From Mariniflexile maritimum (lineage in GTDB: Bacteria > Bacteroidota > Bacteroidia > Flavobacteriales > Flavobacteriaceae): a DNA stretch of 62,835 nucleotides. A model generated the notes under the pieces. It searched no databases. It was not told where the DNA came from and saw nothing but the letters and a program-made list of their open reading frames with translations. Of the stretch, positions 1 through 62,835 are shown in pieces. Within the stretch, counting starts at the first letter, position 1, and every line of letters begins with the position of its first letter. The stretch spans positions 1 to 62,835 of the forward strand of contig NZ_WRPN01000015.1 in assembly GCF_009746565.1 (NCBI RefSeq), in the 5' to 3' direction. Position numbers and translations under genes: made by a program.

Positions 1-1605
1 GATGGTGATCGTGCCGTCGCCGTTGTCCACCACGCCATTGCTGAAGGTGATCGCGCCCAGGTCGGCCGCTACCGTCGTGCTGTTGGTTAAACTGAAGGGG
101 ATGGTCAAGGGGCTTGCCGGCGCGCCGCTCAGTGCCACGTCGTGCACCAGGCTCGTGCCCTCGGCCTCGGTCTCGGTGCTTACGCTCGCTACCGTGATCG
201 AACATGCAAAATTATTTGCACTATCCAAAACCGCGGCAGTTGTTGCTTGTGGACTTCCTATATTATTTGGAACTCCATTTGCATCGACAGAGCCTTCATC
301 TGCATCGGCTAAATTATTACTATTTGTTAAATCGGCGAAAACAAATGTTCCCGCACCTTCAATAGCATCAGGGCAACCATCATTATCACTATCAACATCA
401 AATTGATTTATTATTCCATCCAAATCTGTGTCGTACCTATCGTCCACTCCATCAAAATTCGTATCAATAAAACCTAATGACTGAGGATCAATATAATTAG
501 GGACTCCATCACTATCAGCATCTCCCAAAGGATCGGGCAAAGCGCCATATTCTACAGTATCTAATATTCCATCATTATCATCATCTAAATCTGTATTATC
601 TGGATTATTGTCGCTATCTGAATCTTTTTGTACAACAATGGTAATATTAGCCGGATCAGAAGTAGATGGTCTGCTAATACCATCTATGACATAGGTATCA
701 TCTACCACATAAGGAATTGTTGCTAAGCCAAAGAAAGATGGGTTTGGCACGAATGTAACAACTCCCGTACTATTTACAGACCACACTCCATCTGCGGTTG
801 TTAAGGTTGTTTGAATTCCCGCAGTACTTGGATCTAAATCAACGGTAGCTATATTAATGGCATCGTTAAAATCAACATCGTTAGAAACCACATTAATTGT
901 AGCCGTATTATTTTGAGTAATTGTTGTTAGATTACTGTATGCGACTGGAACGGTATTTACTGCATTTGCGGTAATAGAGACTTGTATAGTTTCTATTCCA
1001 ACACTTCCTGCAGCTGAAAACGAAACCGTTGCATTGTTACCTGGTAATATAATTACTGGGGCTGTGGTTGCGGTGGCAACAAATCTAAATCTTGTTACTC
1101 CCCATGCGTTTTGAGTAATTGGTGTAATAGTTTGAACAGGTAAATTATTTACTCGATACCTTAGGGCATCGGCATAGGTACCAGCATAATACCAGCCACT
1201 TCCTCCATTTTGGTTTGAACGCGCAGTTAAAGTGTAAATGACAACATCATAAGTTCTCCCAACTATTAAGCTAGTAATAGTTGTTGCGACTTGTTCCTCT
1301 GTACCGGCAGAACCTAAGTCTCTAACCGAGATCCATGATGTGTGGCTATTAGGTGGTAATGGCAATGTTCCTATTTGCCATGTTGCATTATAACCAAAAG
1401 TTGTACCAGCAGCACATCTTGTTGCGTTGGAAATATCTGGAGTTCCTAGCGGAATAGTCCAACCTGTAGGAGCACACGTATTACATACTGCAGATCCGTT
1501 TGTTGCTGGAATAATCTGCGAATAGCTCAGCGAAAAAAAAGTTAATAAAAAAATCGTTAAAAAAAACTTTAAAACTTTTTTTGAAAATGGTCTTATTTCT
1601 TTCAT
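1..1605 (-). CDS. Large secreted adhesin-like protein, N-terminal part (runs off the left edge)
   Basis: The reading frame is open from the ATG at 1605 to the window edge (535 codons, no stop), so this is the N-terminal part only. A signal peptide is visible (KKVLKFFLTIFLLTFFSLSYS, cleavage near residue 28). It is followed by about 220 residues of Cys-containing beta-type sequence, a cadherin/Ig-like repeat (from about residue 210, with VVSNDVDFNDAI and FVPNPSFFG), calcium-binding thrombospondin type 3-like Asp repeats (DLDDDNDGILD, VDSDNDGCPDAIEG), and the start of a Calx-beta-like module. This layout is common in very large flavobacterial surface proteins exported by the type IX system, but the sorting domain lies outside the window. 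The last visible ~65 codons are GC-rich, unlike the rest. The exact ligand or role cannot be read from the sequence. Confidence 0.8.
   Translation of the reverse strand, partial: MKEIRPFSKKVLKFFLTIFLLTFFSLSYSQIIPATNGSAVCNTCAPTGWTIPLGTPDISNATRCAAGTTFGYNATWQIGTLPLPPNSHTSWISVRDLGSAGTEEQVATTITSLIVGRTYDVVIYTLTARSNQNGGSGWYYAGTYADALRYRVNNLPVQTITPITQNAWGVTRFRFVATATTAPVIILPGNNATVSFSAAGSVGIETIQVSITANAVNTVPVAYSNLTTITQNNTATINVVSNDVDFNDAINIATVDLDPSTAGIQTTLTTADGVWSVNSTGVVTFVPNPSFFGLATIPYVVDDTYVIDGISRPSTSDPANITIVVQKDSDSDNNPDNTDLDDDNDGILDTVEYGALPDPLGDADSDGVPNYIDPQSLGFIDTNFDGVDDRYDTDLDGIINQFDVDSDNDGCPDAIEGAGTFVFADLTNSNNLADADEGSVDANGVPNNIGSPQATTAAVLDSANNFACSITVASVSTETEAEGTSLVHDVALSGAPASPLTIPFSLTNSTTVAADLGAITFSNGVVDNGDGTITI
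365..640 (-). repeat. Thrombospondin type 3-like Asp-rich repeats inside the adhesin gene
   Basis: The minus strand encodes a chain of D-x-D-x-D-G motifs (DSDSDNNPDNTDLDDDNDG, DADSDGVPNYID, NFDGVDDRYDTDLDGIINQFDVDSDNDGCPDA). In this family such motifs bind calcium and form stiff linkers between beta domains. Two blocks are separated by a short spacer. Confidence 0.75.
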
Positions 1606-1608
1606 TAG

Positions 1609-2051
1609 TTATTTAGGAATAAAATTTTGAATACTGGAGTTAGGCTCTTCATATTCAAATTTGTAATTAATACTTAAATTTGGTCTAGAATAGTAACTTT
1701 CAACTTAATTTGTGGCAGTGAGCCTGGGTATGAACCTTGTGGCGTTAATGGGTAAATAAAATAAGCCGTACCATTGGCATTGGCACCACCTGTTCCATTA
1801 CCGGGCGAAACCTGCTTTGTGCCATCGGCATACAAGCTATTTGAAAAAACAAAAAACAAAACAAGCAAAACCGGGATCGCTTTAAGAAAACCTGGATATG
1901 ATTTTCTTTTAATCACATCCGTTGAAACCGAGTTTAAAAGAATTCTTGTTGAAGTTTTAGCAACCCTACTTATAAGAGCAAAAGTTGTAAACAAAAAAAG
2001 CGCTAAATAATTAATTAAATACTTAATCGAGAATCGAGTAGTTATTTTCAT
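1609..2051 (-). pseudogene. Short secreted protein, probably truncated or frameshifted
   Basis: The intact frame runs from 2051 to 1674 (125 residues). Two hydrophobic stretches (about residues 10-27 and 58-75) precede ADGTKQVSPGNGTGGANANG, which resembles the start of flavobacterial cell-surface proteins beginning with Ala-Asp-Gly after the signal peptide. The frame then stops abruptly. A second frame continues without stops from about 1704 (VESYYSRPNLSINYKFEY...) to a TAA at 1609-1611, only 3 bases before the ATG of the next gene, as expected for the true end of an upstream gene. I infer an indel or internal deletion. The tail is only 31 codons and could be open by chance, in which case this is simply a 125-residue hypothetical protein at 1674-2051. 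Confidence 0.4.
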
Positions 2052-2563
2052 GTTTAATTGGGTAAAAGTTATTTTATATATTTTATAGTTTTTATGTAGT
2101 AATTATATTGTTTACTGAAAGGTTTCAGAAAAAACGTGGGTAAGTAAATAATATAGGGAAGCAACACCAAAGCAGACAAAGGCTTTGGCAAAAGAGAGGT
2201 ACTATTTTCCATTTATTGTTGAGAGTTTGAATATAATAGCAATTCAAAAAATATTTTCGGGTTCAAAATTAAAAAAAACCAAAACCATGCAACTTAATTG
2301 CCATAATATCATCAATTTACAGACATTAGGCTTAAATGCTTAACACCAAAAACAATTAAGCATCGCAAAAATAACAATCGTATTCGATTACAAATGTGAA
2401 TAAACTACGCATTTACTACTCAAGCCCATCAACATAATACAAACCATTGTTAAACTGATTTAAAGCTAAGACACTTAAGTAAATTAAAAGTCATATCTAA
2501 AAATCATTTTATACTATTTGTAACCAATAATAGTATCTTTGCACACTTATTTACAAGATTATT
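2052..2563. other. Intergenic region with prfC promoter element
   Basis: About 510 bases without a credible gene. The one clear signal is TATCTTTG at 2534-2541, a full match to the Bacteroidetes -7 consensus TAnnTTTG, 22 bases before the prfC ATG. No TTG is seen at the usual -33 spacing. A 7-bp hairpin (CCAAAGC/GCTTTGG, 2173-2194 or close to it) has no T-run and no obvious role. Confidence 0.5.
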
Positions 2564-4150
2564 ATGAGTTTTATTAAAGAAATAAATAGACGACGCACCT
2601 TTGGCATTATTTCACACCCTGACGCTGGTAAAACAACTCTTACAGAAAAACTACTATTGTTTGGCGGTGCCATTCAAGAAGCCGGAGCCGTAAAAAGCAA
2701 TAAAATAAAAAAAGGGGCCACAAGCGACTTTATGGAAATTGAGCGCCAACGTGGTATTTCGGTTGCCACTTCGGTTTTAGCCTTTGAATATAACAATACT
2801 AAAATCAATATTCTTGATACACCTGGGCATAAAGATTTTGCCGAAGACACCTTTAGAACCCTTACCGCCGTTGATAGTGTGATAGTGGTGGTAGATGTGG
2901 CAAAAGGCGTTGAGGAACAAACTGAAAAACTTGTAGAGGTTTGCCGAATGCGCAACATCCCTATGATTGTTTTTATTAATAAAATGGATCGAGAAGGTAA
3001 GGATGCCTTTGATTTGTTAGATGAAATTGAACAAAAACTAGGATTAAAAGTAACACCTCTTAGCTTTCCAATTGGTATGGGTTACGACTTTAAGGGCATT
3101 TACAATATCTGGGAGAAGAATATTAATTTATTTAGCGGCGACAGCAGGAAAAACATTGAAGAAACCGTTGAAATATCCGATTTGGAATCGGAAGAACTAA
3201 ATAAACTTATTGGTGATAAATCTGCAAAAACCTTGCGCGAAGAAATTGAATTGGTAGATGGCATTTATCCACAATTTGATAAACAAGCCTACTTAGATGG
3301 CCATTTACAACCCGTATTTTTTGGATCGGCGTTAAATAATTTTGGCGTTCGTGAACTGTTGGATTGCTTTATTGAAATAGCCCCAAAACCCCGACCCAAA
3401 CAAAGTGAAGAACGGTTGGTTGAGCCTACGGAAACCAAATTTACGGGATTTGTCTTTAAAATACATGCCAATATGGATCCTAATCATCGCGACCGTTTGG
3501 CCTTTGTGAAAGTGGTATCGGGTACGTTTGAAAGAAATAAACCGTATTTACATGTTCGCCATGGCAAAAAACTAAAATTCTCAAGTCCGAATGCCTTTTT
3601 TGCCGAAAAGAAGGAAATTGTTGATATCTCATATCCCGGTGATATTGTGGGCTTGCACGATACCGGAAACTTTAAAATTGGCGACACCCTATCGGAAGGT
3701 GAAAACATTAATTATAAAGGCATCCCCAGTTTTTCGCCCGAACATTTTAGATATATCAATAATGCCGACCCATTAAAATCAAAACAATTATTTAAAGGCA
3801 TCGACCAGTTAATGGACGAAGGTGTTGCACAACTATTTACTTTAGAACTTAATGGTAGAAAAGTTATTGGTACCGTGGGTGCGCTTCAATATGAAGTAAT
3901 TCAATACCGTTTGGAACATGAATATGGCGCTAAGTGCACTTATGAAAACCTGAACGTTTATAAGGCCTGTTGGGTTGACCCTAAAAACTCAAAAACCAAT
4001 GAGTACAAAGAGTTTGTTCGCGTTAAGCAACGCTATCTGGCAAAAGACAAGCAAAACCAACTGGTGTTTTTGGCCGATTCGGCATTTTCATTACAAATGA
4101 CCCAGCAAACCTACCCCACTATAAAATTTCATTTTACTTCAGAGTTTTAA
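2564..4150 (+). CDS. prfC: Peptide chain release factor 3 (RF3)
   Basis: 528 residues, the usual length of the family. It is a translational GTPase that removes RF1/RF2 from the ribosome after peptide release. The G1 loop is PDAGKTTL at residues 19-26, followed by the RF3-typical LLLFGGAIQEAGAVK. G2/switch I (QRGISV), G3 (DTPGHKDF) and G4 (NKMD) are all present. The C-terminal half has the RF3 domain with IGTVGALQYEVIQYRLEHEYGA. It is the only plus-strand gene in the first 19 kb, has its own -7 element, and converges on the DUF3467/rpoC unit through a shared terminator. Confidence 0.96.
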   Translation: MSFIKEINRRRTFGIISHPDAGKTTLTEKLLLFGGAIQEAGAVKSNKIKKGATSDFMEIERQRGISVATSVLAFEYNNTKINILDTPGHKDFAEDTFRTLTAVDSVIVVVDVAKGVEEQTEKLVEVCRMRNIPMIVFINKMDREGKDAFDLLDEIEQKLGLKVTPLSFPIGMGYDFKGIYNIWEKNINLFSGDSRKNIEETVEISDLESEELNKLIGDKSAKTLREEIELVDGIYPQFDKQAYLDGHLQPVFFGSALNNFGVRELLDCFIEIAPKPRPKQSEERLVEPTETKFTGFVFKIHANMDPNHRDRLAFVKVVSGTFERNKPYLHVRHGKKLKFSSPNAFFAEKKEIVDISYPGDIVGLHDTGNFKIGDTLSEGENINYKGIPSFSPEHFRYINNADPLKSKQLFKGIDQLMDEGVAQLFTLELNGRKVIGTVGALQYEVIQYRLEHEYGAKCTYENLNVYKACWVDPKNSKTNEYKEFVRVKQRYLAKDKQNQLVFLADSAFSLQMTQQTYPTIKFHFTSEF

Positions 4151-4151
4151 A

Positions 4152-4193
4152 TCAAAAAATCCCGTTAAACATCTGATTAACGGGACTTTTTGA
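4152..4193. terminator. Bidirectional terminator between prfC and the DUF3467 gene
   Basis: Perfect 8-bp core stem CCCGTTAA (4161-4168) / TTAACGGG (4177-4184) with an 8-base loop. It is extended by an A-run on the left and a T-run on the right that also pair (TCAAAAA/TTTTTGA). It can terminate prfC on the plus strand and the convergent gene on the minus strand. Confidence 0.8.
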
Positions 4194-4199
4194 TTTTTT

Positions 4200-4517
4200 T
4201 TATGCCTGACCCGTAGGCCCAAAATTTAATGGAATGGGTGGTTGCTCGTAGTCTTTAATCTCACCATGGGCGTTTTCAAAGCGTGCCACATTTTCGCCCA
4301 AAGCATGCAACAAGCGTTTGGCATGTTGTGGCGTTAAGATAATTCTGGACTTGACCTTGCTTTTAGGAACCCCGGGCATGATACTCACAAAATCTACTAC
4401 AAATTCGGATACCGAGTGATTGATAATTGCTAAGTTGGAATAAATGCCATCGGCTACTTTTTCATCCAACTCAATATTGATTTGTCCTGATTTTGGGTTG
4501 TCGTTTTCTTCTGCCAT
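4200..4517 (-). CDS. DUF3467 domain protein
   Basis: 105 residues and acidic. It has the DUF3467 pattern: QINIELDEKVADGIYSNLAIINHSVSEFVVDFVSIMPG, then VKSRIILTPQHAKRLLHALGENV. The family is small and cytosolic and its function is unknown. It lies directly behind rpoC, an arrangement I recall in other Bacteroidetes, which suggests a link to transcription or translation, but that is inference. A hairpin with a T-rich tail separates it from rpoC, so it is probably expressed by read-through. Confidence 0.85.
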   Translation of the reverse strand: MAEENDNPKSGQINIELDEKVADGIYSNLAIINHSVSEFVVDFVSIMPGVPKSKVKSRIILTPQHAKRLLHALGENVARFENAHGEIKDYEQPPIPLNFGPTGQA

Positions 4518-4538
4518 GATAAAATAAATTAAATTTAA

Positions 4539-4571
4539 AAGCCTCCAAGTTTTTAATCAACTTGAAGGCTT
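4539..4571 (-). terminator. Terminator or attenuator behind rpoC
   Basis: Stem AAGCCT-C-CAAGTT (4539-4551) / AACTTG-A-AGGCTT (4559-4571) with one mismatch and a 7-base loop. On the minus strand it is followed by a T-rich stretch. It lies between the rpoC stop and the DUF3467 start and probably sets the level of the downstream gene. Confidence 0.65.
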
Positions 4572-4584
4572 TATTTTTATAAGA

Positions 4585-4602
4585 TTCCTGCCTTCGCAGG
4601 AA
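4585..4602. repeat. Intergenic palindrome, TTCCTGC/GCAGGAA family
   Basis: TTCCTGCCTTCGCAGGAA, a 7-bp stem with CTTC loop directly behind the rpoC stop. Related copies lie in the tRNA array at 17821-17838 (degenerate) and 18025-18040 (TTTC loop). Each copy is preceded by GA or AGA. It looks like a dispersed REP-like element. Confidence 0.6.
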
Positions 4603-4606
4603 AAAG

Positions 4607-7600
4607 TTAATTATAGTTCAATTCTTGTTTTACTTGCATCATTTGGTCAAACTCCTCTTTGGAACCCACAATAATATCAGCATATCTGCGCATTCCTGTT
4701 CCTGCTGGAATTCTGTGGCCAACAATAACATTTTCTTTCAAGCCTTCTAAATTATCAACTTTTCCAGCTACTGCCGCTTCGTTAAGTACTTTAGTGGTTT
4801 CCTGGAAGGAAGCCGCAGAAATAAACGATTTTGTTTGCAGGGACGCTCTGGTAATACCCTGTAAAATTGGGGTAGCCGTTGCTGGTTGTGCATCGCGGGC
4901 AGTTACTAGGTTTTTGTCCTCACGTCGTAAAATGGAATTTTCATCGCGTAATTGACGTGGCGTTACAATTTGACCAGGTTTTAAGGTTGACGAATCGCCG
5001 GCATCTTCAACAACTTTTAATCCAAAAATCGCATCGTTTTCCTGAATAAAATCATCTTTATGCACTAATTGGTCCTCTAGGAAAAGTGTATCGCCAGAAT
5101 CGATAATCTGAACCTTGCGCATCATCTGCCTTACCACAACCTCAAAGTGTTTATCGTTAATTTTCACACCTTGCAAACGGTACACTTCCTGTACTTCGTT
5201 CACCAAATATTGCTGTACTGCCGATGGCCCTTTGATATTCAAGATATCGTCTGGAGTTATCGAACCGTCCGATAAAGGCATACCTGCTTTCACATAATCA
5301 TTTTCTTGAACAAGAATTTGGTTTGAAAGCTTCACTAGGTATTTTTTAACTTCACCCAATTTAGATTCTACAACAATCTCACGGTTACCACGTTTTATTT
5401 TTCCGAAGGAAACAACACCATCAATCTCACTAACCACAGCGGGGTTTGATGGGTTACGCGCCTCGAACAACTCGGTTACACGTGGCAAACCACCTGTAAT
5501 ATCGCCCGCTTTGGCCGATTTACGCGGTATTTTCACCAAGATTTTGCCAACATTTATTTTCTCGCCATCATTAATCATCAAGTGAGATCCTACTGGTAGG
5601 TTGTATGAACGGATAATTTCACCTTTCCCATCTTCGATATGAAGGGTTGGGATTAGCTTTTTGTTTCTGGATTCTGAAATAACTTTCTCTTGGAAACCAG
5701 TTTGCTCATCAATCTCAACTTGGTAAGTAATACCTTGCTCAATGTTTTCGTATTTGATTTTTCCTGAAAATTCTGAAATAATAACACCGTTATATGGGTC
5801 CCAGGTACAAACAACATCGCCCCTATGCAATTCCTGTCCGTTCTTTATTAATAAATTAGAACCGTAAGGAATATTATTGGTGCTTAATGTAATGCCCGTT
5901 TTCTTATCGACCAGTTTCAGTTCAGAGGTACGTGAAATAACAATATCAATATCATTACCCTCGCCATCTTTACCTTTAACTGTTTTTAGGTCTTCAATTT
6001 CAGCTATACCATTAAATTTAACAACCAGTTTGTTTTCTTCGGAAATGTTACCAGCGATACCACCCACGTGGAAGGTACGCAAGGTTAACTGTGTTCCTGG
6101 TTCCCCAATAGATTGTGCTGCCACTACACCAACCGCTTCACCGCGCTGTACCATTTTACCGGTTGCTAGGTTGCGACCGTAGCATTTGGCACAAATACCT
6201 TGTGTTGCTTCGCAGGTTAATGCCGAACGTACTTCTAGGCTTTCAATGGGCGAGTTTTCAATGGCCTTTGCAATATCATCCTCAATCAATTGCCCTGAAG
6301 CTACCAATAATTTATCGGTTAAAGGATCATATACATCATTTAATGCCACACGACCCACAATTCTTTCTTCTAGGGTTTCAACAATTTCGTCATTTTTCTT
6401 TAACGGTTCCACTTCAACACCTCGTAAAGTGCCACAATCTTCTGTGTTAATGATCACGTCTTGTGAAACATCCACCAAACGACGGGTTAAGTAACCCGCA
6501 TCAGCCGTTTTAAGAGCCGTATCGGCAAGTCCTTTACGCGCACCGTGGGTTGAGATGAAGTATTCCAAAATGGAAAGACCTTCCTTAAAGTTGGAAAGGA
6601 TGGGGTTTTCGATAATCTCGCCACCTCCTGCATTCGACTTTTTAGGTTTCGCCATCAATCCGCGCATCCCGGTTAACTGACGGATTTGTTCTTTCGATCC
6701 ACGAGCTCCAGAATCAAGCATCATAAACACCGAGTTGAACCCTTGTTGGTCTTCACGGATACGTTTCATGGACAATTCAGTCAATTCCGCATTGGTAGAA
6801 GTCCAGATATCAATAACTTGGTTGTAACGCTCGTTGTTGGTAATAAGCCCCATGTTATAGTTGCCCATAATACCATCTACAAACTTATTGGCTTTATCGA
6901 TCATGCCTTGTTTTTCCGGCGGAATGATAATATCGCCCAAACTGAACGACAAGCCTCCTTGGAAGGCAAACTTAAATCCTAAATCCCTAATGGAATCAAG
7001 GAAATCGGCCGTTTCGGGCACCGATGTATATTTTAAAATATTACCAATAATATCCCTTAACGATTTTTTGGTAAGTACTTCATTAATAAATCCAGCTGCT
7101 TGTGGTACTTTTTGGTTGAAAAGCACACGGCCCACCGTTGTTTCAATAATGGTTGGGGCTAACTTACCATCGGCATTGATATCCAAGGTTCTCACTTTGA
7201 TGCCCGCATTCAAATCTACTTTCTTCTCATTGAAAGCGATTTCAACTTCTTCGGGTGCATAAAAGGTTAACCCTTCCCCTTTAACAGGTGCTTCGGGCGT
7301 TGATTTGCGCAACTTGGTCATATAGTACAGACCAAGAACCATGTCTTGTGAAGGCACCGTAACTGGCGAACCATTTGCAGGATTTAAGATATTGTGTGAT
7401 GCCAACATTAACAACTGACATTCTAAAATAGCTTCTGGCCCCAATGGTAAATGCACCGCCATTTGGTCGCCATCAAAATCCGCATTAAACGCTGTACACA
7501 CCAATGGGTGTAATTGGATGGCTTTCCCCTCAATCAATTTTGGTTGGAAGGCTTGAATGCCCAAACGGTGTAAGGTTGGGGCGCGGTTTAGCAATACGGG

Positions 7601-8908
7601 ATGTCCTTTAAGCACATTTTCCAAAATATCCCAAACCACGGGCTCTCTTTTATCTATAATTTTCTTAGCGGATTTTACGGTTTTTACGATACCTCTTTCA
7701 ATTAGTTTCCTAATTACGAAAGGTTTGTAAAGTTCCGCAGCCATGTTTTTTGGCAATCCACATTCGTGCAATTTTAATTCTGGTCCTACAACAATTACCG
7801 AACGCGCCGAATAATCAACACGTTTTCCCAAAAGGTTTTGGCGGAAACGGCCTTGTTTACCTTTTAATGAATCGGATAATGATTTTAACGGACGGTTGGA
7901 ATCGGTTTTAACGGCCGAAGATTTACGGGTGTTATCAAACAATGAATCAACCGACTCTTGAAGCATACGTTTTTCGTTACGCAAGATAACTTCCGGCGCT
8001 TTAATCTCAACCAAACGTTTTAAACGGTTGTTGCGGATGATTACCCTTCTATACAAATCGTTCAAATCGGAGGTTGCAAAACGGCCACCATCCAATGGTA
8101 CCAACGGACGCAATTCCGGTGGGATGATGGGGATTACCTTCATGATCATCCATTCGGGGCGGTTTTCGCGGTTGTTGTTCGATTCGCGTAAAGATTCCAC
8201 AACCTGCAAACGTTTTAACGCTTCGGTTTTACGCTGTTTAGAGGTTTCGGTGTTTGCTTTATGGCGCAATTCGTAGGACAAAGCCTCTAAATCAATTCTC
8301 GCCAACAAATCTATCAAACACTCCGCGCCCATTTTGGCCAGGAACTTGTTGGGGTCGTTATCATCCAGATATTGATTGTCCTGCGGAAGGGATTCCAGAA
8401 TGTTCAAGTATTCTTCTTCCGTTAGGAAATCCAATTTTTCCAAGGGTTCGCCATCTTCATTTTTGGCATTGCCCGGTTGGATGACCACGTACCGTTCGTA
8501 ATAAATTATCATATCCAATTTCTTGGACGGTAGGCCCAATAGGTAGCCTATTTTATTTGGCAACGAACGGAAATACCAGATGTGCGCAATGGGCACCACC
8601 AAGTTGATGTGGCCAACACGGTCGCGACGTACTTTCTTTTCGGTTACCTCAACGCCACAACGGTCGCAAACGATGCCTTTATAACGAATTCTTTTATATT
8701 TGCCACAGGCACATTCGTAATCCTTTACAGGACCAAAAATACGCTCGCAGAACAAACCATCCCTTTCAGGTTTGTGGGTTCGATAATTGATAGTTTCTGG
8801 CTTTAAAACTTCACCTCTTGATTCTGCTAAAATAGATTCTGGTGATGCCAAACCAATCGAGATTTTATTAAATCTTCTTACTGTATTCTTATCTTGTTTT
8901 CTTGCCAT
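4607..8908 (-). CDS. rpoC: DNA-directed RNA polymerase beta' subunit
   Basis: 1433 residues, full length for Bacteroidetes. It starts [24 protein letters not shown]. The N-terminal zinc site is visible ([20 protein letters not shown]), as is the catalytic Mg-binding motif [13 protein letters not shown] second zinc-binding cluster appears in [19 protein letters not shown], followed by the trigger-loop region ([16 protein letters not shown]). The C-terminus ends in the omega-contact region ([13 protein letters not shown]). It is co-transcribed with rpoB; the 82-base spacer contains a perfect hairpin (8954-8973). Confidence 0.98.
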
Positions 8909-8953
8909 TTTTTATGGTGCTAACAAATTATAATTATATTTTTTTGATTGTAC

Positions 8954-8973
8954 GGACAGCTCGCAAGCTGTCC
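8954..8973. repeat. Palindromic element in the rpoB-rpoC spacer
   Basis: GGACAGCTCGCAAGCTGTCC: an 8-bp perfect stem with a CGCA loop. It sits in the transcribed spacer between rpoB and rpoC, so it will form a hairpin in the polycistronic mRNA. There is no T-run, so it is not a terminator. I regard it as a dispersed intergenic palindrome of a second family. Confidence 0.6.
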
Positions 8974-8990
8974 CTGCAAAGAATAATCAA

Positions 8991-11900
8991 TTATTCTTCC
9001 AACCTAATATCCAAACCTAAACCTTTTAATTCGTGCATTAATACATTGAAAGATTCTGGCAGTCCTGGGTCTGGCATGGGTTCGCCTTTTACAATAGCTT
9101 CGTAGGTTTTGGCCCTTCCAATAACATCATCCGATTTTACTGTTAAGATTTCACGCAGCGTGCTAGATGCGCCATAAGCCTCCAATGCCCAAACCTCCAT
9201 CTCACCAAAACGCTGACCACCAAATTGTGCTTTACCACCTAATGGTTGTTGTGTAATTAATGAGTAAGGCCCAATGGAACGTGCGTGCATCTTATCATCC
9301 ACCATGTGGCCTAATTTCAACATATAGATAACACCTACGGTTGCTGGTTGGTCGAAACGCTGTCCAGTGCCACCGTCATATAAATAGGTGTGTCCATATC
9401 TAGGGATGCCTGCTTCATCGGTTAGTTCATTAATTTGGTCGATGGTAGCGCCATCAAATATAGGTGTTGCAAACGTGCGTCCTAATTTTTGACCGGCCCA
9501 ACCAAGAACGGTTTCGTAAATCTGTCCAATGTTCATACGCGATGGTACACCAAGTGGGTTCAATACAATATCCACAGGCGTTCCGTCTTCAAGGAAAGGC
9601 ATATCTTCAGCTCTCACAATACGGGCAACGATACCTTTGTTACCGTGGCGGCCTGCCATTTTATCACCTACTTTAAGTTTACGTTTTTTAGCGATGTAAA
9701 CTTTAGCAAGTTTGATGATGCCTGCTGGCAACTCATCACCCACAGAAATAGTGAACTTCTCACGGCGTAAAGCACCTTGTAAGTCGTTTTCCTTGATTTT
9801 GTAGTTGTGGATTAAATCGGCTACCAATTGATTGGTTTCATCATCGGTTGTCCATTTTCCAGATACTAAATGCGCATAATCATCAACAGCGTTTAACATT
9901 TTAAGCGTGAATTTTTTACCTTTTGGCAAAACTTCCTCACCCAAATCGTTATAGATACCTTGTGCCGTTTTTCCGTTTACGATGTTGAACAATTTTTCGA
10001 TTAAAATTTCCTTTAAATCTTCAAATTTCCTATCGTAAATAGCTTCAAGGGCTACAATATCATCTTTATCTTGTGCTCTTTTGCGTTTGTCCTTTACGGC
10101 TCTTGAGAATAGTTTTTTCTCGATTACCACACCGTTTAGTGATGGCGACGCTTTTAAGGAAGCATCTTTCACATCACCCGCTTTATCACCAAAAATGGCG
10201 CGCAATAATTTTTCCTCGGGCGTGGGGTCGCTTTCACCTTTTGGCGTAATTTTTCCAATAAGGATATCGCCCGGTTTTACTTCCGCACCAATACGGATCA
10301 TACCGTTTTCATCCAAATCTTTGGTTGCTTCTTCAGAAACGTTGGGAATATCATTTGTTAACTCTTCGTTACCTAATTTTGTATCCCTAACTTCCAATGA
10401 ATATTCATCGATATGAATGGAGGTAAATATATCTTCACGTACCACTTTTTCGGAAATCACAATCGCATCCTCAAAGTTATACCCTTTCCAAGGCATGAAG
10501 GCTACTTTCATATTTCTACCTAAAGCAAGCTCACCTTTTTGGGTTGCATAACCTTCGCATAGCACTTGTCCCTTGGTTACTTTATCGCCTTTAACCACAA
10601 TTGGTTTTAGGTTGATGGAAGTACCTTGGTTTGTTTTTCTGAATTTGATTAACTGGTAGGTTTTAACGTCGCTGTCAAAACTTACTTTAGCTTCATCTTC
10701 GGTACGATCGTATTTAATTTTAATTTCGTTGGCATCAACGTACAGCACTTCGCCGCTTCCTTCTGCATTAATCAATACACGCGAATCGGATGCTACCTGA
10801 CGTTCCAAACCGGTGCCTACAATTGGTGCTTGTGGCAACAATAATGGAACCGCTTGACGCATCATGTTCGATCCCATCAACGCACGGTTTGCATCATCAT
10901 GTTCCAAAAACGGAATTAAGGATGCCGAAATTGATGAGATTTGGTTTGGTGCCACATCGGTATAATGAAGATTAGATGGGTCTATTACCGGGAAGTCGCC
11001 TTCCATACGCGCAATAACCTTATCGTGCAAAATTTTACCATCACCATCTACCTTAACGGTTGCTTGGGCAATTAATTTACCTTCTTCTTCTTCGGCGCTC
11101 AAATAAACAGGTTGGTTTTTAATATCAACCACGCCATCAATTACGGGGCGGTAAGGTGTTTCAATAAAGCCCATGCCGTTCACTTTAGCAAATACCGAAA
11201 GTGAGGAAATCAAACCAATATTTGGTCCCTCAGGCGTTTCAATGGGACATAAACGACCGTAGTGTGTATAATGTACGTCGCGCACCTCGAAACCTGCCCG
11301 TTCACGAGATAGACCACCTGGCCCAAGTGCCGATAAACGACGTTTGTGGGTAATTTCAGCCAATGGATTTGTTTGATCCATGAACTGGGATAACTGGTTG
11401 GTACCGAAAAACGAGTTGATTACAGACGATAAGGTCTTGGCATTAATCAAATCGATTGGGGTAAACACCTCGTTATCGCGTACGTTCATACGCTCGCGAA
11501 TGGTACGTGCCATACGTGCCAAACCAACACCAAATTGTTGTGATAATTGCTCGCCCACGGTACGCACACGACGGTTTGATAAGTGGTCGATGTCATCAAT
11601 CTCAGCTTTTGAGTTGATAAGCTCGATTAAATATTTTATAATGGTGATGATATCTTCCTTGGTAAGCACTTGCTTTTCCATTTCAATATCAAGCCCCAGT
11701 TTTTTGTTCATTCGGTAACGCCCCACTTCGCCTAAAGAATAGCGTTGGTCACTGAAGAATAATTTATCAATGATGCCCCGTGCCGTTTCCTCATCGGGTG
11801 GCTCTGCATTACGCAATTGCCTGTATATATGTTCAACGGCCTCTTTTTCAGAGTTTGTTGGATCTTTTTGAAGTGTGTTGTGAATGATGGCATAGTCGCC

Positions 11901-12803
11901 TTGTTCTGCGCTTTCTTTATGCAAAAGAATCGCCTTCACATCAGCTTCAATAATTTCTTCTATGTTATCTTTGTCTAAAACGGTATCACGATCAAGAATA
12001 ATTTCATTACGCTCGATGGACACAACTTCGCCTGTATCTTCGTCCACAAAATCCTCGTGCCAGGTGTTCAAAACACGCGCTGCTAATTTTCTGCCTTGGT
12101 ATTTTTTTAATCCTGTTTTTGATACTTTTATTTCTTCAGCCAGATCGAAAATTTCCAGGATGTCTTTATCACGTTCAAAACCAATGGCTCGGAACAGCGT
12201 GGTTACCGGTAATTTTTTCTTACGGTCGATGTATGCATACATCACTTGGTTGATATCGGTAGCGAACTCAATCCAAGAGCCTTTAAAAGGAATGACCCTA
12301 GCGGAATATAATTTGGTGCCATTTGCATGGAACGATTGCCCAAAGAATACGCCTGGGGAACGGTGCAATTGGGAAACAACAACACGTTCTGCGCCATTGA
12401 TTACAAAGGTACCACTGGGGGTCATGTAAGGAATGGTTCCTAAGTAAACGTCTTGAACAATGGTTTCAAAATCTTCGTGTTCAGGATCTGTACAATAGAG
12501 CTTTAACCTAGCCTTAAGCGGAACGCTGTATGTAAGGCCTCGTTCGATACACTCATCGATGGCGTATCGTGGAGGATCTATGAAATAATCTAAAAATTCT
12601 AAAACAAATTGATTGCGGGAATCGGTAATGGGAAAGTTCTCCATGAAGGTATTGTATAGCCCTTCATCGCCTCTTTCTTCAGACTTTGTTTCTAATTGGA
12701 AAAAATCCTGGAAGGATTTAATCTGAATATCCAAGAAATCGGGATATTCGGTTCTATTTACAATAGACGAGAAATTTAATCTTTCAGCTTGTGTTGATAA
12801 CAT
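8991..12803 (-). CDS. rpoB: DNA-directed RNA polymerase beta subunit
   Basis: 1270 residues from the ATG at 12803. A TTG one codon upstream is open but unnecessary as a start. It begins [35 protein letters not shown]. The rifampicin-pocket region reads [34 protein letters not shown], with no obvious resistance substitution at the Asp, His and Ser positions usually involved. Also present are [20 protein letters not shown] and the C-terminal [24 protein letters not shown]. It is transcribed from the rplKAJL side; a strong hairpin lies upstream. Confidence 0.98.
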
Positions 12804-12868
12804 CAATGGACGGAATTTTGATTAAAAAATAATAGTTGTGGCGTATGTAATGATTATATACGCAAAAT

Positions 12869-12904
12869 GGTTTAGGTCTTGAAGTAACACTCCAGACCTA
12901 AACC
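12869..12904 (-). promoter_or_regulatory. Hairpin between rplL and rpoB (attenuator or RNase III-type processing site)
   Basis: Perfect 11-bp stem GGTTTAGGTCT (12869-12879) / AGACCTAAACC (12894-12904) with a 14-base loop, in the 124-base rplL-rpoB spacer. On the minus strand it is followed only by ATTTTG, so termination would be partial. E. coli has an attenuator and an RNase III site at the same place; equivalence here is inference. Confidence 0.6.
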
Positions 12905-12927
12905 TTTATGATTTTTGGTAGCTAAGC

Positions 12928-13308
12928 TTATTTAAGCTCAACCTCTGCTCCAGCTTCTTCTAAAGATGCTTTTAAAGCTTCTGCCTCGTCTTTAGATACT
13001 CCTTCTTTTACGTTACTTGGAGCTCCATCAACTAATTCTTTAGCTTCTTTTAAACCTAAACCAGTTAATTCTTTAACTAATTTAACAACACCTAATTTAG
13101 ATGCACCAGCAGCTTTTAATACTACTGTAAACTCAGTTTGAGCCTCAGCAGCATCGTCGCCACCACCTGCAGCAGGACCAGCAGCAACTGCTACTGCAGC
13201 AGCAGCAGGCTCGATACCGTACTCTTCTTTTAATATTGTAGCTAACTCGTTTACTTCTTTTACTGTTAAGTTAACCAATTTTTCTGCGAAATCTTTTAAA
13301 TCTGCCAT
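12928..13308 (-). CDS. rplL: 50S ribosomal protein L7/L12
   Basis: 126 residues. An N-terminal dimerisation domain ([26 protein letters not shown]) is followed by an Ala/Gly-rich hinge ([22 protein letters not shown]) and the C-terminal factor-binding domain ([31 protein letters not shown]). It forms the ribosomal stalk with L10. It lies 63 bases downstream of rplJ in the same operon. Confidence 0.97.
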
Positions 13309-13371
13309 TTTTCTATCGTTTTTAATAAATTTTTAATAATATAATTGTAATAAAGTGCGTACTATTTAATA

Positions 13372-13893
13372 CTATCCTTCTTTTTCAGATAGTGTTTTTA
13401 AGATACCAGCTAATTTTCCACCGCTTGATTTAAGTGCCGAAACAACGTTTTTAGCAGGAGACTGAAGTAAACCAATAAGTTCACCCAATAGTTCATCCTT
13501 AGACTTGATATCGATTAACATGTCTATCTGGTTGTCGCCAATGTAAACACATTCTTCAATAAAGGCGCCTTTCAACAAAGGTTTTTCAGCTTTTTTGCGG
13601 AAGGTTTTAATTAACTTCGCCGGTACATTACCTACTTCAGAATACATTACTGATGTATTTCCTTTTAAGACCGATGGTAGATTTCCGAAATCTCTTTCAG
13701 AGGCTTCCATAGCTTTTTCAAGTAAGGTGTTTTTAACGACTGCTAATTTCACGTTTGCTTTAAAGCAAGCACGACGGAATTCTGAGGTTGTTAATGCATT
13801 TAATCCTGAAATGTCAGCTAAATATATATTAGCGTTATTGGCTAGTTCTGCAGTTAAGTCCTCAATTACTTGTGATTTTTCTTCTCTTGTCAT
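13372..13893 (-). CDS. rplJ: 50S ribosomal protein L10
   Basis: 173 residues. It starts MTREEKSQVIEDLTAELANNANIYLADISGLNA, contains KLAVVKNTLLEKAM, and ends with the helix that binds L7/L12 dimers (ALKSSGGKLAGILKTLSEKE). It is the stalk base protein and in many bacteria a translational autoregulator of its own mRNA. Only 19 bases separate it from rplA, leaving little room for an L10 leader of the E. coli kind. Confidence 0.96.
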   Translation of the reverse strand: MTREEKSQVIEDLTAELANNANIYLADISGLNALTTSEFRRACFKANVKLAVVKNTLLEKAMEASERDFGNLPSVLKGNTSVMYSEVGNVPAKLIKTFRKKAEKPLLKGAFIEECVYIGDNQIDMLIDIKSKDELLGELIGLLQSPAKNVVSALKSSGGKLAGILKTLSEKEG

Positions 13894-13912
13894 AATAAAA
13901 GTATTTAACTAA

Positions 13913-14602
13913 TTAACCAACTTTAGGATCAACGGCAACACTAGGGCTCATGGTACTGGAAAGGTAAATACTTTTCACGTACACGCCTTTAGCAGCAGTT
14001 GGCTTGAGTTTTATTAATGTATGAATTAACTCGTTTGCATTATCGGCAATTTTGTCGGCACTAAATGATACCTTACCAATTGCGGCATGCACGATACCGG
14101 TTTTATCAACTTTAAAGTCGATTTTACCTGCTTTAACTTCGGTTACAGCTTTAGCAATATCCATGGTTACGGTACCGGTTTTAGGGTTTGGCATTAAACC
14201 ACGAGGGCCCAATATACGTCCTAAAGGGCCTAATTTACCCATAACGCTTGGCATGGTGATAATAACGTCAACATCTGTCCAACCGTTCTTGATTTTATCA
14301 AGATAGTCATCTAAACCAACGTAATCTGCACCCGCTTCTTTTGCTTCAGCTTCTTTATCGGGTGTAACCAATGCTAATACTTTCATGTCCTTACCAGTTC
14401 CGTGAGGCAATGAAACCACGCCTCTCACCATCTGGTTTGCTTTACGCGGATCAACTCCTAAACGTACAGCGATATCCACTGAGGCATCAAATTTTGTACT
14501 TGTAATGTCTTTTACCAATACCGATGCTTCGTCCAGAGAATAAATTCTCCCTTTTTCAATTTTTGCTAAAGCTTCTTTTTGCTTTTTTGTTAATCTTGCC
14601 AT
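13913..14602 (-). CDS. rplA: 50S ribosomal protein L1
   Basis: 229 residues. The L1 signature is visible ([29 protein letters not shown]). It is an rRNA-binding protein of the L1 stalk. It follows rplK closely (20 bases), as usual for the L11-L1 pair. Confidence 0.97.
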
Positions 14603-14622
14603 TTCTTAATGTCTTTAATAGA

Positions 14623-15060
14623 TTACTTAGGTGCGTTTCCGGTTACGGTTATACCCATAGACCTTGCGGTACCAGCAATCATTCTCATAGCCGATTCGAT
14701 GGTAAATGCGTTTAAATCTACCATTTTATCTTCTGCTATTGTTTTGATCTGTTCCCATGAAACTTTAGCTACTTTTTTTCTGTTCGGTTCTCCTGAACCA
14801 CTTTTCAACTTGGCCGCTTCTAATAATTGTACTGCAGCTGGTGGTGTTTTGATTACAAAGTCGAATGACTTGTCTTTGTAAACGGTAATAACCACGGGTA
14901 ATACCTTACCTGGCTTATCTTGTGTTCTAGCATTAAATTGCTTACAGAACTCCATGATGTTAACCCCAGCAGCACCTAAAGCGGGTCCAACCGGTGGCGA
15001 CGGATTCGCAGCACCTCCCCGAACTTGTAACTTAACTACTTTACCAATTTCTTTTGCCAT
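14623..15060 (-). CDS. rplK: 50S ribosomal protein L11
   Basis: 145 residues. The N-terminal domain has [32 protein letters not shown] (factor and thiopeptide-binding region), and the C-terminal RNA-binding domain has [31 protein letters not shown]. It is the first ribosomal gene after nusG. A small inverted repeat (ATTCTTAA/TTAAGAAT, 15084-15107) sits in the 75-base spacer to nusG. Confidence 0.97.
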
Positions 15061-15135
15061 TTTTAATAATTTAGTTTGATATGATTCTTAAATGGAAGCT
15101 TAAGAATGTATCTTTTTTATAGAGTGTAACAATTA

Positions 15136-15690
15136 TTATACTTTTTCGACTTGCATATAACTTAGTTCTAGTGGTGTTTTTCTTCCGAAAATCTTAACCA
15201 TAACCTCAAGTTTACGCTTTTCTTCGTTTATTTTCTCGATGGTGCCATCAAACCCGTTAAAAGGCCCGTCGATAACCTTAACGGTTTCGCCTTTGGTAAA
15301 CGGTATGGCTACGTTGGCGTTTTCGTCAACCGAAAGCTCATCAACCTTACCTAACATTCTGTTTACTTCCGATTGTCTTAACGGCACGGGGTCGCCTCCT
15401 TTGGTCTCACCCAAAAACCCAATAACGTTGGTTACCGAACGGATGATATGGGGAATTTCTCCAGATAAATTGGCTTGAATCATGATATATCCTGGAAAGA
15501 AAACCTTGTCTTTATGGATTTTTTTTCCGTTGCGTATTTGAACGACACGTTCGGTTGGAACCAATACTTGGTCAACATAATCTTGAAAACCCAATCGAGC
15601 GATCTCGTTCTCGATATAGGTTTTAATTTTATTCTCTTGACCGCTTACAGCCCTAACAACGTACCATTTTTTTTCACCTACTTCAGACAT
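15136..15690 (-). CDS. nusG: Transcription termination/antitermination protein NusG
   Basis: 184 residues. The NGN domain (WYVVRAVSGQENKIKTYIENEI, then FFPGYIMIQANLSGEIPHIIRSVTNVIGFLG) is followed by a KOW domain (FTKGETVKVIDGPFNGFDGTIEKINEEKRKLEV). It binds RNA polymerase and links it to Rho or the ribosome. It is 17 bases behind secE, the conserved pair. Confidence 0.97.
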   Translation of the reverse strand: MSEVGEKKWYVVRAVSGQENKIKTYIENEIARLGFQDYVDQVLVPTERVVQIRNGKKIHKDKVFFPGYIMIQANLSGEIPHIIRSVTNVIGFLGETKGGDPVPLRQSEVNRMLGKVDELSVDENANVAIPFTKGETVKVIDGPFNGFDGTIEKINEEKRKLEVMVKIFGRKTPLELSYMQVEKV

Positions 15691-15707
15691 ACACTTTTTT
15701 TTATCCG

Positions 15708-15902
15708 TTAGTTAATCCATTGAAAGTATAACGCTATCACTTTACTGAAAACGGTATCTACTCCCCAAATTGCTAAGGAAAATATAATTGAAAATACAGC
15801 TACTAAAACAGTTAAGCTTTGCGCTTCTGCCCAAGTTGGCCAGCTTACATTATTTTTAAGTTCGCCAAATGATTCTTTTACGTAATTTACAAATCCAGCC
15901 AT
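15708..15902 (-). CDS. secE: Preprotein translocase subunit SecE
   Basis: 64 residues, the short single-span form. An amphipathic N-terminal helix (FVNYVKESFGELKNNVSWPTWAEAQ, with the conserved SWPTW-type motif) is followed by one transmembrane helix (SLTVLVAVFSIIFSLAIWGVDTVF). It is the essential inner-membrane clamp of the SecYEG channel and is cotranscribed with nusG. Confidence 0.93.
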   Translation of the reverse strand: MAGFVNYVKESFGELKNNVSWPTWAEAQSLTVLVAVFSIIFSLAIWGVDTVFSKVIALYFQWIN

Positions 15903-16028
15903 TTATATGTTTTTTTCAATAAATTAAAAACCTCTGTCTATCAATTTTAAATTGATTTAAGTGAAATTTTTATTTTTTCTTGTTCATTTAAAAAGAAGTT
16001 CATTCAAAAAAAATAGACCTCTACTGTG

Positions 16029-16101
16029 CACGGGTTGCGAGACTCGAACTCACGACACCTGGTTTTGGAGACCAGTGCTCTACCAACTGAGCTAAACCCG
16101 T
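16029..16101 (-). tRNA. trpT: tRNA-Trp (CCA)
   Basis: Full cloverleaf on the minus strand. The acceptor is ACGGGTT/AACCCGT with discriminator G. The anticodon stem CTGGT/ACCAG encloses the loop CTCCAAA, giving anticodon CCA. The T-arm is GTGAG-TTCGAGT-CTCGC. CCA is not encoded. It lies between tuf and secE, its usual flavobacterial place. Confidence 0.95.
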
Positions 16102-16110
16102 TTTTTAGGC

Positions 16111-16152
16111 TGCTCTACCTCCCGATAGCTATCGGGATGAGCTAAACCCGTT
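16111..16152 (-). repeat. Broken copy of the tRNA-Trp 5' end carrying an 18-bp palindrome in its D-loop
   Basis: The plus strand reads TGCTCTACC, then TCCCGATAGCTATCGGGA (16120-16137), then TGAGCTAAACCCGTT. The flanks are identical to the D-arm and acceptor part of the intact tRNA-Trp (16076-16084 and 16088-16102), where only AAC separates them. An 18-bp perfect palindrome has replaced three D-loop bases in a duplicated 5' fragment. No anticodon arm is present, so it is not a functional tRNA. Confidence 0.8.
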
Positions 16153-16241
16153 TATTAATTCTGAATTATTAATAAACCCCATAAACATAAATCAAGGTAT
16201 CCACCAAATGGAGGACACCTTAACTTATATGTATGAAAAAT

Positions 16242-17429
16242 TTAGTCTAAAATTTCAGTTACCTGACCAGCACCTACTGTACGACCACCTTCACGGATTG
16301 CAAAACGTAAACCTACGTTCATGGCAATTTTCTGGATTAGGTCAACAGTAATGGTTAAGTTGTCTCCTGGCATAACCATTTCAACACCATCAGGAAGCAT
16401 GATATTTCCAGTTACGTCAGTTGTACGAACGTAGAACTGAGGACGGTAGTTGTTGTGGAATGGTGTGTGACGGCCACCTTCTTCTTTTTTCAAGATATAA
16501 ACCTCAGCTTTAAATTTAGCGTGTGGCGTTACAGAACCTGGTTTAACGATAACCATCCCTCTTGAGATTTGAGTTTTATCAATACCTCTTAATAGGATAC
16601 CTGCGTTATCTCCAGCTTCTCCTCTATCAAGGATTTGACGGAACATTTCGATACCTGTGATGGTTGACGTTAATTTTTCGGCACCCATACCAATTATTTC
16701 AACTGGGTCGCCAGTTTTTGCAATACCGGTTTCAATACGGCCAGTTGCTACGGTTCCACGACCAGTGATGGAGAATACGTCCTCAACCGGCATTAGGAAA
16801 GGTTTGTCAATTTCGCGTAATGGCTCTTCAATCCAAGTATCGCAAGCTTCCATTAATTGCATAACGGTCTCAACCCATTTAGCTTCACCGTTAAGGGCGC
16901 CTAAAGCTGAACCAGCAATTACTGGACCATTGTCGCCATCATATTCATAGAATGACAACAGATCCCTGATTTCCATTTCTACCAATTCCAATAGTTCCTC
17001 ATCATCAACCATATCCACTTTGTTCATGAATACAACCATACGAGGAATACCTACTTGACGGCCTAAAAGGATGTGCTCACGAGTTTGTGGCATAGGGCCA
17101 TCGGTAGCAGCAACCACCAAGATAGCGCCATCCATTTGAGCAGCACCGGTAACCATGTTCTTAACGTAATCCGCGTGACCTGGACAGTCAACGTGTGCGT
17201 AATGACGTTTTGCTGTTGCATATTCTACGTGAGAAGTATTGATTGTAATACCTCTTTCTTTTTCTTCTGGAGCGTTATCAATTTGATCAAATGATTTCGC
17301 TTCTGATAAACCTGCATCAGCTAATACTTTAGTAATAGCAGCAGTTAAAGTTGTTTTACCGTGATCTACGTGTCCAATTGTACCAATATTTAAGTGTGGT
17401 TTTGAACGATCGAAAGTTGCCTTTGCCAT
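16242..17429 (-). CDS. tuf: Elongation factor Tu
   Basis: 395 residues. The G1 loop is GHVDHGKT near residues 18-25. G2 and switch I ([12 protein letters not shown]), G3 (DCPGHADY) and G4 (NKVD) are present, as are domains II and III ([33 protein letters not shown]). It delivers aminoacyl-tRNA to the ribosome. It lies between tRNA-Thr(GGT) and tRNA-Trp, so the primary transcript is probably mixed tRNA-mRNA and is cut by tRNA-processing enzymes. Confidence 0.98.
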
Positions 17430-17495
17430 GTTTTTTTAGTAATTTAATCTTAGTTATATAATAATATTAGTGTATTCTTTATTTTGCACTACTTG

Positions 17496-17567
17496 AGCCA
17501 ATGACGAGAATTGAACTCGTGACCTCTTCCTTACCAAGGAAACGCTCTACCCCTGAGCTACACCGGC
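17496..17567 (-). tRNA. tRNA-Thr (GGT)
   Basis: Acceptor GCCGGTG/CATTGGC (two G-U pairs), anticodon stem TTTCC/GGAAG with loop TTGGTAA giving anticodon GGT, and T-loop TTCAATT. CCA is not encoded. It lies directly upstream of tuf. Confidence 0.93.
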
Positions 17568-17638
17568 GGTATATTTACGATTGCCGATATTTGTTTACGA
17601 TTCAAAAAAAACCGTAATTCGTAATTCGCAAATCACAG

Positions 17639-17711
17639 AGCGGGAGACCGGGTTCGAACCGGCGACATTCAGCTTGGAAGGCTGACGCTCTACCAACTGA
17701 GCTACTCCCGC
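17639..17711 (-). tRNA. tRNA-Gly (TCC)
   Basis: Acceptor GCGGGAG/CTCCCGC, anticodon loop CTTCCAA giving anticodon TCC, T-arm CCGGG around TTCGAAC. CCA is not encoded. It is the third tRNA of the array reading with transcription. Confidence 0.95.
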
Positions 17712-17845
17712 AATTTTTATTGAAATTCCACTAAGGAAATTCCAAATTCCATTTTTAATGAACGTTTTCAAACCTTAATTCAATTTCCTCTATATTGCAT
17801 TTGGAATTTGAAGCTTGAGATTCCTGCCTTCGCTGAAATTTGTGG

Positions 17846-17927
<82 letters not shown>

Positions 17928-18024
17928 CAATTATCAAAATTTCAATATTTTAAATTCCAAATTCCAAAAAATCCAAAATTTAATTTTTAATGAACTTTCC
18001 CAAAACGCTTGATATTTTTGAGAT

Positions 18025-18096
18025 TCCTGCTTTCGCAGGATTTGGAGCCGATAGAGGGACTCCCTTCGACTGCGCTCAGGATAAACTTTTCGTCCC
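18025..18096. repeat. Broken copy of the tRNA-Thr(TGT) 3' end joined to two palindromic elements
   Basis: Bases 18041-18062 are identical over 22 bases to 18155-18176, the CCA end, acceptor and T-arm of the intact tRNA-Thr(TGT). The match stops inside the T-loop, where CCTTCGACTGCGCTCAGG and TAAACTTTT follow. A TCCTGC-TTTC-GCAGGA hairpin (18025-18040) abuts the other side. GGGAC (18056-18060) can pair with GTCCC (18092-18096), so the foreign piece sits in an enlarged stem. Confidence 0.75.
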
Positions 18097-18159
18097 TTTT
18101 CTAGTTTACTGCCTTATAGCATATCCCTAAAACCTGTGCGCTTCAATTATTTCATTTGG

Positions 18160-18233
18160 AGCCGATAGAGGGACTCGAACCCACGACCTGCTGATTACAA
18201 ATCAGCTGCTCTAGCCAGCTGAGCTACATCGGC
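18160..18233 (-). tRNA. tRNA-Thr (TGT)
   Basis: Acceptor GCCGATG/TATCGGC, anticodon stem GCTGA/TCAGC with loop TTTGTAA giving anticodon TGT, T-loop TTCGAGT. The 3' CCA is encoded (18157-18159). It is the first tRNA of the array in transcription order. Confidence 0.94.
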
Positions 18234-18333
18234 GTTTTTATACTTTTTGGGCATAAAAAAAAGCCCGCTATTTCTAACGGACTGCAAATGTAGAGATTTA
18301 TTTTTTTATTCAAAACATTTTTTATAAATTTTA

Positions 18334-18636
18334 TTATAAATGTGTCCTTAGTTTTTCTTTTCTCTTTTTTAGTTGTCGCTCTAATGAGGCTGCTGCCATA
18401 TCTGCGCCTTCCTCAAAACTTTTACATTGTTTCTTCACTATAAAGCTATCTCCGGGTACGCTTACCCTAGCTTCAACTATTTTGTTCTCTTTGTTACTGG
18501 TGTTTTCTACTTTTAAAAATATGTCGGATTGAATGACCTTGTCATAAAACGTATCCAACTTATCCATTCGTTTTTGAATGAAGTTTATTAATTTTTTGTC
18601 TGCATTAAAATTGACTGATTGCGTGTTTACTTTCAT
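18334..18636 (-). CDS. hpf: Ribosome hibernation-promoting factor (short HPF/RaiA type)
   Basis: 100 residues from the ATG at 18636 (MKVNTQSVNFNADKKLINFIQKRMDKLD). The frame is open to 18690, but those 18 residues do not belong to the family. The fold is recognisable from FYDKVIQSDIFLKVEN, the beta strands around VEARVSVPG, and the C-terminal basic helix AAASLERQLKKRKEKLRTHL. It binds the 30S decoding site in stationary phase. The short form lacks the dimerising C-terminal domain of long HPF. It lies between xerC and the tRNA array. Confidence 0.85.
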   Translation of the reverse strand: MKVNTQSVNFNADKKLINFIQKRMDKLDTFYDKVIQSDIFLKVENTSNKENKIVEARVSVPGDSFIVKKQCKSFEEGADMAAASLERQLKKRKEKLRTHL

Positions 18637-18754
18637 CTTTTCTGATTTTGTTTTAATTGGTAAGATGTGCATCCATAGTATACTTTTCATTGCATGAAAA
18701 ACACCAATGGCTATTTTAAACTTCTTACGTTTTGGTTAGACAATAAAATTCAAT

Positions 18755-19645
18755 TCACTTTTTACTTCTGGGGTGCGCTTGTACGTGCACCTTTTTTAAT
18801 TCGCTTATGCTATTATGTGTATAAACCTGTGTTGCTGCCAAACTTGAATGACCAAGAAGCTCTTTAACAGCATTTAGGTTGGCACCTTGATTGAGTAAAT
18901 GGGTCGCAAAGGAATGTCTTAATATATGCGGACTTTTTTTTACCTTAGTAGATGCAAGACTAAAATAATCATTTATTATTCTGTAAACAAGCGTTTCATA
19001 TATTTTAACGCCTTTTTGGGTTAGAAACAGATAATCGTTATCTAAAATTGTTTCAAGCGTATCGCGTTGCTTCAGGTATAGGCGCAGTGTTTTTATAACC
19101 GAATCCAGCAACGGAACCACACGTTCCTTGTTTCTTTTGCCCAACACCTTTAAGGTTTTTGTTTCTAAATCAATACTTAAAAGTTTCAATTCAACCAGTT
19201 CGATCCTTCGTATGCCCGTAGAGTAAAACAATTCAATCATTAACTTGTTTCGGGTGCCTTCAAAATCCTTTTCAAAAAAAAGCGCGTCTAAAACGGTAGC
19301 CACTTCCGGTTCGGAAAAAGGTATCTGTATTTTTTTACTGGTTTTTAAGGCTTTGTGCTTTGCCAACGGATTTGTTTCAATAGCCTTAATTTTCAGAAGA
19401 AACTTATAATAGGTATTTAAAGCCGATATTTTTCGGTTGATGCTCCTGTTCGATATGCCACCTTCAACCAAAATTACAATCCAGTTTCTTATTTGCGGAT
19501 AATGAACAAGATTTATCGTATCTTGTTGATATTCTGAAGCGATAAACACCCTAAAATCCTCTAAGTCTTTTTGATAGGCATTTACGGTTAAAGCTGAATA
19601 TTTTTTTTCGAGCAGTAAGTAATCTGTAAATGGTTTGAAGGGCAT
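18755..19645 (-). CDS. xerC: Tyrosine recombinase, XerC/XerD type
   Basis: 296 residues, the typical Xer length. An N-terminal SAM-like core-binding domain (SALTVNAYQKDLEDFRVFI) is followed by the catalytic domain. All catalytic residues are visible: Arg in STGIRRIELVEL, Lys in VLGKRNKERVVPL, HxxR in HILRHSFATHLL, His in LLGHSSLAATQ, and the nucleophile Tyr in VYTHNS. It probably resolves chromosome dimers at dif. The C- or D-type assignment is not certain from sequence alone. Confidence 0.88.
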   Translation of the reverse strand: MPFKPFTDYLLLEKKYSALTVNAYQKDLEDFRVFIASEYQQDTINLVHYPQIRNWIVILVEGGISNRSINRKISALNTYYKFLLKIKAIETNPLAKHKALKTSKKIQIPFSEPEVATVLDALFFEKDFEGTRNKLMIELFYSTGIRRIELVELKLLSIDLETKTLKVLGKRNKERVVPLLDSVIKTLRLYLKQRDTLETILDNDYLFLTQKGVKIYETLVYRIINDYFSLASTKVKKSPHILRHSFATHLLNQGANLNAVKELLGHSSLAATQVYTHNSISELKKVHVQAHPRSKK

Positions 19646-19870
19646 ATATTAGGTTTAAAGTTTAAAGTTACAGGTTTAAAAACTATGTTGCAAGTATAAA
19701 TGGATTTGTTGTTTTATTACCATTCAATTGCCTGAACAAGATATTGTTGCGATTGATGCATTTTAAAGCTGTAGATTATTTAGGCATATATAAAAATATT
19801 AAGTTTCAAATGAATATTATGATGCAAAAAAATGTACTTTTACCTACTTTTTAAAAAATTAAACGCTTAA

Positions 19871-20902
19871 ATGAGTAAAAAGACCACCATTTACGACATT
19901 GCTAAAAAATTAGATATTACAGCAGCAACGGTTTCTAGGGCTTTAAACAACAATCCAAAAATAAGTGAAGCAACCCGAAAGCTGGTTTTAGAAACAGCTT
20001 CGAGCATGAACTATGAGCAAAACAAGCTAGCCCTAGCGCTAAAAAGTGGCAAAAGCAAAAATGTGGGCGTTATTGTTCCTAGAATTGACAGCAATTTTTT
20101 CGCTTCGATAATTCGGGGTATTGAAGATGAGCTTTCCCTTTATGGATACCATGTTATTATTTGCCAAACACACGAACTGAACGAAAAAGAAGCTGAAACC
20201 ATTGATGCCCTTTTAAACGCGCAGGTTGATGGTATATTGATGTCGGTATCAAGATCCAGTAAAGATTCAAGCCATTACGAACGAATACTCAAAAAGAAAG
20301 TGCCCCTAATATTTTTTGATAGGCGACGCATTATGGAAGGTGTAAGTTCGGTTACCATAAACGACTTTGCAGGCGGCTATGCGGCCACAAAACATTTAAT
20401 TGAGCAAGGTTGCAAGCGCATTGCACATTTTTCGGGCGAACAGTCTATTGAAATATTCAAAGAGCGCTTTTTAGGATACAAACAGGCCTTGCTTGATAAT
20501 GGGATGGCATTGAACCAAGACTACATCATCCAAACGAAAAGTAATCTTGAAGAAGGTGAAAAAGCTATGGGAGCATTGCTTAAAATGAAGAATCCGCCAG
20601 ATGCCCTATTTTCCTCAAGTGATTTTAGCGCTTTGGGTGCCATAGCGGCCATAAAATCAGCGGGTTTAAAGATTCCAGAAGAATTCAGGGTGGTTGGTTT
20701 TAGCAATGAGCCATTTACCAAGTTTATGGAACTTTCCATATCATCGGTAGATCAATCGCCACTTGAAATGGGAACCATGGCCGCAAAAGTTTTTTTAGAA
20801 CAGACCAACAGCGGCGAACAATTTACTATGGATAAAAAAATAGTATTAGAACCCAAATTGCATATTAGGAAATCGTCATTAAAAAAGGCCCTGGCTTCTT
20901 AA
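19871..20902 (+). CDS. LacI-family transcriptional regulator (probable hexuronate regulator)
   Basis: 343 residues. The N-terminal helix-turn-helix (TIYDIAKKLDITAATVSRALNNNPKISEATRKLV) and hinge helix (NKLALALKSGKS) are followed by a periplasmic-binding-protein-like sensor (VGVIVPRIDSNFFASIIRGIEDEL through VVGFSNEPFTKFMELSISSVDQSPLEMG). It converges with uxaA-uxaB. The palindromes TTTGTAATCGATTACAAA (24238-24255) and TGTAATCGATTACC (25415-25428) have the CG-centred form of LacI-family operators and lie in promoters of nearby genes, so I infer they are its targets. A uronate inducer is plausible but not shown. Confidence 0.92.
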   Translation: MSKKTTIYDIAKKLDITAATVSRALNNNPKISEATRKLVLETASSMNYEQNKLALALKSGKSKNVGVIVPRIDSNFFASIIRGIEDELSLYGYHVIICQTHELNEKEAETIDALLNAQVDGILMSVSRSSKDSSHYERILKKKVPLIFFDRRRIMEGVSSVTINDFAGGYAATKHLIEQGCKRIAHFSGEQSIEIFKERFLGYKQALLDNGMALNQDYIIQTKSNLEEGEKAMGALLKMKNPPDALFSSSDFSALGAIAAIKSAGLKIPEEFRVVGFSNEPFTKFMELSISSVDQSPLEMGTMAAKVFLEQTNSGEQFTMDKKIVLEPKLHIRKSSLKKALAS

Positions 20903-20922
20903 GTTTTAAATTATATTTCCAT

Positions 20923-20966
20923 AAAAAAAGCTGAATTTTTGTAATGAAACGAAAATTCAGCTTTTT
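20923..20966. terminator. Bidirectional terminator between the LacI gene and uxaA
   Basis: A perfect 16-bp stem, AAAAAAGCTGAATTTT (20923-20938) pairing with AAAATTCAGCTTTTTT (20951-20966), with a 12-base loop. It has an A-run on one side and a T-run on the other, so it serves both convergent genes. Confidence 0.85.
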
Positions 20967-20982
20967 TAATTAGGGTGATAAC

Positions 20983-22593
20983 TTATAACGACACCCCTCT
21001 TTTCCAAGGGATAAAATCGTTTTGGTTCAATAATTTAGCTTTGGTCTGTATTCTACCGCTCGCAACTTCTATAATAAACGCTAGCATTTCTTCGGCCATC
21101 GCTTCAATTGTTTTTTCACCGCGTATAACGGCACCTGTTTCAATATCGATAATATCTGGCATTTTTTGAGCTAATTCAGTATTTGACGATACTTTAATAA
21201 TAGGTGCAATGGGGTTTCCTGTTGGTGTTCCCAGACCCGTTGTAAACAAAACCACATTAGCGCCCGAACCCACCATGGCCGTCGTACTCTCAACATCATT
21301 GCCCGGTGTACATAATAGGTTAAGGCCCGGTTTGGTAACATACTCACCATAATCCAACACGTCCTGAACAGGCGATGTGCCCCCTTTTTTGGCAGCTCCG
21401 GCCGATTTCATGGCATCGGTAATCAACCCATCCTTTATATTTCCTGGCGATGGGTTCATATCAAAACCTGAACCGGCATCTACCACCGATTTTTCATAGG
21501 CTTTCATGAGTTTAAGGAACTTTGCCCCTTTTTCATCGTCAACACATCGGTTCACCAATTCCTGTTCAACACCACACAATTCAGGGAATTCCGATAAAAT
21601 AGCAGTTCCGTTAAGTGCCGCCAACATATCTGAAACGGCGCCCAAAGTTGGGTTTGCAGAGATTCCAGAAAAACCGTCGGACCCGCCACATTCCAGACCT
21701 ACCTTTAATTTTGATAGTGGTGCCGGTTCGCGCTTAACGTTATTGGCTTTTTTGATGGCCTCAAAAGACTCTTTTATGATGGCCGATAACATATCGTTAA
21801 CGGTTCCCATTTTTTGTTGTTCAAAAATAAGGACTGGTTTTTTTATATTTGGATTTATGGCTTCCAAAGCCTGTTTAAAAATGTTTATCTGAAGGTTTTG
21901 GCACCCCAAACTTAATACGGTTGCACCGGCAACATTTGGGTTGTTAACATAACCTGCCAATAGTTTTGCCAAACTTTCGGAGTCTTGCCTGATGCCGCCA
22001 CAACCCCCGGGATGCGTTATAAATTTTACATCGATATTATCAAAAACATCGGTGGAAGTACTAACATCGGCGGTTTCTTCACCTGTATTATTGACCAACG
22101 AACGAAGCAACATTTGGTGCGGATTAACCTTTTGCTTTAAGAGCTCCTTTTCAAAAACTTCCTTTAAGGTTTCAATGTTTCTGTTTTCACAAAACACCAA
22201 CGGGAAAAAGAGCCACACATTTTCGGTGCCCACTTGCCCATCTTCCCTGTGATAGCCCATAAAGGTTTTATTTTTCCACTTTTCAACATCTGGGGCTTTC
22301 CATGTGAAGGATTCGGTCCTTCCAAAAACTTTCTCGCTTTGGTGCTTTACGTTTTCGGTGGTTAGTACGTCGCCTTTTTCAATAGTTCCGTTTGCAGAAC
22401 CCACAAGCACACCGTACATGATGATTCTATCGCCCGATTCAAATTTCTGTAAAGCTATTTTGTGTTTCGATTTGGTATCGGAAAGTATGGATATGTTGTT
22501 TCCTTCGAAAGATACCACATCGCCTGCCTTTAAATTTACCAAAGCTACTGCCACATTATCTGATGCGTTTACTTTTATGAGTTTTTTCAGCAT
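20983..22593 (-). CDS. uxaA: Altronate dehydratase
   Basis: 536 residues. An N-terminal SAF domain (about residues 5-90, LKAGDVVSF and ALQKFESGDRIIMYG) is joined to the UxaA/GarD dehydratase core (GYHREDGQVGTENVWLFFP, LSLGCQNLQINIF, GLECGGSDGFSGISANPTLG, LNLLCTPGNDVES). It removes water from D-altronate to give 2-keto-3-deoxygluconate in galacturonate breakdown. It lies 32 bases behind uxaB in the same operon. In E. coli the same enzyme is iron-dependent. Confidence 0.93.
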   Translation of the reverse strand: MLKKLIKVNASDNVAVALVNLKAGDVVSFEGNNISILSDTKSKHKIALQKFESGDRIIMYGVLVGSANGTIEKGDVLTTENVKHQSEKVFGRTESFTWKAPDVEKWKNKTFMGYHREDGQVGTENVWLFFPLVFCENRNIETLKEVFEKELLKQKVNPHQMLLRSLVNNTGEETADVSTSTDVFDNIDVKFITHPGGCGGIRQDSESLAKLLAGYVNNPNVAGATVLSLGCQNLQINIFKQALEAINPNIKKPVLIFEQQKMGTVNDMLSAIIKESFEAIKKANNVKREPAPLSKLKVGLECGGSDGFSGISANPTLGAVSDMLAALNGTAILSEFPELCGVEQELVNRCVDDEKGAKFLKLMKAYEKSVVDAGSGFDMNPSPGNIKDGLITDAMKSAGAAKKGGTSPVQDVLDYGEYVTKPGLNLLCTPGNDVESTTAMVGSGANVVLFTTGLGTPTGNPIAPIIKVSSNTELAQKMPDIIDIETGAVIRGEKTIEAMAEEMLAFIIEVASGRIQTKAKLLNQNDFIPWKRGVSL

Positions 22594-22625
22594 TTTAAAA
22601 ATTGTAATTATTTGATATTAAACAG

Positions 22626-24092
22626 TTAAAAGGTTTTGCTGTAATTGGCATAACCCGCTTCAATACCGTTGACATCGATTTCCTTTAAGGCGAGCGCTAC
22701 GGCTTGGGTTAAATTTTCTATTTTATTTAGGTCTTCACCCCAATAATCTTCAATACTTAAAGCGTTTTTGGCTATTTCAGAATAATCATTGGATTCCCAA
22801 ATTTTTGCAAAGGTAGCTACAATTTCATCACTATCCTGTACGGGCAAGCTTTCATTGTTCCACGTTCCTTGATAAAAGCGAATCAATGCTGCGAAGGCAA
22901 AGGTTAAATTGGTAGGCAGTTTTTTATGGATTTTTACATATTCCAACAAACTGGGCAATACCCTAACGGTGAATTTTGAGATAGAGTTTAATGCGATACT
23001 AGACAGGTTGTGGATGATGAAGGGGTTTCTAAAACGGTCGAAAACCTCTTCTGCGAAACTGTTCAGTTCGTTCTTGTCCATTTCTAGGGTATCGATGATT
23101 TCGTTAAAAACGGCTTCGTTGATGAATTTCCCCGTAAAGGCATTATCAACCGTTTGTTTTACCGTTTTGTTTCCGTAAAGCAGTGAAAAGGGCACCATTG
23201 CTGTATGTGCGCCATTTAAAATACGCACTTTTCGGGTTCGGTACGGTTGCATGTTGGCTACAATTTTCACATCCAAATTGGTTTTATGGAAGGGTAATTT
23301 AGCCTTTAAATCGTTTCCGCCTTCAATAACCCATAGCAAGAATGCCTCGGCAGCAACAATTAAATTATCCTTATACTCAAGTTGCGCGTTGTAGGCTTCA
23401 ATTTCATCTTTTGGATAGCCGGGAACAATTCTGTCCACCAATGTGCTGTGGAACGCGTTACTTTCCAACAACCATGTTTTGAAGGCGTCGCCTAAATTCC
23501 AATCGGAAACATATTTTAAAATAATATCCCGTAAAGTTTCGGAGTTATGGTTTATCAATTCGCAGGGAATGATGGTAAGACCTTTGGTTTTATCGGCATT
23601 AAAATGTTTAAAACGTTCGTACAAAAGCACGGTTAATTTAGCGGGAAACGAACTTGGCGGCTGCATTTGGGGCGTATCGGAGCCAACATAAGCAATTCCA
23701 GCTTCGGTAGTATTTGAAATAACAAACTCTAGTGAAGGTTCCTTTGCCAAACTTAAATAATCGTTGAAGTTAGCATACGGATCGACCGCTTTTACAACAT
23801 TGGTAATCAATTCCATTTCTTGAATTTCCTTGCCTTTTTTCACACCTTTCATAAATAAGGTGTAAAGGCCGTCTTGGTCGTTCAGCATCTTAACCAAGCC
23901 TTTGTCTATGGGCTGCACAACGGCAATGCCGGCGTTAAAATTGGCTGCTTTGTTTAGTTCCTGAAAAGCGTAGCCTATAAAAGCTCTTAAAAAATTGCCC
24001 TCTCCAAATTGCACAATTTTAATGGGCGCTTTGGTTTCTTGCTTTAAATTTGCCCTGTTTAAGCTTATTTTATTTTCTTGTATTACTGACAT
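22626..24092 (-). CDS. uxaB: Tagaturonate reductase (altronate oxidoreductase)
   Basis: 488 residues in the long-chain mannitol dehydrogenase family. The N-terminal Rossmann motif is IVQFGEGNFLRAFIGYAFQELN, and VDRIVPGYPKDE and KVRILNGAHTAMVPFSLLYG mark the C-terminal substrate domain, with the Lys-Ile-Leu/Asn-Gly-x-His pattern of the family. It reduces tagaturonate to altronate, the step before uxaA. The strong operator-containing promoter upstream indicates induction through the LacI-type regulator. UxaC is not in the window. Confidence 0.92.
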   Translation of the reverse strand: MSVIQENKISLNRANLKQETKAPIKIVQFGEGNFLRAFIGYAFQELNKAANFNAGIAVVQPIDKGLVKMLNDQDGLYTLFMKGVKKGKEIQEMELITNVVKAVDPYANFNDYLSLAKEPSLEFVISNTTEAGIAYVGSDTPQMQPPSSFPAKLTVLLYERFKHFNADKTKGLTIIPCELINHNSETLRDIILKYVSDWNLGDAFKTWLLESNAFHSTLVDRIVPGYPKDEIEAYNAQLEYKDNLIVAAEAFLLWVIEGGNDLKAKLPFHKTNLDVKIVANMQPYRTRKVRILNGAHTAMVPFSLLYGNKTVKQTVDNAFTGKFINEAVFNEIIDTLEMDKNELNSFAEEVFDRFRNPFIIHNLSSIALNSISKFTVRVLPSLLEYVKIHKKLPTNLTFAFAALIRFYQGTWNNESLPVQDSDEIVATFAKIWESNDYSEIAKNALSIEDYWGEDLNKIENLTQAVALALKEIDVNGIEAGYANYSKTF

Positions 24093-24225
24093 TTTAAATT
24101 CTGGTTATAATTAATACGGTTGCTATTTGGTTCTGTTTTGAAAAATACAATCAAAAAAAAATCATGCTCGATTTAAGTACTGTTATAATTGCATAGTAAA
24201 AACATACCTGATATTTAATTTACAT

Positions 24226-24255
24226 CAAAACTACAACTTTGTAATCGATTACAAA
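24226..24255 (-). promoter_or_regulatory. uxaBA promoter with LacI-type operator
   Basis: Reading on the minus strand: TTTG (-33), 18 bases, then TAGTTTTG (-7), a full match to TAnnTTTG. The perfect 18-bp palindrome TTTGTAATCGATTACAAA (24238-24255) covers the -33 element and most of the spacer, so a bound repressor would block polymerase. It lies about 135 bases upstream of the uxaB start; the rest of the 24093-24420 interval holds only the terminator of the next gene. Confidence 0.75.
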
Positions 24256-24364
24256 AATAAATTTTATTAAATAATGATAAACAAACCGTTTTTTAAACCC
24301 AAAACGGGCCATAAGCATTTAAAGTGTGTAACCAATTTATTTAGGAAGGCTAAAAAATAAAATA

Positions 24365-24390
24365 GGGACATGCCCTAAAAAGCATGTCCC
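24365..24390 (-). terminator. Terminator of the secreted T9SS protein gene
   Basis: Perfect 9-bp stem GGGACATGC (24365-24373) / GCATGTCCC (24382-24390), loop of 8. On the minus strand it is followed by a T-rich stretch. Confidence 0.75.
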
Positions 24391-24420
24391 AATTCAATTT
24401 TAGGTTATTGTACGGTTATA

Positions 24421-25380
24421 CTATTTGGTTAATAGTTTAACCGATTTTTGACCTTCGGAAGTTTTAACCGTTGCTATGTACAAACCAGATTGGAATGTGA
24501 AATCCATATCACTGTTTGTTTTGAACGATTTAACCAAAGCTCCTGTAATGCTGTAAATTTTTATATCGGTGCTCGATTTTACGTTTGATACATATACCCT
24601 GTTACCAATAGCATGTACATTTGTTGAAACTTTAGAAATAGCATCATTTACACCAGCTGTTGCTCTACCAATAGCATTTGAAGCATCAATAGTTGGTAAA
24701 TTTACGTCGCCAAAATAGACTCTGTACCAACTTGGTTTGCCCACTAAATCATAATAAAAATACTCTCCTGCAACTGGAAGTGTTGCATGAATCTCATAAA
24801 TATTGCTAGAATTTACATCGGAAGCCGAAGCGTTTAATACAAACGTTAATAAGGCACCTCCGGTTCTTTCCAAGTAATGCTCAATATTGCCGCCATTGGA
24901 AGCAATGTTTTCAGCCCTTGCAAGAATTGTAACTTTTTGGTTTGGAACCGTTGTAGTGATGGACAACGTTCTTTCTAAACCTTTCCCACCTGAGTTCACA
25001 TAGATACGACCAGTAACGCCAACTGCAGCAAAATTGCCGCCAACGTTATCATCATAATCAACTATTGCTGGATTATTCGTTCTTAACCTATCAGAATTCA
25101 CACTTTTATGCACAAATTTTACACCACCACCAAAATCATTTTCATAATAACCAACGCCATAGCTTGGTGCACTTGTGCCTAAAAGTGAAACCTGAGTGCC
25201 TGGAGATGCTCCTTGGTCGCATACCGCATTAATTGAAGTTGCCGTAGCCATATTGGTATAGGTGTAACCGCCACCATCTACTAATTGCTCGCCGCCAAAA
25301 TCCCATACTTTAATTTGCGCTTGTGAAAGCGATGTGAAAAGTAAGATTGATAAAGTTAATAAAAGTAATTGTTTTTTCAT
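24421..25380 (-). CDS. Secreted protein with T9SS type A sorting domain, unknown function
   Basis: 319 residues. A signal peptide (MKKQLLLLTLSILLFTSLSQA) is followed by a beta-rich domain starting KVWDFGGEQLVDGGGYTYTNM, with several Gly-rich strands. The last ~75 residues (IGNRVYVSNVKSSTDIKIYSITGALVKSF ... GLYIATVKTSEGQKSVKLLTK) are a type IX secretion C-terminal domain. The KVWDFG start recalls an N-terminal module I associate with Bacteroidetes pectate lyases, but there is no catalytic domain. The promoter carries the same operator as uxaB, so a role in capturing or binding galacturonan is plausible. That is inference from regulation, not from the protein itself. Confidence 0.75.
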   Translation of the reverse strand: MKKQLLLLTLSILLFTSLSQAQIKVWDFGGEQLVDGGGYTYTNMATATSINAVCDQGASPGTQVSLLGTSAPSYGVGYYENDFGGGVKFVHKSVNSDRLRTNNPAIVDYDDNVGGNFAAVGVTGRIYVNSGGKGLERTLSITTTVPNQKVTILARAENIASNGGNIEHYLERTGGALLTFVLNASASDVNSSNIYEIHATLPVAGEYFYYDLVGKPSWYRVYFGDVNLPTIDASNAIGRATAGVNDAISKVSTNVHAIGNRVYVSNVKSSTDIKIYSITGALVKSFKTNSDMDFTFQSGLYIATVKTSEGQKSVKLLTK

Positions 25381-25410
25381 TTTTAAATAGTTTTAGTTAA
25401 TCCGATTTAC

Positions 25411-25432
25411 AATATGTAATCGATTACCAAAT
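25411..25432 (-). promoter_or_regulatory. LacI-type operator upstream of the secreted T9SS protein
   Basis: TGTAATCGATTACC at 25415-25428 matches the uxaB operator except for its last base. On the minus strand it follows a TTTG, and TAAATCGG lies 18 bases further on, the same geometry as the uxaB promoter, though the -7 element is weaker. Confidence 0.65.
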
Positions 25433-25648
25433 ATAAACAATTAATTTACATTGTCAAATTTTTTTTAAAATTTAACTTTTAAACTTCTGAAAACTTGGCT
25501 TTTTTTTAGAAGTTTATCAACAAAAAACCATAATAGTTACAAACATTTTAATAGCAAGAAAAAAAAAACCTCGAGTAGCTTTATTTTTAATTGATGCCAT
25601 TTGAAAAAATAGAACGCATCTTTTTTGAACCTGTGCTGTTAGACAAAA

Positions 25649-25697
25649 AAAACTGGAACTGCAACTAATACGAATAGTAACCTGCAAGTCCAGTTTT
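25649..25697 (-). terminator. Terminator behind the GH2 gene
   Basis: AAAACTGGA (25649-25657) pairs with TCCAGTTTT (25689-25697) and, after a small internal loop, TGCA with TGCA. On the minus strand a run of eight T follows. It closes the whole polysaccharide utilization locus. The remainder of 25430-25730 holds nothing else I recognise. Confidence 0.65.
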
Positions 25698-25730
25698 AAT
25701 TTAACTAGTAGTATTGATTTTTAAGTTTCT

Positions 25731-28934
<3,204 letters not shown>

Positions 28935-29033
28935 TTACTATTTAAAACAATAAAAATTGTAATGGGGCATAAGGCACAAGCCGTTTTATTCTTGGTAAAA
29001 ATCAATACACTTAAAATATGCTACTTTATGGCA

Positions 29034-30506
29034 TTAATTTGCTAAGGTAATTTTTATGGTGTTTATTGACAAGCTTATTGCCGACAACTTAATGCTGTCC
29101 TGAGGCGTATCAAATACTTTAGAATCTAGTACCGCACCGTTATTTGTTTCGCTCGTAACAGTAACGGTATATCCGGTTATTTTTTTATTGCCGCTGGCAC
29201 CTTTAACCGTTATTGAAATATCTTTTGACTTGGTATTATAATTTGAAAAATGCGCATAAACGGTATTTTCATTTTTTTTCCTGAATGCTATGAGTTCGGT
29301 TTTTGGGTCTTTATCAAGGGTAAAACCAATAACATGCGATAATGGCGGTTGTGCCGAAGTTAACGCTTTAAACGCATAATAATGTTTATAGGGCGTTGCT
29401 TGCAACGCCTTGTCCGGAATACTTAACAAGCCGCCTGGGTACACCTCGACATTGGGGTAATTGTTTTCAAAGTACCACCAAGAACTTACGCCATTATTAA
29501 CCGCTGTGTTAAATAAATTTGATAACGACAAGGCAGCCTTAAGATCTCTACTGGCAAAAACGGCATCCAAATTTAAGGCATCGCCCTTTAAAGCATGTGT
29601 TTCAGATTGGTAAATGGGTTTGCCTTCGGCTTTTGCTACAATGGTTTTAAATAAATCTGGATTGCCCCCATTAATATATTGGTGCGTCGCAATAATATCA
29701 ATGCTTTTCCACACATCGGGGTGGTTAGTTTTAAAATAGTCCATATACTCAATGCAGCCATTTGGTGAAATGGTACTAGGCCCCATAATTAATGGAACTT
29801 TCATGTTGAGTGTATTCTTTACAGGGTCGTTCAACATGGCTTTAAACTTTGGTACGGCATATTTAAAAACGCGGGCAGCACCTTCCATGGTATTACCGTT
29901 AAGCCCGTAATGTTGCTTTCTAAAGCCGGTATTCAAATCGGGCTCATTTACTACATTAAAAATTTCAACGGAAACGCCACGTTCGTAAAATCCTTTAAAT
30001 AATTCAAAAAACCAGTTGGCCAACTTGTCGTATATCAGGGGGTCGTCCGTATTTAAGGCTTGAAATTTTTCGCCGTTCACCACAATTTCACGCATAACAT
30101 CTTTGGGAAATTTTTGTCCTACCAGCGAAAATTCCAATTCGGGCCTATAAACTTTGGCTGCCTTTATATAATTGGCCCTTCTATCAAAATAAGCAGGATC
30201 GTCACTGGGGTAAATTTCAATGTAATCTTGAAAATACTTCATATTGGTGTCTTTAGCCAGTAATTGAATGGCCTGATCTTGCACTGCAGGACTGGTGCTG
30301 TAATGATTGTTCATATACAAACCAATGGACACACCACCACCTATAAATTGTTGTTTATAATCTTCTGCATTTAAAACAATATTTTGGGCTTTTGTGCTGG
30401 GTTCGGGCGTAGTTGGTGTATCTGATGCTGAATCATCCCCACTGCAACCCATAATAAGTAAGAAGGAGAAAAATAATAAACTCGTGCTGCGATTTCTTGT
30501 TTTCAT
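29034..30506 (-). CDS. Clan GH-A glycoside hydrolase, lipoprotein (possibly GH30/GH39/GH5-like)
   Basis: 490 residues. The lipoprotein signal ends in LLIMGC, followed by a Ser/Thr/Pro linker (SASDTPTTPEPSTK). The TIM-barrel hallmarks are FNVVNEPDLN near residue 190 (acid/base Glu after Asn) and IYQSETHALKG near residue 300 (nucleophile Glu). A C-terminal beta-sandwich follows (YAHFSNYNTKSKDISITVKGASGNKKITGYTVTV), as in GH30 and GH39. The partner genes would fit an endo-beta-1,6-galactanase, but I cannot fix the family by eye. It lies between the GH43 and GH2 genes in the same transcription unit. Confidence 0.6.
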   Translation of the reverse strand: MKTRNRSTSLLFFSFLLIMGCSGDDSASDTPTTPEPSTKAQNIVLNAEDYKQQFIGGGVSIGLYMNNHYSTSPAVQDQAIQLLAKDTNMKYFQDYIEIYPSDDPAYFDRRANYIKAAKVYRPELEFSLVGQKFPKDVMREIVVNGEKFQALNTDDPLIYDKLANWFFELFKGFYERGVSVEIFNVVNEPDLNTGFRKQHYGLNGNTMEGAARVFKYAVPKFKAMLNDPVKNTLNMKVPLIMGPSTISPNGCIEYMDYFKTNHPDVWKSIDIIATHQYINGGNPDLFKTIVAKAEGKPIYQSETHALKGDALNLDAVFASRDLKAALSLSNLFNTAVNNGVSSWWYFENNYPNVEVYPGGLLSIPDKALQATPYKHYYAFKALTSAQPPLSHVIGFTLDKDPKTELIAFRKKNENTVYAHFSNYNTKSKDISITVKGASGNKKITGYTVTVTSETNNGAVLDSKVFDTPQDSIKLSAISLSINTIKITLAN

Positions 30507-30546
30507 AATTTATTTATTTAATTTGAAAAATAAGTTTTGCTATTTG

Positions 30547-32025
30547 TTAATCGTTTTGTTTTTGTTGAAAACTCCAACTATCTTCCCAGAACATGGGGAT
30601 TATGGTGCCGTCTTCATTAAACTGTAACGGACTGCTCCAGTATTGATAGTCTTGCCCTTTGATATTATCAGAAGCAGACCCCCACAAATCGCCAACCCAA
30701 ATAAATTGGTCGCCTTTTTCGGTTCGTAATTTGGTTACATAACTTTGCTGTGCGGGAATGATGGGTTTTGAAGGCGTATCTTTTCCTGTTATATAGAACA
30801 CCGCATCTTTTGGATTTAGAGGAACATCGTTTTTGGAAAATGCAATTTCGTTCAGGTATAAATCAGAATTTGCATCATTCCCAACTGTTGGCACAATTTT
30901 AATGCGATGCGCTTTTATCTCATCAAAAGTTAAATTAATTTCCTGCAGTAAAGCCGTTTTATCAGTCGTTGTAGTTTTTAATGCTACAGGTTCCCAAGCA
31001 TTAAAAGCCCATTTGTAAACTAAAAACGTAGGGGTTGCAATTTCAGGGTGCACCCGTGGGTTTTCAACATTCCCGCAATTTTCGGGTCGGTTTCCCGTAA
31101 ACTGATAAACGGTTACTTTGTTGATTGATTTTGCTTCTTTAAATTGAACCTCAACCGCATTTATGGTGCCTTCGTTATTCTTTAAAACTTCATAAGTAGT
31201 GCCCCGTTTAATGCCATTATTTAATATGAAGGAAGGCGTTCCTGGATGCCTATTGATGTTGTTGGTAAAAGTATAACCACTTAATGGATTATTGGAAATA
31301 TATACCCGAGCACCAGAACCATAATTACAAAAACAACAGGTATAATCGGTTAACAGATAGTACTTCCCATTTTTTTTGAACTGAGTACCAGCTTCCATGT
31401 GTTCTGCTATGATGCCGCCGTTTTCCATGGTTGAAGCGGTGTAGTTCTTGTTTAATTTTTCAACAGAAACTTGATGGTTTTGTATGGTGTTATAGCTTAA
31501 ATAGCAGGTGTCATCATCATCAACAAATAATCCGAAATCGCCCAACCCAACATCCGAACGAAACATCTTCACATCGCTATTCACAATTTTAAACGGCCCT
31601 TCAGGATTTTCACTGGTGGCTACTCCAAACTGGCCGTTCCAAAGCTTGGGGTACCAATTATACCAGAGCACGTACAATTTTGTTTTTTTATTATAAACCA
31701 CATGAGGCCGGTAATAAACACCTTCCGGCTGATTGGGCAGCAACAAGCCTTCTTTTTTCCAAACGTTTAAATCTTTGGAACTGTAACAAACATACTGGTT
31801 TTTTGTAGTAAAGCCGTTGGTATTGCCATAACTGGTGCCGTACCAATAATAGGTGTCGCCAAATTGAATGAGCCTGCCATCGTGCGCATCAACAATATGG
31901 CCATTGGTATCTAAACGGGGCGACACATTGTTTATGGTTATTTGTTGTGAAAACATAACAGTCACCGAACAAAGAAAACCAACAATCAATACCTGATATT
32001 TTTTGGATACAATTTTGTTTTTCAT
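30547..32025 (-). CDS. GH43 subfamily 24-like exo-beta-1,3-galactanase
   Basis: 492 residues from the ATG at 32025; the frame is open to 32094 but the extra 23 residues precede the signal peptide (VLIVGFLCSVTVMFSQ). The five-bladed propeller is read from IVDAHDGRLIQFGDTYYWYGTSYG, YYRPHVVYNKKTKLYVLWYNWY, DVGLGDFGLFVDDDDTCYLSY and AEHMEAGTQFKKNGKYYLLTD, holding the expected acidic residues. A discoidin-like beta domain (about residues 285-405) appears inserted before the last blade (QFIWVGDLWGSASDN). The family cuts galactose from beta-1,3-galactan main chains. The upstream sulfatase ends at 32048, 22 bases away. Confidence 0.72.
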   Translation of the reverse strand: MKNKIVSKKYQVLIVGFLCSVTVMFSQQITINNVSPRLDTNGHIVDAHDGRLIQFGDTYYWYGTSYGNTNGFTTKNQYVCYSSKDLNVWKKEGLLLPNQPEGVYYRPHVVYNKKTKLYVLWYNWYPKLWNGQFGVATSENPEGPFKIVNSDVKMFRSDVGLGDFGLFVDDDDTCYLSYNTIQNHQVSVEKLNKNYTASTMENGGIIAEHMEAGTQFKKNGKYYLLTDYTCCFCNYGSGARVYISNNPLSGYTFTNNINRHPGTPSFILNNGIKRGTTYEVLKNNEGTINAVEVQFKEAKSINKVTVYQFTGNRPENCGNVENPRVHPEIATPTFLVYKWAFNAWEPVALKTTTTDKTALLQEINLTFDEIKAHRIKIVPTVGNDANSDLYLNEIAFSKNDVPLNPKDAVFYITGKDTPSKPIIPAQQSYVTKLRTEKGDQFIWVGDLWGSASDNIKGQDYQYWSSPLQFNEDGTIIPMFWEDSWSFQQKQND

Positions 32026-32047
32026 AGTATTTATTTTTGGGTTTTTA

Positions 32048-33490
32048 TTATTTCCCTCCCACATAATTCGGGTTGGGTTCTGGAAATTTTGCATTCATTT
32101 TATGAAGCATGTTGTTCATTTTCAATTTCATTTCTTGAAGCTTTTCAAGGTTGGTTTCGGCAAGGTTGAATGTTTCGGCCATATCGTTTCGTACATTATA
32201 AAGTTCGTAACTATCGGTTTCATAAAAATGTAAAATCTTCCAATCACCTTCACGAAATGCCGATGCGGGTTTACCGTGTTGCGGACTGTAATGCGGTAAA
32301 TGCCATAATAAACCCCTTTGCGCCAATGCTTTTCCATTAAAAACGGGCATTAAACTTAATCCATCGTTTGTTTTTCCTTGGGCACCAGTAACATCCACAA
32401 ACGTGTTGAACAAATCTTGGGCAATAACGGGGGTTTCATTCACTTGGTTTGGCTTTATTTTACGTGGCCATTTAACAATAAAAGGCTCTCGAATACCGCC
32501 TTCATACAAATAGCCTTTTCCATCGCGAAGCACACCATTATCGGTAGGTGGTGTGTGTTTTGCAAATGCGGGCACCTCTTGAACGGACAATCCGCCATTA
32601 TCTGAAGTGAAAACGACCAATGTGTTTTCCTCTAGCCCCAACGCTTTCAATGTTTTAATGATGCGTCCCACGTTTTGGTCAATCGATTCTACCATGGCAG
32701 CATAATGGATGTTTGGCATAATGGTTTCATCGTCATTCCCACGTTTTTTTCTATATTTTTCAACCAAAACATCCTTTCCCTCAATAGGAACGTGCGGTGA
32801 GTAGAAATTTAAGCTCAAAAAGAAAGGCCCGTTTTGTTGTTTAGTAATGAATTCGATGGCTTTATTGGTTAAAACATCGGTAAGATAATCGCCTTCCTTG
32901 GCATCATTTTGAATTTCCGGCTTTTCGCCCATAGGAAAAAACGGATAAAAGAAACTATTGGGCAACCCATTCCATGCGCCAGCAATATTCAAATCGTACC
33001 CTTGATGCTCGGGCGTAAATTTACCACCACCCAAATGCCATTTACCAATATGTGCCGAAATATAATTTTTTGTTTTAAGGACTTCCGGAATGGTAACAAA
33101 CTCTAAATTTAACTGTTGGTTTACGGGTGGTGTTTGTAATTTTTGGTTAGGTCCCGCAGGTTGGTTGCCATGAATGTGCTCTGTAATATTAACGGCAATA
33201 GGATGTAAACCCGTAACCAAACTGGCTCTTGACGGACTACAAAGTGGTGCGGCAGCATACCCATCGGTAAAGCGGATGCCCTCTTTTGCCATTTGATCCA
33301 GATTTGGACTTTCTATGAATTGGTTACCGTAACAGCCCAAATCGAACCAACCCATATCATCGGCAACAATTAGAATAATGTTGGGCTGTGTGTGTTTTTC
33401 AAGATTTTGATTTGTAAGATTCTTACCGTTTTTACACCCAATGGTTATCAAACAATAAATTGCCAATAAAAAAATTGATTTTAAATTCAT
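32048..33490 (-). CDS. Sulfatase, family S1, lipoprotein
   Basis: 480 residues. The lipoprotein signal is LAIYCLITIGC. The formylglycine motif is CSPSR in APLCSPSRASLVTGLHP; the N-terminal metal site is IILIVADDMGW, with HIGKWHLGG, LNFYSPHVPIEG and FTSDNGG further on. It needs the Cys-modifying maturase, which is not in this window. It is clearly paralogous to the sulfatase at 35894-37339. In this locus it should remove sulfate esters so that the glycosidases can act; which sugar position is not readable. Confidence 0.92.
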   Translation of the reverse strand: MNLKSIFLLAIYCLITIGCKNGKNLTNQNLEKHTQPNIILIVADDMGWFDLGCYGNQFIESPNLDQMAKEGIRFTDGYAAAPLCSPSRASLVTGLHPIAVNITEHIHGNQPAGPNQKLQTPPVNQQLNLEFVTIPEVLKTKNYISAHIGKWHLGGGKFTPEHQGYDLNIAGAWNGLPNSFFYPFFPMGEKPEIQNDAKEGDYLTDVLTNKAIEFITKQQNGPFFLSLNFYSPHVPIEGKDVLVEKYRKKRGNDDETIMPNIHYAAMVESIDQNVGRIIKTLKALGLEENTLVVFTSDNGGLSVQEVPAFAKHTPPTDNGVLRDGKGYLYEGGIREPFIVKWPRKIKPNQVNETPVIAQDLFNTFVDVTGAQGKTNDGLSLMPVFNGKALAQRGLLWHLPHYSPQHGKPASAFREGDWKILHFYETDSYELYNVRNDMAETFNLAETNLEKLQEMKLKMNNMLHKMNAKFPEPNPNYVGGK

Positions 33491-33506
33491 GTCTTTTAAA
33501 TATGTG

Positions 33507-35837
33507 TTAATTACTTGTTTTAATACCCTTTATAAAATAATAACCATCCGTTAATTCTAGGGCATGAAAATTATTTGCCGTTAAATAATCTACATGTTTA
33601 TTATTTACTAGAAGCGTATTGTAGCTTGATGGGATATATACCGTTGCTACCGTATTTGCAGGCACTTTTAATGCGATCTCATAATTATTGGTTGCATTAA
33701 TATCTACTTCAATGGGTCCTTTAACAGATGGTACCGTAGCTTTAACGTGCTTTAAAAACCCTAAATTAGGTTTCACTTCAAAGGTGTTGTAAGCTGCGGA
33801 AGTTGGATAAACGCCAGCTACATATTGAGACAGCAGTGTAAGACCACCGCCACTCCATGCATGGTTGGTAGTGCCACCACCAAAACCTTCGACTCCTATG
33901 CCCCAACCTTCCCAAAGCGTTGAAAAATCGGGATGATTGACCATGGTAGAAAAACGCTCTTGCATCCGCTCTAAAGCATACTGGCTATAACCCATTTGGA
34001 ATAAGGCTTCCAAAACATATTTTTCCATATAGGGACTGGCATGCTTCTCTTGTTGCAATACCTTGTAGATGGTCTCAAATTTAGTTGCATCTGCCAAACC
34101 AGAAACTACCGCCAACCCTTGCGAGCGGTCGTCTGTCTTTCCTTTGTATTCTGGTGAACGATAAGCGGTCCCGTTCCAAAATATTTTATTGAAATCTGCC
34201 TTAAACGTCTCCATTTTGGCTTTGGTTGCCGATGCTTTGTCTGCATAATTCAGCAACAAGGACATTCTATAAAAACTATCCAAGGCCATGTAATATTGGG
34301 TATTGAACAATAGTGGCATATCTTTGTTTTCGCCCCAATCGCCCCAAGTCCACCCCCCTTTTCGCAGTTCGAGAGTGCCATCAGCCTTTAATTGCCAAAC
34401 GTTTAAATAGGCTTCTACCTTGCTATATATCTTTTCAATGGTTTCCTTATCGCCGGTATGCCAATAGTAGTTCCAGAAGCCGAAAGCACCAATACTTGAG
34501 AGCATTTGGGTGGGCAGTTCAGCATCCCAATTTCCTGCTGGTACTGGCGAAAAAATGGTGCCATCGGCACGTTGCCAATTCATAAGTTCGAGGATTCCTT
34601 TTTTTGTAAGTTCGTGTGAACTGGGCGATAGCGCATAAAATGCCTCACCACTTTCCAAAACCACATCGCCCCACCATTGGGCGCGTTCCCTATCGGGGCA
34701 ATCCATATAGGTATCGCGCATGGTGATGTATAAGGTTCGCAACGATTTTTGCCATAGTAGGTTGTAAAAAGCTTCATTGCACTCAAAAAAACCTGAAAAT
34801 TCGGTATTATAACCCGTCTCTCGGTATTTTAAATCCAGCACCTTCACGCCTTTGGGGATGGTATAATAAACTTCCTCCCCGTTCATCCAACCAAAACTTT
34901 CGTATTCTTGAATTCCAGATTTAGTGATGTATTCGGCACGCACGTTTGGCGGTCCGCCACCTCGATAATTGCTGGTGCGAATGTCTATAAGTTCCCCATT
35001 ATTGGCTTCAACCTTTAGATAAGGTGTTATTTGAGCGTTGTAGGGCAATTTTAATTTTAAGGTGTCGCCTGTGGCATAAAAAGGGAATTTTGGAGCATTT
35101 TCATAAGCTTTTAAGCCAAAATCTTTCCATTGGGGGATATTTCTTTGCACCAAGGTATGCCACGGTGCTATAGGGGGGATTCCAAATTCTAAAGCATTGG
35201 GTTTTGAATCGTGATTAAAATTTAAACTGACAAAACTGAAATCGCCTTTTTGGGCATCAAATTTTATATTCGATTCCGGCAATCTGTAATTAGGAAAAGG
35301 GGGCTCTGTTTCGCCATAAGCGGGATGCAACCATGCTTTCCAGGTTTTATCGGAAAGGATGGTAACATTGTTTCCTTGGGCATCAAATATTAACCCTGCT
35401 TTTTTACTGCTTTTATGTGAAAAGCCTTCCTTACCGAAATACCACAGTAATATAGCTATAACATTTTTACCTTTTTTTAGGTGCTTCCCAATCTCTATGG
35501 TATCATAATAAGTATCTTGAGGCGTTGGCCCTCTTTTTAGGCCACCTTCAAAAACCACCATTTCGCCGTTTATCCAAAGCCAATATTTAGAATCGGCCGC
35601 AATTCTGGCGTACAAGGGTGCTTTGGGCAGGCTTTCAATAGATAGTTCCTTTCTAAAACCAATCCATGTGTTAACGGTATCAGTACCAACATCGGTGCCA
35701 ATCCATTTTGCTTTCCAGGGGTAATTATTATCTAGTTTATTATTGTCCGCAAATTGAGTATTTGCGATAGCACCATGATTTTCACAGGAGGAAAAGCTAA
35801 AGAATAAAATGCAAATAAAATAGATAAATGGTTTCAT
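33507..35837 (-). CDS. GH78-like alpha-L-rhamnosidase, lipoprotein
   Basis: 776 residues from the ATG at 35837 (MKPFIYFICILFFSFSSC, lipid on the Cys); an in-frame ATG 11 codons upstream is less likely. The N-terminal beta domains (AKWIGTDVGTDTVNTWIGFRKEL, YWLWINGEMVVFEGG) are followed by an (alpha/alpha)6 barrel with TYMDCPDRERAQWWGDVVLESGEAFYA, the usual rhamnosidase acidic cluster. The C-terminal GTTNHAWSGGGLTLLSQYVAGV is also typical. It differs strongly from the second GH78 (37347), so it is a different specificity type rather than a recent copy. Confidence 0.75.
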   Translation of the reverse strand: MKPFIYFICILFFSFSSCENHGAIANTQFADNNKLDNNYPWKAKWIGTDVGTDTVNTWIGFRKELSIESLPKAPLYARIAADSKYWLWINGEMVVFEGGLKRGPTPQDTYYDTIEIGKHLKKGKNVIAILLWYFGKEGFSHKSSKKAGLIFDAQGNNVTILSDKTWKAWLHPAYGETEPPFPNYRLPESNIKFDAQKGDFSFVSLNFNHDSKPNALEFGIPPIAPWHTLVQRNIPQWKDFGLKAYENAPKFPFYATGDTLKLKLPYNAQITPYLKVEANNGELIDIRTSNYRGGGPPNVRAEYITKSGIQEYESFGWMNGEEVYYTIPKGVKVLDLKYRETGYNTEFSGFFECNEAFYNLLWQKSLRTLYITMRDTYMDCPDRERAQWWGDVVLESGEAFYALSPSSHELTKKGILELMNWQRADGTIFSPVPAGNWDAELPTQMLSSIGAFGFWNYYWHTGDKETIEKIYSKVEAYLNVWQLKADGTLELRKGGWTWGDWGENKDMPLLFNTQYYMALDSFYRMSLLLNYADKASATKAKMETFKADFNKIFWNGTAYRSPEYKGKTDDRSQGLAVVSGLADATKFETIYKVLQQEKHASPYMEKYVLEALFQMGYSQYALERMQERFSTMVNHPDFSTLWEGWGIGVEGFGGGTTNHAWSGGGLTLLSQYVAGVYPTSAAYNTFEVKPNLGFLKHVKATVPSVKGPIEVDINATNNYEIALKVPANTVATVYIPSSYNTLLVNNKHVDYLTANNFHALELTDGYYFIKGIKTSN

Positions 35838-35893
35838 ATTAATGTTGTTAATCAGATTTACTTTTGTCAATTTTTAATAAATTTTTAAATATG

Positions 35894-37339
35894 TTAACCT
35901 TTTATATAATTAGGGTTAGGTATTGGGAATTTTGCGTTTAACTGCTTTAGCATTGATTGCATTTTTGTTTTGAGCTTATTTAATTTGTTGGTTTTTTTTT
36001 GCGCCAGATTGTGTGTTTCCGAGATGTCTCTTTTTAAATTGAATAACTCATAGTGATCATCTTCATAAGTGTAAACCAGTTTCCAATTCCCTTCACGGAA
36101 TGCCGATGAAGGCTTGCTCCCTTGGTGGTTGTAATGCGGCAAGTGCCATAATACACCTCGTTTTTTAAGATGCTTACCCTCAAAAAGAGGAAGTAGGCTT
36201 ACACCATCGGTAGTTTGTTCAAGGGCTGCTATATCCATAAAGGTATTATAAAAATCTTGCCCCATGACCACAGATGCATTTACAGCGCTTTTTTTAATTT
36301 TGGCAGGCCATTTAATAATCAATGGTTCCCGAATGCCTCCTTCATAAACAAACCCTTTACCTTCCCTTAGCGGCCCATTATTGGTGGGTGGCGTATGCTT
36401 AATAAACTCTGGAAGACTAGGAACGTGAAGCCCTCCATTATCGGATGTGAATAGGATAAGGGTGTTTTCAGACAAATTAAGTTCGTCCAATTTCTGCATG
36501 ATGCGTCCCACGTTTTGGTCGATGGACTCAACCATGGCAGCATAATAAATATTGGGCATAATACTTTCATCGTCATTTCCGCGCTTCAATCTGTACTTTT
36601 CGATAAGTTCCTTTTTAGCTTCAATGGGAACGTGGGGAGCATAATAATTCAGACTTATAAAAAAAGTGCTGTCTTTTTGATTTTCAATATATTCTATAGC
36701 CTTAGACGTAAGCACATCGGTAAGATAATCACCTTCCTTTGAAATGGTTTGCAATTCTGGTTTTGAACCTTCTTCAAAGAAGGGATAAAAAAAGCTATTT
36801 GGCAATCCATTGTAGCCCCCTGCTATATTAACATCAAAACCGCGATGATGGGGGGCAAACTTACCACCACCCAAATGCCATTTGCCAAAGAATGCGGTCT
36901 TGTAATTTTTAGTCTTTAAAGCCTCTGCAATTGTTTTATGATGCAAATCCAACTGTTGTGATATTGGGGGAGTCATCAATTTTTCGGTTGGTTTGGGAGG
37001 TTGGTTGCCATGGATATGTTCGGTAATATTGGTGCGTATGGGATGCAAACCGGTTATTAAAGACGAACGGGATGCACTACAAAGCGGGGCCGACGCATAG
37101 GCATTGGTAAACCTAATGCCCTCGTTACCTAATTTGGTTAGGTTTGGCGACTCAATAAAACCATTTCCATAACTCTCTAAATCGTACCAGCCTAGATCAT
37201 CTGCAACAATCATGATAATATTTGGTAAGGCGTTTTTGGTTTGATGCTGTTTTTGGCAAAACCCCTGTGATGACATTGCCAAAAAAACCAGAAATAATTT
37301 CAGCTTAGGGTTTAATAAATTATGGATAGAGATTTTCAT
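35894..37339 (-). CDS. Sulfatase, family S1
   Basis: 481 residues. Its signal sequence (LKLFLVFLAMSSQGFCQ) lacks a good lipobox, so it is probably soluble periplasmic. The modification motif is CSASR in APLCSASRSSLITGLHP. The body follows the other sulfatase nearly block for block (IIMIVADDLGWYDLESYGN, FFGKWHLGGGKFAPHHRGFDVNIAGGYNGLPNSFFYPFF, LFTSDNGG). Both end in NPNY plus a short tail. The pair probably arose by duplication and now alternates with the two rhamnosidase genes. Confidence 0.92.
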   Translation of the reverse strand: MKISIHNLLNPKLKLFLVFLAMSSQGFCQKQHQTKNALPNIIMIVADDLGWYDLESYGNGFIESPNLTKLGNEGIRFTNAYASAPLCSASRSSLITGLHPIRTNITEHIHGNQPPKPTEKLMTPPISQQLDLHHKTIAEALKTKNYKTAFFGKWHLGGGKFAPHHRGFDVNIAGGYNGLPNSFFYPFFEEGSKPELQTISKEGDYLTDVLTSKAIEYIENQKDSTFFISLNYYAPHVPIEAKKELIEKYRLKRGNDDESIMPNIYYAAMVESIDQNVGRIMQKLDELNLSENTLILFTSDNGGLHVPSLPEFIKHTPPTNNGPLREGKGFVYEGGIREPLIIKWPAKIKKSAVNASVVMGQDFYNTFMDIAALEQTTDGVSLLPLFEGKHLKKRGVLWHLPHYNHQGSKPSSAFREGNWKLVYTYEDDHYELFNLKRDISETHNLAQKKTNKLNKLKTKMQSMLKQLNAKFPIPNPNYIKG

Positions 37340-37346
37340 TTATTTA

Positions 37347-40142
37347 CTATTTTTTTATCAGTCTTAAATTATAGCTCCCAGAAGCAATCAAATACTTGTT
37401 AGGGTCTTGTTCACTTTGGATATGTTGTTTGTAATCGTTGGTGTTTTCCAATAAGTAGCCGTTGGGCAGGGTAAGTTGTGCCCTAGTGTTAACGGGTACA
37501 TGAATATTGTACAAAGCTCCATCTGCTGTTTTTTTCCAATCACTTGCGATGGTTCCCAAAAGGGTGTTTTGAGAAGTTTTAACCCATTGAACATCCACTT
37601 CCAAACCTGGTTTTAATGTAATGATTGGTTCTTTTGTGAAATCTATCTTTACACCGCTAAGATGTTCAAACAACCAAAATCCGATATTCGTTGCAAAAGG
37701 ATGATGATTGGTGCCATACCCTTTAGCATTTAGGTTTTCGCCCATAGTACTTCTTTCATCCTTTACAAAATGCATCCATCCGGGGCTTTCTTCTTGTGCC
37801 AATAAGCGGTACATTAGGTTTTTATAACCGTTTTCGGATAAAAATTGAATAAGGGGACGCACACCAATAAATCCAACCGATGTATGATAATTATTGGCTT
37901 CTATTGCTTCCAGAAGCCTTTCTTTTGCGCTAACTTGAAATTCAGTTGGAACCAACTTATAGTAAAGCGGTACCGATTGACCCGTTTGCGATTTTTTGTC
38001 GAACCAACCAGTTTCTTTATCAAGAAACCTTTCATTGAAAGATTTTTTAACTTCTTGTGCTAGATTAGAATAATACCGAGCATCCTCATGCTTGTTTAGC
38101 AAAGTAGCACATTGTGAGGTTATATCGCATAAATAATAAAGTCCTGCCGTTGAAGTAAGCGCGACCGAGGTTAACCCTGGGCCCCATCCGTTTTTATTAT
38201 GCTCCAAATCCAGCCAATCACCTAAAGACCAATAAACAATATTGTTTTTAGCGGTTTTCAAAACAAAATTGGTATAATCTTTAATAGGTTTATAGGCGTT
38301 TTCAATAATAACGGTGTCTCCCGTACTTTCATAAAGTTCTTGGGCGACATAGGCGAGGGTTCCACCCCACCAAGGGTCGTCATATTGTATAATGGTATCT
38401 GTGTTTTTTTCGGTCTTTTCCAAAAAGCCCCATCCGTTTGTTGGTACAATGGGAGGTACATGTCCGTTATCTTCTTGAGATTCTATCAAATCTGAAAGAT
38501 ATTTTTTATAGGCATTAATCGCATCAAAATTGCACAGATACGATTCCATCGTGTTCATGCCCCCATCATAAGTCCATCCCATTTTCTCTCGAGTAGCCTC
38601 CTCTCCTGGCATGCCATGAACAGCATTAAGCAAGGTTCTTTTTATGGCACTATGAAGTTGATTTAATCGTTTATTGGAAGACTGAAAAGTGCTTGTTTCC
38701 TTTAAATCGGTATGGACGGATTTTGCCTCAATACTTTGTATGGCGTTAGTGGGAACACCTTCAATTTGAACATAACGAAAGCCATGATAGGTAAATCGTG
38801 GACTAAACATATCGGTTTCTGCTTTGCTTAAAATTAATTTTCCATGCTGAAACCTTCCAAAAGTATGGCTTGTACTATGTTTTAAATTAAGGGTGCCGTT
38901 TGAATTTAGCGCCTCATTGAAGTGAATATCAACAACCTTGCCCTCTGGTCCTTTAACAACAATATCGGCATAACCTGTTAGGTTTTCGCCAAAATCAAAA
39001 ACAGTAATATTTTCTTTGGGGCTCCAAACACTATCTGGCAGTAAGGTTCTAACTTCTCGCATGGGTGGTATGTATTGAGCGCTTAGTTTCCCCACAGGCG
39101 CAGGTACTTCAATTGTACTTTGCCAAGTTGCATGGTTAAAATTAAGCGTATTCCACCCCGTAAAATCTATTCGTGCATCCACGGTTTCGCCCCCTCGTAT
39201 GCTATTATAAACAATGGGGCCGTATGACCATTTCCACTCGGTATCTGTTACTATCGTTTCTTTAGCGCCACTTTCGTACTCCAATGCGATTTGGCACAAA
39301 AATTTTGGCGGTGTTTTCCAGTTTGCCTTTTCCATTTGGAAAAGATCGCGCTCTGAGTGATTGTAAAAACCATTGCCCAAAATGGCGGCTGCCATATTAT
39401 CTTGGTTTGGGGTTAACAGAGCGGTTACATCATAGGCAAGGTATTTTACGTTTTTTTGATAATCGGTAAAAACCGGGTCTAAAACATGGTCGCCTACTTT
39501 TTTCCCATTTAAGTACAGCTCATAATAACCTAATCCGGTAACAAATGCCGTAGCATGTTTAATTTTTCCATGTACTTTGAAGGGCCTTCTTAAATAAACC
39601 GCAGCGGTGTCTTGCGCATTATAACCCCTTGATTTGTCGTATAGGGAAAAGGGCTCTCGTTTTGAACTGACTTCTTCATATTTATTAGAAATCCATTTAG
39701 CTTTCCAATCGTTTACGCCCATCAATCCGGTTTTCCAAAAAGCTATTTCACTATAAAGGGAAACAGCACCTTTTTCATCCCAGATTTTAACCTTCCAATA
39801 ATAAAACGTGTTCGAGCTATTAGCATTTAAAGGCAATCTAATATTAAAGTTTTGATGGCTTTTAACTTTGCCAGTATCAAAAACATCGGCAACGTTTGCT
39901 TCTAAAAGTTCCTGGGAAGAAGCTATTAAAATTTGATAAGCCGATTGGTATTTTCCGTTTTCTTCAGAAAAAAGTTTCCAACCCATCAACGGACTTGTTT
40001 TATCAACACCTATGGGGTTACTAATGTACTCCACAGTTAATTCCTTAACTATTATGGAAGATTTAGAAACATTTGATGCTGCTGAACTAAAACCGATAAT
40101 GAAGAGAAAGGCTATAAAAATGTAAACTCTATATGGTATCAT
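37347..40142 (-). CDS. GH78 alpha-L-rhamnosidase
   Basis: 931 residues. A signal peptide (VYIFIAFLFIIGFSSAAS) precedes a fibronectin-like domain, the Bac_rhamnosid_N domain (YLRRPFKVHGKIKHATAFVTGLGYYELYLNGKKVGDHVLDPVFTDY), a concanavalin-like domain (FDFGENLTGYADIVVKGPEGKVV), the (alpha/alpha)6 catalytic barrel (GMPGEEATREKMGWTYDGG, WGGTLAYVAQELYESTGD) and a C-terminal beta domain. It releases alpha-linked L-rhamnose. It is the first enzyme gene behind susD (258-base spacer) and ends 7 bases before the next sulfatase start, so the enzyme genes form one operon. Confidence 0.9.
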   Translation of the reverse strand: MIPYRVYIFIAFLFIIGFSSAASNVSKSSIIVKELTVEYISNPIGVDKTSPLMGWKLFSEENGKYQSAYQILIASSQELLEANVADVFDTGKVKSHQNFNIRLPLNANSSNTFYYWKVKIWDEKGAVSLYSEIAFWKTGLMGVNDWKAKWISNKYEEVSSKREPFSLYDKSRGYNAQDTAAVYLRRPFKVHGKIKHATAFVTGLGYYELYLNGKKVGDHVLDPVFTDYQKNVKYLAYDVTALLTPNQDNMAAAILGNGFYNHSERDLFQMEKANWKTPPKFLCQIALEYESGAKETIVTDTEWKWSYGPIVYNSIRGGETVDARIDFTGWNTLNFNHATWQSTIEVPAPVGKLSAQYIPPMREVRTLLPDSVWSPKENITVFDFGENLTGYADIVVKGPEGKVVDIHFNEALNSNGTLNLKHSTSHTFGRFQHGKLILSKAETDMFSPRFTYHGFRYVQIEGVPTNAIQSIEAKSVHTDLKETSTFQSSNKRLNQLHSAIKRTLLNAVHGMPGEEATREKMGWTYDGGMNTMESYLCNFDAINAYKKYLSDLIESQEDNGHVPPIVPTNGWGFLEKTEKNTDTIIQYDDPWWGGTLAYVAQELYESTGDTVIIENAYKPIKDYTNFVLKTAKNNIVYWSLGDWLDLEHNKNGWGPGLTSVALTSTAGLYYLCDITSQCATLLNKHEDARYYSNLAQEVKKSFNERFLDKETGWFDKKSQTGQSVPLYYKLVPTEFQVSAKERLLEAIEANNYHTSVGFIGVRPLIQFLSENGYKNLMYRLLAQEESPGWMHFVKDERSTMGENLNAKGYGTNHHPFATNIGFWLFEHLSGVKIDFTKEPIITLKPGLEVDVQWVKTSQNTLLGTIASDWKKTADGALYNIHVPVNTRAQLTLPNGYLLENTNDYKQHIQSEQDPNKYLIASGSYNLRLIKK

Positions 40143-40344
40143 TGTTATATCTTTAAGTTGATGTGGGTGAATGGTTAAGTTAAATTATAACTGCGCCAAA
40201 TGTTATGAAACGCTTTAAAATTAAGCCCCAACAAAAGTAATTATGCGTAAAAAATGCGTAAAAGCATACGCGCCTTTAAAAAAAGGATACGTTGAAGATG
40301 GTTTTTATTTTAGCTTAAAGTCAGCTAATTTTTAATATTAAAAT

Positions 40345-40373
40345 AAAGCCGCCCCCTTTTTTGAGACGGCTTT
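40345..40373 (-). terminator. Terminator or attenuator behind susD
   Basis: AAAGCCG (40345-40351) pairs with CGGCTTT (40367-40373) around a 15-base loop. On the minus strand a modest T-rich stretch follows. It would let susCD be expressed above the enzyme genes. Confidence 0.6.
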
Positions 40374-40400
40374 ACAACAAACTAAACTAAAACAAACTAT

Positions 40401-41861
40401 CTATTCCCAACCGGGGTTCTGTGCATAGCCATATTGATCCACTTGATTGAATGGAATGGCCAAAAGTGTTCTAATATTTTCATATTCCAAGCCATTGGTA
40501 AGGTGTGGTTTTAAAGCCCTTTCCTTAATACCATGTGCTTTCATTACCTGAACCGCTTCGCCACGTCTTACTAAATCGAACCAACGGTGGTTTTCAAAGG
40601 CCAATTCCAGCCTTCGTTCAATGGCTATTTTTTGTAGCGCTTCCACTTTATTGGCGGCAGTTACAGGTGCAACCAAACCTGTTCTGGGACGGATTTCGTT
40701 GTTGATGATGTTAATGCCCAATTGGTAATCATTGCCTTCAGCCAAACATTCGGCAAGCATCAATCGTGCATCGGCATAACGGAACATAGGGAAATTCACA
40801 TTTTGTTGTCCAGGTGCCAATGGCGCATAATTGTACTTGTTAACATACGCTTGACCTCTATTATAGGCAATATTAACAGCGGCGCGCGCATCGCCAACTG
40901 GGTATAAGTCTATAATATCTTTAGTAGGTTGGTTTAAACCTGCCCTACTGTTTGCCGAGGTAAAAATAAGAATGTCCTTGCCACTGGTAAAGGGTACGAA
41001 TTGACCAAGAAAATTGGAGGCCTGACCACTAGCATAATCAAACTGAATCTCGAAAACAGATTCTTTATGGTTTTTATTAGCAGGGTCGAACACTTGCTTA
41101 TAATTGGAAAGTATTTGATAACCCAAACTTTCCATAGCGCGTAAATGCGGAATAGCTTCAGAATAACGCCCAATGGTCATTAAAATTTTTGCTTGTAACA
41201 TTAAGGCCGCTCCTTTGGTAGCACGCCCTTTATCTGCTGCAGGCCATGCGGCGGGCAAATAGTCGATGGCCTTTTGGTTGTCCACTAAAATCGCCTCATA
41301 AACTTGATTTACGGGTATTCTTGAAGTGAACTCTTCACGGAAGGCATCATCAACACTAGAGGCCACAAGCTTGTGGAAAGGAATATCGCCAAAAGATCGC
41401 GCTAAATTTAGATAAAAATACGACCTGAAGAATAAGGCTTCACCGATTCTTGCATTTTTTAACGCATCATTATCAAACGTTACATTGTCGATATTATTAA
41501 GAACAAGATTACAGTCCAGCACACCGCCATACCAGCCACTCCAGTAACCGCTAATATTTCCATTATCGGAGTTCATGGTAAATTCGTCAATTTCTTCGGT
41601 TGAAGCACCACCTCTATCGGCATTGTTCCGTTGATACGATGTGTTATCAGACCTAAATTCACCAAAACGCCACTGGCCATTATTTAGGCTTCGGTTGGTA
41701 TTGTATATAGCGTTTACCCCTTCAGTAATTTGCTTTTGACTTGTATAAAAAGACAAAGGCGTGTTACTATTAGAAGGTTTAATATCTAAAAACTCATCTG
41801 AATTACAACTTACTATGAAAATTGCAACGACTATTAACTTTATTTTATAAACTATTTTCAT
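40401..41861 (-). CDS. SusD/RagB-family nutrient-binding lipoprotein
   Basis: 486 residues. The lipoprotein signal is IKLIVVAIFIVSC, followed by the family start DEFLDIKPSNSNTPLSFYTS. TPR-like helices hold the glycan site, and the C-terminus has the family pattern NRGQAYVNKYNYAPLAPG, FPMFRYADARLMLAECLAEG, LAFENHRWFDLVRRGEA. It caps the SusC barrel on the cell surface and captures the oligosaccharide. It lies 12 bases behind susC. Confidence 0.95.
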   Translation of the reverse strand: MKIVYKIKLIVVAIFIVSCNSDEFLDIKPSNSNTPLSFYTSQKQITEGVNAIYNTNRSLNNGQWRFGEFRSDNTSYQRNNADRGGASTEEIDEFTMNSDNGNISGYWSGWYGGVLDCNLVLNNIDNVTFDNDALKNARIGEALFFRSYFYLNLARSFGDIPFHKLVASSVDDAFREEFTSRIPVNQVYEAILVDNQKAIDYLPAAWPAADKGRATKGAALMLQAKILMTIGRYSEAIPHLRAMESLGYQILSNYKQVFDPANKNHKESVFEIQFDYASGQASNFLGQFVPFTSGKDILIFTSANSRAGLNQPTKDIIDLYPVGDARAAVNIAYNRGQAYVNKYNYAPLAPGQQNVNFPMFRYADARLMLAECLAEGNDYQLGINIINNEIRPRTGLVAPVTAANKVEALQKIAIERRLELAFENHRWFDLVRRGEAVQVMKAHGIKERALKPHLTNGLEYENIRTLLAIPFNQVDQYGYAQNPGWE

Positions 41862-41873
41862 GATGTCAATTTT

Positions 41874-44800
41874 TTAAAAAGTTATATTTAAACCTAAAGT
41901 GAACGTAACCGAGTTAGGATAGCTACCCTCATTAACCCCTCGAACCAAATTATCGGTAGTTTTTTGAACCTCCGGACTTCCTAATTTATATTTAGAAAAC
42001 AATATGGGGTTTTGTAAACTTCCGTATAAACGCATTGCAGAAATGGCGGCGTTTTTTAATTGTTTGCTATCAAAATTATAACCTAGGGTTATGTTTTTAA
42101 TCCATAAATAATCTGCTGGCTTGATGTGGTACGAGTTTGGCGACCTCCAGAACCGTGTTGTGTTTTCCTTGGTAGTAGGAATGGTAATGGAGTTTAAAGG
42201 TGTTTCTTCCCTAGCCTTAATAATAGCGCCATTTGGCAGGTTGCCAGTAGCGGGTATGATAATATCGTTAGGTACCCCTGGGCGATAACGATCGGTCAAT
42301 ACATCTCTATCCACATTAAATTGTCCATCCAAATTGTGCATTTGCTGGCTTCTTTGGTCGTAGATATCAAACCCTAAGGCGCCGTTAACCAATACGCTTA
42401 AATCAAAGTTTTTGTATGCAAAATTATGGCGCATACCAAAGGTTACATCTGGGTTTGGATCTCCAAGGTCCACATATTCAGCTTGACTAAAGTCGATTTT
42501 TCCATCGCCGTTGCCATCAAAAATCTTTGGAGAACCTACCACAGCTTGTGGATATTTTGGTACGGATGGGTCGGCCAAATCTTCTGTTGAATAAAAGCCT
42601 AGAACTTTGAAACCTCTAAAAAGACCTACAGGATCGCCTACCCGTATTACGGCAAATTGGGTGCCGTTACCTGCATTACCAATAAACATTTCATCGTCGC
42701 CAGATAAATTTAATATTTTATTTTTGTTAAAACTGGCATTGGCATTAAAGCTGTATTTAAAATCATCAGATTTTATCAAATCCCTTGAGGTTAGGTTAAA
42801 TTCCCAACCTGTGTTTTGGATACTTCCCACATTGTTTATAATGCTTCCCAAACCGGTTGCAGTGGGTATGGGGGTGTTGCCTAAAAAGCCGTCGGAAGTA
42901 ATATCATAATAATCAATTTCTAACGAAAACTTATTGAATAAACCTATATCAACACCAAAATTGTACTCTTTACTTTCTTCCCAAGTTAAATTATTGTTGG
43001 GCAATGCAACCAAGGCATATCCAGCAGCTTGCGTACCACCAAAAATATAGCCTGTTCTATTAATGTTACCCTGCGACGCGAAGTTGCCTATGCCGGCATC
43101 ATTACCTGTTATCCCATAACCACCTTCAATTTTTAAATCGCTAATGGTGTTTTTTAGTGGTTCCCAGAATTTTTCTTCGGAAACCCTCCAAGCTCCGGAA
43201 AGGGCATAAAAATCGCCCCAACGCGACTGTGCGCTAAATTTAGAAGAGGCATCCCTTCGGTAAGAACCAGAAAGGTAATATTTGGAATCGTAATTATAGG
43301 ATCCTCTACCCAAATAGCTTATACGGTTTATTTCATCGAAGCCATAACCACCGGTAAAGTTATTGATGTTGTCTGGGTTGGAGTTACCAGAAGAAGGGAA
43401 TATAAAATCTTCATCTATAAAATTGGAAGCATTGATATTCACGTTTTCAGCTTTTCTTCTTTCTAACGAAGCAACAAACGTTGCTTCAATGTTGTGTACA
43501 TCATTAAGCGTATTGCTGTATGTAAGTTGGTTATCCAGGGTAAAATTAACCGAATTGCTTGCCCCTGCACTTGAAGAACTGTTTGGCCTTCCTGTAATAT
43601 CTGGGGTTAAGCCATCTAAGGGCAAGAATTTAGGTGTATAGTCGAAGGTGTTTCTGTCAATATAATTTACATAGGCCGAGGTTTTATAGCTTATGTTCTT
43701 GATGGGGGTCAATTCAACAAACGCTGCTATGTTGAAGGTATTGGATTTACTTTGGTCTTTACGTTTTAAGATTCTGGCAAGAGGGTTTGCTGTCCAATAC
43801 ATACCCGAGCCATTTGGAATGGGATTTCCATTAAAATCTTGTCTGGACAATAGCCCAAAAGTTGAAGGTGTTAAATTTCCAAATTGGTCATATACTGGGG
43901 CTGTTGGGTCCGCCCAATAACTGGCGTTTACAGAATTATAGGCACTATACCCATTTGAATTAGGATCGGTGTTACCACTGTTATTGGTTACAAAACTGGG
44001 GGCAATGTTAACGCCTGCCCTTAACCAATCGTTAATGTCGGCTTCCACGTTGGCACGTAAGGTTAGCCTTTTAACATCGGTGCCTATTACAACACCCTCT
44101 TGTTCTCTGTAGCCTCCTGAAATGTTATAGATTACTTTATCGGAACCGCCACTTGCAGAAAGAAAATAATCGGTTGTTAACGACGTGCGTGTAATTTCGT
44201 CAAACCAATCAGTGCCTTTGGCCAATTTTGGGTCGTTTTTAGCTTGCGCAATAAAGTTTTGGATGCGTGTATAATGCGCCTGTTCTAAACCGCCCCAACC
44301 GTTATTAAAAATATATCGGTCTTCCAAACGTTCTTTTTGAAATGTTGCCATTTCTAAGGTTGTGTGGCCTATCAAAATCTTGTGTCCAGCCAAATGAAGA
44401 ATAAACATTGGCGCTAAATTGGGTTTTTCCTTTTTTTCCTTGTTTTGTTTTAACAATAATAACCCCGTTTGAAGCCCTATTACCATAAATGGCCTTTGCT
44501 CCAGCGTCTTTAAGTACCGAAACACTTTCAATATCGGCAGGGTTGATGTTGTTTAACAAATAATTATCGCCACTATTGGATACACTGGTTAACGGAATAC
44601 CATCCACCACATACAATGGCGCGTTGTTACCCAAGGAGCCGATACCTCTAATTAATATTTGTGGCCCACTGGATGGGTTTCCTGTTTGCCTAAATTGCAT
44701 ACCCGAAGTTTGTCCCACCAACACTTGGTCAACCGAGGTTACCGGTAAATCTTTAATATCTTCTGAGGTAAGTTGGGTAACCGAGCCAATAAGGTCTCGC

Positions 44801-45465
44801 TTGCTACTGGTACCATAACCAATTACCACTACTTCGTCTAGCTGCGCTACATCTTCAGAAAGCATGACGTTTATAACCGACTGGTTGTTAATGGCCACTT
44901 CTTTGGTTATAAAACCAATAAAAGAGAACACCAGTGTTTTGGCGTCATCGGGCACGGTGATGGTGTAATTTCCATCAAAATCGGACGAAGTTCCAATAGC
45001 TGTACCTTTTAAAACAATGGTAACGCCTGGTAAAGGCACCCCATTGGCATCTGAAACAACACCTTTAATATCGCGCTTTACAACTTCTTTTTCAGGTTTC
45101 TTCTCGGTTACCTTTGGAATAACGCTTACAGATATGCTGTTGTTTATCTGTTTAAATTCTAAAAGATTTTCTTTTGATAAAATTTCGAGCACCGATAAAA
45201 GTGAAATGTCCTTGTTGTTGAAAGAGACCCTATCGGTTTTATTACTCACAGACTTATCGTAAACAAAACTAAAAGGCGTTTGTTTTTCAATAATTTTAAA
45301 TACCTCAATTACCGTTGCCTTTTGCAAAGAAATTGATACTTTTGTTTTCTCTAAAGATTGACCATAAAAAGTTGTTGCTAAAAGAGGGTTTGCTAGCAAA
45401 AAAACAAACGCATAAATGGACATTCTTGTGATCATTTTAATAATGGGAATTTTAAAAAATTTCAT
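41874..45465 (-). pseudogene. SusC/RagA TonB-dependent outer membrane transporter, interrupted by a one-base frameshift
   Basis: The N-terminal fragment (45465 to 44305) carries a signal sequence, an STN domain (KVSISLQKATVIEVFKIIEKQTPFSF), a carboxypeptidase-regulatory-like domain (KGVVSDANGVPLPGVTIVLKG), the TonB-box-like LDEVVVIGYGT and most of the plug. The C-terminal fragment continues in another frame to 41874 with the 22-strand barrel and the final VTFTLGLNITF. The frames join at about 44358-44359: dropping one G of the plus-strand GG gives the smooth reading RPHNLEMATFQKERLEDRYIFNNG. The corrected protein is about 1196 residues, normal for an STN-containing SusC. The frameshift is either a real inactivating mutation or a base-call error. 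Confidence 0.88.
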
Positions 45466-45600
45466 AAATAAATGTTTAATGGTTATTTAATTTAGTTCTG
45501 TTAAACGCTTGGGCAGTCTGTTGTTACTCGGCAAAAGTTTACTTACAGGCTGCTTTTTTATTTGGTAGTGGTTTATGTCATAATTTTTTATAGTGTTTAA

Positions 45601-46566
45601 TTAGTTATTACAGTTTCCTTTTAAAAGAATTTCCCTTTCGGAAATAAACTTGTACGACACGTTTTTCTTCACAAATACGATGTGTTCCAATATGGTTTGT
45701 AACCGTTCGTTTTTGAATATTCCCGTAAAGGTGCAGTTCGATAAATTTTTGTTATCAAATGTTATGGTAACATTGTACCATTTTTCGAGTTTTTTTACAG
45801 CATCTCCCAATGCTTCGTTTTCAAACCTTAGCACACCATCTTTCCATTCCAAATATTTTTTAACATCTACTTTTTGGGTGGTAATCTGTTTGCTTTGTTT
45901 GTTGAAAACCACCTGTTCTGAAGGGATCAACAGGGCATTTTTCCCTTCGGCATTAATGGTTACTTTACCCGTTGCGAGCGTTACTTTTATGTTTGTTTCG
46001 TCTTGGTAGGCTTCCACATTAAATGTTGTGCCCAAAACGGATGTTGTTAAGTTATTGGAAGTAATGATGAAAGGCTTATTTTTATCTTTTACAACATCAA
46101 AAAACGCTTCGCCTTCCAAGGTAACCGCCCTGAGCGTATCTGAGAACTTTTCGGGAAATGTTATTTTGCTTCCTGAATTCAATTTTACAACCGAGCCATC
46201 GGGAAGCGTAATACTTGCTTTTTGGCCCCAGCTTGTTTGCTTGGTACGGTAAGCTACGGTTGCCTTTTCGGTAGTGGCTTTATTAGTATGATACTGGTTT
46301 AGCCCTATGCCCATAGAGACCAATAGAATGATGGAAGCTGCAATTTTAAGCCAAATGAACTCTGTGGATTTTTTTTTGGTATTTTTATTTATGCTTTTGA
46401 AAAGTGCCTTTTTTAATTCATTTTTATCGTTTTCATTCTCAAAAGCCGTATTTTTAACCTTTAGTTCCGCAAACTGTTCAAGGTTTTCCAAATGCCTTAA
46501 TTCCTCAGGGGTTGCAGTGCCATTAAGGTAGTTTTTAATTATGGTATCTATTTCTTTTCGTGTCAT
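45601..46566 (-). CDS. FecR-family anti-sigma factor
   Basis: 321 residues from MTRKEIDTIIKNYLNG (46566); ten further in-frame residues upstream are possible. A cytosolic N-terminal sigma-binding part is followed by one membrane helix (IWLKIAASIILLVSMGIGLNQY, about residues 75-95). The periplasmic FecR domain (TLPDGSVVKLNSGSKITFPEKF, LEGEAFFDVVKDKNKPFIITS) and a C-terminal STN-like domain (VKKLEKWYNVTITFDNKNLSNCTFTGIF) complete it. It should sense the STN domain of the SusC and release the sigma factor. It lies between sigma and susC genes. Confidence 0.92.
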   Translation of the reverse strand: MTRKEIDTIIKNYLNGTATPEELRHLENLEQFAELKVKNTAFENENDKNELKKALFKSINKNTKKKSTEFIWLKIAASIILLVSMGIGLNQYHTNKATTEKATVAYRTKQTSWGQKASITLPDGSVVKLNSGSKITFPEKFSDTLRAVTLEGEAFFDVVKDKNKPFIITSNNLTTSVLGTTFNVEAYQDETNIKVTLATGKVTINAEGKNALLIPSEQVVFNKQSKQITTQKVDVKKYLEWKDGVLRFENEALGDAVKKLEKWYNVTITFDNKNLSNCTFTGIFKNERLQTILEHIVFVKKNVSYKFISEREILLKGNCNN

Positions 46567-46660
46567 TTCCAATTGGCTTATAATATTATATAGCACGGAA
46601 AAGACATTGCACGTAAAAAAAATAAAAAATATTTAGAAAAAAAATGAAATAAGAAGCTGC

Positions 46661-47236
46661 TTATAGGAAGTTAAACAACAGAAAAAGAAGGATGGTATGC
46701 TTCTTTATTACTTTTAAAGCATTGGAAATATGTGTTTCAACCGTACGCTGCGATATATTTAGCTTGTCGGCTATTTCATTGTTTTTCAAGCCTTCAAAAC
46801 GGCTCAATTGAAACACTTGCTTGCATTTTTTTGGCAATCCGTTTACTGTTGAAAAAATAATGGTTTCGGTATCTTTAAACTGGATATGCTCATCGGTTGT
46901 ATTGACTGGAATTTGCGATTTGTAATTTTGCACAAATTCTTCAATAAGCTTATCCCTGTACTTTAATGTTCTAAATTGGTTATAAATTTTAAATCTTACG
47001 GCCCTAAACAAATATCCTTCAATATTTGTATTATCAATTTTTGTTCTGCGCTCCCAAACACTTATCCAAATTTCCTGAACCACATCCTTGGCTATATTTC
47101 TATCGCCTAAAATAGAAAACGCCTTAACATACATTTGCTCCCAAAACCTATCGTATAGCATGCTAAACGCCTTATGGTCTGCACGTTTTACACGTTCCAT
47201 CAAAACCTCGCTAGATATGTTTAGAGCATCCTTCAT
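46661..47236 (-). CDS. ECF RNA polymerase sigma factor, PUL-associated type
   Basis: 191 residues. Sigma region 2 (AFSMLYDRFWEQMYVKAFSILGDRNIAKDVVQEIWISVWERR) and region 4 (LPKKCKQVFQLSRFEGLKNNEIADKLNISQRTVETHISNALKVIK) are clear, and a hydrophobic C-terminal tail ends the protein (HTILLFLLFNFL). It pairs with the FecR protein downstream to switch on susC. A TAAGTTTG (47241-47248 as its complement) lies only 4 bases before the ATG, so either the mRNA is leaderless or translation starts at a later Met (MERVKRAD). Confidence 0.93.
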   Translation of the reverse strand: MKDALNISSEVLMERVKRADHKAFSMLYDRFWEQMYVKAFSILGDRNIAKDVVQEIWISVWERRTKIDNTNIEGYLFRAVRFKIYNQFRTLKYRDKLIEEFVQNYKSQIPVNTTDEHIQFKDTETIIFSTVNGLPKKCKQVFQLSRFEGLKNNEIADKLNISQRTVETHISNALKVIKKHTILLFLLFNFL

Positions 47237-47520
47237 GCAACAAACTTAGTTTTTTTTTATAAAATTAATAAAAATTTTAACTGCTATTGATTATTATGCA
47301 ATCTATTAAATTTTTCAAACCTAGTAGTTGCACTTAATAACACCCTAAAAAAAACGGGGTCTAATGAAATAAAAATCAATCACTTCGTGAATGTTTCCAG
47401 AAATCATTTCAACTTTCAAAATGCCTTTTTCAGTTATCAACCAATGTTTTTACCCATCGTGCATTGGATAAAACCCTTATTAACAAGTACAGCAAACCGT
47501 TTGACATGGTATTTGTAAAA

Positions 47521-47566
47521 AAAAAGACCTTTTGAAAGTGCAAACCACATTTCAAAAGGTCTTTTT
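47521..47566 (-). terminator. Strong terminator behind the sugar symporter gene
   Basis: A perfect 17-bp stem, AAAAAGACCTTTTGAAA (47521-47537) / TTTCAAAAGGTCTTTTT (47550-47566), with a 12-base loop. On the minus strand a long T-run follows. It separates the arabinose operon from the PUL sigma gene. The rest of 47237-47520 is AT-rich spacer where the sigma promoter should lie; no other feature is seen. Confidence 0.85.
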
Positions 47567-47590
47567 ATACGATGGTAAATAGGCTAATGC

Positions 47591-49210
47591 TTATTTTCCG
47601 TTAAAAAACAGCATAACCCCTATAACAATAATAACCACTAAAATAGATACAGCAATATCTACCCAATTATAACTGTTTTTGTTGTTTATTTTTTCTTCTT
47701 CGGAAATCGTTCCAAACGTTAAGTTCAATACTTTTTCTTCTTGTGGAGCTTTAGACAATAAACTTACCACGATTGTTAATGCTATACAGAACAAAAAGAA
47801 CCATGCGCCGAAAGTTAAGAAATTCATATCTCCTAATTTGAACAATACCCCGTTTACATTCAAAGAGCCTTTTACCAACTCTAAAACAATCCTGAAAGCA
47901 GCAACAATAAAGCCAACTATTAAGGTAATATAGGCACCTTGGGCATTGATGCGCTTATGGAATATACCTAATAAGAATACTGCTGTAATAGGCGGTGCAA
48001 TATAGGACTGCACTTTTTGTAAATATTCATATAAAACTCCTGAAATATTTGCCATAATCGGAATCCAGATAATACCAATGATTACGACTATAACGGTAGC
48101 GATTTGACCTGTTTTTACCAATTTTTTTTCTGGGGTATTGGGCTTTAGTTTTTTATAAATATCAACCGTAAACAACGTTGAAACCGAGTTGAACACCGAT
48201 GCTAATGAGCTCATTAAGGCGGCCAATAAACCTGCGGCTACCAAACCTCTTAATCCAGAAGGCAGTAAATTGCTCATTAAAACAGGAAATGCTTGATCGG
48301 GAGTATCATATTCCAACTCGCCACGCATTTTTAGGGTCAATGCAATTACGCCAGGTATCAAGAATAAAAATACCGGAAGTAGCTTTAATAAAGCTCCAAA
48401 AATAGTGCCTCTTCTTCCTTCTTTTATGTTCCTTGCGGTTAAGGTACGTTGCACTATGTATTGATCGGTACACCAATACCAAACCCCCACAATGGTACTC
48501 GTAATAAATAATGCTGGCCATGGAAAATCGGGGTCGGAAGCCGATCGCCACATATTCAGGTAGCTTGGTGTAACCGTTTCGGTCATACTTGCCCAACCGC
48601 CTACGTGCTGGATTCCAATTAAGGTTAGTGCCCCTGCTCCAACCACCAAAATGATGGCTTGGAGTGTTTCTGTATAAACAACGGCACGCATACCGCCTAA
48701 AACCGTATATAGCCCTGTAAGCAACACCGTAGCTATGGCACCGGTCCAGAAATCGATACCAAGTAATGCAGAAACCACAACACCACCGGCATAAATGGTT
48801 ACCGAAATTTTAGTTAAAACATAGGCAATTATTGAAAATACGGAAAGTATCCATCGAGAACGCGCATCAAAACGTTTTTCTAAAAATTCAGGCATTGTAA
48901 ACACCCCACTTCTGGCATAAAAGGGCAGGAACACCCAACCTAAGAGCAGTACAACCCAAGCCTGTATTTCATAAATAAGCATAGGCAATTTGTTTCCCGC
49001 ACCAGCACCTGCTAAACCAACTACGTGCTCGGAACCGATATTTGAAGCGAAAATGGAAGCTCCTACTACAAACCATCCAACGTTTCTACCGGCTAAAAAA
49101 TAATCTTCGGTGTTTGCCTGTTTTTTTCGTACTACCCAAATTACTATTCCTATTAATATTAGGAAATATAATCCGATTGATACCCAATCAAAAGTGTCTA
49201 GTGTTTTCAT
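47591..49210 (-). CDS. Sodium/solute symporter (SSS family), probable sugar transporter
   Basis: 539 residues with about 13-14 membrane helices. SSS-family motifs are visible (DYFLAGRNVGWFVVGASIFASNIGSEHVVGLAGAGA, TVLGGMRAVVYTETLQAIIL, GLRGLVAAGLLAALMSSLASVFNSVSTLFTVDIYKKL). The GSEHVVGLAG pattern is that of the SGLT/vSGLT sugar branch. As the last gene of the arabinose operon it probably imports arabinose or galactose across the inner membrane using the sodium gradient. It starts 2 bases behind the mutarotase gene. Confidence 0.88.
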   Translation of the reverse strand: MKTLDTFDWVSIGLYFLILIGIVIWVVRKKQANTEDYFLAGRNVGWFVVGASIFASNIGSEHVVGLAGAGAGNKLPMLIYEIQAWVVLLLGWVFLPFYARSGVFTMPEFLEKRFDARSRWILSVFSIIAYVLTKISVTIYAGGVVVSALLGIDFWTGAIATVLLTGLYTVLGGMRAVVYTETLQAIILVVGAGALTLIGIQHVGGWASMTETVTPSYLNMWRSASDPDFPWPALFITSTIVGVWYWCTDQYIVQRTLTARNIKEGRRGTIFGALLKLLPVFLFLIPGVIALTLKMRGELEYDTPDQAFPVLMSNLLPSGLRGLVAAGLLAALMSSLASVFNSVSTLFTVDIYKKLKPNTPEKKLVKTGQIATVIVVIIGIIWIPIMANISGVLYEYLQKVQSYIAPPITAVFLLGIFHKRINAQGAYITLIVGFIVAAFRIVLELVKGSLNVNGVLFKLGDMNFLTFGAWFFLFCIALTIVVSLLSKAPQEEKVLNLTFGTISEEEKINNKNSYNWVDIAVSILVVIIVIGVMLFFNGK

Positions 49211-49212
49211 AG

Positions 49213-50391
49213 CTATTTTGTTGAAAATTTAAAGGAAGTTTTGGTTTTATAGGTTTCGCCCGGATTTAAAACCACCGACGGGAATTCTTTTTGGTTTGGG
49301 GAATCTGGATAATGCTGTGTTTCTAAACAAAAACCTGTTCTATATGCATACGTTCCACCTTGTTTGCTGGGTAAGGTGCCATCTAAAAAATTACCCGTGT
49401 ATAATTGAATACCGGGCTCATCGGAGAAAACTTCCATAAATCTTCCGCTTGCTTTATCAAAAGCCGTTGCCGTTAAGCGGATTCCTTGATTTTGGTTGTT
49501 TAACACCCAACAATGGTCGTAACCCAATCCGTTTTTTAATTGGTCATTTTCAACATCAATGTCTTGCCCAATAGGTTTTGCCGTTCTGAAATCGAACGGT
49601 GTATTGGCTACTTCCTTTAATTCTCCTGTTGGAATTAAAGTTTTATCTACAGGAATGAATGCATCTGCATTGATCATGATTTCGTGATCCAGAATTGTTT
49701 TTGAAAAATCGCCCGAAAGGTTAAAATAGGAATGTTGGGTTAAGTTTACAATGGTTTTTTTATCGGTGGTAGATTCATAAAAAACTTCCAAAGCATTGTC
49801 TTCAGTCAAGGTATATGTTACAATGGTTTTTAAATTTCCGGGATAGCCCTCTTCCATATCTTTACTTAAATAAGATAATTTTAATGCGCCTTCATCATCC
49901 AAAACTTCGGCGCTCCAAACAACTTTATCAAAACCTTTTTCACCGCCGTGCAAATGGTTAGGGCCATTATTTGTTGCCAAGGTATATTCTGTTCCATCCA
50001 ACGAAAATTTTCCTTTTGCAATTCTGTTGCCATACCTTCCTACTAAGGCCCCGAAATACGGACTGCTTTTTTCGTACTGTGCCAATGTGGGGTACCCCAA
50101 AACAACATCTTCAATTACGCCTGCTTTATTTGGCACTTTTAAGGAGGTAATAATTCCGCCATAAGTTATAATTTGTACCTCCATACCTTGTTGGTTCTTC
50201 AAGGTATAGCTATCAACTTGAACGCTGTCTGCGGTAACGCCAAAAGCTGCTTTTGAAATAGTTACCATTTTTTTTGATTGTGGCATTTCTTCTGAAGTGT
50301 TATCCCCTTTTTTTTCACCCTTACACTGAATATTAAAATAGGCAAAACTTAGTAAGGTCATACAATAGAAACTGCGTTTTAATACATTCAT
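49213..50391 (-). CDS. galM: Aldose 1-epimerase (mutarotase), lipoprotein
   Basis: 392 residues. The lipoprotein signal (LLSFAYFNIQC) predicts a periplasmic anchored form. The mutarotase core is seen in YGGIITSLKVPNKAG, GRYGNRIAKGKFSLDGTEYTLATNNGPNHLHGG, LTQHSYFNLSG and PGIQLYTGNFLDG, with the catalytic His pair and the C-terminal Glu in FCLETQHYPDSPNQKEFPS. It interconverts anomers of galactose or arabinose before transport. It lies between araA and the symporter. Confidence 0.92.
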   Translation of the reverse strand: MNVLKRSFYCMTLLSFAYFNIQCKGEKKGDNTSEEMPQSKKMVTISKAAFGVTADSVQVDSYTLKNQQGMEVQIITYGGIITSLKVPNKAGVIEDVVLGYPTLAQYEKSSPYFGALVGRYGNRIAKGKFSLDGTEYTLATNNGPNHLHGGEKGFDKVVWSAEVLDDEGALKLSYLSKDMEEGYPGNLKTIVTYTLTEDNALEVFYESTTDKKTIVNLTQHSYFNLSGDFSKTILDHEIMINADAFIPVDKTLIPTGELKEVANTPFDFRTAKPIGQDIDVENDQLKNGLGYDHCWVLNNQNQGIRLTATAFDKASGRFMEVFSDEPGIQLYTGNFLDGTLPSKQGGTYAYRTGFCLETQHYPDSPNQKEFPSVVLNPGETYKTKTSFKFSTK

Positions 50392-50414
50392 ACCCGTTGG
50401 TTTTAGTTAGTTAA

Positions 50415-51923
50415 TTACAAGCGATGCTGAAACATATTATAATAAGCTTCATTCGCATTGATTTTATCTTTAAAATCTCTTATTGACGTTTTATCATCAA
50501 TTACAAGCAATTCAATACCAGCAATATCAGCAAAATCTTCCATAAATTCGGTAGTTATTGCTTGACTGTAAACGGTATGATGCGCACCGCCTGCCAAAAT
50601 CCACGCGGTAGCTGCAACCTCTAAATTGGGTTTTGCATCCCAGAGCACTCTAGCTACGGGAAGTTTTGGCAAATTGGCCATGGGCTTAATGGCTTCCACT
50701 TCATTTACCAGCAATCGAAATCTGTTTCCAACATCTACCAATGAAACATTGATGGCCTTTCCAGAACCAACATTAAACACCAAACGTGCTGGGTCTTCTT
50801 TCCCGCCTATACCTAACGGATGGACTTCACAGGAAGGTTTTCCATCAGAAATGGATGGACATATTTCTAACATGTGGGAGCCCAGTACAAATGATTTTTC
50901 TGGAGTAAAGTGATAGGTGTAATCTTCCATAAAAGACGTACCACCTTCCAATCCATAGTTCATGACCTTTAACGCCCTTACCATGGCGGCCGTTTTCCAA
51001 TCGCCCTCACCTCCAAAACCATAACCATCGGCCATTAAACGCTGTGTGGCAATGCCCGGTAATTGTTTTAGGTTTCCTAAATTCTCGAAAGTATCCGTAA
51101 ATGCCTTAAAGCCTCCTTCCTCTAAAAAAGCCCTTAAACCAAGTTCAATTTTAGCAGCATCTACCAACGATTGTCTTTGCGCCCCCCCTTTTAATAAGGA
51201 AGGCGTTAAGCGATAGGAGGTTTCATACACCGCTAATAAATCGTTTAATTCCTTATCGGTAACCTTATGTAAGTGTTTTATAATATCTGAAGAATCGTAA
51301 CCATTTACAGAGAATCCAAAACGAATTTGGGCTTCCACTTTATCGCCTTCGGTAACGGCAACTTCGCGCATATTGTCACCAATACGGGCTACTTTTAGGT
51401 TTTGAAGCTCGTCCCATCCTAAAACCACCCTTGACCAATTACCTATTTTTTTATGAACGTTTTCAGACTCCCAATGGCCAACTACTATTTTGCGTTTTAT
51501 GCGCATTCTGGACATGATGAAGCCAAATTCCCTATCGCCATGGGCAGATTGGTTTAGGTTCATGAAGTCCATATCAATAGTTGCCCATGGAATTTCGGCA
51601 TTGAATTGGGTGTGTAAATGGCAAATGGGCTTGTTTAAAATACTTAACCCACGAATCCACATTTTTGCTGGTGAAAACGTATGCATCCAGGTAATAATGC
51701 CGATACAATTTTTTTCGGCATTCGCTTCTTGGCAAACATTTGTAATTTCATCGGGCGTTTTAACGGTGGGCTTAAATACAATGCTTACAGGTATGTGTGA
51801 TGATGCATTTAATCCTTTAACTATTTGTTGCGAATTTGATGCAACTTGCCTTAATGTTTCTTCCCCATATAAATGTTGGCTTCCGGTAACATACCAAATT
51901 TCCTTTTTAGCAATATCTATCAT
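50415..51923 (-). CDS. araA: L-arabinose isomerase
   Basis: 502 residues, the usual length. It starts [24 protein letters not shown]. The region of the metal-binding Glu/His residues is visible in [34 protein letters not shown] and [10 protein letters not shown], with the C-terminal [13 protein letters not shown]. It converts L-arabinose to L-ribulose in the cytosol. It lies 22 bases behind araD. Confidence 0.97.
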
Positions 51924-51945
51924 TTTAAAATGTGTTTTAAATTAA

Positions 51946-52644
51946 TTATTGACCGTAATAGGAATTTTTTCCGTGTTTACGCTCGTAGTGTTTTTGTATT
52001 AACGACTCTTTTAATCGGGGTGCATTTGGATTAATTTGGCGCGTTAAATAAGCCATTTCCGCAATTACTTCCAGAACTTTGCTGTTATAGACCGCTTTGG
52101 CGGCATCCTTACCCCAGGTAAAGGGTCCGTGGTTACCAATTAATACCATTTCAACCTCTTGGTGCGACAGGCTCTTTTCTTGAAAACATTCAATAATTTG
52201 AATTCCTGTATTATGCTCGTAATTCCCTTTTATCAAGGCATCGGACATTGGTGGCGCACAGGGTATGTCAGCCGTTAAATGATCGGCATGGGTAGTGCCA
52301 AAAATTGGAATGTCCAATTGAGATTGTGCCCAAGAAACCGAATACTTGGCATGAGTGTGGGCTATTCCACCAATATCATCCCAGTTTTTGTATAAATAGG
52401 CATGTGTTTTGGTATCGGATGAAGGCCGTAAAGTTCCTTCAACAATATTATTGTCGAAATCTACAATCACCATATCCTCTGGTTTTAAATCTTCATAAGG
52501 AACGCCGCTTGGCTTGATGGCAAAAACCCCGTTTTTTCTATCAACGGCACTTACATTTCCAAAGGTATAGACTACCAATCCTAATGCGTTTAACTGCATG
52601 TTGGCCTGGTAACATTCGTTTTTTAAATCTTTATAAATTGTCAT
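51946..52644 (-). CDS. araD: L-ribulose-5-phosphate 4-epimerase
   Basis: 232 residues in the class II aldolase/AraD fold. The zinc-binding His residues are in GGIAHTHAKYSVSWAQ, and the loop GTTHADHLTADIPCAPPM is typical of AraD. VLIGNHGPFTWGKDAAKAVYNS carries the third zinc His. It makes D-xylulose 5-phosphate. Its ATG lies 1 base from the araB stop, so the two genes are translationally coupled. Confidence 0.97.
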   Translation of the reverse strand: MTIYKDLKNECYQANMQLNALGLVVYTFGNVSAVDRKNGVFAIKPSGVPYEDLKPEDMVIVDFDNNIVEGTLRPSSDTKTHAYLYKNWDDIGGIAHTHAKYSVSWAQSQLDIPIFGTTHADHLTADIPCAPPMSDALIKGNYEHNTGIQIIECFQEKSLSHQEVEMVLIGNHGPFTWGKDAAKAVYNSKVLEVIAEMAYLTRQINPNAPRLKESLIQKHYERKHGKNSYYGQ

Positions 52645-52645
52645 T

Positions 52646-54319
52646 TTAAATAGTTTTCATGGTGTAATCTTCCATAATCAAGGCCAGTTCACCATACTTT
52701 TTATATATTTTTTGATACTCTGGAACATTTACGGCAATTGGTTCGTACACATTTTCAAAAGGACTGCCCATAACATTCATGGCCTCAAAAGTATTTGGGT
52801 ATGTTTTCGAGGCAACAGCTCCAAAAATGGCGGCTCCTAATGCACAAGCTTGTTGCGATTTTACTATTTTAATGGGCATGTTTAGAACATCGGCCATCAT
52901 TTGCATAATGAAAGGCGATTTTTGGGCAATGCCCCCAATTGCAATAATACCTTTTATTGGAATGCCCTCGTTTATAAACCGATCTACAATTTTTTTGGCA
53001 CCAAAACAAGAGGCTTCCACCAAGGCTCTAAATACTTTTGGCGATGTACTACCCAAATTAATGCCTGCAATAACGCCTTTTAAATTTTGGTTAGCATCGG
53101 GCGTTCTTCGTCCATTCATCCAATCCAAGGCCAATTCTCCTGATGCCCCAATAGGCTCTTTTGAAGCCGCTTCACTAAGCTGTGGGATTAAATTTTTTAA
53201 TGCCTCCTCTATCACCTTTTCTTTTGTGGCATCATCTAAGATTTTTGTTGAACCAATTAACTCTTTAAGTGGCCATGCGAGCAAACGCTCGTACCAGGCA
53301 TAAATATCACCAAAGGCCGATTGCCCTGCTTCCAGACCCAGCATATCGGGAATTACAGAACCGTTTACTTGTCCGCAAATGCCTTTAACTAAATGTTCGT
53401 CTTTATTATTTGGAGCGACCAAAATATCGCAGGTTGAAGTTCCCATGATTTTGGTTAAAAAGTAGGGTTGAATATTAACCCCTACTGCCCCCATGTGGGC
53501 ATCAAAAGCACCCACGGCAACCACCACATTTGTAGATAAGCCCAGTTTTTTTGCCCATGCCTCGGATAGATTTCCTGCCGAAACATCGGAAGTAAAGGTT
53601 TCATCAAATAAGCGATTTTTTAATCCATCCAAAATGGGGTCTAAGGCTACAAAGAAATCGTTTGGCGGTAACCCACCAAATGATTCATGCCATAACGCTT
53701 TGTGGCCAGCGGCACATCGGCTTCGTTTCATTTGAGAAACATCGGATCCGCCCGTTAATAAAAAAGGCACCCAATCACAATGTTCAACCCAAGAGTAAGC
53801 ATGGTTTAAAACATCTTTATCGGTTCTTGACACATGCAATATTTTTGACCAAAACCATTCTGACGAATAAATTCCGCCTTCAAATTGAGAATAATCTATG
53901 TCCCACTCTTTGCATAATTGATTAATTTCAGCTGCTTCTTTAATGCCCGTATGGTCTTTCCATAGCACAAACATGGCGTTTGGGTTTTCCTCAAAACCTT
54001 TTAATAAAGCCAATGGAGTTCCTGTTCTATCAACCGCTACCGGCGTTGACCCCGTGGTATCAACCCCAATGCCTACAATGGCATCAGCAACATTTTTAGA
54101 TACCTGGGCCAATACTGCTTGAATAGTGTTTTCAATTCCTTCAATATAATCCAATGGATGCTGCCTGAATTGGTTTTTGGAAGGTTCACAATACCTTCCT
54201 TCCTTCCATCGTGCATAATAATGAACAGCGGTTGCCAATTCTTCACCCGTAGCGGTATTAACCAATAAAGCCCTTACCGAATCGGAACCAAAATCCATCC
54301 CTATTGCGTATTTTTCCAT
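52646..54319 (-). CDS. araB: Ribulokinase
   Basis: 557 residues of the FGGY kinase family. It starts YAIGMDFGSDSVRALLVNTATGEELA. The ATP-site signatures appear in GIGVDTTGSTPVAVDRTGTPLAL, the catalytic Asp region in VVAVGAFDAHMGAVGVN and the C-terminal adenosine motif in IAIGGIAQKSPFIMQMMADVLNMPIK. It phosphorylates L-ribulose. It is the first gene of the araB-araD-araA-galM-symporter operon, with an operator-rich upstream region. Confidence 0.97.
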   Translation of the reverse strand: MEKYAIGMDFGSDSVRALLVNTATGEELATAVHYYARWKEGRYCEPSKNQFRQHPLDYIEGIENTIQAVLAQVSKNVADAIVGIGVDTTGSTPVAVDRTGTPLALLKGFEENPNAMFVLWKDHTGIKEAAEINQLCKEWDIDYSQFEGGIYSSEWFWSKILHVSRTDKDVLNHAYSWVEHCDWVPFLLTGGSDVSQMKRSRCAAGHKALWHESFGGLPPNDFFVALDPILDGLKNRLFDETFTSDVSAGNLSEAWAKKLGLSTNVVVAVGAFDAHMGAVGVNIQPYFLTKIMGTSTCDILVAPNNKDEHLVKGICGQVNGSVIPDMLGLEAGQSAFGDIYAWYERLLAWPLKELIGSTKILDDATKEKVIEEALKNLIPQLSEAASKEPIGASGELALDWMNGRRTPDANQNLKGVIAGINLGSTSPKVFRALVEASCFGAKKIVDRFINEGIPIKGIIAIGGIAQKSPFIMQMMADVLNMPIKIVKSQQACALGAAIFGAVASKTYPNTFEAMNVMGSPFENVYEPIAVNVPEYQKIYKKYGELALIMEDYTMKTI

Positions 54320-54352
54320 TTACTTTTGTACTGAATTTAATTTTAATAAATA

Positions 54353-54440
54353 ATAAGTGTATAATTTACAATTGTAAACTAACGACAAAAAAATAACATG
54401 GACAAATTTTTTTATAAATAAATGTATATTTTACACTTAT
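54353..54440 (-). promoter_or_regulatory. Arabinose operon promoter with two inverted operator-like sites
   Basis: Site 1, ATAAGTGTATAATTTACA (54353-54370, plus strand), and site 2, ATAAGTGTAAAATATACA (54423-54440, minus strand), agree in 16 of 18 bases, lie in opposite orientation, and have centres 70 bases apart. Each contains TGTA-N5-TACA. A perfect palindrome TTTACAATTGTAAA (54365-54378) overlaps site 1. On the minus strand TTTG (54403-54406) and TAGTTTAC (54374-54381) with 21 bases between could be the promoter; site 1 then overlaps its -7 end. The binding protein, possibly AraR, is not encoded in the window. The rest of 54320-54624 holds nothing else I recognise. Confidence 0.6.
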
Positions 54441-54624
54441 CTAACGAAAAAAATTGAACCTAAAAAAATTATCGATAAAAATTTAATACAAAAGGGTTAT
54501 TTAACATGAAAACAGAAGTGGCATTGATAAGTTTGTTTGAAAATTAGGTTATGGATTAAAAAAAAAACTAAACATCGTGATGACCGATAGTTGAATTAAA
54601 AAGTTGAATTTCTGCGCGATTATC

Positions 54625-55821
54625 TTAATGTATCACACCCAGTTTTTTGCCCACTTTTGTAAAGGCCTCTATGGCCCTGTCCAAATGTGCTTTTGTGTGT
54701 GCCGCCGATAGCTGCACGCGTATCCTTGCCTTGTTTTCTGGAACAACCGGGTAGAAAAAACCTATAACATAGATGCCTTCCTTCAACAATTCATTGGCCA
54801 TGGTCTGGGATAATTTTGCGTCATAGAGCATAACGGGTACAATCGCCGCCCCTTTTCCTACCAAATCGAAACCTGCGGCTTCCATTTGGCTTCTAAAATA
54901 ATTGGTATTGGCCTCTAGCCTATCGCGTAAAGACGTATCATTTTCCAATATATCAAAAACCTTCAATGATGCCCCCACTATGGCGGGTGCCAAGGAATTT
55001 GAAAACAGGTAAGGCCGCGAACGCTGGCGCAGCATCGCTATGATCTCCTTTTTGCCCGTTGTGAAACCGCCCATGGCGCCACCCAGCGCTTTTCCCAGCG
55101 TACCGGTAACAATATCGACCCTACCCAGCACGTTCTTTAACTCAATAGTGCCTCGGCCCGTTTTTCCTATAAAACCTGATGCATGGCATTCATCTACCAT
55201 TACCAAGGCATCATATCTATCGGCCAAATCACAGATTTTATCCAGTTCCGCAACCACGCCGTCCATTGAAAAAACGCCATCGGTAACAATGATTTTAAAA
55301 CGATGATTCGCCTTGTTGGCCTGGATCAATTGGGCCTCCAGGTCCTGCATGTCATTGTTGGCATATCGGTAACGTGCCGCTTTGCACAAACGAACGCCAT
55401 CGATGATGGATGCATGGTTTAAGGCATCTGAGATAATAGCGTCTTCATGCGAGAGCAAAGGCTCGAAAACACCGCCATTGGCATCGAAGGCCGCTGCATA
55501 AAGAATGGTGTCCTCGCAATGGAAAAAGGCGGCTATTTTTGCCTCCAATTGCTTATGGATGTCCTGGGTTCCGCAAATAAAACGAACGGACGACATGCCA
55601 AAACCGTGGGTATCCAACGTGTCCTTGGCTGCCCGAATGACCGCTTTGTTGTTTGATAGGCCCAAATAGTTGTTTGCACAGAAATTGATAACCTCCTGCC
55701 CCGTGGATATTTTTATTACAGCGTCCTGTGAAGATGTTATGATGCGCTCTTCTTTATAAAGGCCTGCTTCTTTAATGTTCTGTAATTCTGCCGCCAAATG
55801 TTCTTTGATGCTGCCGTACAT
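54625..55821 (-). CDS. kbl: Glycine C-acetyltransferase (2-amino-3-ketobutyrate CoA ligase)
   Basis: 398 residues in the alpha-oxoamine synthase family of PLP enzymes. The PLP lysine lies in [18 protein letters not shown], and [16 protein letters not shown] carries the PLP-binding Asp and His. The N-terminus [16 protein letters not shown] is typical of Kbl. With threonine dehydrogenase (not in the window) it degrades threonine to glycine and acetyl-CoA. It has its own promoter and no obvious link to the arabinose operon. Confidence 0.93.
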
Positions 55822-55845
55822 AGTTGGAAATATTTTTGTTGGTTA

Positions 55846-55875
55846 CTAAATTATAACATTCTTTTAATTTTTCAA
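55846..55875 (-). promoter_or_regulatory. Promoter of kbl
   Basis: On the minus strand: TTG (55873-55875), exactly 19 bases, then TAATTTAG (55846-55853), which matches TAnnTTTG in all but one position. It lies 25 bases before the kbl ATG. Confidence 0.45.
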
Positions 55876-56022
55876 TTATAATTTAGGTTATCAATTTTAA
55901 TAGGAGTTGCAACAAAGAGTTGGGAAGTTTGTGGCTATTGTTATATCCCAGGTTAAATCAGATTAGGAACAATTGTTCCTGATCCGGATTCATTTGAATC
56001 CAAATGAATCCAATAAAAATAA
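55876..56022. other. Non-coding spacer with two adjacent perfect palindromes
   Basis: AGGAACAATTGTTCCT (55965-55980) is a perfect 16-bp palindrome. Five bases on, GGATTCATTTG (55986-55996) pairs with CAAATGAATCC (56001-56011) around AATC. No gene is found between kbl and 56597 (about 775 bases); the other items there are listed separately. Confidence 0.6.
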
Positions 56023-56056
56023 AAAACACTGATAATCATACGATTAACAGTGTTTT
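56023..56056 (-). terminator. Terminator next to the tRNA remnant
   Basis: AAAACACTG-A-TAATC (56023-56037) pairs with GATTA-A-CAGTGTTTT (56042-56056) with one mismatch and a 4-base loop. On the minus strand it is followed by TTTTTATTTTTATT. No intact minus-strand gene ends before it, but a tRNA 3' remnant lies 24 bases upstream, so it probably once terminated that tRNA. Confidence 0.7.
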
Positions 56057-56079
56057 GATACTTCCTATTTCTAGGTTCG

Positions 56080-56092
56080 TCGGGGTGGCAGG
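56080..56092 (-). other. tRNA 3'-end remnant (Pro-like), possible attachment site
   Basis: The minus strand reads CCTGC-CACCCCG-A: the 3' half of a T-stem, a full 3' acceptor strand and discriminator A, as in tRNA-Pro genes starting CGGGGTG. The T-loop and everything before it are missing; the sequence changes to unrelated DNA at 56093. A terminator follows at 56056-56023. This is what remains at one end when an element integrates into the 3' end of a tRNA gene. The match is only 13 bases, so chance is possible. Confidence 0.45.
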
Positions 56093-56480
56093 CAGAACTC
56101 CCCTAACATATATTTTTAATATTCAAATAGTTACATATTAATTTACTCCTTGGTAACCGAATAGGTAACTTATTTGATAAGACCTTTTGTTCTATTTTGA
56201 TACTAAGATAAGCCTTTTATAAAAGAAAAACTATTTTTAATAAAAATATGATGAATAGATAGAGTGGAGAGTTGAACAATCTTGAGTTTATAAAAGTGAG
56301 CATAACAAAATTACCACTAAACCTTTTATAAGTAAGGTCATGACATATTTTTAAGTGGTATAATAATTTCTGTTTTTCAAATCTAAGCACATTTCTAGGG
56401 TGAAATCGTTATGACAGAACTAACTTTTATGTTTTAAATAACTGTTTTACAGTATTTTACGTGTTTTTACTCAAAAGATT

Positions 56481-56540
56481 CACCGAATAGTACACTAAAG
56501 TCAAAAAGAGCTAAATAAAAGCAAACTGTATTTGTTTTTA
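56481..56540. repeat. Diverged direct repeat, left copy
   Basis: The sequence starting CACCGAATAGTACACTAAAG (56481) recurs, with substitutions, at 56999-57056 (CACCGAATTGCACACCAAAA). Both go on with TCAAAAAGAnCTAA and end in a stretch like TTTGTTTTT. The copies are about 520 bases apart and flank the LuxR-type gene. The stretch 56093-56480 is AT-rich and shows nothing else. Confidence 0.6.
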
Positions 56541-56596
56541 TTTTATAAATATATAATTTTTATTTTAAATAATAACTCTAATAAAAAGTTTTAGGA

Positions 56597-56827
56597 TCAG
56601 TCGAAAAGTTCAACCTCTTCTAAAATTTTCAGTTTTACAGCCTTGGAAACCATATAGTGAGAATTATATCCTAAGGGGACGTTCAATTTCTTTTTAATTC
56701 TTGCGACATAAGTTGAAACGGTTTTTTCGTTTAAACCTAATTCTTTAGATATGGTTTTGTTTTTATACCCTTTTTGAATAAGTTTCAAAACAGCAAGTTC
56801 TCGTTTAGATAGTTTTTTTATTTCCAT
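56597..56827 (-). CDS. Stand-alone LuxR-type (GerE) helix-turn-helix protein
   Basis: 76 residues from the ATG at 56827; the frame is open 3 codons further to a TTG. Nearly the whole protein is the GerE DNA-binding domain: LSKRELAVLKLIQKGYKNKTISKELGLNEKTVSTYVARIKKKLNV, with the usual Glu, Gly and recognition-helix pattern. No receiver or ligand domain is present. It is the last gene of the island reading with transcription, about 300 bases behind the unknown 308-residue protein, and may regulate the island. It could also be the surviving end of a longer regulator. Confidence 0.75.
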   Translation of the reverse strand: MEIKKLSKRELAVLKLIQKGYKNKTISKELGLNEKTVSTYVARIKKKLNVPLGYNSHYMVSKAVKLKILEEVELFD

Positions 56828-56998
56828 TTCAAACAACTTTTTTTATAATTTTTAGATTTCCAAAATTTAGAGCTTGCGCAATTTCTTTTCTATTATTATT
56901 TACCATCGGACTACAATTTAATTGGGATGGCAGAATGAAATTGAATTTCATAAACCACTGTATTTTAACGATTTAAGCATTGCTATTCAAGTATAACA

Positions 56999-57056
56999 CA
57001 CCGAATTGCACACCAAAATCAAAAAGAACTAATTAAAACAAAATTTAATTGTTTTT
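56999..57056. repeat. Diverged direct repeat, right copy
   Basis: Partner of 56481-56540. It lies between the 308-residue protein gene and the LuxR-type gene, where the promoter of the latter should be. Confidence 0.6.
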
Positions 57057-57127
57057 GGTTACATAAAGGTACATATTTCATTAAAACAAATGAAATTTTA
57101 TCGACATAAGGATAAATATTGTTCAAA

Positions 57128-58054
57128 TTATTTAATGCTATTTTCAAAAACAATTTCTGATATAATAAAAGTATTCTCATCAATTGGCTCTCTAGTATAT
57201 TCATTAATATCGGATCCAGAACCAACTCTCCAAATGTCAATATCTCTAAATTTTATTGTCATTAACATTGAAATAAATGTAAATGGTTTTGGACCTAATG
57301 GAGCGATTATTATACTGTATTCCTCTCTAAGTAAATAATATAGTGATGTTAATTCACGCTCAAGAGATAACATATCATCTAATTGAAATGTTATTATCTT
57401 TTTTTTATCTGTTCTATCTAAAAGAGTTGAATTATTTTCCTCTATTTTTTTTACAAATTTATAATCTAATGCTGGTTTGGAATAAATTATATAATATTCT
57501 TTAGGATCTAAATGTTCAATGATACCTTCAGCCTTTCTTTGCTCATATCCAAGACAAACTATTAATGCCTTTGGTTTATCTGTTGGAACAATATATTTAC
57601 CTGGTAAAGGAGCAATTTCTGTATTTGGTTTTGGTTCTAAGGGTTTAGTGAATTTTGATGGAGTATAAATAAAATATACTGTAATAGAATTAAAATCTAA
57701 TTCTTTCTTTCTTAAATATAAAATAATAGTATAATACCATGACTTTGTCATGCAAGAATAATCAACTATAATACATAAATCCTTCTTTGAGTCAACACCT
57801 AGTTCTTGATCTAATATGGTAGATATTTCTTGATGATTTTGTAGTTTTATTTTTTCAATGCTACTATGGTCATGTTTCACCTTATATGAATCTTTATAAA
57901 CAAATAAAATTGATTTAGAGATAGTATTATTTTTAATAATTTTATCATAAGCTGTGAATACTCTTTTTTCATGATTTCCTGCAAATAGAAATAGTGATAT
58001 CTCTTTTTCAGAAATACTATTTATATCAATTTGTTTACCATATTTTATAACCAT
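57128..58054 (-). CDS. Unknown protein with a doubled G-x-E-x-R motif, partner of the AAA ATPase
   Basis: 308 residues; I do not recognise the family. No signal peptide or membrane helix is seen. Two similar segments occur: ISLFLFAGNHEKRVFTAYDKI (motif GNHEKR, residues 26-31) and ALIVCLGYEQRKAEGIIEHL (motif GYEQRK, 169-174). In each a hydrophobic strand runs into G-x-x-E-x-R or G-x-E-x-R and then a helix. After the first, LCIIVDYSCMTKSWYYTIILYL (about 93-114) looks like a strand-Asp-Tyr-Ser-loop-helix unit. I infer two Rossmann-like halves from an internal duplication. It starts 11 bases behind the ATPase gene and is the last gene of the operon, so it is probably the sensor or effector of the system. 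Confidence 0.7.
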   Translation of the reverse strand: MVIKYGKQIDINSISEKEISLFLFAGNHEKRVFTAYDKIIKNNTISKSILFVYKDSYKVKHDHSSIEKIKLQNHQEISTILDQELGVDSKKDLCIIVDYSCMTKSWYYTIILYLRKKELDFNSITVYFIYTPSKFTKPLEPKPNTEIAPLPGKYIVPTDKPKALIVCLGYEQRKAEGIIEHLDPKEYYIIYSKPALDYKFVKKIEENNSTLLDRTDKKKIITFQLDDMLSLERELTSLYYLLREEYSIIIAPLGPKPFTFISMLMTIKFRDIDIWRVGSGSDINEYTREPIDENTFIISEIVFENSIK

Positions 58055-58065
58055 TTCTCTTAATT

Positions 58066-59841
58066 CTAGTTAAATAATGATATTTGACCTGCATCATCTA
58101 ATAAAGTTAAACATTCGCTAAGCTTAGTTTTATTATAAACTCTTAAAGGGATGTTATACAAAATACAAAATATATAAGATAGCTTAAATCTTTTATTTCT
58201 AATTTCGAAATCAAAAGAATCATCATTAGAGTCTAATAAAATAAATGCGCCTTGAGCAACACCTTTCTCAATAAGTTCTACGATATTATCATGGATCTTA
58301 TCATCTGAATTATCAACTAAAAAAGTGCTTTTTGGATCCATCAAAAAATTCTCTCCTAATATCTGATTTTCAAAGTACTTACCCACTCTTTCAATAATAT
58401 CAATTATTGTAAAATTGCAATCTCCTACAGGAATATTGGCAATAACATTTTTATATCTTTTTGACACATTCAATAATTCATCAAACTGTTGTTTTTTATC
58501 AATATTGCCACCATTTGATTTAGAAATAATTGCACTAACAATTCCAATCAACCATCTTGGGTTACCATCACAGATTTTTGAAATCACCTCAATACCAGAA
58601 AAAAGATCTGTAGCTTTTTTTCTACTTCTATATTTAACTTTTTTTCTAACAATGTTTTCTTCGATGAAAAAATTCCTAAAATAAACTATTGGCTTGATCT
58701 TTCTATATAATACATCTTTTTGATTGTCATTAATTGGTATTGGATTTGCTATATCAACATCTTTATTTTCAAGAAAAGATTTAAAAGATTCATCTTTATT
58801 AATTAAACTGATCATTTCCTTATAAAAATCACTCCCTTCACTATAACTATCAGAAGTTTTATTATAAATATCATTAGAGCCAAATACTTTAACTAGATTT
58901 GAATTACTTGGAAGAAAAGACTTAATTATTTTTTTTGAGAATTCTTCATTATCTTTCGATATCCACATTTTTATGAGTTCGACATCATTTCCAGGAGTAG
59001 CTCCATAATCAGACAATAATGACTTTTCCAAAGCAGAAGGTAATATTGGACTAGCACTCAATTTATATAATAAGTATTGAGTTCTACTTCTAAGTGAAAT
59101 AAACAGTTTCTGTTGCAGCCATATGGGTGCAAATTCTAATTCATCAAAACATAGAGCCCACTTCTTTTTTTCTTCTATTCCATAAATACGTTCAAATTTG
59201 GGAATAATTAATTCTAGTGATGTTTCGAAGGACAAATTATAGTAGTCAGGTACGTCTATTTTATCACCAGGAGCATAATTAAAAATCACTTGTTGAATAA
59301 ATTGATTTACACTGTCTATTCTATCATTAAGTGCTTCTTTGACATATTTTAGTTTAGGAATAGTATTTGATAATTTCCATGCTTTAATTAAATGACTACA
59401 TAGTTCAATTTCCTTTTTCTCATCTTTATTTTTTAATTCAATATTTATAATATTTAAAAATGAATCACAAAGAGATGTAAAAACATTACTACTAACGGCA
59501 AAATGTGAAACCATATCAGCAAAGGTTCCATAGGCTTCTAATTGACTACCGTATGTTAAGTTTTTCACATTCCAGTATATATCTGTAGATATATAAATTC
59601 CATAAAAGGGGATATTATTTCTAATATCTTCAGCTTTACTATCTGAATTCCATGCATGTAAGGCAGGAATTGTTAACATTTTCATTAGAGTAGTTTTACC
59701 ACAACCACGAGCTCCTAAAATAATAGAATGATTATTCTTTACTAGCTTGTCAAAGCTTTCTGACCAAATAAATCTTTCAGCCACTTCTTTAGGTGCTAAA
59801 TGTCTGGCATTATAACTTATAAGAAAATTATTAGTTTCCAT
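58066..59841 (-). CDS. AAA/STAND-type ATPase, ORC/Cdc6-like
   Basis: 591 residues. Walker A is GARGCGKTTLMK (residues 43-54) after a short N-terminal FIWSESFDKLV, as in ORC/Cdc6-like P-loop proteins. Walker B is WALCFDELEFAP (about 229-240), and ICDGNPRWLIGIVSAI (about 424) resembles the sensor 2/GxPR region that starts the winged-helix part. The C-terminal ~150 residues have no clear domain. It overlaps the phosphoesterase gene by 11 bases, so the two are translationally coupled. In defence systems such ATPases sense or couple to an effector; here this is inference. Confidence 0.82.
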   Translation of the reverse strand: METNNFLISYNARHLAPKEVAERFIWSESFDKLVKNNHSIILGARGCGKTTLMKMLTIPALHAWNSDSKAEDIRNNIPFYGIYISTDIYWNVKNLTYGSQLEAYGTFADMVSHFAVSSNVFTSLCDSFLNIINIELKNKDEKKEIELCSHLIKAWKLSNTIPKLKYVKEALNDRIDSVNQFIQQVIFNYAPGDKIDVPDYYNLSFETSLELIIPKFERIYGIEEKKKWALCFDELEFAPIWLQQKLFISLRSRTQYLLYKLSASPILPSALEKSLLSDYGATPGNDVELIKMWISKDNEEFSKKIIKSFLPSNSNLVKVFGSNDIYNKTSDSYSEGSDFYKEMISLINKDESFKSFLENKDVDIANPIPINDNQKDVLYRKIKPIVYFRNFFIEENIVRKKVKYRSRKKATDLFSGIEVISKICDGNPRWLIGIVSAIISKSNGGNIDKKQQFDELLNVSKRYKNVIANIPVGDCNFTIIDIIERVGKYFENQILGENFLMDPKSTFLVDNSDDKIHDNIVELIEKGVAQGAFILLDSNDDSFDFEIRNKRFKLSYIFCILYNIPLRVYNKTKLSECLTLLDDAGQISLFN

Positions 59842-61018
59842 CTATGGCTTTTGTATTACTTATTATTTCTGGAATTTGAGAAAGCTTTCCAGAAAGTATT
59901 AACCCCTCATCTTTCAATTTCAACTCTATATGTTTTGCTTCATTTGGTGTTAGATATTCAATATCCGGAATGGCTTTAACTACATCTGACCAATTTTTAA
60001 CGGTCTCATTTCCAACTTCAGCTATAATTTTATCGACCACATCTTGCAAAATTCCATCAAATCCAAACCCCGTATATGAATCAAAACCCTCATCATCATT
60101 TACTATTTTCCAACCATTTTTTGGTATAAAAGTCCATGTGGTTATTCTTCCTTTTGATGGTTTTCCCTTAGTTTTAACTAAGTCTATCTTATGAAATGTA
60201 TTTCTTCGACTAGTCCAGCCTAAATTTGAGATAGCTGAAAAACTACCTGATGACAGTATTGGTATTTTTGTTCCAGATGAATGAAAATTATGGTATCTCA
60301 ATAATGGATCATGTTTATGTCCGTGTATAAACAAATCAAAATTATATTTACCTAAAACCTCCAAAAGTGCATCTCCATTGATAATTTTATCCTCTTCTCC
60401 TAATTTAAAACGAGAATGATCTATCGGATGATGATGTGCAAGTGCTATATTTATTTTATCATCATTATGTTTTACCAAATATTCATCTATGTAGTCTATT
60501 AGGTCCTCACCTACTTTACCACCTCCTGAAGCCTTCTTATTGTGATGATAATGAGAGCTGTTAATTACAAGAATTCTATAATCATCAGCTTCAATAAATA
60601 CACACCCTTTTGACCAAAACTTATCACAGTCGTCATCGTCTTTTAAAGGAAACCCTTTTTTAATACCTTTTGCAATTTCCAAACTATAATTTGAAAATGT
60701 TTCATATGAATCAACATCATGATTTCCTAAAGTAGCTATAACTTCTTTGCCTTCTAATTCTTTATTGATTTCTAGAGTGAAATCCCAACCAGAAATAAAA
60801 CCTTGTGCATCTGTTTTGTTCGTGAAATCTCCAGGACACAAAGTAAGATCAACTTTTATTTTCTCTTTTTTTATAATCTTTAAGATACTTTCTACTGGAT
60901 GATTGTTTGGATCAGTTCTTAGCATATTAGAAGTTAAATATGTATCCTTAGAACTAGATTCACTGTAATGACAATGCATATCACTAATTATTGCAATACT
61001 TAATTTTTTTGAACTCAT
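59831..61018 (-). CDS. Calcineurin-like metallophosphoesterase
   Basis: 395 residues with all five metal-binding blocks: DMH (residues 13-15), GD (63-64), GNHD (98-101), HHH (195-197) and GHKH (233-236). The order and spacing match class III cyclic-nucleotide phosphodiesterases (CpdA-like) better than SbcD/Mre11. About 130 residues follow the catalytic domain, containing KNWSDVVKAIPDIEYLTPNEAKHIELKLKDEG, and may bind a partner. It starts 1 base after the methyltransferase stop and overlaps the ATPase gene. It could be a nuclease or a nucleotide-signal phosphodiesterase. Confidence 0.88.
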   Translation of the reverse strand: MSSKKLSIAIISDMHCHYSESSSKDTYLTSNMLRTDPNNHPVESILKIIKKEKIKVDLTLCPGDFTNKTDAQGFISGWDFTLEINKELEGKEVIATLGNHDVDSYETFSNYSLEIAKGIKKGFPLKDDDDCDKFWSKGCVFIEADDYRILVINSSHYHHNKKASGGGKVGEDLIDYIDEYLVKHNDDKINIALAHHHPIDHSRFKLGEEDKIINGDALLEVLGKYNFDLFIHGHKHDPLLRYHNFHSSGTKIPILSSGSFSAISNLGWTSRRNTFHKIDLVKTKGKPSKGRITTWTFIPKNGWKIVNDDEGFDSYTGFGFDGILQDVVDKIIAEVGNETVKNWSDVVKAIPDIEYLTPNEAKHIELKLKDEGLILSGKLSQIPEIISNTKAIDGN

Positions 61019-61019
61019 A

Positions 61020-61859
61020 TTAAATTGTATTGCATATAATTAATTCATTATACATCCCTCTAGTCTTGTTACGACCTCCTACTTGGCTATATCTTGATTT
61101 AATAAATATTTTTCCCATTCCTTTATACAAATCAAGTATAGAATGATGGCTCGCATTTGTTAAAATAAAATATGCTCCCTTATTATTTATGGCTTGAATA
61201 AAATCCCTTAATCTTTCTTGGTCATCCCAGGAAAATAATTTTTGGTTATATTCAATAAACCCATTATTCTCATGTGCTATCGTATATGGTGGGTCTAAAA
61301 AAACCAAATCATCTTTTTTGATATTTTCTAAAGTTTCTTTAAAATCTATAGCTTTAATGGTAACATTTTGTAATGCTTTACTAACTAATCTTAAATTATC
61401 TTCAGAAACTATATCTACATTTTTTCTTTTACCATAAGGCACATTATATATTCCTTTACTATTAACTCTATAAATACCATTAAAAGAACATTTATTCAAA
61501 TAAATAAACTTTGCTGCTTTTGTATGAGATTTATTAGTTCTAGCCTTTCTAATTCTATAGAATTCTTCTTCTGTATTTTTTAATAGCTTGAGAGTTTTAA
61601 TTAATAGTTCAACGTTATCTCTTATTTCTATATATGTCTCAATTAAATCATTGTTAATATCATACAGATATGCTTCTCCATTTTTATCAATAGAAAAAAA
61701 TACAGATCCGCCTCCTAAAAAGCATTCATGATAATTGTTAAAGTTGTTAGGGAGATATTTTGTAAGTCCGTCTTTTATAAGCCAGTTTTTAGATCCAGTC
61801 CATCTCAAAAAAGGCTTACATTTGGCTTTATATAAAATAGGTGTATTAATTTCTTTCAT
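61020..61859 (-). CDS. D12-class (Dam-type) adenine-specific DNA methyltransferase
   Basis: 279 residues, normal for the family. The AdoMet motif is in KPFLRWTGSKNWLIKDGLTKYLP (residues 15-37) with HECFLGGGSVFFSI (44-57), and the catalytic motif is LVFLDPPY (about 190). The order motif I, target domain, motif IV is that of Dam/DpnM-type enzymes. No restriction endonuclease gene is adjacent. It is the first gene of the four-gene operon and may mark host DNA as self; regulation of the others or simple hitch-hiking are alternatives. Confidence 0.9.
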   Translation of the reverse strand: MKEINTPILYKAKCKPFLRWTGSKNWLIKDGLTKYLPNNFNNYHECFLGGGSVFFSIDKNGEAYLYDINNDLIETYIEIRDNVELLIKTLKLLKNTEEEFYRIRKARTNKSHTKAAKFIYLNKCSFNGIYRVNSKGIYNVPYGKRKNVDIVSEDNLRLVSKALQNVTIKAIDFKETLENIKKDDLVFLDPPYTIAHENNGFIEYNQKLFSWDDQERLRDFIQAINNKGAYFILTNASHHSILDLYKGMGKIFIKSRYSQVGGRNKTRGMYNELIICNTI

Positions 61860-61873
61860 AATTATAACTGTCT

Positions 61874-61881
61874 CAAATATA
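61874..61881 (-). promoter_or_regulatory. -7 element of the methyltransferase operon
   Basis: TATATTTG on the minus strand fully matches TAnnTTTG and lies 14 bases before the ATG at 61859. No clear TTG is seen at -33. It suggests that the methyltransferase-phosphoesterase-ATPase-unknown operon has its own start, apart from the HEPN-type gene upstream. The rest of 61882-61991 shows nothing else. Confidence 0.4.
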
Positions 61882-61991
61882 ATTATATTAATAATTCGAG
61901 AACTATATAATTTAATTATTCTATTGCTATATCGAAAAAATGGAGAATTTAAATATACAAAAGAAGAAGGAATTAAAATACATAATTTTGA

Positions 61992-62540
61992 TTATAAATT
62001 TTCTTCTGCTTCAATTAAATTTAAAAGTAAAACATCTGTCAAATTAGCACCAATTTGAACTAAAATTCTATTTCGTTCATATTGTAATTCTCCTAGATCT
62101 ATTTTTCTTCCATGGAACAAGTTATCTCTTATTTGTTTAATAATAGAGAATAAAGCTTTGAAATTAGTAGCGTTCCAATTCTCTGCGTGTACAATTTCTT
62201 CTTGATTATCTTCAATCTCTTCTTTTTCAAATAATTCAGATCGATATTTTAAAAAATAAGTGGCTCTAAGAATGTTTAGTGTTGGTTCAAAATTATTATT
62301 TGAAGCACCAACAGGCCTCATAATAGCTAATTCTTTTGCAATATTTTTAATTTCATTCATCTGCCAATAAAAATCACCATGATTATTGCAAAATAGTTGC
62401 GCACCATTATTTCTTCCAAATTTTCTTTTCCAATAAGATTCTAACCATTCATAGTTTTCATGAAATCTTCTTCTTATTTCTTTATTTTCTAAATCTTGAT
62501 TTAATCTCTCGATAAAATCTCTTATTTCATATGAAACCAT
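61992..62540 (-). CDS. Small protein with a HEPN-type R-x4-H motif
   Basis: 182 residues, mostly helical by eye, with no signal peptide. The C-terminal part reads FKALFSIIKQIRDNLFHGRKIDL; R138-DNLF-H143 is the R-x4-H motif of HEPN RNases, and NLFHG is the form often seen in Apea-like HEPN proteins. The N-terminal half (FHENYEWLESYWKRKFGRNNGAQLF) is not recognised. HEPN proteins of defence islands often cut RNA on activation. It lies 132 bases upstream of the methyltransferase and may be a separate unit. Confidence 0.65.
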   Translation of the reverse strand: MVSYEIRDFIERLNQDLENKEIRRRFHENYEWLESYWKRKFGRNNGAQLFCNNHGDFYWQMNEIKNIAKELAIMRPVGASNNNFEPTLNILRATYFLKYRSELFEKEEIEDNQEEIVHAENWNATNFKALFSIIKQIRDNLFHGRKIDLGELQYERNRILVQIGANLTDVLLLNLIEAEENL

Positions 62541-62713
62541 AGTAACTGCTTTAATTCTATGTAAAAGTAAACATTTTCATTCCACACATATTACGCTTCC
62601 CTTCTACGTCATCGCATAAAAAATATTCCAATAACATTGTACAAGAAACTTTTAAGAATAAATTTTTTCAAGAACCTGTAGTTACTAATTTCACTTTTAA
62701 CCAAAGTTCAATT

Positions 62714-62835
62714 TGTAAGCTTCCCCAAAATTCGGCCATTTAAAAATAGAATTCGACAAGCGACGCAGGAGCGCGTTCAGTAAGAATTATTAAATTTAAA
62801 TCCGAAAACTTATGAAGACAACCCATTTTACAGAA
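62714..62835 (+). mobile_element. Left end of an IS3-like insertion sequence (partial, runs off the right edge)
   Basis: An ATG at 62812 opens a frame to the edge coding MKTTHFTE, which closely resembles the start of IS3-family OrfA proteins (M-K-x-x-x-F-T-E-x-Q-I-V). Upstream, TGTAAGCTTCCCCAAAATTC (from 62714) could be the terminal inverted repeat, since IS3-type ends often begin with TG. Only 8 codons are visible, so the call is tentative. Between 62541 and 62713 I see no gene. Confidence 0.4.

What the first reader, a model, noticed from the sequence alone, without database searches (positions are those of the whole stretch)
57128..61859. Candidate undescribed four-gene system: Dam-type methyltransferase, metallophosphoesterase, ORC/Cdc6-like ATPase, doubled-motif protein
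Seen: four minus-strand genes with spacings of 1, -11 and 11 bases and their own -7 element (TATATTTG), next to a probable integration site and an IS. Established: D12 methyltransferases, calcineurin-like phosphoesterases and STAND/ORC ATPases each occur in antiviral systems, and self-marking methylation is used by restriction and BREX/DISARM-type systems. Inference: the methylase marks host DNA, the ATPase and the 308-residue protein sense, and the phosphoesterase cuts nucleic acid or a nucleotide signal. I do not match this gene set to a named defence system I know.
Basis: partly seen in the sequence, partly recalled or inferred. Interest (0 to 1): 0.88.

Follow-up and report, generated by a model that had tools for sequence, protein, structure and literature searches.

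The report
Four-gene methylation-linked CARF defence operon
A compact four-gene operon, found in the same order in distantly related bacteria, looks like an unnamed antiviral system that marks the cell's own DNA and is controlled by a nucleotide-sensing CARF protein, with an enzyme part that relatives swap for other enzymes.

The parts
61020..61859 (-). Dam/DpnM-type N6-adenine DNA methyltransferase (D12 class), first gene; predicted GATC specificity
   Evidence: PF02086 5.8e-48; TIGR00571 dam 1.2e-66 over its cut-off; best solved relative DpnM 2dpm 3.2e-49, sharing DPPY and NGxYR; only PF02086 match in the genome
59831..61018 (-). Metallophosphoesterase with C-terminal wHTH; predicted effector or nucleotide-processing enzyme
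   Evidence: PF00149 1.8e-13, PF24408 2.3e-10; metal-site residues D13 H15 D64 N99 H100 H195 H232 H234 invariant in the 9 MPE-type loci; nearest solved Lmo2642 2xmo 2e-12
58066..59841 (-). ORC-CDC6-like P-loop ATPase
   Evidence: PF24389 4.8e-106 full length; Walker A G43..GKT50, Walker B D233 E234 and R251 invariant in the 9 loci
57128..58054 (-). CARF6 protein with two Rossmann-like halves; predicted ligand sensor
61874..61881 (-). TATATTTG, possible Bacteroidota -7 promoter element of the operon
   Evidence: read from the sequence; consensus match only
61992..62540 (-). 182-aa ORF upstream of the operon, with an RDNLFHG stretch reminiscent of HEPN by eye; not a core part
   Evidence: one sub-threshold Pfam match (SPO22, 0.057), none in PADLOC or NCBIfam; no match in 72,556 plasmids

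Best explanation
A mobile, methylation-guarded defence operon. The Dam/DpnM-type methylase marks the host's own DNA, probably at GATC (inferred). The ORC-CDC6-like ATPase and the CARF6 protein form the sensing and switching core: the ATPase is expected to assemble on or monitor DNA that lacks the mark, or a replication structure, and CARF6 binds a nucleotide ligand that appears in infection (inferred). Once triggered, the enzyme in the second slot acts. Here that is a metal-dependent phosphoesterase that cuts nucleic acid, nucleotides or the signal itself; in sister systems it is a phosphoribosyltransferase or a protein kinase. Shown: gene families, conserved order, co-occurrence, slot exchange, conserved catalytic residues, CARF fold of the C-terminal half of the model. 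Inferred: self-marking, trigger, effector role, defence function.
For: Same four-gene order in 7 of 9 MPE-type loci (the window, a second genome of its phylum, Alpha- and Betaproteobacteria, Actinomycetota); the other 2 keep MPE-ATPase-CARF6. In 395 genomes of the window's phylum PF24408 occurs in 3, all three beside one of the 4 full-length PF24389 genes and a CARF6 gene; hypergeometric 3.9e-7 for the genomes alone. Among 72,556 plasmids the ATPase and the MPE hit the same 5 records. Slot exchange: MPE 9, PRTase-CE 9, kinase 3, ATPase alone 1 of 22 loci typed. A methylase lies directly upstream in 18 of the 21 with a slot enzyme (in pieces in L064 and L078) and, by annotation, directly downstream in 1. 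CARF6 identity. Methylase close to DpnM. Patchy, on plasmids and in a low-GC island. Of 15 hand-picked neighbour proteins scanned in PADLOC, 9 match some defence model at 0.001, among them a Type IV and a Type II restriction enzyme, a CHAT protein and a SIR2 protein; 6 match none.
Against: No phage assay exists. The ligand of CARF6 has no visible source: no cyclase, CD-NTase or Cas10 was matched among the six window proteins searched. The methylase is the loosest member: not found beside the Pseudoalteromonas locus, on the opposite strand 3 kb away in G138, and its distances do not track the ATPase's once Paucibacter is left out (r -0.19, 6 loci); ATPase-CARF6 also falls to r 0.26. Defence neighbours were hand-picked, without a control. 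The structure model is modest; Foldseek's own scores are low over the whole chain (best E 1.1e-4, TM 0.27, rmsd 8.2), and the N-terminal half was not tested alone. Two of the three kinase domains are under Pfam's cut-off (28.8 and 29.1 against 31.7 bits).
Confidence: 0.6

Rival explanations
1. A signalling system in which the slot enzyme makes or breaks a nucleotide signal (PRTase makes it, phosphoesterase trims or destroys it) and CARF6 is its receiver; the ATPase is the sensor and the killing step lies in host targets.
For: The top fold matches are CARF proteins, several of them solved with cyclic oligoadenylates. PRTase and phosphoesterase both act on nucleotides; a Ter-system passage proposes PRTase plus phosphoesterase nucleotide signals. 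thyX, dUTPase or MazG genes lie near 6 loci.
Against: A kinase in the same slot does not fit a nucleotide-signal enzyme. No separate effector gene is conserved in the typed loci.
Confidence: 0.2
2. An epigenetic or replication-control module of plasmids and islands: methylase plus ORC-CDC6-like ATPase regulating replication or copy number, not defence.
For: Carried on plasmids; ATPase resembles initiator-type ATPases (ORC4 matches limited to the P-loop).
Confidence: 0.1
3. A restriction-modification derivative in which the MPE is the nuclease that cuts unmethylated GATC DNA and the ATPase drives it, with CARF6 only structural.
For: Methylase near DpnM; MPE profile also touches SbcD nucleases weakly (9.5e-4); in G138 a D12 methylase plus Type II restriction enzyme pair sits 3 kb from the MPE-ATPase-CARF6 genes.
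Against: PRTase-CE and kinase in the same slot are not nucleases; no restriction-enzyme model among the window proteins.
Confidence: 0.1

Closest known systems
BREX / Pgl systems
   Same: Combine a DNA methylase, an ORC-Cdc6/STAND-type ATPase, and a phosphatase or Ser/Thr kinase (ATPase and kinase passages seen in PMC12839542; the roles of PglX and PglZ recalled)
   Different: No BREX model among the PADLOC hits of the window proteins; methylase is D12-class, phosphatase is calcineurin-type, and a CARF6 protein is added
CARF6 families of PADLOC (after Makarova et al. 2020, recalled, paper not held)
   Same: Fourth protein is a clear member of PDLC01915; PADLOC also lists a CARF-kinase-AAA fusion (PDLC01925) that matches the kinase-type loci
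   Different: The PADLOC hits are single-protein families; none names a system of methylase, MPE or PRTase-CE, ATPase and CARF6
Pfam domains ORC-CDC6-like PF24389, PRTase-CE PF24390, wHTH-Calcineurin_assc PF24408
   Same: Parts of these loci carry these names, so curators knew the domains, probably from one study (inference from the neighbouring accessions)
   Different: No held paper uses these names for this operon: of the 2 papers found by five such names, one is the BREX paper and one an unrelated false match
DpnII-type methylase DpnM
   Same: Closest solved relative of the methylase, 3.2e-49, shared motifs
   Different: No restriction enzyme partner in the window operon
PD-Lambda-5 (PADLOC)
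   Same: The methylase matches model PD-Lambda-5_B, 5.7e-11, residues 18-261
   Different: Many Type II methylase models score far better (best 5.1e-96); no other PD-Lambda-5 model among the hits of the six proteins
DS9_1 anti-phage phosphoesterase (NCBIfam NF053862)
   Same: Related phosphoesterase domain, 3e-14
   Different: Far below its cut-off (52.7 against 420 bits)

Membership tests
CARF superfamily (CARF6) | Profile match to a CARF6 family over the whole protein | tested here: met
   PDLC01915 5.9e-107, residues 1-305 of 308
CARF superfamily (CARF6) | CARF Rossmann fold | tested here: met
CARF superfamily (CARF6) | Binding of a cyclic oligonucleotide | not testable with these tools
   needs a binding assay
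BREX | PglZ-type phosphatase, BrxC/PglY ATPase, PglX methylase | tested here: not met
   no such model among the PADLOC hits of the six window proteins searched
Type II restriction-modification | Methylase with cognate restriction endonuclease in the operon | tested here: not met
   methylase met; no restriction-enzyme model among six window proteins; a methylase-enzyme pair occurs as a neighbour in G138
CBASS / Type III CRISPR signalling | CD-NTase or Cas10 signal synthase beside the CARF gene | tested here: inconclusive
   none among the six window proteins; the contig ends 976 bases upstream of the methylase, and only chosen neighbours of the relatives were scanned
MADS | mad1-mad8 gene set | tested here: not met
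   of the four operon proteins only the ATPase touches a mad model: mad8, 1.2e-4, P-loop region; kinase-type L035 touches mad6, 4.1e-14
DS9_1 anti-phage phosphoesterase | score over the curated cut-off | tested here: not met
   52.7 bits against 420
D12/Dam methylases | family score over cut-off, DPPY catalytic motif | tested here: met
   TIGR00571 225.1 against 114.85 bits; D189-P-P-Y192 invariant in 8 methylases

The most novel reading that the evidence does not exclude
This is one member of an unnamed class of defence systems: a chassis of DNA methylase, ORC-CDC6-like ATPase and CARF6 sensor into which evolution plugs different enzymes (phosphoesterase, phosphoribosyltransferase, kinase), and in which CARF6 reads a nucleotide cue that is not made by CRISPR or CBASS synthases.
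Probability: 0.4. Interest if true: 0.82.

Novelty: new variant of a known kind. Interest (0 to 1): 0.64.

Why it matters
If true, it links DNA self-marking, known from restriction and BREX, to CARF nucleotide sensing, known from CRISPR, in one small portable operon, and it does so without a recognised signal synthase. The exchangeable enzyme slot offers a natural experiment: one sensing core driving three different chemistries. The predicted GATC mark makes the self/non-self step directly testable.

Tried and rejected
Prophage replication module: rejected; the ATPase finds 0 of 50,697 phage records, and none of 395 pattern-matched viral stretches encodes a relative. Known named system: PADLOC, NCBIfam and Pfam gave family names only. 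Chance neighbours: rejected by recurrence at low identity. thyX as a core part: not kept; annotated near 4 of the 7 annotated PRTase- or kinase-type plasmid loci (gene tables incomplete) and 0 of the 4 MPE-type ones opened.

Rarity: the ATPase subfamily was found only in the starting genome itself among 398 genomes of the Paucibacter phylum and 296 of the Nocardioides phylum, at E 1e-15; only a few candidates per genome were scored, so misses are possible. Known misses: one search did not list G164 or G078, whose CARF6 parts were seen; my profiles missed the L062 ATPase and the L061 methylase. One search lists 102 of 395 genomes at E 0.001, but most matches cover little more than the P-loop; 25 genomes pass the cut-off and 4 matches are full length. 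One search is partly circular: most profiles were built from the loci they then matched; for PRTase-CE only L063, L078 (a near twin of L064) and L079 were outside the seed. Not opened or typed: hits H5, H15, H21.

Distance-matrix test: strong with Paucibacter (r 0.75-0.85), but this leans on the close Cupriavidus-Paucibacter pair; without it MPE-ATPase 0.64, MPE-CARF 0.63, CARF-methylase 0.46, MPE-methylase 0.46, ATPase-CARF 0.26, ATPase-methylase -0.19.

The 'viral' fold library was not searched.

Phylum of the window: no tool names it. The call 'Bacteroidota' rests on the three best plasmid matches of the neighbouring kbl gene (Phocaeicola, Parabacteroides, Bacteroides, 67-70% identity; E. 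coli follows at 65.5%) and the -7 element; it is inference.
Full report
What is there. The four minus-strand ORFs exist as described: methylase 61020-61859, metallophosphoesterase (MPE) 59831-61018, ATPase 58066-59841, 308-aa protein 57128-58054, with gaps of 1, -11 and 11 bases. The window is a whole contig, C7 of genome G000. The stretch is 27.7% GC against 38.8% for window 1-55821. It lies between a place whose sequence (56013-56092) recurs at many positions in relatives and a contig end (62713-62835) that recurs at three other places of the genome, so it is probably an acquired island beside an insertion element.

Does the set recur? Yes. Of 395 genomes of the window's phylum, 4 have a full-length PF24389 match, 3 have PF24408 and 4 have a CARF6 match to my profile. 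Three genomes (G000, G312, G138) have all three, side by side. Of 72,556 plasmids, the ATPase finds 5 records and the MPE the same 5; four of the five were opened, the fifth is a second S. meliloti plasmid with the same identity values. The window's CARF6 as a query finds only 1 of the 5, though my profile finds the gene in all four opened: it diverges fast. A genome scan added Paucibacter and Nocardioides. In all, 9 MPE-type loci, the window included, were typed: 7 with methylase-MPE-ATPase-CARF6, gaps between -17 and +11 bases, and 2 without an adjacent methylase. In Pseudoalteromonas no D12 methylase was found in the fetched stretch; the record annotates a 198-aa SAM methyltransferase about 3.7 kb upstream. 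G138 has a D12 methylase on the other strand 3 kb away, beside a Type II restriction enzyme (PDLC03513 4.5e-142).

The slot. The wider PF24389 loci show the same frame with another enzyme in the second place. G164 has a different DNA methylase, PRTase-CE (PF24390 7.4e-62), ATPase and CARF6. A plasmid search with its ATPase gave 10 records, of which 8 were opened. All 8 have PRTase-CE and CARF6 by my profiles, which were built in part from the same loci; 5 were also checked in Pfam for PRTase-CE and 5 in PADLOC for CARF6, all positive. Two genomes of the window's phylum (G078, G259) and one Bradyrhizobium plasmid have a Ser/Thr kinase domain in that role, fused to the ATPase or beside it; two of the three are under Pfam's kinase cut-off. 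Tally of 22 loci typed: MPE 9, PRTase-CE 9, kinase 3, ATPase alone 1 (G266). The Bradyrhizobium ATPase was missed by my profiles but found by Pfam (2.4e-24). A methylase lies directly upstream in 18 of the 21 and, by annotation, directly downstream in 1. In three Rhizobium plasmids the ATPase gene is in pieces, in two of them the methylase gene too.

How it probably works. Constant parts (ATPase, CARF6, usually a methylase) and one exchangeable enzyme point to a sensing chassis with a plug-in effector. The methylase marks self DNA; the ATPase and CARF6 decide; the enzyme acts. BREX and Pgl show a similar mix of methylase, ORC/STAND ATPase, kinase and phosphatase (ATPase and kinase passages of PMC12839542 seen, the rest recalled), but no BREX model matches here, so this is likeness of logic, not membership. 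What the CARF6 ligand is remains open: no synthase was found among the window proteins searched. The exchange of a phosphoesterase for a PRTase or a kinase argues against a simple nuclease reading. thyX (L058, L059, L062, L064), dUTPase (L061) and MazG (L040) nearby hint at nucleotide pools, but this was not controlled.

Defence context. I scanned 15 hand-picked neighbour proteins in PADLOC: 6 had no match at 0.001 and 9 had one. The clear ones are a Type IV restriction enzyme next to CARF6 in Pseudoalteromonas, convergent (7e-209), and a Type II restriction enzyme in G138 (4.5e-142). Partial ones are a SIR2 protein of Dsr1 type in Rhizobium (4.9e-59), a Schlafen-like protein in Cupriavidus (pAgo model, 1.3e-20) and a CHAT protein in Methylobacterium (SAVED_CHAT, 3e-12); the other four are weak. 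Without a random control this supports but does not prove a defence role.

Print. Ten text searches were made. The names CARF6, PRTase-CE, wHTH-Calcineurin, wHTH-PRTase and ORC-CDC6-like bring up 2 papers, one on BREX and one unrelated. DefensePredictor (PMC13092281) has no occurrence of phosphoesterase, calcineurin, CARF, ORC, DS9 or Dam at a word start in its main text (searched for terms, not read). Passages only were seen of PMC12839542, PMC11090510, PMC8565338, PMC12458937, PMC9503650 and PMC7824862. The CARF classification of 2020 and the J. Bacteriol. 2020 survey of immune components, both recalled, are not held and may contain part of this. Hence 'new variant of a known kind', not 'categorically new'.

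Noticed in passing
window 61992-62540: 182-aa ORF just upstream on the same strand, without a family match over threshold; an RDNLFHG stretch reminds of HEPN by eye.
   Followed up: partly
window 56013-56092: About 80 bases that recur at scattered positions in related genomes (up to 95% identity) and end in a tRNA-like GGGGTGGCAGG by eye: likely a recombination or attachment site.
   Followed up: partly
window 56411-56564 and 56999-57085: Two further stretches that recur in relatives and share a short repeat by eye (not listed by the repeat finder), near the small HTH gene 56597-56836; possible cassette boundaries.
   Followed up: no
L033 3025-5182: G138 lacks its own adjacent methylase but carries a D12 methylase plus Type II restriction enzyme pair 3 kb away; the neighbour may supply the mark.
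   Followed up: partly
L058, L059, L062, L064, L061, L040: thyX (first four), dUTP diphosphatase (L061) or MazG (L040) genes lie near these loci, hinting at nucleotide-pool chemistry.
   Followed up: partly
L064, L078, L079: In three Rhizobium plasmids the ATPase gene is in two or three pieces while PRTase-CE and CARF6 stay open.
   Followed up: no
window 62713-62835: Contig end repeated at three other places in the assembly (C1 twice, C17; two of these at contig starts) and partly at four more: probable multi-copy insertion element that broke the assembly.
   Followed up: yes

What the first reader, a model, noticed from the sequence alone, without database searches (positions are those of the whole stretch)
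57128..61859. Candidate undescribed four-gene system: Dam-type methyltransferase, metallophosphoesterase, ORC/Cdc6-like ATPase, doubled-motif protein
Seen: four minus-strand genes with spacings of 1, -11 and 11 bases and their own -7 element (TATATTTG), next to a probable integration site and an IS. Established: D12 methyltransferases, calcineurin-like phosphoesterases and STAND/ORC ATPases each occur in antiviral systems, and self-marking methylation is used by restriction and BREX/DISARM-type systems. Inference: the methylase marks host DNA, the ATPase and the 308-residue protein sense, and the phosphoesterase cuts nucleic acid or a nucleotide signal. I do not match this gene set to a named defence system I know.
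Basis: partly seen in the sequence, partly recalled or inferred. Interest (0 to 1): 0.88.

Follow-up and report, generated by a model that had tools for sequence, protein, structure and literature searches.

The report
Mobile four-gene immune cassette, replication-clamp linked
Four adjacent bacterial genes form a mobile, probably virus-fighting cassette found in distant bacteria, and the tail of its ATPase looks like the peptide that docks proteins onto the ring-shaped clamp of the DNA-copying machine, which would be a new way to spot invading DNA.

Summary
The four genes are real: D12 adenine methyltransferase, metallophosphoesterase (MPE) with a C-terminal winged helix, ORC/CDC6-like ATPase, and a 308-aa tandem-CARF protein (family CARF6). 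They form a conserved cassette: of 19 CARF6 loci examined outside the sister type, window included, 15 have all four in this order and 17 have MPE-ORC-CARF6, in Bacteroidota genomes and Pseudomonadota plasmids. A sister operon has a PRTase-CE phosphoribosyltransferase in place of the MPE (4 of 4 opened). The parts already have names (Pfam PF24389, PF24390, PF24408; PADLOC CARF6), so this is a member of a computationally recognised, apparently untested kind.

New here: the ATPase ends in a disordered tail with Q..[LI]F in 102 of 118 full-length relatives (shuffle mean 1.7). It resembles the beta sliding-clamp peptide, and a Y-family polymerase of the same genome has a clamp-like peptide at its C-terminus. 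Only 26 of 118 tails fit the strict revised consensus, so the match is imperfect.

Best reading: methylation marks self; the clamp-tethered ATPase senses foreign replicating DNA; the nucleotide-acting enzyme (MPE or PRTase) is the effector; CARF6 senses a nucleotide. The cassette layout is shown; defence, clamp binding and the signal are inferred.

The parts
61020..61859 (-). D12-class N6-adenine DNA methyltransferase (MT), 279 aa; DPPY motif at 61284-61295
   Evidence: PF02086 5.8e-48; TIGR00571 dam 1.2e-66; nearest solved structure 2dpm, DpnII methyltransferase 1, 3.2e-49; DPPY invariant in 13 of 13 aligned
59831..61018 (-). Calcineurin-like metallophosphoesterase (MPE), 395 aa
   Evidence: PF00149 1.8e-13; NF053862 DS9_1_antiphage 3e-14 but far below its cut-off; D13, H15, D64, N99, H100, H195, H234, H236 invariant in 13 of 13
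59912..60070 (-). C-terminal winged helix of the MPE (PF24408 wHTH-Calcineurin_assc)
   Evidence: 2.3e-10; coordinates
58066..59841 (-). ORC/CDC6-like P-loop ATPase, 591 aa
58072..58086 (-). QISLF, candidate beta-clamp-binding peptide in the disordered C-terminal tail of the ATPase (residues 586-590)
   Evidence: residues 582-591 pLDDT < 50; Q..[LI]F in 102 of 118 relatives
57128..58054 (-). Tandem-CARF protein of family CARF6, 308 aa
56999..57091 (.). Repeat B, copy next to the 3' end of the operon
   Evidence: recurs in same-genus genomes
56481..56573 (.). Repeat B, second copy (71% identical)
62579..62714 (.). Repeat C on the 5' side; one copy seen in one same-genus genome
   Evidence: 82% identity over 136 bases to L126

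Best explanation
A mobile innate-immunity cassette against invading replicating DNA. Shown: the four-gene unit, the intact active-site motifs, the tandem-CARF fold, the PRTase in place of the MPE in a sister operon, and the conserved QxxLF tail. Inferred: (1) the methyltransferase marks host DNA as self; (2) the ORC/CDC6-like ATPase docks through its C-terminal QxxLF peptide on the DnaN sliding clamp, so that it patrols newly copied DNA, and switches state when it meets DNA without the mark or an abnormal replication fork; (3) it then activates the slot-2 enzyme, which alters a nucleotide pool or a nucleotide messenger and stops infection; here that is the MPE, in the sister system a phosphoribosyltransferase; (4) CARF6 binds a nucleotide ligand, which gates or resets the response.
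For: Cassette: 15 of 19 loci complete and 17 of 19 with MPE-ORC-CARF6; pairwise-identity matrices of the four proteins correlate at 0.80-0.98 over the 15 complete loci, 0.77-0.90 over the 10 close ones; PF24408 occurs in 3 of 390 genomes and CARF6 in 3 of 395, the same three; the ATPase also matches the AAA part of a PADLOC CARF6 fusion model, PDLC01925, 5.9e-8. Setting: plasmids, resolvase, serine recombinase, AbiE, TIR, Type II and Type IV restriction enzymes. Clamp tail: 102 of 118 ATPases carry Q..[LI]F in the last 25 aa, shuffle mean 1.7, max 6 of 500; 50 of 58 representatives at 70% identity with Q..[LIM]F; CARF6 tails 0 of 120; among 405 neighbouring ORFs only 1 protein that is not such an ATPase has Q..[LIM]F in its last 8 residues; tail disordered in the model; PRTase-type ATPases 29 of 109, shuffle mean 0.8; one Y-family polymerase of the window genome ends in QLKFEF, those of two cassette-bearing relatives in QLKLF and QLQLFD. 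Consensus from passages of PMC9690074 and PMC13254535. Effector slot: metallophosphatase domains of DS-8 (fused to a NACHT ATPase) and DS-9 are needed for phage defence (passages of PMC13092281); the PRTase matches PADLOC PRTase_III-A at 1.6e-31, and PRTases are called type III retron effectors in PMC12548924 (passages). Sensor: tandem CARF fold.
Against: No phage-challenge or biochemical data. Only 26 of 118 MPE-type and 9 of 109 PRTase-type tails fit the revised pentapeptide with an aliphatic residue at position 2 (consensus), so the tail may dock on another protein. 16 of 118 lack Q..[LI]F, as do 4 of 7 plasmid ATPases read. The same short pattern also occurs 1.56 times per protein outside the tail. 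Of 20 Y-family polymerase ORFs read, only 9 show a QL-type motif near the C-terminus, and only 1 of 3 in the window genome was read. Neighbours were picked by hand, so no enrichment for defence genes is shown. Two of 17 core loci lack an adjacent co-directed D12 methyltransferase (L047, L105). No cyclase was recognised in the operon and 10 of 12 host genomes had no SMODS match, so the CARF ligand is unknown. Nothing here shows that methylation state is sensed.
Confidence: 0.58

Rival explanations
1. A restriction-modification-like system: the methyltransferase protects host sites, the winged-helix MPE is an Mre11/SbcD-like DNA nuclease, the ATPase translocates or loads it, and CARF6 is a regulator.
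For: MT plus a winged helix on the MPE; SbcD/Mre11 chains are three of the five PDB profile matches; restriction enzymes beside L047 and L105.
Against: Lmo2642 (1.4e-8) and a nucleotidase (2e-5) score better than SbcD/Mre11 (2.3e-3 to 3.3e-3); the same slot holds a phosphoribosyltransferase in the sister system, an enzyme class not known to cut DNA (recalled); two core loci lack an adjacent co-directed MT.
Confidence: 0.2
2. The conserved QxxLF tail is an intrasystem docking peptide (for the MPE/PRTase or CARF6), not a clamp-binding motif; the cassette is still a defence system.
For: Position 2 is often T, K or G; revised consensus met in only 26 of 118. 13 of the 16 relatives without the full motif still have LF in the last 12 residues.
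Against: The tail also occurs as Q..[LI]F or Q..LP in PRTase-type ATPases that have another slot-2 partner, and resembles tails of Y-family polymerases in the same genomes.
Confidence: 0.3
3. A CBASS/type III-like signalling system: CARF6 senses a cyclic oligonucleotide made elsewhere, and the MPE is a messenger phosphodiesterase that switches the response off.
Against: No cyclase recognised in the operon; SMODS over cut-off in 2 of 12 host genomes and Csm1 over cut-off in 0 of 12; other cyclase families not searched. PRTase replaces the MPE in the sister operon.
Confidence: 0.25
4. A plasmid or element maintenance / replication-control module rather than immunity.
For: ORC-like ATPase with a clamp-like tail, plasmid and integrative-element settings.
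Against: Also in non-plasmid contigs of many Bacteroidota genera; defence-type neighbours in several loci; CARF and MPE domains of this type are linked to defence.
Confidence: 0.08

Closest known systems
PRTase-CE / ORC-CDC6-like operons (Pfam PF24390 + PF24389; here L049, L107, L108, L109)
   Same: Same four-slot layout: DNA methyltransferase, slot-2 enzyme, ORC-CDC6-like ATPase, CARF6-family protein
   Different: Slot 2 is a phosphoribosyltransferase and the methyltransferase is of N6/N4 type, not D12
Predicted conflict systems behind the Pfam names wHTH-Calcineurin_assc and PRTase-CE (recalled: Burroughs and Aravind 2020; paper not held)
   Same: The window has PF24389 and PF24408
   Different: I could not read whether the four-gene set, the CARF protein or the tail was described
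DS-8 and DS-9 (DefensePredictor, PMC13092281; passages seen)
   Same: Metallophosphatase domain essential for phage defence; DS-8 pairs it with a NACHT P-loop ATPase; the window MPE matches NF053862 (DS9_1) at 3e-14
   Different: No methyltransferase or CARF in the passages seen; in DS-8 the ATPase is fused; NF053862 cut-off (420 bits) not reached (52.7)
CARF/SAVED effectors of type III CRISPR and CBASS (Can1, Csm6, Cap5; name Can1 for 6sce recalled)
   Same: CARF fold, in tandem as in 6sce
   Different: CARF6 here is a stand-alone protein and no cyclase was recognised in the operon
BREX
   Same: Methyltransferase plus ORC/Cdc6-type ATPases (BrxB, BrxC, BrxD; passages of PMC12839542)
   Different: No BREX family among the hits of the four proteins
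Hda (DnaA-like protein that works with the clamp)
   Same: DnaA-like protein that contacts the clamp (passages of PMC9690074)
   Different: Hda is a replication regulator; its clamp peptide is recalled as N-terminal

Membership tests
ORC-CDC6-like ATPase (PF24389) | Full-length profile match above the curated cut-off | tested here: met
   356 bits against 27, profile 1-571 of 571
CARF6 (PADLOC) | Profile match | tested here: met
   PDLC01915 5.9e-107 over 1-305
CARF domain superfamily | CARF (Rossmann-like) fold | tested here: met
CARF domain superfamily | Binding of a cyclic oligonucleotide | not testable with these tools
   no ligand assay
wHTH-calcineurin MPE (PF00149 + PF24408) | Both domains above cut-off in one protein | tested here: met
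   51.8 and 40.6 bits
DS-9A anti-phage phosphoesterase (NF053862) | Score above 420 bits | tested here: not met
   52.7 bits, domain-level relative only
Dam-family methyltransferase (TIGR00571) | Score above cut-off | tested here: met
   225 bits against 114.85
Dam-family methyltransferase (TIGR00571) | GATC specificity | not testable with these tools
   needs methylation calling
BREX | PglZ and PglX present (recalled as core) | tested here: not met
   no such hit for any of the four proteins
CBASS / type III CRISPR signalling | Cyclase encoded with the sensor | tested here: not met
   no cyclase family among the hits of the four proteins; SMODS in 2 of 12 and Csm1 above cut-off in 0 of 12 host genomes
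Prophage replication module | Relatives in phage genomes | tested here: not met
   ATPase: none in 50,697 phage records at 1e-5; CARF6: none in viral contigs, prefiltered by two exact peptide patterns
Beta-clamp-binding proteins | Terminal peptide Q-x-x-[LM]-[FL] | tested here: met
   window QISLF; 97 of 118 MPE-type and 37 of 109 PRTase-type ATPases; disordered tail
Beta-clamp-binding proteins | Aliphatic residue at position 2 (revised consensus, PMC13254535) | tested here: inconclusive
   window QISLF fits; only 26 of 118 relatives fit
Beta-clamp-binding proteins | Physical binding to DnaN | not testable with these tools
   no complex prediction or assay available

The most novel reading that the evidence does not exclude
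First immune system gated by the replication sliding clamp: an ORC/CDC6-type ATPase rides on DnaN, checks freshly copied DNA for the cassette's own methyl mark, and fires an interchangeable nucleotide-acting effector (metallophosphoesterase or phosphoribosyltransferase) whose product or substrate is read by a cyclase-independent tandem CARF sensor.
Probability: 0.3. Interest if true: 0.88.

Novelty: new member of a known kind. Interest (0 to 1): 0.64.

Why it matters
How innate systems tell invading DNA from host DNA without a guide is a long-standing question. A defence ATPase tethered to the sliding clamp would tie recognition to replication itself and would explain why an origin-recognition-type ATPase is paired with a DNA methyltransferase. 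It also adds a CARF sensor that may work without a cyclase, pointing to an unknown nucleotide signal, and shows one chassis with two alternative nucleotide-acting enzymes. The clamp idea can be tested with one peptide and one point mutant.

Tried and rejected
Prophage module: rejected. New kind of protein for the 308-aa ORF: rejected, it is CARF6 with a CARF fold. Mre11/SbcD-type nuclease as first choice for the MPE: not favoured, kept as rival. ORF182 (61992-62540) as a fifth gene: rejected; as a BLAST query it had no hit among the ORFs of the relatives' loci. Flanking repeats as a known RNA element: no Rfam match up to E = 1. Repeats as a dense integron array: not pursued; hits in one relative are many kb apart, and that search scored only 9 candidates per genome. 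PRTase-CE as a marker of the sister system: too broad; over cut-off in 19 of 390 genomes, and of 16 such loci read only G164 had ORC and CARF beside it. PF24389 as a marker of the cassette: also broad; over cut-off in 25 of 395 genomes, but near full length only in the window, G138, G312 and G164; three weaker ones (L050-L052) were read and only P-loop-level BLAST hits to the window's proteins were found there. Single-sequence scan of genome contigs for CARF6: no hit; repeated with an alignment. Literature: Makarova 2020 and Burroughs and Aravind 2020, which may describe parts of this, are not held. Searches listed no paper that I recognised as describing this gene set or a clamp motif in such an ATPase; they cover open-licence papers only, several lists were capped, and I saw listings and passages, so absence from print is not claimed.
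Full report
OBSERVATION. Domain scans give: D12 methyltransferase (PF02086 5.8e-48), metallophosphoesterase with a C-terminal winged helix (PF00149 1.8e-13; PF24408 2.3e-10), ORC-CDC6-like ATPase (PF24389 4.8e-106), and no Pfam family for the 308-aa protein. PADLOC assigns that last protein to CARF6 (5.9e-107). Catalytic positions are kept: DPPY in 13 of 13 methyltransferases, the metal-site residues in 13 of 13 phosphoesterases, Walker A and B positions in 14 of 14 ATPases.

A CONSERVED CASSETTE. A scan of species-representative genomes with a CARF6 alignment returned 12 loci; 10 of 12 carry MT-MPE-ORC-CARF6 in this order, one (L044) a truncated CARF6, one (L046) a distant solo CARF6. One of the 10 (L043) has a methyltransferase 36% identical to the window's while its other three proteins are 46-50%. 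In a sample of 395 genomes of the phylum CARF6 occurs in 3, the window's own included; the other two (L047, L048) both have MPE-ORC-CARF6, L048 with a D12 MT in place, L047 with a D12 MT on the other strand next to a Type II restriction enzyme. PF24408 occurs in 3 of 390 genomes, the same three. The ATPase family itself is wider: over cut-off in 25 of 395 genomes, near full length in 4, namely these three and G164. The ATPase also hits five plasmid records; four were opened. Cupriavidus pinatubonensis p2, a Methylobacterium plasmid and S. meliloti pSmeSM11b have all four genes; Pseudoalteromonas has MPE-ORC-CARF6 preceded by a 614-aa ORF without Pfam family and an HNH protein, and its nearest methyltransferase, two genes further up, is of a general class and not a D12 enzyme. 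With the window this is 19 CARF6 loci outside the sister type: 15 complete, 17 with the three-gene core. Pairwise identities of the four proteins over the 15 complete loci correlate at r 0.80-0.98, over the 10 close ones at 0.77-0.90, as expected of genes that travel together; this does not correct for shared ancestry. The window's ATPase also matches the AAA part of a PADLOC CARF6 fusion model (PDLC01925, 5.9e-8).

SETTING. Hand-picked neighbours include AbiE genes, a TIR protein, a resolvase and a serine recombinase, and Type II and Type IV restriction enzymes; this is not an enrichment test. In the window, repeat B lies twice on the 3' side of the operon. Relatives of B were seen in 8 of 16 same-genus stretches, which had been picked because an earlier search hit there; of repeat C on the 5' side one copy was seen. 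In 6 of 6 relatives fetched, kbl is followed by a 1043-1084-aa ORF that begins with the same IYNASAGSGKT-type stretch, scanned only in L158 (UvrD helicase), then a 202-216-aa ORF, and not by this operon. The contig ends at 62835, so the insertion cannot be delimited. No relatives in phage records (ATPase) or viral contigs (CARF6).

A SISTER SYSTEM. G164 (L049) has an N6/N4 methyltransferase, PRTase-CE (PF24390 7.4e-62), an ORC-CDC6-like ATPase (5.1e-114) and a 308-aa protein that PADLOC also places in CARF6 (PDLC01914 9.2e-101). Three of the ten plasmid records that match its ATPase were opened and all three have the same layout. So slots 1, 3 and 4 are conserved in kind while slot 2 is MPE or PRTase. 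Both slot-2 kinds have links to defence: metallophosphatase domains are required for protection in DS-8, where one is fused to a NACHT ATPase, and in DS-9 (passages of PMC13092281), and the window's MPE matches the DS9_1 model at domain level, 52.7 bits against a cut-off of 420. PRTases are called effectors of type III retrons in PMC12548924 (passages), and L049's matches PADLOC PRTase_III-A at 1.6e-31. A phosphoribosyltransferase is not expected to cut DNA, so the common denominator is action on nucleotides; this is inference.

THE ATPASE TAIL. The aligned ATPases share little at the C-terminus except a last Q and hydrophobic residues. Among 120 listed homologs (of 286 found), 118 are at least 580 aa (two shorter ones were dropped); 102 of 118 carry Q..[LI]F within the last 25 residues, 96 of them Q..LF; with a slightly wider pattern 86 of 103 end 0-1 residues before the C-terminus; shuffled tails give 1.7 on average, at most 6 in 500 rounds. 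The same short pattern also occurs 1.56 times per protein outside the tail. Thinning to 70% identity leaves 50 of 58, to 60% 15 of 20, to 50% 4 of 6 ([LIM]F). CARF6 tails: 0 of 120. In a background of 405 ORFs from fetched loci, 15 of them such ATPases, the only other protein with Q..[LIM]F in its last 8 residues is L038 308-1261, and this one is an ABC-3C conflict-system protein (CTD10); in the homolog set it is 97 of 118. PRTase-type ATPases (114 found, 109 long enough): 29 of 109, shuffle mean 0.8, max 5; 54 of 109 with a broader pattern chosen after seeing the tails. Plasmid ATPases: 3 of 7 have Q..[LI]F (L103, L106, L107), others QGKLPF, QLRIDGL, QLYVKDLF or no Q. The tail is disordered in the model (582-591, pLDDT < 50). 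Published consensus: QL(S/D)LF, at the C-terminus (PMC9690074 passage), revised to Q-aliphatic-x-[L/M]-[F/L] (PMC13254535 passage). The window's QISLF fits the revised form, but only 26 of 118 and 9 of 109 do, because position 2 is often T, K, G or M. As a positive control, Y-family polymerase ORFs of cassette-bearing genomes were read: 9 of 20 have a QL-type motif near the C-terminus, such as QLKFEF in the window genome (one of its three), QLKLF in L138 and QLQLFD in L140. I rate clamp docking as more likely than not, and an intrasystem docking peptide as the main alternative. SocB, a toxin that binds the clamp through the usual motif, is precedent for clamp targeting by a toxin-antitoxin system (PMC9690074 passage).

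MECHANISM. Shown: unit, folds (predicted), intact motifs, PRTase/MPE alternation, tail conservation. Inferred: self-marking by methylation, ATPase at the clamp as detector, MPE as nucleotide-acting effector, CARF6 as nucleotide sensor. The methyltransferase is the least strict part (not beside the core in L105, on the other strand in L047, diverged in L043), which speaks for recognition that is not solely methylation-based.

NOVELTY. Domain families for this system exist in Pfam and PADLOC, and NCBI names relatives of the ATPase 'ORC-CDC6 family AAA ATPase'. From memory, Burroughs and Aravind (2020) predicted calcineurin- and PRTase-centred conflict systems, and Makarova et al. (2020) defined CARF6; neither paper was held.

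Noticed in passing
L038 308-1261: A 317-aa ABC-3C conflict-system protein (PF20275 CTD10) in the neighbourhood also ends in QITLF: clamp-type tails may occur in further conflict systems.
   Followed up: partly
window 61992-62540: 182-aa ORF directly upstream of the operon, no convincing family in four libraries; carries RDNLFHG, which resembles the R-N-x-x-x-H motif of HEPN ribonucleases (motif recalled). L047 7993-8631, upstream of its MPE, carries VRNQIIH.
   Followed up: partly
window 55990-57091 and 62579-62714: Repeat families A and B (3' side) recur repeatedly in same-genus genomes, in places A next to B; repeat C (5' side) was seen once; possible recombination or integration sequences.
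   Followed up: partly
window 56597-56836: 79-aa LuxR-type helix-turn-helix ORF sitting between the two copies of repeat B (PF00196 7.2e-17).
   Followed up: no
L107 5715-6626 and L108 10581-11534: The PRTase-type operon lies beside thyX in two rhizobial plasmids (same strand in L107, opposite in L108; Thy1 confirmed), suggesting a link to thymidine or base-modification metabolism.
   Followed up: partly
L040 10986-11858: A second, stand-alone calcineurin-like phosphoesterase directly follows the operon in Pedobacter sp. V48.
   Followed up: no
L104 12463-15935: A CHAT-domain protein (with a weak TPR-S match) and another calcineurin-like phosphoesterase lie next to the operon on a Methylobacterium plasmid; they may be a separate conflict system.
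   Followed up: partly
L037 4528-6106 and L038 4527-6102: A pair of unknown genes (311 and 215-216 aa; no Pfam or PADLOC hit for the L038 pair) directly upstream of the operon in Mucilaginibacter and Pedobacter.
   Followed up: no
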